From a virus: a stretch of 25,229 nucleotides of DNA. Below the pieces are notes generated by a model. The model was given only the letters and a program-made list of their open reading frames with translations, was not told the DNA's origin and searched no databases. The stretch is taken from positions 1 through 25,229 of the IMG/VR virus record IMGVR_UViG_3300032092_000222. One strand, given 5' to 3'. Each line of letters begins with the position of its first letter. Positions within the stretch are counted from its first letter, which is position 1. Of the stretch, positions 1-25,229 are shown piece after piece. The position numbers and the translations under genes are program-made.

Positions 1-2
1 CA

Positions 3-485
3 GCTATATTCTCACCATTTGACTCTGTCGTAGAGATCGCTAACCAGGCTGCGAGGTCTACTGTCGCAGCACTCGGAGTTGATCCTAGCGCAGTGAGCGG
101 ACTAGAAAACATCATTCAATCTCCAGAGAACGACTTCATGTCTTCGACTGGCAACGCAATAACAAGGGCATTCGAGAGCAACTCTGGACGGGGCTTGGCT
201 GGAGTTATAACGAGCATGCAGTTTAACTGGATAGGATCTGATGCTGGAATGTGGGAGACAGAGTGGAATTCTCGCGCACCAACGGCATGTCGTGTAACTC
301 TTAACTTCACTGTAATACACGATATCTCGCCAGGAATCGACAATTCTGGTATGAATCGCGCACCCAACTACAACGTTGGAGATATTATGCAAGCATACTC
401 GGGAGACTCTTACAATGACAACGGTGAGGTCTCGAGGAACTACTTCACTGCAGCAGGATCCCACGCTAACAAGAGGATCAAATGA
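3..485 (+). CDS. Tail/baseplate structural protein, 5' truncated
   Basis: The reading frame is open to the left edge of the window, so the N-terminus lies outside. A GTG at 93 is internal to the open frame and is probably not the start. About 160 residues are visible. The C-terminal part carries a motif reading approximately VTLNFTVIHDISPG followed by RAPNYNVGD. I associate this with myovirus baseplate or tail-tube-junction proteins (T4 gp48/gp54-like beta-rich folds), but the family assignment is from memory and tentative. The stop codon overlaps the ATG of the next gene (ATGA), so the two are translationally coupled, and the downstream genes are gp53-like and hub-like. A virion baseplate role is therefore likely. 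The exact family is uncertain. Confidence 0.6.
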   Translation, partial: AIFSPFDSVVEIANQAARSTVAALGVDPSAVSGLENIIQSPENDFMSSTGNAITRAFESNSGRGLAGVITSMQFNWIGSDAGMWETEWNSRAPTACRVTLNFTVIHDISPGIDNSGMNRAPNYNVGDIMQAYSGDSYNDNGEVSRNYFTAAGSHANKRIK

Positions 486-784
486 CACAGAGCAGATACA
501 CCTTTTCTCCTCGGATACTTGGAAACACCATAGTGAACAGCCAGGCATCTACCAAAATAATCGCTGCAATACAGTCTGGAAGATTGTCCTGCAGCGTTGT
601 TGAGGTCGCTGACGGAACTCGTCTAGATCACATTGCGCACGATGCCTATGGAGATTCATCGTACTGGTGGGTGATAGCTGCAGCATCGGGAATAGGCTGG
701 GGGTTGCAAGTCCCACCAGGAACAGTTGCAAGAATTCCCACTAGCATAGACGCTGTGATAGGAGTGCTATCAGATGTTCAATAA
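482..784 (+). CDS. Baseplate wedge protein, gp53/LysM-like
   Basis: This 100-residue protein starts at an ATG that overlaps the previous stop, with GAGGA (473-477) as SD. Residues about 47-86 contain RLDHIAHDAYGD, then YWWVIAAASG and a Pro-rich VPPGTVARIP. This is the hallmark of phage LysM-like baseplate proteins related to T4 gp53 (D.LA...YGD...WW.IA...... P.G..L.IP). In T4 the protein joins baseplate wedges, and LysM-like folds can also touch peptidoglycan. It sits between a baseplate-like protein and the hub-like protein and overlaps the latter by 11 bases. The motif is seen directly. The wedge role is inferred from family and context. Confidence 0.75.
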   Translation: MTQSRYTFSPRILGNTIVNSQASTKIIAAIQSGRLSCSVVEVADGTRLDHIAHDAYGDSSYWWVIAAASGIGWGLQVPPGTVARIPTSIDAVIGVLSDVQ

Positions 785-3740
785 GGTTCTTCTCTATAAT
801 GCAGCCGCTGAGATTTCAACGTCGACAGCATTTAGAAAAGGAGATAATTTCGCCTCTATGGCTGGAGAGTTTGTTGCACTCGGCTCAGGTGGAGTTTCAC
901 CTACGTCAGATCTTGACAATGACTCGAAAGTTCAAGAAGAGTATCGCGACGACCTTACGAGAGGCACGTTTCAAGATCTAACCAGCGGGGCTTCCATCAA
1001 GATAAAAGTTCCTGGTAAAGACGAGGTAGACATATACTCGGGAGAAGAGCTGTTAGAAAAGGGATTTACCAAGGGAATTGTTACAAGCTGCCTTCCGACT
1101 TCAAGAAACATAATCAACGACAACATCGGAAACCCAGAAAGAATTAGCACACCCTCAGTTGCATTTTACTTGCATAAAAGTGATGCAAAAGGTCTCCCTA
1201 GAAGAGACGCTGAAGTGGTCTCTGCTTTCATGTCTGGCATTCCTACCCTAGAGATGTCACGCTGTGTTCCCTATCTAGATTTAACGCTCGTGTCTCTCGA
1301 AGACAAGTTCAAAAAAGGACAAGAGCGTAGAAAGATAAGCCTCGTGAGATTCCTCGGTGACAAGCTCGAAACTGACATCATCGCAAACGCGATCCCTGCA
1401 GACCTAGGAGATCTTCCTACGAATTTGTCCAAGAGAAATCTATACACGGGCATGGAAGTCTTCACTTCACCTCAAACTCTCGTTAATCCAAACAATAACA
1501 GCGGGTTGAACAAGTTTCTTCCCTTTCTTTCTCTAAATTCGTGCGACGTAAGGACTGTCAGCGCTGGTCAAGGGTTCTACTCTTACAAGACTGCAAGCAT
1601 CAAGCTAACACTGCACGATAGAACAAGGATGAGAGAGATTTCTCCGCTTATCGCAGTTGACCAATTTTCCCAGAACTACATTGTGCTTGAATACGGCTGG
1701 AGCCATCCTGACGGAGGACCTGGCTCTAGAAATGCATACGGTGTGCTCATGAACAACATGCGTTGCAGGGAGACATACTCGCTAGTAAGTTCCAACTTCA
1801 GCACAAGCGCAGAAAGTGCAGGAGCTGTAGCGATAACCCTTAACCTCGCCATGATGCCAGGGGAACAGTCAAGAGGAATATCTGCTGCAGCAGGAGAGCA
1901 AGTTCAACTTTCCCTAGTTAAGTCTGCTCTTATGAGCGTGCTACGTCAGCAGGCATCTGAGTCTGAGTCTGAGGATGTTGCCAAAAAGATGAAGATAAAG
2001 ACAAAGAATGTCTCTTTTGCGGGAAGCATGGTTCCAAGGGAAAGCCTTGTCTCTCTTATAAAGATACTAGAGGCTGAACAGTTCTCTGAGACGGCTTTCA
2101 CAGCTGCTTCAAACGAGATAATCAATCTGCTTGATACTCCAAACGCTGTGAATGAATCGACAGACATACAGACTCAGCTTACAAACAAGCGGAAGGAGAT
2201 AACATCTAACCTGAGCAAGTCAGACTTTAGCGCCAGACTTGGTACGATAATGACAGCGAGAAAGCAAGCTCAGGGAGACAAGTCTGATGAGACTTACATC
2301 CCGCTTTCAACTATCGTGTATGCTTATCTTGCTTATCCTCTTGCGACGAGCTGCAGGTTTGATGAGATACAGGTTCATTTCTACCCAATGAACAAGAACG
2401 CACTCTACGCTAGCGCTATCAACATAGGTGATATGCCAGTTCCCCTAAGCGTCTTAGACGAGGCGCTGAGCAAACTTTCAAACCCGAGCGGACAGAGTCT
2501 CGTAAATTACATTATAGATCAGACACTAAGCAGGCCTGACTTCTTCTACTACGGTTTAAACGACCTTTATGCAAAAAAAGAAGCCATCGTCAAAGAGAGT
2601 GATGCTAAGATAGAATCTACGAGTAAAGACCTTAAGGCTGCAAAATCAGAAGCCGAGACTGCGAACAAGTTCGTCCAGACACAGCCTGGAAACTCTGCTT
2701 CTAGCAGGTTTAGCTTTACCGGAGAAGTTACAAAACCCACTAGCCCATACGCTTCTGCTGCAAATTCATCTGCGACCAGCGGAACTGGCGTGTATAAAAG
2801 CATAACTAGCGGATATACACAAAGCTCATCAGCGGCCATTGATAGAACAATTCTAGGCGCTGCAGAAAGACGATCGGCAGACGCGACGAAGGCTGCCGAC
2901 GAAGCAAGGCGCCAGAAAGAAGTTGCGGTCAGCAAGATTGATCAAGATATCGAGGATAGAATTCAGGAGATAGCGAAAGCAGTGCAGATGCCTAGCGATG
3001 AGTTTCTAGTTCCTGACATTCGCATCTATGTAGAGTCGACCGGCATGGTCGATCAAAACGGTAAGAAAACTTCCAAGATTCTTGCAAAGGTGCACATCTT
3101 TGACAAGAGCAGCTCACCTTACTTTAGTCAGCAGATTGTGCTGAAATCAATTACTTCTGGTGATATCATATCGACGTACGATAAATTTGTGCCTCAAATC
3201 AAAGATGCGAACGGAAAGAGCGTATCAAAGCTCATTCCAGGAAATGAAGCATCAGCGATTATCGGAAACTTCAACGAGAGGGTGATAAAAGACATAATTG
3301 CAGCGACTGTTCCGACAATAACGATCGGGAACGAGTTTTCGATGGTAACGTCTCTATCTGTTAGCGCAAACACCCAGGGAAATCTTGCTGACACTCTGAT
3401 GCTTGAGGCGATTAAAAATGCAAAAGATCCATCAATATCGAAGGCAGGATCTTCTAATATTGACGACATCACGGTCATCCCTAGCACCATGAGCGTGACA
3501 ATGACAGGGATGCCTGTGATGCAGTACGGACAACAGTTCTTCGTAGACCTTCAGACGGGCACCAACACAGATAACATCTACGTCGTAACGAGCGTGAACC
3601 ACTCAATAACCCCTGAGGGATTCACGACATCACTCTCTCTAACACCTTCTTTCCAGGGATCGATAAAGAGCTTCAAGACCGCCCTCCGTGCAGCAGTAAC
3701 GAAACTTACCAAGAAAGAAGTTGTCTCTGAAGCTGGCTAG
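774..3740 (+). CDS. Large baseplate hub-like protein
   Basis: A 988-residue protein whose ATG lies inside the end of the previous gene, with GGAG at 761-764. Residues about 255-375 look like a phage hub (gpD/gp27-type) domain: SLNSCDVRTVSAGQGFYSY, then EYGWSHPDGG near 306-315 and a NAYGVLMNNMRCRE segment. The last about 90 residues (GQQFFVDLQTGT, IYVVTSVNHSI, TSLSLTPSFQG) resemble the C-terminal beta-domain of hub proteins. Between them, at about 590-740, is a low-complexity Ala/Ser/Lys region with two likely coiled coils, unlike the compact T4 hub. It probably forms the central baseplate hub that connects the tail tube and spike. It is much longer than T4 gp27 (about 390 residues), so inserted domains of unknown role are present. 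Confidence 0.65.
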   Translation: MFNKVLLYNAAAEISTSTAFRKGDNFASMAGEFVALGSGGVSPTSDLDNDSKVQEEYRDDLTRGTFQDLTSGASIKIKVPGKDEVDIYSGEELLEKGFTKGIVTSCLPTSRNIINDNIGNPERISTPSVAFYLHKSDAKGLPRRDAEVVSAFMSGIPTLEMSRCVPYLDLTLVSLEDKFKKGQERRKISLVRFLGDKLETDIIANAIPADLGDLPTNLSKRNLYTGMEVFTSPQTLVNPNNNSGLNKFLPFLSLNSCDVRTVSAGQGFYSYKTASIKLTLHDRTRMREISPLIAVDQFSQNYIVLEYGWSHPDGGPGSRNAYGVLMNNMRCRETYSLVSSNFSTSAESAGAVAITLNLAMMPGEQSRGISAAAGEQVQLSLVKSALMSVLRQQASESESEDVAKKMKIKTKNVSFAGSMVPRESLVSLIKILEAEQFSETAFTAASNEIINLLDTPNAVNESTDIQTQLTNKRKEITSNLSKSDFSARLGTIMTARKQAQGDKSDETYIPLSTIVYAYLAYPLATSCRFDEIQVHFYPMNKNALYASAINIGDMPVPLSVLDEALSKLSNPSGQSLVNYIIDQTLSRPDFFYYGLNDLYAKKEAIVKESDAKIESTSKDLKAAKSEAETANKFVQTQPGNSASSRFSFTGEVTKPTSPYASAANSSATSGTGVYKSITSGYTQSSSAAIDRTILGAAERRSADATKAADEARRQKEVAVSKIDQDIEDRIQEIAKAVQMPSDEFLVPDIRIYVESTGMVDQNGKKTSKILAKVHIFDKSSSPYFSQQIVLKSITSGDIISTYDKFVPQIKDANGKSVSKLIPGNEASAIIGNFNERVIKDIIAATVPTITIGNEFSMVTSLSVSANTQGNLADTLMLEAIKNAKDPSISKAGSSNIDDITVIPSTMSVTMTGMPVMQYGQQFFVDLQTGTNTDNIYVVTSVNHSITPEGFTTSLSLTPSFQGSIKSFKTALRAAVTKLTKKEVVSEAG

Positions 3741-3746
3741 GATTAA

Positions 3747-3775
3747 TTGTAAAGGTTCTATTTCTTAGATAGAAT
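3747..3775 (+). promoter_or_regulatory. Putative sigma70-type promoter before the polymerase gene
   Basis: TTGTAA at 3747-3752, a 17-base spacer, then TAGAAT at 3770-3775 (5 of 6 to TATAAT). The same -35 hexamer and spacing occur before the gene at 19131. The expected transcription start would fall at or next to the ATG (3782), implying a very short or absent leader. This fits the poor SD here but weakens the call. Confidence 0.35.
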
Positions 3776-3776
3776 C
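3754..3776 (+). repeat. Inverted repeat over the putative -10 region
   Basis: GGTTCTAT (3754-3761) can pair with ATAGAATC (3769-3776) around a 7-base loop, with one G-T wobble. It ends 5 bases before the ATG at 3782 and covers the spacer and the -10 box. It could be an operator dyad or an RNA hairpin at the 5' end of the message. No T-run follows, so it is not a standard terminator. Confidence 0.45.
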
Positions 3777-3781
3777 AGGTT

Positions 3782-4930
3782 ATGATACTCTGCATCTGCT
3801 CAGAAGCCTCTGGTATGAAGAAGAATCTTCATATCGACACTGACACTGACAAGTTCGTGACCTCTGAAGATCATGGCGGTTTTTGTCTAGGTAGAAGAAC
3901 GGCAAGATCTGTGCGGGACATTGCCAGGCTTCTCGATATCCAGGAACCTAGTCCGCCAAAAAAGCATCTAGCATCCATGGAAATCGTCAATGCTAGCAGG
4001 CCAATGTGGTCTGCGATACTGTCTGCTGAAGAAATGAAAAAGTTCATGTCTTCACTTGTGACTTTCAGCAAGAAATGCTGGGACTCGTCAGGGGAATACG
4101 AGAAATTGATTTTTCCAGCAGGAAACGAGATACTTTTCTCTCTTGACAAGATGAGGATTGATACAGAATTCGTCAAGAAGCACATGGATACTGATCATAC
4201 CGGAGTTCTGCGGACTTTTCTATCCGCTGAGGTGCCCCGATACAATCGTTTCGCATCGGTGACAGGAAGAATGAGCATCACATCAGGCCCAGACATCGCG
4301 CGTCTTCGGAAAGACATGCGGAAGATAATACTTCCGGAATCCGAAGACCGCGCAGTGTATCAGCTTGACATGGTCTCACTAGAGCCGAGCATTGCTATGC
4401 TTATAGATGGACAGAGGTGTCCTGATGACATCTACGCGCATCTTAGCAAGAGCGTTCTCGGAGGTGAGGCGACGAGAGAGGTTGCCAAGGCAGCAACCAT
4501 ATGTGCACTTTACGGTATATCTGCTAAGAAACTCTCTGAGAGAATACCGAAACACCTTGATGCAACACGTATTCTCGGAGACGTAAGGTCTTATTTTAAT
4601 ATAACTGGAATGCTCCTCAAGCTCAAGAAGCAAGCTCAAGAAGGATCTATAAAGAACTTCTTTGGCAGAGAAGTTGAAGCAACAGAAACTTCTCCCCTCG
4701 TCAATTATTTCCTGCAGTCAAGCGGAGTCGATGCATCTCTGCTGGCATTCTCAGAATTTAGAAGGTCTGCAACAAGCTCAGGAATTGCAGTTTCCCCAAA
4801 AGGTGTGATTCACGATGCACTGATCTTCACTGCGGAGAGGTCTTCTCTTGACAAGCTGATCGACATCTCTAAGCAAATCTCAGTCCCTAAGATTGGAAAT
4901 ATGCGCGCAAAAATCACGGAGGTAATGTGA
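3782..4930 (+). CDS. Family A DNA polymerase, core domain only
   Basis: This 382-residue protein carries the family A polymerase motifs in order. TGRMS at 161-165 is the template/primer strand motif. LDMVSLEPSI contains the motif A acid D196 and the sugar-steric-gate-type E201. The O helix has R232, K236 and YG 244-245. Motif C is HDA at 344-346. The motif C Asp is present but the usual following Glu is Ala, and the O-helix position equivalent to E. coli Phe762 is Ile240. The first about 140 residues show no exonuclease motif, so the protein appears to lack both proofreading and 5' nuclease domains and is far shorter than Pol I (928 residues). A separate 5' nuclease is encoded at 9155. It could be the replicative polymerase, with proofreading elsewhere, or an accessory enzyme. 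It lies between structural genes, and its SD is weak. Confidence 0.85.
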   Translation: MILCICSEASGMKKNLHIDTDTDKFVTSEDHGGFCLGRRTARSVRDIARLLDIQEPSPPKKHLASMEIVNASRPMWSAILSAEEMKKFMSSLVTFSKKCWDSSGEYEKLIFPAGNEILFSLDKMRIDTEFVKKHMDTDHTGVLRTFLSAEVPRYNRFASVTGRMSITSGPDIARLRKDMRKIILPESEDRAVYQLDMVSLEPSIAMLIDGQRCPDDIYAHLSKSVLGGEATREVAKAATICALYGISAKKLSERIPKHLDATRILGDVRSYFNITGMLLKLKKQAQEGSIKNFFGREVEATETSPLVNYFLQSSGVDASLLAFSEFRRSATSSGIAVSPKGVIHDALIFTAERSSLDKLIDISKQISVPKIGNMRAKITEVM

Positions 4931-5508
4931 AAGTAGACAACCTGGAAGAAAACTGGTCGATTTTTAGCAAGATCTTGTCAAAGACAGATAGAGGAGAAGA
5001 AATTTCTGCTTTTCTTGACAAGCACGGACAGCAGATACTAGAGACCCCGGCAAAGGACAGGGGTGACTGGGTAACTTCTTGCCCTGGTGGTCTTGTCTAC
5101 AACTCACTGCTGACTCTCAAGCATGCAAAGACTATATCAGCAACTGTCGGAGCTGATGTTGATCCGAGCTCTCTGTCTATTGTCTGCCTTCTCCACGAAA
5201 TTGGAAAGATAGGAGAGCCTGGGGGTCTACCCTATTACAAGCTCCAGACTTCGAGCTGGCATATCGAAAGAGGCCAGATCTACACATACGAGCCTAACAT
5301 ACAGAAGATGACTCATCCTCACAGGTCACTTTACATACTGCAGCAAGCCGGCATAAAGATTAATCACGATGAATTCGTTGCAATACTGACATCAACAGGG
5401 TTCTCTTACGACGAGAATAAGTTCTATATTGGTGGAGAAAATACTCTAGTCACAATACTGCAGTCTGCATTGTCTCTGACGAATATGGTGACAAAGCGTA
5501 ATATGTAG
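4927..5508 (+). CDS. HD-domain hydrolase-like protein, degenerate active site
   Basis: The GTG start overlaps the polymerase stop (GTGA), with a strong GGAGGT SD at 4918-4923, so it is translationally coupled. The 193 residues follow the layout of phage HD-superfamily phosphohydrolases: a GGLV segment near 54-57, LLHEIGKIG at 88-96, a Tyr-rich stretch at 118-121, and THPHRS at 129-134. Three positions that normally bind metal look changed. The His usual after GGLV is Asn59, the HD pair is HE (90-91), and the His expected near 155-158 is absent. This suggests a weakened or non-catalytic HD fold, perhaps binding nucleotides or acting as a partner of the polymerase encoded just upstream. The family is fairly sure and the activity is doubtful. 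Confidence 0.65.
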   Translation: MKVDNLEENWSIFSKILSKTDRGEEISAFLDKHGQQILETPAKDRGDWVTSCPGGLVYNSLLTLKHAKTISATVGADVDPSSLSIVCLLHEIGKIGEPGGLPYYKLQTSSWHIERGQIYTYEPNIQKMTHPHRSLYILQQAGIKINHDEFVAILTSTGFSYDENKFYIGGENTLVTILQSALSLTNMVTKRNM

Positions 5509-5512
5509 ACCA

Positions 5513-6973
5513 ATGCGGCCACCAGTAAAGAGCAAAAACCAGGGATATGCGAGATCAGGAAGAGGTACTGGAGTACCAGCTGCCGGAGCGATAGGCGGAG
5601 GAGATGGGTTTCAGCAGAAAGTTGGTAGGCCAAAAAGGCCAGTCCTATCAGGCGACATGGGATCACCCACTCAGTCGGCAGACTCAGGATTTTCATCTTC
5701 ATTATCCCGTGTCAATAAAGGACGTGAGAAAGACGCCCTAATAGACAGGGGTCCAATGTTCCCTGATCAAGATCCAAGCTATGAAGAAGTTGATGACGCC
5801 CTGATTGGTCTTCGTACTAGAAAGCTACCTACTTACTTTGCAGGAATGAAAAGAATTCCAGAGAGTAACATGACTAGAGGCTTTGGAAAACCAAGTCTAG
5901 CGAAGAGCTTGCTAAACGAAGAGAGAGCCTTAGTGCAGGAAAGCTTTGTAGATGACCTTATGAAGACTGCATCTGAGATATCAGATGCAATTGGATCTGC
6001 ATTTGGTGTTGCTAGGCCCTTGATGAAGTTTGGCACAAAAGTTTTGCCCGGTATTGCATCTTCTGTCGCATCAAGCACAGCTGCATTGACAGGAGGAGCA
6101 TCGGCTGTTGCAGGATCAATACCCGGTGTCGACGTCCTATACGGAATGGGAGCAGGATATTTCAACTACCGCCAGATATCAGAAAATCTGAGAAAACTGG
6201 ATGAGATGTGCTACAGCTACGGAATAGCTGACAGCTACTCAGACTTAGTGTCCATGGATACTGAAGATTTCAAGCTTAGTGTTGGTCATCTTCTCTCAAG
6301 GACTCATGCAGAGAAAGAAGTCTTCAAAGAAGAACTAAACAAACTGTTTGGAAACTTCAAGGACATAATAGTTGCTGTCGAGATGATGTCAGATACTCTG
6401 ACAGGTGCTTCTCTTGCAGGTCCTTTTATTGGTCTCGCTTCAACAGCTGCTGCGACGTCTGCTGCGATAATCACGTCATTGACAACTGACTACGAGGTCG
6501 TTGTTCCAAAGATGATCGTCTTGCTCAGGCGGCTTCCGATGAGAGTAAAGAAGCTGATTGAGAAAGCAATACGTGAGTCAAATCCAGAGTACGACTACGA
6601 TGAGATGCTAGTTGTCATGGCGAGGTCTCATGTCATATACGTCGCACTCAAGCATGACGCGTACGAAGGGATAGAGCCCGTCAGACAAGACTATCAGGGT
6701 GGCCAGGAAATAGAAGGAACATCAGGCAGTCCTAGAATAACAATGGACATGCTCGAGGCCAAGAAGAACAAAAAGAAGACGCTTAAGAGAGAGTTCAGCG
6801 GTGCAGGTGCTGTGGCTGGCTTCACGGGTCCTCTCTCGGGATTTTCTTCACAGTCGCGAAAGGATGACTTTGAAGATGTCGCTGCGAAGTCTTTCGGTGG
6901 ATCTAACATTGACGAATCTGCAGCCTACATCGTCAATGGAAAGAGATCTATCGTCAAAGCACTACTTGACTAA
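5513..6973 (+). CDS. Unrecognised protein with Gly/Ala-rich hydrophobic segments; possible virion or ejected protein
   Basis: A 486-residue protein I do not recognise. The ATG lies 4 bases after the previous stop with no clear SD, so re-initiation is likely. The first about 90 residues are Gly/Ser/Pro-rich and basic, and probably disordered. Residues about 175-215 and 295-325 are Gly/Ala/Ser-rich hydrophobic stretches able to form membrane helices. Between them is a charged helical region. Residues 340-355 are strongly basic (LLRRLPMRVKKLIEK), and the C-terminal third is again polar with a Lys-rich run (KKNKKKTLKR). Disordered basic termini around amphipathic Ala/Gly helices resemble phage proteins packaged in the head and ejected with DNA, but this is inference. 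A structural protein of the neck or head is equally possible. Confidence 0.45.
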   Translation: MRPPVKSKNQGYARSGRGTGVPAAGAIGGGDGFQQKVGRPKRPVLSGDMGSPTQSADSGFSSSLSRVNKGREKDALIDRGPMFPDQDPSYEEVDDALIGLRTRKLPTYFAGMKRIPESNMTRGFGKPSLAKSLLNEERALVQESFVDDLMKTASEISDAIGSAFGVARPLMKFGTKVLPGIASSVASSTAALTGGASAVAGSIPGVDVLYGMGAGYFNYRQISENLRKLDEMCYSYGIADSYSDLVSMDTEDFKLSVGHLLSRTHAEKEVFKEELNKLFGNFKDIIVAVEMMSDTLTGASLAGPFIGLASTAAATSAAIITSLTTDYEVVVPKMIVLLRRLPMRVKKLIEKAIRESNPEYDYDEMLVVMARSHVIYVALKHDAYEGIEPVRQDYQGGQEIEGTSGSPRITMDMLEAKKNKKKTLKREFSGAGAVAGFTGPLSGFSSQSRKDDFEDVAAKSFGGSNIDESAAYIVNGKRSIVKALLD

Positions 6974-6996
6974 ATTTTACTAATAAAACAAGTTCT

Positions 6997-7015
6997 CGTG
7001 GGATACTATCCCATG
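6997..7015 (+). repeat. Intergenic inverted repeat
   Basis: An 8-bp stem (6997-7004 with 7008-7015, one wobble) around the 3-base loop ACT, 23 bases after the stop at 6973. There is no T-run downstream, so it may be an operator or an RNA-stabilising hairpin rather than a terminator. The rest of this 117-base gap is AT-rich and ends in an AAGGAG SD. TTGAGA at about 7042 could be a -35 box, but no good -10 follows at the right distance. Confidence 0.4.
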
Positions 7016-7090
7016 GCAAATAACTGGTAAGAAATCTTAATTTTGAGACGAAATACTAGAGTTTGCATTTTAATCACTAAGGAGTAAAAA

Positions 7091-7885
7091 GTGGCTATTG
7101 ACATCGAAGCAATCAAGAAGAAGTTTGGTGCACTGAGTGGTAACAAGCGTGGAAACAATAACTGGAAGCCCAAGGAGGGCGAGGAGTACACTGTCCGTCT
7201 CCTTTCCTTTCCTAACAACGAGGGCCAACCCTTCAAGGATCTCTGGTTCTACTACAACATTGGTAACAATCCGGGTCTCCTTGCCCCTTACCAGTTTGGC
7301 AAGCCTGATCCTATCCAGGAGCTAATCAACAAGCTCCGCGAGGATGGCTCTAAGGAGTCATACGAGCTCGCCAAGAAGCTCTACCCGAAGATGCGTTGCT
7401 ACGCTCCTGTCATCGTCCGCGGTGAAGAGGACAAGGGCGTGCAGATCTGGGCATTCGGCAAGCAGGTCTATCAGACTATTCTGAGCATCATCCTCGACGA
7501 GGATTACGGTGACATCACCGATCAGTTTGATGGTCGTGATGTGCGTATCACCTGCAGTCGTCCTGCCGGAAAGAAGTACGCTGAGACAGCAGTGATGCCT
7601 AAGGGCAAGTCGACTGCTCTTCACACAAATCCTACGCAGTCAAAGAAGTGGATCGATTCTATTCCAGATCCAAACTCGATGTTTGAGACCAAGTCCTACG
7701 ACGAGCTCTCGAAGATCGTCAATGACTGGATCGCAGGCGGTGCGGAAGTCAGCGACGGAACTGAGAAGTTTGGCAAGTCGCAGAAGAGCGAAGACGACGA
7801 TGATGTCAAGGACGTCAAGCCCAAGCCCCAGAGCAAAGAGCACCGCACTCTTGACGATGCCTTCTCTGATCTGATGGATGATTAA
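7091..7885 (+). CDS. Single-stranded DNA-binding protein, T4 gp32-like
   Basis: A 264-residue protein with a GTG start and a perfect AAGGAG SD (7079-7084). The N-terminal basic stretch (AIKKKF, NKRGNN) resembles the gp32 cooperativity arm. The middle OB-fold region has FKDLWFYYN and CYAPVIVRGEEDKGVQIWAFGKQVY-type strands typical of gp32 relatives in T4-like phages. The last about 45 residues are acidic and end in DDAFSDLMDD, the interaction tail used by gp32 to contact helicase loader, polymerase and recombinase. The zinc-binding Cys/His cluster of T4 gp32 is not visible. It should coat ssDNA at forks and during recombination with the UvsX-like protein encoded next. A strong SD, a downstream terminator and C-ending codons (CTC, ATC, AAG) fit high expression. 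Confidence 0.88.
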   Translation: MAIDIEAIKKKFGALSGNKRGNNNWKPKEGEEYTVRLLSFPNNEGQPFKDLWFYYNIGNNPGLLAPYQFGKPDPIQELINKLREDGSKESYELAKKLYPKMRCYAPVIVRGEEDKGVQIWAFGKQVYQTILSIILDEDYGDITDQFDGRDVRITCSRPAGKKYAETAVMPKGKSTALHTNPTQSKKWIDSIPDPNSMFETKSYDELSKIVNDWIAGGAEVSDGTEKFGKSQKSEDDDDVKDVKPKPQSKEHRTLDDAFSDLMDD

Positions 7886-7901
7886 AACCTAGTTGCCTTG
7901 C

Positions 7902-7929
7902 ATCGGGCGCGGATCACTCCGCGCCTGAT
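7902..7929 (+). terminator. Rho-independent terminator-like hairpin after the ssDNA-binding protein gene
   Basis: A 12-bp GC-rich stem (7902-7913 with 7918-7929, one G-T wobble) closes the loop TCAC. The following sequence TTTGTGT is only a weak U-tract, so termination may be partial. It separates the gp32-like gene from the recombinase gene and would raise the level of ssDNA-binding protein relative to downstream products. Confidence 0.7.
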
Positions 7930-7977
7930 TTGTGTAAAGTGTCATTGAATGCAGTATGTTTAAAATGGAGAAAACAA

Positions 7978-9162
7978 ATGGCTAAGCAGAAGAATCAGAA
8001 TGAGTCACTTGCAGATGATTTCACATCAGAGCTGATCTCATCGCTGAACAAGGATCACGGATCTCGAATCGCTTACAACCTCGCTGTCGACACATCTCCG
8101 ACCCATGTGAAGAGATGGATCTCTAGCGGTTCGAAGCAACTCGATCTCATCGTCTCTAACCGAGCGAACGGCGGATTGCCAGAGGGGCGTATCGTCGAGA
8201 TATTTGGTCCACCATCGATCGGAAAGTCACACATCGCGACGCAGATCGCTCGCTCGACTCAGGCGCTAGGAGGCATTGTCGTCTACATTGATACAGAGAA
8301 TGGCACGTCTGTAGAAAACCTCGCAGCGCTGGGTGTCGATGTCAGCAAGCGGTTCGTCTACGTCGATACGCACTGCACCGAGGAGGTGCTGGACATTGCC
8401 GAGAAGACGATCCTAAAGGCGAAGGGCATGCAGAAGGATGTTCCGATCACCATCATCTGGGACTCTGTCGCTGCTTCTTCTCCGAAGGCAGAGCTCGAGG
8501 GCGCCTACGACAAGGATACGATCGGTCTCCAGGCCCGCGCAATCTCAAAGGGGATGCGAAAGATCACCGGCGTCATCGGTGACCAGAACGTCCTATTCGT
8601 CATCCTGAATCAGATCCGCACTAAGATCGGTGTCCTTCACGGTGATCCGACGACAACTCCCGGCGGCATGGCGATCCCGTTCCACGCTTCTGTCCGTCTC
8701 AAGCTTGGGGCAGGACAGCATATCGAGAACAAGCAGGGCGATGTCATCGGAATCAACGTCTGGGCAAAGACGATCAAGAACAAGGTCGCACCACCCTTCA
8801 GGAAGGTTGACTTCAGAATCATCTTTGGACGCGGAATCGAAGAGCACGAGGAAGTCTTCGATGTACTCAGGGCGCACGGACCAGATATGGTGGATAACCA
8901 CCAGGTCACAGTCGAGGGAACCGGTGCTTGGAAGATGATCAAGGTCGTCAACGAGAGACAGGAAATCATCGTCGAGAAGAAGTTCTACAAGGCTGATTTC
9001 GGAGATCTCTGGAAGGATCCTCAGTACAAGCCCTGGATAAACGGACTCCTCTCTAAGGCGCTCATTAGGACAACTGTTAGCGCCGAAGACGTTGATATCG
9101 ATCCTGAGTCATACGAAGAGATGCGCGCTCTTCATGATCACGTGATGGGCGCAGATGCCTAA
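7978..9162 (+). CDS. uvsX: UvsX/RecA-family recombinase
   Basis: I choose the ATG at 7978 (394 residues), with GGAG at 7967-7970. An in-frame TTG at 7930 would extend into the terminator and is unlikely. The protein has Walker A GPPSIGKS (77-84), an acidic DTE near 106-108 in place of the RecA catalytic Glu region, Walker B ITIIWDS (157-163), and an L2-like segment LNQIRTKIGV then DPTTTPGG (210-230). These are the ATP- and DNA-binding elements of RecA/UvsX recombinases. Its length matches T4 UvsX (about 390). The gene lies between the gp32-like gene and the exonuclease and helicase genes, and overlaps the exonuclease gene by 8 bases. It should drive strand exchange in recombination-dependent replication. 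The gene name reflects family membership and is not proven orthology. Confidence 0.9.
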   Translation: MAKQKNQNESLADDFTSELISSLNKDHGSRIAYNLAVDTSPTHVKRWISSGSKQLDLIVSNRANGGLPEGRIVEIFGPPSIGKSHIATQIARSTQALGGIVVYIDTENGTSVENLAALGVDVSKRFVYVDTHCTEEVLDIAEKTILKAKGMQKDVPITIIWDSVAASSPKAELEGAYDKDTIGLQARAISKGMRKITGVIGDQNVLFVILNQIRTKIGVLHGDPTTTPGGMAIPFHASVRLKLGAGQHIENKQGDVIGINVWAKTIKNKVAPPFRKVDFRIIFGRGIEEHEEVFDVLRAHGPDMVDNHQVTVEGTGAWKMIKVVNERQEIIVEKKFYKADFGDLWKDPQYKPWINGLLSKALIRTTVSAEDVDIDPESYEEMRALHDHVMGADA

Positions 9163-10117
9163 CAGGGTAATGCTTGTGGACGGGATGAATCTTTTCGTCC
9201 GCAACTTTGTATCCCATCCTGCCACGTCCACCGTTGGTAACTACATCGGTGGCGTGGTTGGTTCTCTAGGAACGATGCAGTCAGCGATAGACAAGTTTAA
9301 GCCAGAGCGCGTCTACGTCGCGTGGGAGGGAGGAGGATCTCCGCGCAGGCGATCAATCTTTCCAGACTACAAAGCGAACAGGCGTCCTCAGAAACTTAAT
9401 CGTTTCTACGAATCAGCAGAGATTCCGAATACGACTCAGAATAGAGACTACCAGGTAAAGCTGCTGGTAGAGATACTCAAGTGCACACCTGTGTGCCAGA
9501 TCTACGTCTCTGACATAGAAGCAGACGATGTCATCGGATATCTCGTGAACAACACCATGAGAGAAGATGACGTAACGATTCTCTCGTCTGACAGGGACTA
9601 CTATCAGCTACTCGCACGCGAGAATGTCAGGATCTACACCCTTGGCACACGCAAGCTCATAAACAGGGACGTAGTCATAGACGAATATGGCACACTGCCT
9701 GAAAATTTTGCTCTGATGAAGTCCCTGTGCGGCGACGATTCAGATAACATCAAAGGTGTTCCTGGGCTTGGCTTTAAGACGGCTGCCAAACGCATCCCGT
9801 TGCTGCTGGAGCAAAAGGATCTGATGCTAGAGGATGTTATATCATTCGCACGATCGAAGCTAACAGACCGCAACAGGATCAAGGCTTACGAGGCGATAGT
9901 TGAGAACGAGGAGATCGTTCGCAGGAACTGGAAACTTGTTCACCTCGACGTCTCGAACATATCTGGTTCACAAGTCCAGAAAATCAACGGCATCATTGAA
10001 AACTATGTACCTAGCCGCAATAAGATGCAATGCATAAAGATAATGATGCGTGAAGGCATCCAAACCTATGACATCGATCGGTTTTTCTCGTCACTCAATC
10101 ACGTCGGAGTCCTGTGA
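9155..10117 (+). CDS. 5'-3' exonuclease (FEN/PIN-type, T4 RNase H-like)
   Basis: A 320-residue protein that begins inside the end of the recombinase gene. Acidic metal-binding motifs are in the expected order: LVDGMNLF at 7-14, a WEGG then YKANRR stretch near 58-80, SDIEADDVIG, and SSDRDYYQLL. Then comes the helix-three-turn-helix GDDSDNIKGVPGLGFKTAAK. This is the FEN/T4 Rnh architecture, which removes RNA primers and flaps during lagging-strand synthesis. It can supply the 5' nuclease activity missing from the small family A polymerase encoded at 3782. The gene's stop overlaps the helicase start (TGATG), and the SD for the helicase lies in its last codons. Confidence 0.9.
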   Translation: MPNRVMLVDGMNLFVRNFVSHPATSTVGNYIGGVVGSLGTMQSAIDKFKPERVYVAWEGGGSPRRRSIFPDYKANRRPQKLNRFYESAEIPNTTQNRDYQVKLLVEILKCTPVCQIYVSDIEADDVIGYLVNNTMREDDVTILSSDRDYYQLLARENVRIYTLGTRKLINRDVVIDEYGTLPENFALMKSLCGDDSDNIKGVPGLGFKTAAKRIPLLLEQKDLMLEDVISFARSKLTDRNRIKAYEAIVENEEIVRRNWKLVHLDVSNISGSQVQKINGIIENYVPSRNKMQCIKIMMREGIQTYDIDRFFSSLNHVGVL

Positions 10118-11493
10118 TGACTGAGCATGAAGCTCTGTTCAAGCAATACGGAAAGAACTTTCAAGAGAAAATTTTCCAGGGGTTGCTAACAGACAGGCCG
10201 TGGGCAACGCAGATGACGGAGGTTATGACTCCGTCTTACTTTGAGCTCAAGTATCTCGAGTACTTGACTGAGAAGTATTTCTCTTACTACCTGAAGTACA
10301 AGGATTTCCCAACACAGCAGCTTCTGATCTCGATCATCAGAGACGATCTGCGTGAAGGCAAGGATACGCTTCTTAGAGATCAGATTGTCGACTTCCTGCA
10401 GCGAGTTCGGACAAATCCAGATGTCGGTGATCTGCAGTACGTCAAGGACAAGGCTCTAGATTTCTGCAAGAAGCAGGCGATGAAAGACGCGCTTGAGAAA
10501 GCTGTCGATCTTATCGCGACTGACAACATGGATCCTGTTGTCGATCTCATGAAGCAAGCACTGAGCGTCGGCACTCCTCAGTCTATCGGTCATGATTTCT
10601 TCAATGACTGCGAGACCCGCTTCATGAAGATCAAGCGTGTCACGATACCGACCGGTCTAGACCTTCTCGACAAACAGGATGTCCTGAATGGTGGTCTTGG
10701 AACAGGCGAGATCGGCGTCATCATTGCCAACACTGGCGTTGGTAAGTCTCACTTCCTCGTCAATCTCGGCGCTGAAGCTCTTCGTCGCGGCAAGAATGTC
10801 CTCCACTACACGTTCGAGCTCTCTGAGACTGCTGTCGGTATCAGGTACGACTCCAACCTCTGCGGCATCTCATCAAGTGAGGTCTGCGACAGGAAGGATG
10901 AGATCATGGGATACTACAGCGGTGTGAAGCTAGGTCGCCTGATCATCAAAGAATATCCGACAGGATCGGCATCTGTGATGACTCTAAGGAATCACATAGA
11001 GAAGCTACTCCTCAAGGGCTTTACTCCCGATGTTATCATGATCGACTATGCTGACATCATGCGGTCTAGCCGGAAGTTTGACTCACTTCGACACGAGCTG
11101 AAGCTCATCTACGAGGAACTTCGCAACATGGCGATGGAGATGAAGCTTCCCATCTGGACAGCTTCTCAGGCGAACAGGGACTCAGCGAACTCTGAGGTCG
11201 TCGGTCTCGAGAATATGTCTGAAGCCTACGGAAAAGCAATGGTGGCAGACGTGGTGCTGAGTCTCTCAAGAAAAGCAGCAGAGAAATCGGTAGGTGTCGG
11301 CAGAGTTTTCGTGGCAAAAAATCGAGCTGGTCGTGACGGCATCCTTTACCCGATGCGCATAGATACCTCCATGTCAAGATTCACGCTGATCGAAAACGCC
11401 GAGGAAATGAGCCTCAGCGATGCGATGGATTCAGATGCGTCGGATATGAGATCTCTTCTCAAGAAGAAATGGAAAGAGATAAACGACAAGTGA
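10117..11493 (+). CDS. Replicative DNA helicase, DnaB/T4 gp41-like
   Basis: I choose the ATG at 10117 rather than the GTG at 10114. It gives a TGATG overlap and 7 bases from the GGAG at 10106-10109. The 458-residue protein has an N-terminal helical domain (about 1-150) and a RecA-like motor. Walker A is ANTGVGKS near 204-211, the acidic FELSE is near 233-237, Walker B VIMIDY is near 306-311, and the Q-containing motif TASQANRDS with the basic NRAGRDG follow. This matches DnaB/gp41 hexameric helicases that unwind DNA 5'-3' at forks. No primase or loader gene is seen in the window. It ends the replication cluster that started at 7091. Confidence 0.9.
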   Translation: MTEHEALFKQYGKNFQEKIFQGLLTDRPWATQMTEVMTPSYFELKYLEYLTEKYFSYYLKYKDFPTQQLLISIIRDDLREGKDTLLRDQIVDFLQRVRTNPDVGDLQYVKDKALDFCKKQAMKDALEKAVDLIATDNMDPVVDLMKQALSVGTPQSIGHDFFNDCETRFMKIKRVTIPTGLDLLDKQDVLNGGLGTGEIGVIIANTGVGKSHFLVNLGAEALRRGKNVLHYTFELSETAVGIRYDSNLCGISSSEVCDRKDEIMGYYSGVKLGRLIIKEYPTGSASVMTLRNHIEKLLLKGFTPDVIMIDYADIMRSSRKFDSLRHELKLIYEELRNMAMEMKLPIWTASQANRDSANSEVVGLENMSEAYGKAMVADVVLSLSRKAAEKSVGVGRVFVAKNRAGRDGILYPMRIDTSMSRFTLIENAEEMSLSDAMDSDASDMRSLLKKKWKEINDK

Positions 11494-11535
11494 TTCTTTG
11501 ACTAAAGTAAAGACTCTAAAGATCAGGAGGATGGG

Positions 11536-14031
11536 ATGGGTGTCGGTTCTGTGAACGAAAAGTTGCTCGAATACTTCAACAATGATGACCTTGCAGCCGA
11601 TGTGTTCGGCAAGTACGCACTGAGGGATGACAAGGGAAATCTTCTGGAGATTACTCCTGACGATATGCATCGCCGGCTCGCAAAGGAGTTCGCTCGAATC
11701 GAGTCGAAATATCCAAACCCAATGTCAGAGGACTCGATCTATGATCTCCTGAAGGGTTTCCAGATGATCGTACCGCAGGGCTCTCCAATGTCAGGCATTG
11801 GAAACCCCTACCAGATTCAGTCGCTGTCGAACTGCTTTGTCATCGATCAGCCTCACGACTCGTACGCTGGCATCCTCTTCTCAGATCAGGAGCAGGTGCA
11901 GATCATGAAGCGGCGCGGAGGCGTCGGCATGGATGTCTCTAACATCCGCCCAAAGGGTCAGCCGACATCGAACGCTGCACGCACCACTGACGGCATTGGT
12001 GTCTTCATGGAGAGATTTAGCAACACTACCAGAGAGGTTGCCCAGGGAGGTCGTCGTGGCGCTCTCATGCTCACCATCGATTGTCGTCACCCTGAGATCG
12101 AGACATTCATCGACATCAAGCGCGACCTGAAGAAGGTCACTGGTGCGAACATCTCGATCCGCTTCACTGACGAGTTCATGCAGGCAGTGGAAGGCAACAC
12201 CGGATTCTGTCTCCGCTGGCCGGTTGAGGCTCATCCCGAAGATGCGCAGATCGTCAAGATGGTCGATGCCAAGCAGATCTGGGACAAGTTCGTAGACGCT
12301 GCATGGAACTCTGCTGAGCCTGGTGCGCTCTTCTGGGATACTGTTGTCAACCAGGGAATTGTTGACTGCTATAAAGATGCTGGCTACAGGACTATCTCGA
12401 CCAACCCTTGCGGCGAGATCCCGCTCAGCCCGTACGACTCTTGCCGTCTCATGGTCGTCAATCTCACTTCATTCGTGAATGATCCCTTCACGGACAAGGC
12501 TGACTTTGATTTCGCAAGATTCGGAAAGGCTGTCTACGCAGCGCAGAGACTCATGGACGACCTTGTTGATCTCGAGGTTGAGTGTGTCGACAAGATCATT
12601 GAGAAGATCGATAACGATCCAGAACCTGCTGCAGTCAAGGCAATCGAGTCCAACCTGTGGCGTAAGGTTCGTGCTGCTGGTCTTAATGGACGTAGAACGG
12701 GTCTTGGCGTGACAGGACTCGGTGATGCTCTTGCAGCTCTTAATCACAGGTATGGCTCTGATAGCTCTATCCAGGTGACAGAGTCGATCTACAGTCACCT
12801 TGCGATGCACTCTCACTACTCATCTCTAGTGATGGCAAAAGAGCGCGGCGCTTTCCCTGTATGGGATTATGAGAAGGAGAAGAGTCACAAGTACCTCAAT
12901 GATATCATGTCTGCTACAAACAGCATGCACTCTGATGCAACTGACATGTGGAAGACGACTGGACGTCGTAATATTGCGCTCACGACGACTGCACCCGTCG
13001 GATCAGTTTCTTGCCTCACCCAAACGACGTCAGGAATAGAGCCTGCATTCCTACTTTCATACAAGCGTCGTCGCAAGATCACACAGAACGACAAGAAGAC
13101 TGTTCCTGACTTCGTCGATGCACTGGGGGATAAGTGGCAGGAGTACACGGTTTACCATCACTGGTTCAAGAAGTGGATGGATGTGACAGGCAAGACGGAT
13201 CCGCAGGAGAGCCCATACTGGGGCGGGACGGCGAACGACATCGATTGGGAAAAATCCGTGGATATCCAGGCGGCGGCCCAAAGGTGGGTGGACCACTCAA
13301 TCTCAAAGACTTGCAACCTCCCCAACTCTGCGACGAGAGAGACAGTCAACAGCGTCTACATGAGAGCGTGGAAGACAGGATGCAAAGGCTTTACAGTCTA
13401 CCGAGACGGTTGCCGAACTGGCGTCTTAGTGGCCACTGAGACCAAGAAGGAAGAGCCTGCCAAGAACGCAGGAGATGTCTTCGCGAAGCGCCCAAAGGAA
13501 CTGCCTTGCGATATCCATCGCGTCAACGTGAAGGATAGGAATGGCGTAGCGCAATCGTGGATGGTGCTCGTCGGTCTCCACGAAGGAAAGCCATACGAGG
13601 TCTTCAGCGGGCTTGCTGAGCACATCGAAGCTCCTAAGAAGGTCAAAGCTGGCACTCTCATCAAGAATGGCAAGAAGGACGGTGTTGCGACATACAACCT
13701 TCGCGTTCCTGTCGGAGATGACGATAGCATCCTCTTCAAGGACGTCGTCAATCTCTTTGAGAATCCTACTCAGGGAGCTTTCACCAGGACCATCTCTCTT
13801 GCACTCAGGCATGGCATCCCAGTCAACTTTGTTGTCGATCAGCTGCAGAAGGACAACAGCGCAGACATGTTCGCTTTCGCAAGGTGCATCGCTAGAGTCC
13901 TCAAGGGATACATCCCTGATGGAACAAAGTCTGCTAGCGAGAAGAAGTGCAAGGAGTGCGGTAGCGATCAGGTCTTCTACATGGAAGGATGTTTGAGCTG
14001 CAAGAGCTGCGGCGCGTCCAAGTGCTCGTGA
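11536..14031 (+). CDS. nrdJ: Class II (adenosylcobalamin-dependent) ribonucleotide reductase
   Basis: An 831-residue enzyme with AGGAGG at 11525-11530, five bases before the ATG. The redox and catalytic residues are visible: Cys100 in LSNCFV, NPCGE with thiyl Cys292 and Glu294, and Cys303 exactly 11 residues later, as in known class II enzymes. TTAPVGSVSCL and TTSGIEPAF form the substrate-phosphate region. Residues about 650-790 match the extra C-terminal domain of long NrdJ proteins. The last 27 residues hold a Cys-rich tail (CKECG, then CLSCKSCGASKC), likely the zinc ribbon and thiol relay. It reduces ribonucleotides to deoxyribonucleotides using B12 without needing oxygen or a second subunit, so it depends on host cobalamin. 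It begins the nucleotide-metabolism section. Confidence 0.93.
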   Translation: MGVGSVNEKLLEYFNNDDLAADVFGKYALRDDKGNLLEITPDDMHRRLAKEFARIESKYPNPMSEDSIYDLLKGFQMIVPQGSPMSGIGNPYQIQSLSNCFVIDQPHDSYAGILFSDQEQVQIMKRRGGVGMDVSNIRPKGQPTSNAARTTDGIGVFMERFSNTTREVAQGGRRGALMLTIDCRHPEIETFIDIKRDLKKVTGANISIRFTDEFMQAVEGNTGFCLRWPVEAHPEDAQIVKMVDAKQIWDKFVDAAWNSAEPGALFWDTVVNQGIVDCYKDAGYRTISTNPCGEIPLSPYDSCRLMVVNLTSFVNDPFTDKADFDFARFGKAVYAAQRLMDDLVDLEVECVDKIIEKIDNDPEPAAVKAIESNLWRKVRAAGLNGRRTGLGVTGLGDALAALNHRYGSDSSIQVTESIYSHLAMHSHYSSLVMAKERGAFPVWDYEKEKSHKYLNDIMSATNSMHSDATDMWKTTGRRNIALTTTAPVGSVSCLTQTTSGIEPAFLLSYKRRRKITQNDKKTVPDFVDALGDKWQEYTVYHHWFKKWMDVTGKTDPQESPYWGGTANDIDWEKSVDIQAAAQRWVDHSISKTCNLPNSATRETVNSVYMRAWKTGCKGFTVYRDGCRTGVLVATETKKEEPAKNAGDVFAKRPKELPCDIHRVNVKDRNGVAQSWMVLVGLHEGKPYEVFSGLAEHIEAPKKVKAGTLIKNGKKDGVATYNLRVPVGDDDSILFKDVVNLFENPTQGAFTRTISLALRHGIPVNFVVDQLQKDNSADMFAFARCIARVLKGYIPDGTKSASEKKCKECGSDQVFYMEGCLSCKSCGASKCS

Positions 14032-14060
14032 AAATTACATAAACAAAACGCGGGAGATCA

Positions 14061-14663
14061 ATGAATACGATCTACAAGGTATCTCCGCTTCTCACGAAGT
14101 ATGAGCTGAGGAGCTATCCGGTCACGGTTCGCGTCAACAAGTTTGACGAAGATTCTGCAAAGACTTTCTGCCAGAAGATGAGTGAAGCTCAATCGACTGG
14201 ACAGAGCGTAATACCAGTGATAATCGATTCCTACGGGGGAGAGGTCTACTCCCTTCTCACCATGGTCGATGCCATCAAGTCTTCTCGCGTTCCAGTTGCA
14301 ACTATCGTGCAAGGGAAAGCAATGAGTTGTGGTGCTGTTCTTCTATCGTTCGGTGCTGAGGGCATGAGATTTGCCGGGCCTAATGCCACGATAATGATAC
14401 ACGAGGTGACTGGTGGATCTTTTGGAAGAACTGATGATATCAAGGTCGATGCCAAGCAGATTGAGAAGTTGAACGACAAGATCTTGTCGATGATCTCGAC
14501 CAATATTGGCAGAAGCAGCGGCTATATCAAGGAAGTGATCCATGAGAAGAATCATGCAGACTGGTTCCTCGATGCAGAGGAAGCAAGAATCATAAATCTA
14601 GTTAACTTCGTTAGAGTTCCTGAGTTATCTCTAACAGTTGATGTGAAATACAAGTTTGAGTAG
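14061..14663 (+). CDS. ClpP-like serine protease
   Basis: A 200-residue protein with GGGAGA ahead of its ATG. It has the crotonase/ClpP fold signature: DSYGGEVYS (56-64), then GKAMSCGAVLLSFG with candidate nucleophile Ser89, MIHEV with His114, and ADWFLDAEEA with candidate Asp167. The Ser-His-Asp triad is therefore complete. The length matches ClpP (about 195-205). No ClpX/ClpA-like ATPase is encoded nearby, so it either teams with a host unfoldase or works alone on peptides. Phage ClpP-like proteins also act as head-maturation proteases, but those normally sit beside portal and capsid genes. Here the neighbours are nucleotide-metabolism genes, so a role in turning over host or early phage proteins is an alternative. 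Confidence 0.85.
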   Translation: MNTIYKVSPLLTKYELRSYPVTVRVNKFDEDSAKTFCQKMSEAQSTGQSVIPVIIDSYGGEVYSLLTMVDAIKSSRVPVATIVQGKAMSCGAVLLSFGAEGMRFAGPNATIMIHEVTGGSFGRTDDIKVDAKQIEKLNDKILSMISTNIGRSSGYIKEVIHEKNHADWFLDAEEARIINLVNFVRVPELSLTVDVKYKFE

Positions 14664-15006
14664 TAGAAAGATAGAGCTATTGATAAAAGTCGTATCATGG
14701 AGATTTTTCTCCATGATATACGGCTTTTCTGTTGCCTACATTTTCACTGGAAACATGGGTGAATCTGCAGGTATAGTTCTCATCACGGGAACAACTCTGA
14801 CTGTTTTGCAGTGGATGTTCGAGATAGCTTGGGACAAGATTGCAACCACGAGGATTAGAAATGCCGTTTCAGAACAACAAGGTAGAATTGATAGGTTGGT
14901 ACGGTGGAGACGAAGCTCACGCGCTGTCAGCTTGGACGAGCACGAGTCGAGATCTGACAGAGGAGAAGAAAGCTCGGATCCCAAGCCTCCTGAAAATGCT
15001 GGCTGA
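14656..15006 (+). CDS. DUF2061-like small membrane protein
   Basis: The frame opens with a TTG at 14656 overlapping the previous stop, and the first 62 residues resemble DUF2061. A basic LIKVVSWRF is followed by a hydrophobic segment, then FTGN, a second hydrophobic segment, and an EIAWDKI end (the usual family end is a W-containing HER.W motif). Two transmembrane helices are likely. The frame then runs for about 146 bases into the thyX gene in another frame, giving a polar Arg/Ser/Glu-rich tail with no family match. Either this tail is tolerated or the gene lost an earlier stop. The function of DUF2061 is unknown. Confidence 0.6.
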   Translation: MSSRKIELLIKVVSWRFFSMIYGFSVAYIFTGNMGESAGIVLITGTTLTVLQWMFEIAWDKIATTRIRNAVSEQQGRIDRLVRWRRSSRAVSLDEHESRSDRGEESSDPKPPENAG

Positions 15007-15496
15007 GAACGGACACGAGACACCGTTCGAGAAGAGCTCTCTTCACTTCCTTGTAACAGTCGACGCTGCTAGTCACGTGCACCTGTTAAAGCATAGAGTT
15101 GGCGTCTCTATTAACGGAGAGTCAGCGCGTTATAAAGAGTTGAAGGACGACAAATACTACGTCCCCCAAGACTGGCCCCTCGCTGAACAGGCGAAGTACA
15201 TAGCGTTCATGGAAGACGCTCTCATGCGTTACCACGATACGCTAGATCGTCTTGTCAAGGGCGGCATGGATCGTAAAAGAGCCAAGGAGTCTGCAAGGTT
15301 CTACCTCCCGTACGGGAACCAGATTACCATGGACGTCATGTTTAACTGGCGATCATTCAGCCACTTTCTTGGACTGAGAATGAAGCCCGATGCTCAGAAA
15401 GAGATAAGTGATATTGCTGAGTCAATGCTGCAGCTTGTAATTGATATTCCTGGTTCTCCTTTTGCTCACACGATAGATGCTTTTGGATACAAGTAA
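14861..15496 (+). CDS. thyX: Flavin-dependent thymidylate synthase
   Basis: I choose the ATG at 14861 (211 residues), with AGGA at 14851-14854. The in-frame TTG at 14840 lacks support. The protein has HETPFEKSSLHF (52-63) and the ThyX signature in the form KHR..S.NGESARY (77-91), then a SARFYLPYGNQ segment and a NWRSFSHFLGLR stretch. These bind FAD, dUMP and folate. It makes dTMP from dUMP with methylenetetrahydrofolate and reduced FAD. Its length is typical for the family (about 210-250). A second, divergent ThyX relative is encoded at 19131. The first 146 bases are shared out of frame with the DUF2061-like gene. Confidence 0.92.
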   Translation: MPFQNNKVELIGWYGGDEAHALSAWTSTSRDLTEEKKARIPSLLKMLAENGHETPFEKSSLHFLVTVDAASHVHLLKHRVGVSINGESARYKELKDDKYYVPQDWPLAEQAKYIAFMEDALMRYHDTLDRLVKGGMDRKRAKESARFYLPYGNQITMDVMFNWRSFSHFLGLRMKPDAQKEISDIAESMLQLVIDIPGSPFAHTIDAFGYK

Positions 15497-15507
15497 TACC
15501 TAGAGAC

Positions 15508-15915
15508 ATGGTAGATAGCTGTTCAATGATTGTTGTCAAGAACGGTTGCATCTTGCTTCTGCAAAGAGGCATGACAGATCCCTGGATGCCAGGCAGGTGG
15601 TGCCTTCCAGGAGGAAAGATGGATCCAGGAGAGACACCAAGGCAAGCAGCCATCAGAGAGCTACTCGAGGAAGCTGGAATTTCTCCATCCAGAATATCTC
15701 ACTTTGATACGTACAGCGGAGAAGGCCGTAATCACCACATCTTCTGCGCACTGTCGCACACGGGAGAGGTAACTCTTCCAGACGGAGAGTGCAGCGATTA
15801 CTGCTGGGTTACCAGAGACGAGGCCAGGCTTTTTCCGTTGATACCCCAGCTTTCTAGGAATATACACAAGATGTTTGATTTCGTTGAATCCCTGGGTACT
15901 ACTGATGCCATCTAA
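15508..15915 (+). CDS. NUDIX hydrolase
   Basis: A 135-residue protein containing a complete Nudix box from Gly36 to Ile58: G, five residues, E42, seven residues, REL, then EEAGI. The metal-binding REXXEE core is intact. The length is that of small MutT-like pyrophosphohydrolases, which hydrolyse nucleoside diphosphates linked to another group, such as oxidised or modified dNTPs. The substrate cannot be told from the sequence. It lies 11 bases after thyX and overlaps the next gene by 11 bases, so a dNTP-pool role fits the context. The SD before the ATG is weak. Confidence 0.88.
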   Translation: MVDSCSMIVVKNGCILLLQRGMTDPWMPGRWCLPGGKMDPGETPRQAAIRELLEEAGISPSRISHFDTYSGEGRNHHIFCALSHTGEVTLPDGECSDYCWVTRDEARLFPLIPQLSRNIHKMFDFVESLGTTDAI

Positions 15916-16297
15916 ATTTGTCTTGAAGCCTGATAAGAAAGCTGCAGCATTTATACGTGCACAGTCTCGTGTAATCAGGTCTAACGGAAGAAAATCTGAT
16001 ATTGATAAAGACGAGATAGACAAAGAGGTCAGAAAATTTAAGAAGATTTACCTCACTGTCTTGACTCACGCCATGAAGAAGATGTCTTACGACAGAGAGC
16101 AGGCTGAGGAGTATGCAATAAACACATACATTGACAAGTCTGCTTCGTGGGCTGTCCCTACTGAGGAAATGTTCTTCGATGAGCTCAGAGAGGTCAGGTT
16201 GCCTGTCATGATTGAATCACTGGATCTCAGCGAGAAAGATATTGTGAGCCTTGTTGAGTCCATGCAGAAAAAAATTAATATCTTTTGTAGTAAATAG
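15905..16297 (+). CDS. Hypothetical protein
   Basis: A 130-residue protein of unknown family. I choose the ATG at 15905, inside the end of the NUDIX gene. An in-frame TTG at 15875 would lengthen the overlap without an SD. The protein is Lys/Glu/Asp-rich and looks all-helical, with charged stretches (KPDKKAAAFIRAQSR, DKDEIDKEVRKFKKIY). No catalytic motif or membrane segment is visible. It is followed by a short gap and the DNA-glycosylase gene. Function unknown. Confidence 0.6.
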   Translation: MPSKFVLKPDKKAAAFIRAQSRVIRSNGRKSDIDKDEIDKEVRKFKKIYLTVLTHAMKKMSYDREQAEEYAINTYIDKSASWAVPTEEMFFDELREVRLPVMIESLDLSEKDIVSLVESMQKKINIFCSK

Positions 16298-16299
16298 AG

Positions 16300-16319
16300 C
16301 CTTTACTATGTTATAAAGG
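16300..16319 (+). repeat. Small hairpin covering the SD of the glycosylase gene
   Basis: CCTTTA (16300-16305) pairs with TAAAGG (16314-16319) around an 8-base loop. The right arm contains AAAGG, the only SD-like sequence for the ATG at 16323. The hairpin could reduce translation of the fusion start. A TTGTAG (16285-16290) and TATGTT (16307-16312) pair with a 16-base spacer could be a weak promoter here. Confidence 0.35.
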
Positions 16320-16322
16320 TTT

Positions 16323-17561
16323 ATGTGGATTCCACCTAAATCCCCGTACAATCTTGTTCAAGAGAAGCTATATCACGATCCTTGGCGGATTTTTGTGGCA
16401 TGCATCTTCTGTAACCTCACAAAGAGGATACAGTCTGAGCCAATCATGTGGAAGTTCTTCGCAAAATATCCTACGGCGAATGATGCAGCTGCAGCAGAGC
16501 ACCAGGATGTCGTTGATATCGTTTCAGACCTGGGGCTAGGAAAGAAAAGAGCGACTGCTCTCATAAGAATGTCTCAGGATTTCATCTCCAAGAAATGGCA
16601 GTGCGATCCCAGGGGCAGTCTTTACGCTGTAGGTAAATACGCAGAAGATGCTTACAGGATATTCTGCGTAGGTGACTGGATGAACGTTCATCCACAGGAT
16701 CACGCTCTCAATGATTACCACGACTGGCTCTGGAAGAATTACGAGGAGGATACTCTGATGCCTGAAGGTCCTGAGTGCAGAACTGTAGCCGATGGGCTTA
16801 ATGAAAGGCTAAGCGGAAAGAAAATCACTTGCGTGAACATCATATCTGGGAGATATTCTCGTCATGGTGATCCCGAGGGGATGGCTGACTTCCTCTCTGC
16901 GCTTCCTGCAAAGGTTGTTGGTGCAAACTGTCATGGAAAGTTCATCTTCGTTGTCCTCGACAACGGATGGAATATCTGGTGCACTCTCGGCATGACAGGA
17001 TCATGGCGGACAACGCAATCAGATCATGCTCGTGTCGAGCTCGTGGCTGAAGATGGATCTGTCTTCTTCACTGACATGCGAAACTTTGGAACACTCTCTT
17101 TTGTGAAGGGAGTTGCACCTCTGATGCAGAAGATTAATCAGCTAGGTCCAGACATGCTTGTTAGAGATCTCACAGACGATGAATTCGGAAAACGAATCAG
17201 AAAGTATAACAAGACTATCTCCGAGGTGATCATGGATCAATCTGTGATAGCAGGAGTAGGAAATTATCTTAAAGCAGAGTGTCTCTACTTTGCAAAGATT
17301 TCTCCTCACAGGACTTGTGGCTCACTGACTGATGCAGAGGTTTCCTCTCTCAACACAACCATCAGAAATACGATCAGGTTGTCATACAGGATGGGCGGTA
17401 CCACTATTAAGAATTACACAAATATCAATGGCGTAGTTGGGCAATACAGTTCTAGGTTTGCAGTGTATAGTCAGAAGAAGGATCCACTGGGAAATCCTGT
17501 CATCAAGGAGAAGACCGAAGATGGCAGAATGACTCACTGGGTCCCAAACATTCAGAGGTGA
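16323..17561 (+). CDS. Double DNA glycosylase: MBD4-like HhH-GPD domain fused in frame to Fpg/Nei
   Basis: A 412-residue frame holding two complete repair enzymes. Residues 1-143 closely resemble the catalytic domain of animal MBD4: PPKSPYNLVQE..HDPW at the start, a helix-hairpin-helix with LGLGKKRA, GKYAEDAYRIFCV, and VHPQDHALNDYHDWLW with Asp126 at the catalytic position. That family removes T or U from G mismatches and 5-hydroxymethyluracil. Residues 146-412 are a full Fpg/Nei enzyme (MPEGPE start, DMRNFG, the GVGNY H2TH loop). The finger region has no Cys, so it is a zincless finger like those of NEIL1-type proteins, and it keeps the Arg of GRMTHW. Fpg/Nei enzymes need a free N-terminal Pro, which the fusion blocks. 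See the separate internal-start entry. Confidence 0.88.
   Translation: MWIPPKSPYNLVQEKLYHDPWRIFVACIFCNLTKRIQSEPIMWKFFAKYPTANDAAAAEHQDVVDIVSDLGLGKKRATALIRMSQDFISKKWQCDPRGSLYAVGKYAEDAYRIFCVGDWMNVHPQDHALNDYHDWLWKNYEEDTLMPEGPECRTVADGLNERLSGKKITCVNIISGRYSRHGDPEGMADFLSALPAKVVGANCHGKFIFVVLDNGWNIWCTLGMTGSWRTTQSDHARVELVAEDGSVFFTDMRNFGTLSFVKGVAPLMQKINQLGPDMLVRDLTDDEFGKRIRKYNKTISEVIMDQSVIAGVGNYLKAECLYFAKISPHRTCGSLTDAEVSSLNTTIRNTIRLSYRMGGTTIKNYTNINGVVGQYSSRFAVYSQKKDPLGNPVIKEKTEDGRMTHWVPNIQR
16744..17561 (+). CDS. Probable separately translated Fpg/Nei glycosylase (internal start at 16758)
   Basis: The interval includes the RBS. An AGGAGG at 16744-16749 stands 8 bases before the ATG at 16758, which begins MPEGPE in the same frame as the upstream MBD4-like domain. 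Initiation here gives 267 residues, the normal Fpg/Nei length. It also exposes Pro2, the Schiff-base nucleophile that must be N-terminal after Met removal, with Glu3 as the catalytic acid. Lys61 corresponds to the conserved Lys of the family. The product should excise oxidised bases and nick the abasic site. Free Nei, fusion, or both may be made. The SD could in principle be chance, because GAGGAGGAT also encodes Glu-Glu-Asp. Confidence 0.7.
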
Positions 17562-17564
17562 AAC

Positions 17565-17792
17565 ATGGAATACAGACTTTCAGATGACGTGGTAGCAGCT
17601 ATCGCAAGATCTCTACAGGTAGCCCTTCTTACGGGCACAGATATCGTTGACAATCTTCGTGCTATCAGCGTACAGGTTGTCGAGGATCAGCTAGTTCTGA
17701 CTGATGCCTACAAGGCTGCAGAGCAGAACAATATTGACAAGATGCTCCAGGCTGTAGAGGAGCTCCAGGCAGAGGTTGCGGAGGAAACTTGA
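17565..17792 (+). CDS. Small conserved-type phage protein, unknown function
   Basis: A 75-residue acidic, helical protein. GAGGTGA (17555-17561) gives a good SD that overlaps the previous stop. It starts YRLSDDVVAAIARSLQVALLTG, followed by TDIVDNLR, a pattern I recognise from small uncharacterised phage proteins but cannot name. No catalytic motif is visible. Its stop overlaps the TTG start of the MazG-like gene (TTGA), so the two are probably translated together. Confidence 0.65.
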   Translation: MEYRLSDDVVAAIARSLQVALLTGTDIVDNLRAISVQVVEDQLVLTDAYKAAEQNNIDKMLQAVEELQAEVAEET

Positions 17793-18166
17793 GCAAAGAT
17801 CGTCTCTTTGAGATGTTCTCCCGCAGGGAAGCATTCATGCGTGCCCTGCAGGAAAAAGTTCCAAACTCTTACCCAGAGTGGCCTCTAGATCTAACGCAAA
17901 AGAAGTCTCAGCAATTTTGCAGGGAGATGACATTGCGTGGAGTTGAGGAAGTTTTTGAAGCTTTACAGCATCTCAAAAACACCAAGACACATCGCATGAC
18001 AGAGGTCACGGACTTTAACAGGGATGAATTCCTTGAAGAGTTCGTTGATTCATTCAACTACTTCCTCTCTGTTCTCATAATCACGGGATTCACTCCCCAG
18101 GATCTATTCGACGCATATGTCGAGAAGGACAAGAAGATTCATGACAGACTCGAGAATGGGTACTAG
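17789..18166 (+). CDS. All-alpha NTP pyrophosphatase (MazG/dUTPase-like)
   Basis: A 125-residue protein with a TTG start coupled to the previous stop and a GGAGG SD at 17780-17784. Two acidic helices carry the expected metal ligands: RGVEEVFEAL and then DEFLEEFVDSFNYFL, the EExxE and ExxD pattern of MazG and dimeric dUTPase families. It ends with GFTPQDLFDAYVEKDK, typical of phage homologues. It should hydrolyse a (d)NTP to the monophosphate and pyrophosphate. dUTP or dCTP are reasonable candidates, but the substrate is unknown. The next gene starts within its end and carries a related domain. Confidence 0.78.
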   Translation: MSKDRLFEMFSRREAFMRALQEKVPNSYPEWPLDLTQKKSQQFCREMTLRGVEEVFEALQHLKNTKTHRMTEVTDFNRDEFLEEFVDSFNYFLSVLIITGFTPQDLFDAYVEKDKKIHDRLENGY

Positions 18167-19094
18167 TTTCGAAGACTTTCTTGAGATCCAGAAGAGATTT
18201 AACGATGCTGTCTATGGAGACATAGGTGACGATCGCAAGGAGGAGATCACGAAGTCTCTCTCCTTGGCTCTTCATTCTGAAGTTTCCAGCATCGCTAGCG
18301 CTGTAAACTTCAAGGATCACACATCTCACAGAGCACAGGTGAACAAGGACAAACTTTTATACGAGTCTGTCGACGCGTTTAGATACATCCTTGCACTGCT
18401 GAATACCTGGGACATAACTGCCGATCAGTTCTGTCGAGCATTCTCTGATAAAAATTCTTTTCTCTGGACAAGAAAAGAATGCGAGAAGACTAGATGGAAC
18501 GGACAGGATGTCATACTTATCGATGTTGATGACGTTCTAGCAGGATTTCGTGAAGGGTTCTTTGCCTGGATCGAGTCCAAGTACGGAGTCTACGTTGATA
18601 TAGATACAGACCAGTATTACACGACTACTCCGCTTAAGTCAAAGAACCTAAATCCAGAAGAAATTTTCCAGGAGTTCTTGCGAGAAGGAGGCATGAGCAC
18701 GCTTCCTGTTATCCTAGGCACGCAAGAATTCCTGGAAAACCTGGTGAAGAAGGGATACTGGATCCAGCTACTCACAGCTAGACCAGAATCTAATCCTCGC
18801 TGCTTCTACGACACTTTTCTATGGCTCAGGGATGCCGGTCTCCCTTTCCATAGGGTGAACTTTGCTCCTGAGAAATTCATTTGGGCAGCACAGTCACAGT
18901 ACTACGGGAAGTGCAAGATCGTAGCTGTGGACGATTCACCGAAGCACTGTGCTGAGTATGCTAAGCACGGGATTGAGGTTGCTTCGCCTGTCAAGCCATA
19001 CAACAAGGAAGTTCATGGAATCCCAGGTGTTCACATGTATGAGACCTTTGACCAGGCGATTGAGATCATTGATAGATTGATTTCTTGTAAATGA
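18156..19094 (+). CDS. NTP-pyrophosphatase-like domain fused to HAD 5'-nucleotidase
   Basis: I choose the ATG at 18156 (312 residues). In-frame ATGs at 18117 and 18141 add only residues lying within the previous gene, and no start has a clear SD. Residues about 5-110 look like an all-alpha MazG/dUTPase domain (LHSEVSSIASAV, then YESVDAFRYILALL), but one acid of the first motif is Ser. Residues 118-312 are a HAD phosphatase: DVDDV (123-127) with the nucleophile Asp, LLTARPES (206-212), a Lys in FAPEKF, and VAVDDSP (257-262). This resembles phage 5'(3')-deoxyribonucleotidases. Together with the preceding gene it could turn a dNTP into a dNMP and then a nucleoside, clearing an unwanted base from the pool. 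Confidence 0.8.
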   Translation: MGTSFEDFLEIQKRFNDAVYGDIGDDRKEEITKSLSLALHSEVSSIASAVNFKDHTSHRAQVNKDKLLYESVDAFRYILALLNTWDITADQFCRAFSDKNSFLWTRKECEKTRWNGQDVILIDVDDVLAGFREGFFAWIESKYGVYVDIDTDQYYTTTPLKSKNLNPEEIFQEFLREGGMSTLPVILGTQEFLENLVKKGYWIQLLTARPESNPRCFYDTFLWLRDAGLPFHRVNFAPEKFIWAAQSQYYGKCKIVAVDDSPKHCAEYAKHGIEVASPVKPYNKEVHGIPGVHMYETFDQAIEIIDRLISCK

Positions 19095-19113
19095 GACACT
19101 AACATCTGATAAT
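19085..19113 (+). promoter_or_regulatory. Putative sigma70-type promoter before the second ThyX gene
   Basis: TTGTAA (19085-19090), a 17-base spacer, and GATAAT (19108-19113, 5 of 6). The expected start near 19120 leaves a leader of about 11 bases that contains the CGGAGA SD. It shares the -35 hexamer and spacing with the candidate at 3747. Confidence 0.4.
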
Positions 19114-19130
19114 GATAGTACGGAGATCAC

Positions 19131-20072
19131 ATGCCGCAAGACACCACTCTTAAGCCCATCACCCTTCCCATGGCTATCCGCTTTAACGAGAAGCCAACAA
19201 CCGATTTTGTCAACAGCCTCGATGCTCTCAAGCTTGAGCTTGTTGATAGTCCTGATCCTAAGACGATTCGCCAGGCAGTCTACTGCTTCGTTAAGTCGAC
19301 TTGGGCTGACCAGCACGTTCCATACGGCGATGCAACAGATGCTGATCTTTCCAAGACCATGGAAGACGTGTTTGCAGGTCGTGCACTTCCAGCAGCGATG
19401 GAGTTGATTGGTCTTACCTTCCTCGTGGGAGGTATCGATACACAGACTGTTACTCATCTCATCCGTCATCGTGCCGGATCTTTTGCTGCACAGTGCACGG
19501 GTGACCGCTGGCTCTCTCACGAGCGCAGCCTGGTTCCCGGTGCCATCCAGAACAGCCCAGAGTTCTACGCTCGCTGGCAGTCACATGTTCAGGAGGCGAA
19601 GGAGCTCTATGCAGACATGGTCGATTCTAAGACCATTAGCCTGATGGATGCACGTCACGTCCTTCCCAAGTGCCTTGAGACCTTCTACTACATGCGCATG
19701 AATATTCGTGACGCATTCGGTTTCATCAAGCAGCGCCAGGACAAGCAGATCCAGCCTGAGGAGGATAACATGCTTGCAGCACTCATGGCACGTGAGATCC
19801 TCAAGGTGTTCCCAGAGGCGCACGTAGCAATCAACCTTCGTGAGCCTGCTTGGCACTACATCAAGACGTTCCGCAATGGTACAGGTACCAACCTCTACTG
19901 GCCTGATGAGGACAGCGAGAAGCACCTCACCTACCATCCAGACGACACGATCTATCAGGCAACACGTGACGACATGAACGGCACTGAGGGCGGTGTCCCG
20001 CATTTCCGTGCGCTCTGGAATGAAGTGCTGGCTGATATAGACAAGCTTGTTGCCGACTACAAGAATCGATAG
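19131..20072 (+). CDS. Divergent ThyX-family protein (second copy)
   Basis: A 313-residue protein with CGGAGA as SD. It keeps the ThyX layout: VTHLIRHRAGS (107-117), then ARHVLPKCLETFYYM and NIRDAFGFIKQRQDKQIQPEED. These match the folate/FAD/dUMP-binding helices of ThyX. The signature differs from RHRxxSxNExSxRY: after RHRAGS it reads FAAQCTGDRW, so the Asn and second Ser are lost and a Cys (122) appears. The protein is about 100 residues longer than the canonical ThyX at 14861. A phage needs only one thymidylate synthase, so this paralogue may act on another pyrimidine nucleotide or add a different group, or be a regulatory relative. The codon choice (CTC, CGT, AAG, GAG) suggests high expression. 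Confidence 0.75.
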   Translation: MPQDTTLKPITLPMAIRFNEKPTTDFVNSLDALKLELVDSPDPKTIRQAVYCFVKSTWADQHVPYGDATDADLSKTMEDVFAGRALPAAMELIGLTFLVGGIDTQTVTHLIRHRAGSFAAQCTGDRWLSHERSLVPGAIQNSPEFYARWQSHVQEAKELYADMVDSKTISLMDARHVLPKCLETFYYMRMNIRDAFGFIKQRQDKQIQPEEDNMLAALMAREILKVFPEAHVAINLREPAWHYIKTFRNGTGTNLYWPDEDSEKHLTYHPDDTIYQATRDDMNGTEGGVPHFRALWNEVLADIDKLVADYKNR

Positions 20073-20088
20073 GGCTTTTAATTCTGGC

Positions 20089-20115
20089 AATCTCATCCTA
20101 TAATAGAGTGAGATT
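20089..20115 (+). promoter_or_regulatory. Dyad centred on a perfect TATAAT box
   Basis: AATCTCA (20089-20095) pairs with TGAGATT (20109-20115), and the inner CTA/TAG also pairs, so the 27-base element is nearly a full inverted repeat centred on TATAAT (20099-20104). No good -35 is present (TTTTAA at 20076-20081 is poor). It could be an operator over a -10 box or a leader hairpin. It ends 6 bases before the ATG at 20122. Confidence 0.45.
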
Positions 20116-20121
20116 TAATAG

Positions 20122-20769
20122 ATGCCAGCAATTAGAGTAATAGATGAACACCTCCTGTCTCCAGTACTTGTGTACTCGGGGTCAGGAGGTGTTTTTGAGA
20201 ATGAGCTCGTACTCGCAACGAAAGACGGGCTAATTAAGACCATTGAAGATGGTCAACTTTCAATCTCAGTTGACATCGATAGAATCACTAGCCAGATCTC
20301 TAAAAAGTACATCAATGAGATTGTATTTAATGAGCATGTTGCTGCAACAGATAGCGATGTAGGTCTTCACTTCTCTCTCGCGTCAATGCCGACACGCGCA
20401 GAAGAGGTCCAGCTCTGGCTAAATGGCCAGCTGCTGACATACGGCGAGGACTATACTGTCGTCAACAGGCTTGTGACAATGATGACAAATCCTCTTGTCG
20501 CAGAAGATCGTCTCATCGCTTCCTATTCGCGTCCAATAACGATGAAGCAGTACGCGTTCGGAGAGCGTCTTACTCTTGATGGGACTTCTGTGACACTCAG
20601 AAATACTCCCACTCAATCAAGCGATGTCATGGTATTCCTCAACGGACAGCTTTTGATTCGAGGAATCTTGCCAGGAGATAATGACTACATCATCGCTGAC
20701 AGAATTATTCAATTTAATCTTCCAGTAGACGAGACAGACATTATTTTGGCAACTTATTCGTACAACTAG
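20122..20769 (+). CDS. Virion fibre/appendage protein with repeated NGQLL beta motifs
   Basis: A 215-residue protein beginning shortly after the putative promoter, with only a weak SD (GTGAGA). It contains two copies of a beta-repeat: LWLNGQLLTYGEDYTVVN (about 98-115) and VFLNGQLLIRG...NDYIIADRIIQF (about 170-200), each ending in a D.I.A.YS segment. The same motif closes the coiled-coil fibre protein encoded at 21207. Such repeats are common in tail-fibre and collar proteins. It probably is a structural or fibre-attachment protein. Codons 9-25 overlap a strong terminator-like hairpin (separate entry). Confidence 0.65.
   Translation: MPAIRVIDEHLLSPVLVYSGSGGVFENELVLATKDGLIKTIEDGQLSISVDIDRITSQISKKYINEIVFNEHVAATDSDVGLHFSLASMPTRAEEVQLWLNGQLLTYGEDYTVVNRLVTMMTNPLVAEDRLIASYSRPITMKQYAFGERLTLDGTSVTLRNTPTQSSDVMVFLNGQLLIRGILPGDNDYIIADRIIQFNLPVDETDIILATYSYN
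20147..20196 (+). terminator. Terminator-like long hairpin inside the 5' end of a coding region
   Basis: AACACCTCCTG (20147-20157) is the exact reverse complement of CAGGAGGTGTT (20183-20193). Inside, AGTAC and GTACT form a second stem around TTGT, and four more pairs join the two, giving about 20 pairs in all. The right arm runs into TTTTT (20192-20196), the layout of an intrinsic terminator. It lies 75-125 bases after the thyX-like gene's stop but within codons of the 20122 gene. It may end transcripts from upstream or act as an attenuator. The right arm also contains AGGAGGT, so it hides an SD-like sequence. Confidence 0.55.
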
Positions 20770-20783
20770 AATGCACAAGTAAA

Positions 20784-20817
20784 CTGGTTGATATTTAGTA
20801 ACAGAACAATCAACCGG
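20784..20817 (+). repeat. Inverted repeat before the DUF5659-like gene
   Basis: CTGGTTGAT (20784-20792) pairs with ATCAACCGG (20809-20817), nine pairs with one wobble, around a 16-base AT-rich loop containing GATATTTAG-like sequence at its left edge. It ends 8 bases before the ATG at 20826. No T-run follows. It is a possible operator or a leader hairpin. Confidence 0.45.
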
Positions 20818-20825
20818 GTAAAAAG

Positions 20826-21050
20826 ATGAAGACCTATGTAACAACAGATCTATCTCTTGCAGCATTTCTAAAGCTACGTGGACTCAGACTCCTAAGCGCA
20901 TCTAAGCACTCGACAGGCCGTTTCGAGTTTGTCTTTGATGACGACGGAACAGCTGACAGCCTGTCTATAGACTTTGCAAATAGCGAATTCTCTTCTTACG
21001 ATGCAAATTTGCGATCGCTGAAGAAGACATTGAATGCGAGATCAAAATAA
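20826..21050 (+). CDS. Small DUF5659-like protein
   Basis: A 74-residue protein starting MKTYVTTDLSLAAFLKLRG, then FEFVFDD and SIDFANSEFSSYDANLRSLKK. This fits the short DUF5659-type family found in phages and bacteria, with a conserved T.DL.LAAFL start and an F.F.... middle. I am moderately sure of the family from memory. Its function is not known. SD support is weak (GGGTAAAAAG). It sits between two structural genes and is flanked by an inverted repeat upstream and a structured leader downstream. Confidence 0.6.
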   Translation: MKTYVTTDLSLAAFLKLRGLRLLSASKHSTGRFEFVFDDDGTADSLSIDFANSEFSSYDANLRSLKKTLNARSK

Positions 21051-21103
21051 TTTTGACTTTATCTCGATATTCTCCTGAGTAAGGTATATTTAAATTTGTC
21101 GTA

Positions 21104-21117
21104 GTGGTTTTAACCAC
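21104..21117 (+). repeat. Short hairpin in the fibre-gene leader
   Basis: GTGGT and ACCAC pair around TTTA within the 14-base element GTGGTTTTAACCAC. It lies directly upstream of the longer leader fold (21122-21197) and after the AT-rich GTATATTTAAA (21084-21094). Confidence 0.5.
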
Positions 21118-21121
21118 GCTT

Positions 21122-21197
21122 CGTTAGAGATGATGTTCGGGGACGTGCCAAAAGACATGGTGTCCTCAAGCACGTCAAAAAGTTGATAACTCTAACG
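21122..21197 (+). promoter_or_regulatory. Structured 5' leader of the coiled-coil fibre gene
   Basis: A long-range helix pairs CGTTAGAG (21122-21129) with CTCTAACG (21190-21197). Its right arm runs directly into the SD GGAG (21197-21200) before the ATG at 21207. Inside, GACGTGC (21142-21148) pairs exactly with GCACGTC (21170-21176), enclosing a small GACA/TGTC hairpin. A competing helix, GGGGAC (21139-21144) with GTCCTC (21162-21167), would exclude it. The nested helices suggest a structured mRNA leader controlling translation or stability. I could not match it to a known riboswitch or ribozyme, and no hammerhead core (CTGATGA with GAAA) is present. Confidence 0.55.
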
Positions 21198-21206
21198 GAG
21201 TAAATT

Positions 21207-23123
21207 ATGGCAACAATCACCAATACCAAGCTCTCACAGGGCCAGATCAAGGGCACGGGCAAGGATCATCTCGGCGCCGAGCTCTCTGCTGTTGAGTCTG
21301 CAATCGCAGGCGCACTCGGCAAGGCAGGATACGAGGGTGGTGCAGACATCAACCTGAAGGACCTCGGCGAGATGGTTGACGGCAATGCAGCTGGCATGAC
21401 CCTCAAGGTCGACGTTGCAGCAGGCGGCTTTGACATCACCGGCGCAGGCGAGATGGCAGCTGGCGTGGGCAGATTCGGCAACACCTCAGCAGGCATCCTC
21501 ACAGCAACTTCAGCTGCTGTGTCCGGCGTGGCAACAGTCGGTGGATCATTCGACGTCAACGGCGCAGCAACACTCGCATCAGTCACAGTCGAGGGAACAT
21601 CAGCTCTCGTTGGTAATGTGAATGCAAGCGGCAACGTCACAATCGCAGGCGACCTGTTCGTCAACGGCACACAGACCGTGATGAACACAGCACAGGTCGA
21701 GATCGAAGACGACCACCTCGTCATCGCCAAGGGCAAGCCCTCACTGGTCGGCGGCGAAGGCTTCGCACTCGTGTCTGACGCTGGCACCCACTTCATGCAC
21801 TGGGACGTCTCCAACAAGTGGAGCATCTCTGACGGCGTCAAGTCTGTCGACTTCAAGGCCGGCGACAAGATGCTCGTCGACAGCATGGGCGTTCACGGCT
21901 CAGCTGACGGCCTCGCACTCGACTCAGCAGGCAAGGTGCAGTTCAAGGACAGCTTCATGACATCACCCATGGACCTCAGCAAGACCGGTGAGTACGCACC
22001 AGTCTTCGGCGCAGGCTCATGGGCAGCTGGCCTCGGCCTCATCGGCGCCCTGAACAAGGTGCGCACTGACTCCGGTGCAAGCCTCCTCGCAGCATCTGGC
22101 ACACTCGTTGCAGCCCTCGACGCCGAGCGCCTCCGCGCAATGGCAGCAGAGGCAGCTCTCCAGGCCGAGATCGACGCAGAAGAGGCAGCCCGCGCTGCAG
22201 CAGACACAGCACACGACGCAGCAATTGCAGCAGAAGTTGCAGCTCGCATCGCTGGTGACGCAACTCTCACCACAAACCTCGCTGCAGAGGTCTCACGTGC
22301 ACAGGCAGCCGAGAGCGTTCTCAACGGCAAGATTGCTACAGAGAAGTCCCGCGCAGAGGCTGCAGAGCTCGTTCTAACCAACGGACTCGCCGCAGAAATT
22401 GCAGCTCGCATCGCTGACGTGAACTCCGAAGAGTCACGTGCTCTCGCCGCAGAGGCAGTCCTCGACGGCAAGATCGTTGCAGAGGCCAGCCGTGCCCTCG
22501 CCGCCGAGACCGTTCTCGATGGCAAGATCACAACCGAGAAGAACCGTGCAGAGGCAGCTGAGCTCGTTCTAACCAACGCTCTCGCAGCTGAGGTCACACG
22601 CGCCCAGGTTGCAGAGGCAACTCTCACCACAAACCTGGCAGCTGAAGTCACCCGTGCTCAGGGCGCCGAGGCAGTCCTCGACGGCAAGATCTCAACTGAG
22701 AAGGCACGTGCAGAGGCAGCCGAGCTCGTTCTGACCAATGCTATTGCAGCAGAGGTTGCACGTGCACAGGCAGCAGAGGCAGTCCTCGACGGCAAGATTG
22801 CACAGGAGACAACACGTGCTGTTGCAGCAGAGGGCGTCCTCGACGGCAAGATCACCACACTCAGCACCAAGATTGCAACACAGGCAACACGCATCTTCGT
22901 GGCTGTGGTCCCCAATGGACCAGACCTACAAGCAGACAGCGACCTCACCGGTTACTCCGCCGCAGAGTTCGTCATGCCCGCAGGCAAGGTAGCAACAAAC
23001 TACGACGTGTACCTCAACGGCCAGCAGATGATCTGGAATTCCGACTTCGCATTCGTGCTCGGAAAGATCCAGTTCAAGTTCGTCCTCAAGCCCGGCGACG
23101 TGGTCCGCTTCCGCGAGTTCTAG
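21207..23123 (+). CDS. Long coiled-coil tail-fibre/virion protein
   Basis: A 638-residue protein with GGAG at 21197-21200. Residues about 60-150 are a Gly/Ala/Val-rich repetitive beta region (G.F..NG.ATLASVTV type), followed by a D.LVI..G segment common in phage fibres. Residues about 300-560 are a long coiled coil built from degenerate repeats of roughly 20 residues reading AEAVLDGKI..E..RA.AAE. The final 60 residues end with YDVYLNGQQM and KIQFKFVLKPGD, the beta motif also seen in the 20122 gene. It probably forms a trimeric fibre or appendage. Codons are strongly biased toward C- or G-ending forms and GCA, unlike neighbouring genes. With the structured leader and terminator, this suggests a highly produced virion protein. 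Confidence 0.75.
   Translation: MATITNTKLSQGQIKGTGKDHLGAELSAVESAIAGALGKAGYEGGADINLKDLGEMVDGNAAGMTLKVDVAAGGFDITGAGEMAAGVGRFGNTSAGILTATSAAVSGVATVGGSFDVNGAATLASVTVEGTSALVGNVNASGNVTIAGDLFVNGTQTVMNTAQVEIEDDHLVIAKGKPSLVGGEGFALVSDAGTHFMHWDVSNKWSISDGVKSVDFKAGDKMLVDSMGVHGSADGLALDSAGKVQFKDSFMTSPMDLSKTGEYAPVFGAGSWAAGLGLIGALNKVRTDSGASLLAASGTLVAALDAERLRAMAAEAALQAEIDAEEAARAAADTAHDAAIAAEVAARIAGDATLTTNLAAEVSRAQAAESVLNGKIATEKSRAEAAELVLTNGLAAEIAARIADVNSEESRALAAEAVLDGKIVAEASRALAAETVLDGKITTEKNRAEAAELVLTNALAAEVTRAQVAEATLTTNLAAEVTRAQGAEAVLDGKISTEKARAEAAELVLTNAIAAEVARAQAAEAVLDGKIAQETTRAVAAEGVLDGKITTLSTKIATQATRIFVAVVPNGPDLQADSDLTGYSAAEFVMPAGKVATNYDVYLNGQQMIWNSDFAFVLGKIQFKFVLKPGDVVRFREF
22240..22870 (+). repeat. Degenerate tandem repeats coding for the coiled coil
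   Basis: Near-identical DNA blocks recur in frame. GCAGTCCTCGACGGCAAGAT occurs three times (about 22457, 22673 and 22783), with a GGCGTCCTC variant near 22835. GAGCTCGTTCTAACCAAC occurs near 22366 and 22560. CAACTCTCACCACAAACCT occurs near 22260 and 22618. These mark internal duplication in the fibre gene and could recombine to change fibre length. Confidence 0.7.
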
Positions 23124-23143
23124 TAGCTCGCGGTTTAGACCGC
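23111..23143 (+). repeat. Two competing hairpins around the fibre-gene stop
   Basis: CCGCGAG (23111-23117) pairs with CTCGCGG (23127-23133) across the stop codon. GCGGT (23130-23134) can instead pair with ACCGC (23139-23143) around TTAG. The two share bases and exclude each other. They sit just before the main terminator and may stabilise the 3' end of the message. Confidence 0.4.
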
Positions 23144-23169
23144 ACGCTTCTTAACTGAGGCAAAAATTT

Positions 23170-23201
23170 GGGCCGCACACTCACGTGTGCGGCCCATTTT
23201 T
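23170..23201 (+). terminator. Strong intrinsic terminator
   Basis: A perfect 11-bp GC-rich stem (23170-23180 with 23185-23195), loop TCAC, followed by ATTTTTG. AAAAAT on the left flank makes it look bidirectional. It ends the transcript of the coiled-coil fibre gene. Confidence 0.92.
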
Positions 23202-23230
23202 GTGATATGTATAGAACGGGAGACAACAAC

Positions 23231-23476
23231 ATGGCAAACATTCTAATTGACATTCTTGCAGCATATGTTGCTGGAGGTCTAATCTTTGCAGGTTATAACG
23301 TTCTCGAGATCAGCACGCTGCAGCGTCAAAATGATCTCACACGTGACAAGAACTTGAAGAACACGATCACGGCTCAGGCAAAGCAGCACTTTGATGAAGT
23401 GCGCGGCGCTTGGAAGTGGCCTTACCTGTTAGGCAAGACTGCCGTCGCTGCCATTAAGTGGGCCAAGACGATCTAA
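23231..23476 (+). CDS. Small membrane protein, unknown function
   Basis: An 82-residue protein. I choose the ATG at 23231, with GGGAGA at 23218-23223. An in-frame TTG at 23168 would start inside the terminator and is rejected. Residues about 4-23 (ILIDILAAYVAGGLIFAGYN) form one likely transmembrane helix. The rest is polar and basic (LQRQNDLTRDKNLKN...), ending in WKWPYLLGKTAVAAIKWAKTI, which may form an amphipathic helix. No family is recognised. It could be a membrane-associated or virion protein. It begins a new block after the terminator. Confidence 0.6.
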   Translation: MANILIDILAAYVAGGLIFAGYNVLEISTLQRQNDLTRDKNLKNTITAQAKQHFDEVRGAWKWPYLLGKTAVAAIKWAKTI

Positions 23477-23488
23477 AAGTGAACCGCT

Positions 23489-24217
23489 GTGGATACCTCA
23501 AAAAAGCTCAAAAAGCTAACCTACAAGCTGCAGTACCTTCGTGTTGAGCTCGAAGAAGTTGAAGAAGCGCATTCGCGTGCCAAGTGGGAGCTTAGCAACG
23601 CGATTTTTGAGATATTTGCGAGATGTGGTAAAAAGATTCAGACACATGAGAGCGGATCTGTTGTGGATCCGCCTCCTCCGCCGCAAGAAGACGAAATTCC
23701 AGCCATCAACCTCGAGGCAGATCTAAAGAAGATCGTCAGAAAAATTGCGCTTAAGACACATCCAGACAGGACTGCAAACCTCACAGACGATGTAAAAGCT
23801 TACTACGAAAGCCTGTATCGAGATGTGATGTCAGCTGCCAAAGATGCTGACGAAGGGCGGATCATTGAGATCGCACTTGAGCTGGACATCGATATTGATC
23901 TTGACGAAATTCGTCACACAAGACCTCTTGAGGCGCTTACATCCCGCCTTGAAGGAAAAATCGACCAGATCAAACGCACACCTGAGATTATCTGGCTTAA
24001 CCACCGCGATCAAGATGAGATTAGGTGCAATATGCTTGTCATGGCAGCAAGTAACATGGGCCTCGAGCTTAGTCCACAAATTGCGCTTGACGTTGTTAAT
24101 TGGGTAAAAGCAGGTTGCCCTAATGGCACGCAATATGCTCGGGTCACACCTGCACGTCCTGATAAGGTTTGGGAAAAACGGCGACCGGGCACCCGTCCTG
24201 AACGTATTTCTCGTTAA
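23489..24217 (+). CDS. J-domain-like protein with N-terminal coiled coil
   Basis: A 242-residue protein with a GTG start 12 bases after the previous stop and no strong SD. Residues 3-45 are a charged coiled coil, and 60-70 is a Pro run. Residues about 75-135 look like a J-domain: LKKIVRKIALKTHPDR with HPD at 91-93, then YESLYRDVMSAAKDA. This is the DnaJ motif that stimulates Hsp70 (DnaK). The helix around HPD is fairly typical but the rest is divergent, so a true J-domain is likely, not certain. It may recruit host DnaK to assembly or take-over. The C-terminus ends RPGTRPERISR, a motif shared with the next protein. Confidence 0.65.
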   Translation: MDTSKKLKKLTYKLQYLRVELEEVEEAHSRAKWELSNAIFEIFARCGKKIQTHESGSVVDPPPPPQEDEIPAINLEADLKKIVRKIALKTHPDRTANLTDDVKAYYESLYRDVMSAAKDADEGRIIEIALELDIDIDLDEIRHTRPLEALTSRLEGKIDQIKRTPEIIWLNHRDQDEIRCNMLVMAASNMGLELSPQIALDVVNWVKAGCPNGTQYARVTPARPDKVWEKRRPGTRPERISR

Positions 24218-24253
24218 AGTTTAATTGTTGTGTTTGCATTATAAATTAAGTGC

Positions 24254-24793
24254 ATGGACACAAAAAATAAAGACACAGTTACCCTGATCGATATCCAGAA
24301 TATTGTTAGTGGCTATATCGCAGCACAAGTTGCTGACAAGTCTGAGATCTTGAAGGCAATTGATAGAGATTCAATCATTCATGACGTCGCTAGCGCAATC
24401 CAGAAAAAGATTGTTGTGATGGTCAAGGCATGCAGGAAATCGTGCATAGGCAAATCTACCGAGGAGCGCGAGATTATTATGTGGACAACGTTAGATAAGA
24501 TCGAAGAAATTATCGCACAAGATGTAGCATCAACACGCGATGCTGTGCTTTATGGCAAAGGGAAGCATGAAGCAATTGAGTCATCAATGTCAGCATTAAA
24601 TGCATCATGGGACGCCGGTATTGGTGATTTGCAACGTATTGACACAGCTGCTGAGATCATTAAAAGTGGAGATACACCCATTAATGGTAAAAATCGTAAA
24701 CCTGGCACACGCCCAGAAAAGCTTTCAGTGGTTAGGCGCGCCCAGGAAGAGGTCAATTCTACGAGTGTGAGTAGTGTCCAGGAGAACGAGTGA
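24254..24793 (+). CDS. Unknown protein with C-terminal KPGTRPEKLS motif
   Basis: A 179-residue helical protein of unknown family, with ATG at 24254. The SD is weak, and TTATAAATT about 10 bases upstream resembles a late or -10 element. Residues 1-145 are mostly helical and moderately charged, with two Cys (60, 64) close together. Residues 149-158 read KPGTRPEKLS, matching RPGTRPERIS at the end of the J-domain-like protein. A 21-residue Ser/Glu-rich tail follows. Its stop overlaps the ATG of the next structural gene (TGATG). Its position suggests assembly or a virion role. Confidence 0.6.
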   Translation: MDTKNKDTVTLIDIQNIVSGYIAAQVADKSEILKAIDRDSIIHDVASAIQKKIVVMVKACRKSCIGKSTEEREIIMWTTLDKIEEIIAQDVASTRDAVLYGKGKHEAIESSMSALNASWDAGIGDLQRIDTAAEIIKSGDTPINGKNRKPGTRPEKLSVVRRAQEEVNSTSVSSVQENE

Positions 24794-25229
24794 TGCCCAC
24801 GACGCTTGTCAAAACAGTCAATTTTGGGTCAACAAAAACAGGGAGAACTGCAACAATTGGCTATCGACTAATTGATGACACAGGGACACCGATTCAAGCA
24901 CGATCGCAGGCGGGGGTCTACGAAGCTTTTCCAGGAACAGGAATCTATGCAGCAAACATTACATTTCCTGATGACTTTGTGGGAACAATCTTGTGGGATA
25001 TTGAAGGTGTTAGACCTGTTTATGCAGCTGAAGAGTTTAATAATTCAATTAACGGAACAGGCGTTAGTCAACAGGTCGCTGATGTCACTATGCAAGTAGG
25101 AATTGTGACCGATCAAGTCTCTGATCTTGCTGACGAAATTCGTTTTATTCGAGGCATGACGGCTGGACGGTGGACGCTTGATAGCAAAGATTCAACAATG
25201 ACATTCTATGATGAGAGCGGCAGAAACGT
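24793..25229 (+). CDS. Virion structural protein, 3' truncated by the window end
   Basis: The frame starts at an ATG overlapping the previous stop, with AGGAGA at 24780-24785, and stays open to the window edge, so only about 145 residues are seen. The N-terminal about 70 residues look like a beta-sandwich: KTVNFGSTKTGRTATIGYRL, then GVYEAFPGTGIYAANITF and GTILWDIEG. This pattern is common in phage neck, tail or adaptor proteins with an Ig-like domain. Then comes a helical stretch (VADVTMQVGIVTDQVSDL), and RFIRGMTAGRWTL and STMTFYDESGRN. The exact role is unknown. Confidence 0.6.
   Translation, partial: MPTTLVKTVNFGSTKTGRTATIGYRLIDDTGTPIQARSQAGVYEAFPGTGIYAANITFPDDFVGTILWDIEGVRPVYAAEEFNNSINGTGVSQQVADVTMQVGIVTDQVSDLADEIRFIRGMTAGRWTLDSKDSTMTFYDESGRN

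Follow-up and report, generated by a model that had tools for sequence, protein, structure and literature searches.

In human MBD4, the glycosylase domain is located at the C-terminus, behind a methyl-CpG-binding domain (PMC4176167). Among the Fpg/Nei glycosylases, in the NEIL enzymes the nucleophile is the secondary amine of the proline at the N-terminus and the proton donor is Glu3 (PMC12499884), and zincless fingers are known from the mimivirus enzyme and NEIL1 (PMC3188539). Phage endolysin genes give a long and a short product by means of an in-frame internal start (PMC9430671). Here, we analyzed a 25,229-nucleotide stretch of viral DNA (IMG/VR record IMGVR_UViG_3300032092_000222, positions 1 to 25,229; hereafter, the window), in which a single open frame without an internal stop (16323–17561, plus strand) encodes 412 residues.

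Residues 2–142 showed full-length homology to the glycosylase domain of human MBD4 (PDB 4dk9 and others; E 5e-49), including the HPxDHxLNxYHDWLWxN tail; in the window protein this domain is N-terminal and followed by Nei, whereas MBD4 has its own at the C-terminus. Residues 146–412 aligned end to end with mimivirus Nei1 (PDB 3a42 and 3vk7; E 2e-49), the closest Fpg/Nei enzyme, whose finger likewise lacks the four zinc-binding cysteines; mimivirus Nei1 stands alone without a preceding glycosylase domain, whereas the window Nei follows one. Related environmental phages (L007, L018/L008, L019, L014, L015, L009, and others) have the same glycosylases in the same order and genomic place, and, as in the window, a Shine-Dalgarno (SD) sequence and a start codon directly precede Pro-Glu. 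In these phages, however, a stop codon separates the HhH gene from the Nei gene, and the window lacks that stop. Like the endolysin genes, the window locus has an SD and a start codon within a single frame and a shared stop, but two products have been demonstrated experimentally for the endolysins, where the scheme is frequent (PMC9430671), whereas those of the window are predicted for a single case known from sequence. Overall, the window carries a merged repair-gene pair with its second start retained, and internal in-frame starts as such are already known. The preliminary description of this DNA had named no described example; long and short products of one phage gene are already known from endolysins (PMC9430671).

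Two glycosylase domains and an internal start signal

The HhH half ends in an MBD4-like tail (YHDWLWKNYEE, versus YHDWLWENHEK in human MBD4). The Pfam HhH-GPD model scored barely at the cut-off, while the match to MBD4 was unambiguous and assigns this half to the HhH-GPD fold. D126, located within HPQDHALN, aligned with the catalytic aspartate of MBD4, and both D126 and Y106 were among the invariant residues of the phage HhH family. No methyl-CpG-binding domain was present among the Pfam or PDB matches of the fused protein. Judged from these alignments, the HhH half is a relative of the MBD4 glycosylase domain, not an MBD4 protein.

Within the Nei half, PF01149, PF06831, and PF21025 (Fapy, H2TH, and C-terminal, respectively) all scored above the cut-off, and Pro2, Glu3, Lys61, and Asn169 were conserved. 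The finger, mimivirus-like in having no set of four cysteines, ends DGRMTHWVPNIQR. Comparison of the window with its sister phage gave pS values of 0.88 and 0.73 and pN values of 0.13 and 0.22 for the HhH and Nei halves, respectively; by this measure, both halves are under purifying selection. In an AlphaFold model of the 412-residue form (mean pLDDT 91.1, pTM 0.66), both domains were confident and the junction block was weaker (approximately 67); the model is compatible with a folded protein and silent on activity.

The MBD4 and mimivirus Nei1 alignments agree with the preliminary description, which had claimed two complete glycosylases in one frame. Its limits for Nei (146–412) were retained, but its MBD4 end at residue 143 was not, because the homology stops at approximately residue 142, which leaves residues 143–145 as the linker (Table 1). 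The AGGAGG that it had placed 8 bases before an ATG, exactly at the Nei domain, was also found in the window sequence.

Table 1. Features of the merged frame and its junction in the window
Feature	Position	Strand	Remark
MBD4-type HhH-GPD glycosylase domain	16323..16748	+	Residues 1-142; MBD4 match and phage-family conservation
SD (AGGAGG) of the Nei gene	16744..16749	+	Inside HhH codons 141-143
Linker Asp-Thr-Leu	16749..16757	+	3 codons (residues 143-145) from where MBD4 homology stops to the Nei ATG
TGA overlapping the ATG (TGATG)	16756..16758	+	Another frame; the L019 HhH gene ends at such an overlap
Fpg/Nei glycosylase	16758..17561	+	267 residues from the internal ATG; mimivirus Nei1 and Pfam matches
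TGA within the Pro-Glu codons	16763..16765	+	Third frame; HhH end in most overlapping relatives (8-base overlap)

The junction, within 16700–16800, reads GAGGAGGATACTCTGATG. Eight bases lie between AGGAGG (16744–16749) and the ATG at 16758, where Met-Pro-Glu is encoded; these residues form a protein N-terminus only if translation begins at the internal start. The SD pairing of this start (−11.8 kcal/mol) was the strongest among the window starts examined, compared with −2.8 kcal/mol for the start at 16323. At the junction, TGA codons at 16756 and 16763 close the remaining two frames; relatives have their HhH stops at these positions. Equally strong AGGAGG-ATG signals occur by chance, also in frame, within two further ORFs (15609 and 19759), so the motif alone is weak evidence and was rejected as stand-alone proof of a start; it is the comparison with relatives that makes the internal Nei start credible. 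Retained SD and ATG sequences could also persist for some time after falling out of use.

Separate genes and a conserved Nei start in relatives

A search with the ThyX protein encoded 1.6 kb downstream retrieved 12 syntenic loci; together with L007 and L008, whose contigs are identical to those of L016 and L018, they amount to 11 independent relatives with both genes. The query was the second of two ThyX-like thymidylate synthase ORFs (14840–15496 and 19131–20072, named from their translations) that the window carries within 25 kb. Other ORFs, named by eye, were a 638-residue ORF of the window (21207–23123) with many AEAVLDGKI-like repeats, perhaps a tail fibre, and, in the sister phage (L007:999-2033), a glutamine synthetase-like ORF of 344 residues at the place of window positions 14061–14663.

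HhH preceded Nei in all 11 independent syntenic relatives, with a stop codon between the genes or inside their overlap. The genes overlapped by 8 bases in L018, L009, and L010 and by 1 base in L019, and were separated by 8–14 bases in L007, L011, L014, L015, and L020. About 750 bases separate HhH from Nei in L012 and L013, and in none of the close relatives. The more distant L001:3001-3977 and L002:3001-4202 have the reversed order, Nei then HhH, with the genes touching or overlapping by 1 base.

Scans with family alignments (best 80 matches each) yielded 84 distinct Nei loci and then 126, one contig having entered the larger set twice (approximately 125 distinct). One scan (A5) used a Met-Pro-Glu pattern and was biased towards ordinary starts, a bias absent from another (A3). 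Pro2 and Glu3 were kept in all 126 related Nei loci among the matches listed, and nearly all relatives carried an SD immediately upstream of the Nei start. The start codon itself varied among ATG, TTG, GTG, ATT, and ATC; that Pro-Glu always follows nevertheless indicates that selection holds the position of the Nei start.

This conservation bears on whether the window makes a long, bifunctional protein alone, its Nei half tolerating an N-terminal extension or proteolysis freeing the proline. One open frame and a linker in which the structure model is least confident are consistent with such a protein, as is the short N-terminal extension of the L085 Nei. Nevertheless, we consider it highly improbable: the nucleophile of Fpg/Nei enzymes is the N-terminal proline amine (PMC12499884), the other loci retain Pro-Glu immediately behind the start codon (125 of 126 loci among the matches listed), and the retained strong SD would be left unexplained. 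The L085 relative (L085:2450-2510) reads MPKNDNESNEPPPEGAEV, the extension replacing Met-Pro-Glu.

An upstream in-frame extension of at least 60 residues was found in the window only, among the 126 related Nei loci in the matches listed. A conserved fusion was rejected, as viral scans with the whole protein, each half, and the family alignments gave no second case among the matches listed. Relatives of both Nei and HhH were present in cultured phages, but no record covered 80% of the query; the nine relatives on bacterial genome contigs included no fusion. One bacterial match, L158, resembles phage DNA within a MAG. When Fpg was surveyed across 120 bacterial genomes, only a few long open frames emerged, their lengths being stop-to-stop. 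No viral protein in the BFVD structures spanned both domains, and none of the papers searched described a fused MBD4-Nei protein.

These results also weigh on a true two-product gene, in which selection maintains the long form, perhaps for an MBD4 enzyme that uses Nei only to bind DNA, while the ratio of long to short form depends on the internal start. Both halves are intact, both fold confidently in the long-form model, and the in-frame scheme is the one found in phage endolysin genes (PMC9430671), but the fusion occurs in no relative among the matches listed and the internal start is older than the fusion. With the fusion confined to the window in this set, there is no sign of selection for it, and we regard this reading as improbable. 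We give slightly less credence to the full version, in which one frame supplies a long MBD4-Nei protein, its Nei nucleophile switched off by the fusion and its Nei half left to bind DNA, as well as active Nei made separately from the internal start, in a selected ratio.

The proposal that an N-terminal proline needs its own start, made in the preliminary description, was thus strengthened by the conserved Pro-Glu (126/126) and the nearly universal SD among the matches listed. The same matches showed that the SD and start of the arrangement are conserved in other phages and that the fusion is not. Its suggestion that one message could yield a long form lacking Nei activity and a short form possessing it found no support as an evolved arrangement, no relative being fused among the matches listed.

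Predicted AUU and AUC starts in related Nei genes

Among the 84 Nei loci in the matches listed that were retrieved by their internal motifs, 10 had ATT or ATC starts, and in eight of these no ATG, GTG, TTG, or CTG was present upstream in the open frame. A pattern scan recovered further Nei genes with such starts, and at least 14 changes between ATT/ATC and ordinary starts were counted on the Nei tree. An ATT or ATC codon immediately ahead of the catalytic proline codon, nearly always with a GGAGG-type SD, was recorded at 16 loci (L007:4468, L011:3648, L024:2501, L034:2501, L038:2501, L046:2501, L052:2501, L058:2501, L067:2501, L071:2501, L203, L226, L234, L214, L242, and L228). Since the catalytic proline has to come right behind the start codon, these predicted starts are better placed than by annotation alone. 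The Nei family thus offers a rare route to true start codons via chemistry, and predicted AUU/AUC starts recur in related phages.

Probable origin and predicted products of the merged frame

The sister phage (L007/L021) has an HhH protein 79% identical to that of the window, and its genes are unfused. A tree built from 121 Nei proteins paired the window with this phage (support 99) amid a large unfused set, and this nesting points to the fusion as one event on the window branch. The HhH end reads AATCACTAGGAGG in the sister phage and AATTACGAGGAGG in the window. In the sister phage, a TAG stop precedes the SD and Nei starts with ATT. Because no relative among the matches listed is fused and the sister phage has this stop and start, the internal start is, from the comparison, the ancestral Nei start, the one that Nei normally used when it was still a gene of its own.

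The same comparison raises the question of a sequence or assembly error, in which the real phage has two genes and a base at the HhH end is wrong or missing. A single assembled contig shows the fusion, which is unique among approximately 125 loci in the matches listed; to close the HhH frame at the junction, an indel or the substitution of one base in any of codons 140, 141, and 142 would suffice, and when the two phages are compared with the SD as the anchor, the sister TAG corresponds to GAG in the window. However, MBD4 homology continues in frame to residue 142, which confines an indel error to approximately 9 bases, and the junction stretch is not a homopolymer. The HhH-Nei spacing also differs between the window and the sister phage, implying that more than one change separates the two. 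We consider an error unlikely, although it deserves more weight than the other alternatives. The fusion probably reflects stop loss on the window branch or, less likely, such an error.

Our preferred explanation, to which we assign a probability of roughly 70%, is that a two-gene repair cassette merged by loss of the HhH stop and that free Nei is still made from the ATG at 16758. The cassette would comprise a gene for an MBD4-type thymine/uracil glycosylase followed by an Fpg/Nei gene, kept separate in related phages, where the two frequently overlap or lie almost end to end and the Nei SD is at or within the HhH end. On the window branch, the HhH stop would have been lost in a frame that happens to match that of Nei, merging the two frames. 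Initiation at 16323 would then run through to the 412-residue protein, whose MBD4 half is expected to be active; its Nei half would be expected to show neither glycosylase/lyase activity nor Schiff base formation, since the proline nitrogen would be locked in a peptide bond. The retained SD would direct initiation at ATG 16758 and yield the 267-residue Nei, in which removal of methionine would expose the catalytic proline. As the SD, ATG, and Pro-Glu are the free-Nei signals of every relative, free Nei is most likely still produced; we infer the use of both starts, and the activity of each product, from these signals.

Overall, the locus looks like an early gene fusion, in which overlapping genes merge and the second start stays. 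A fusion expected to block an N-terminal nucleophile need not cost the enzyme when the second start is retained.
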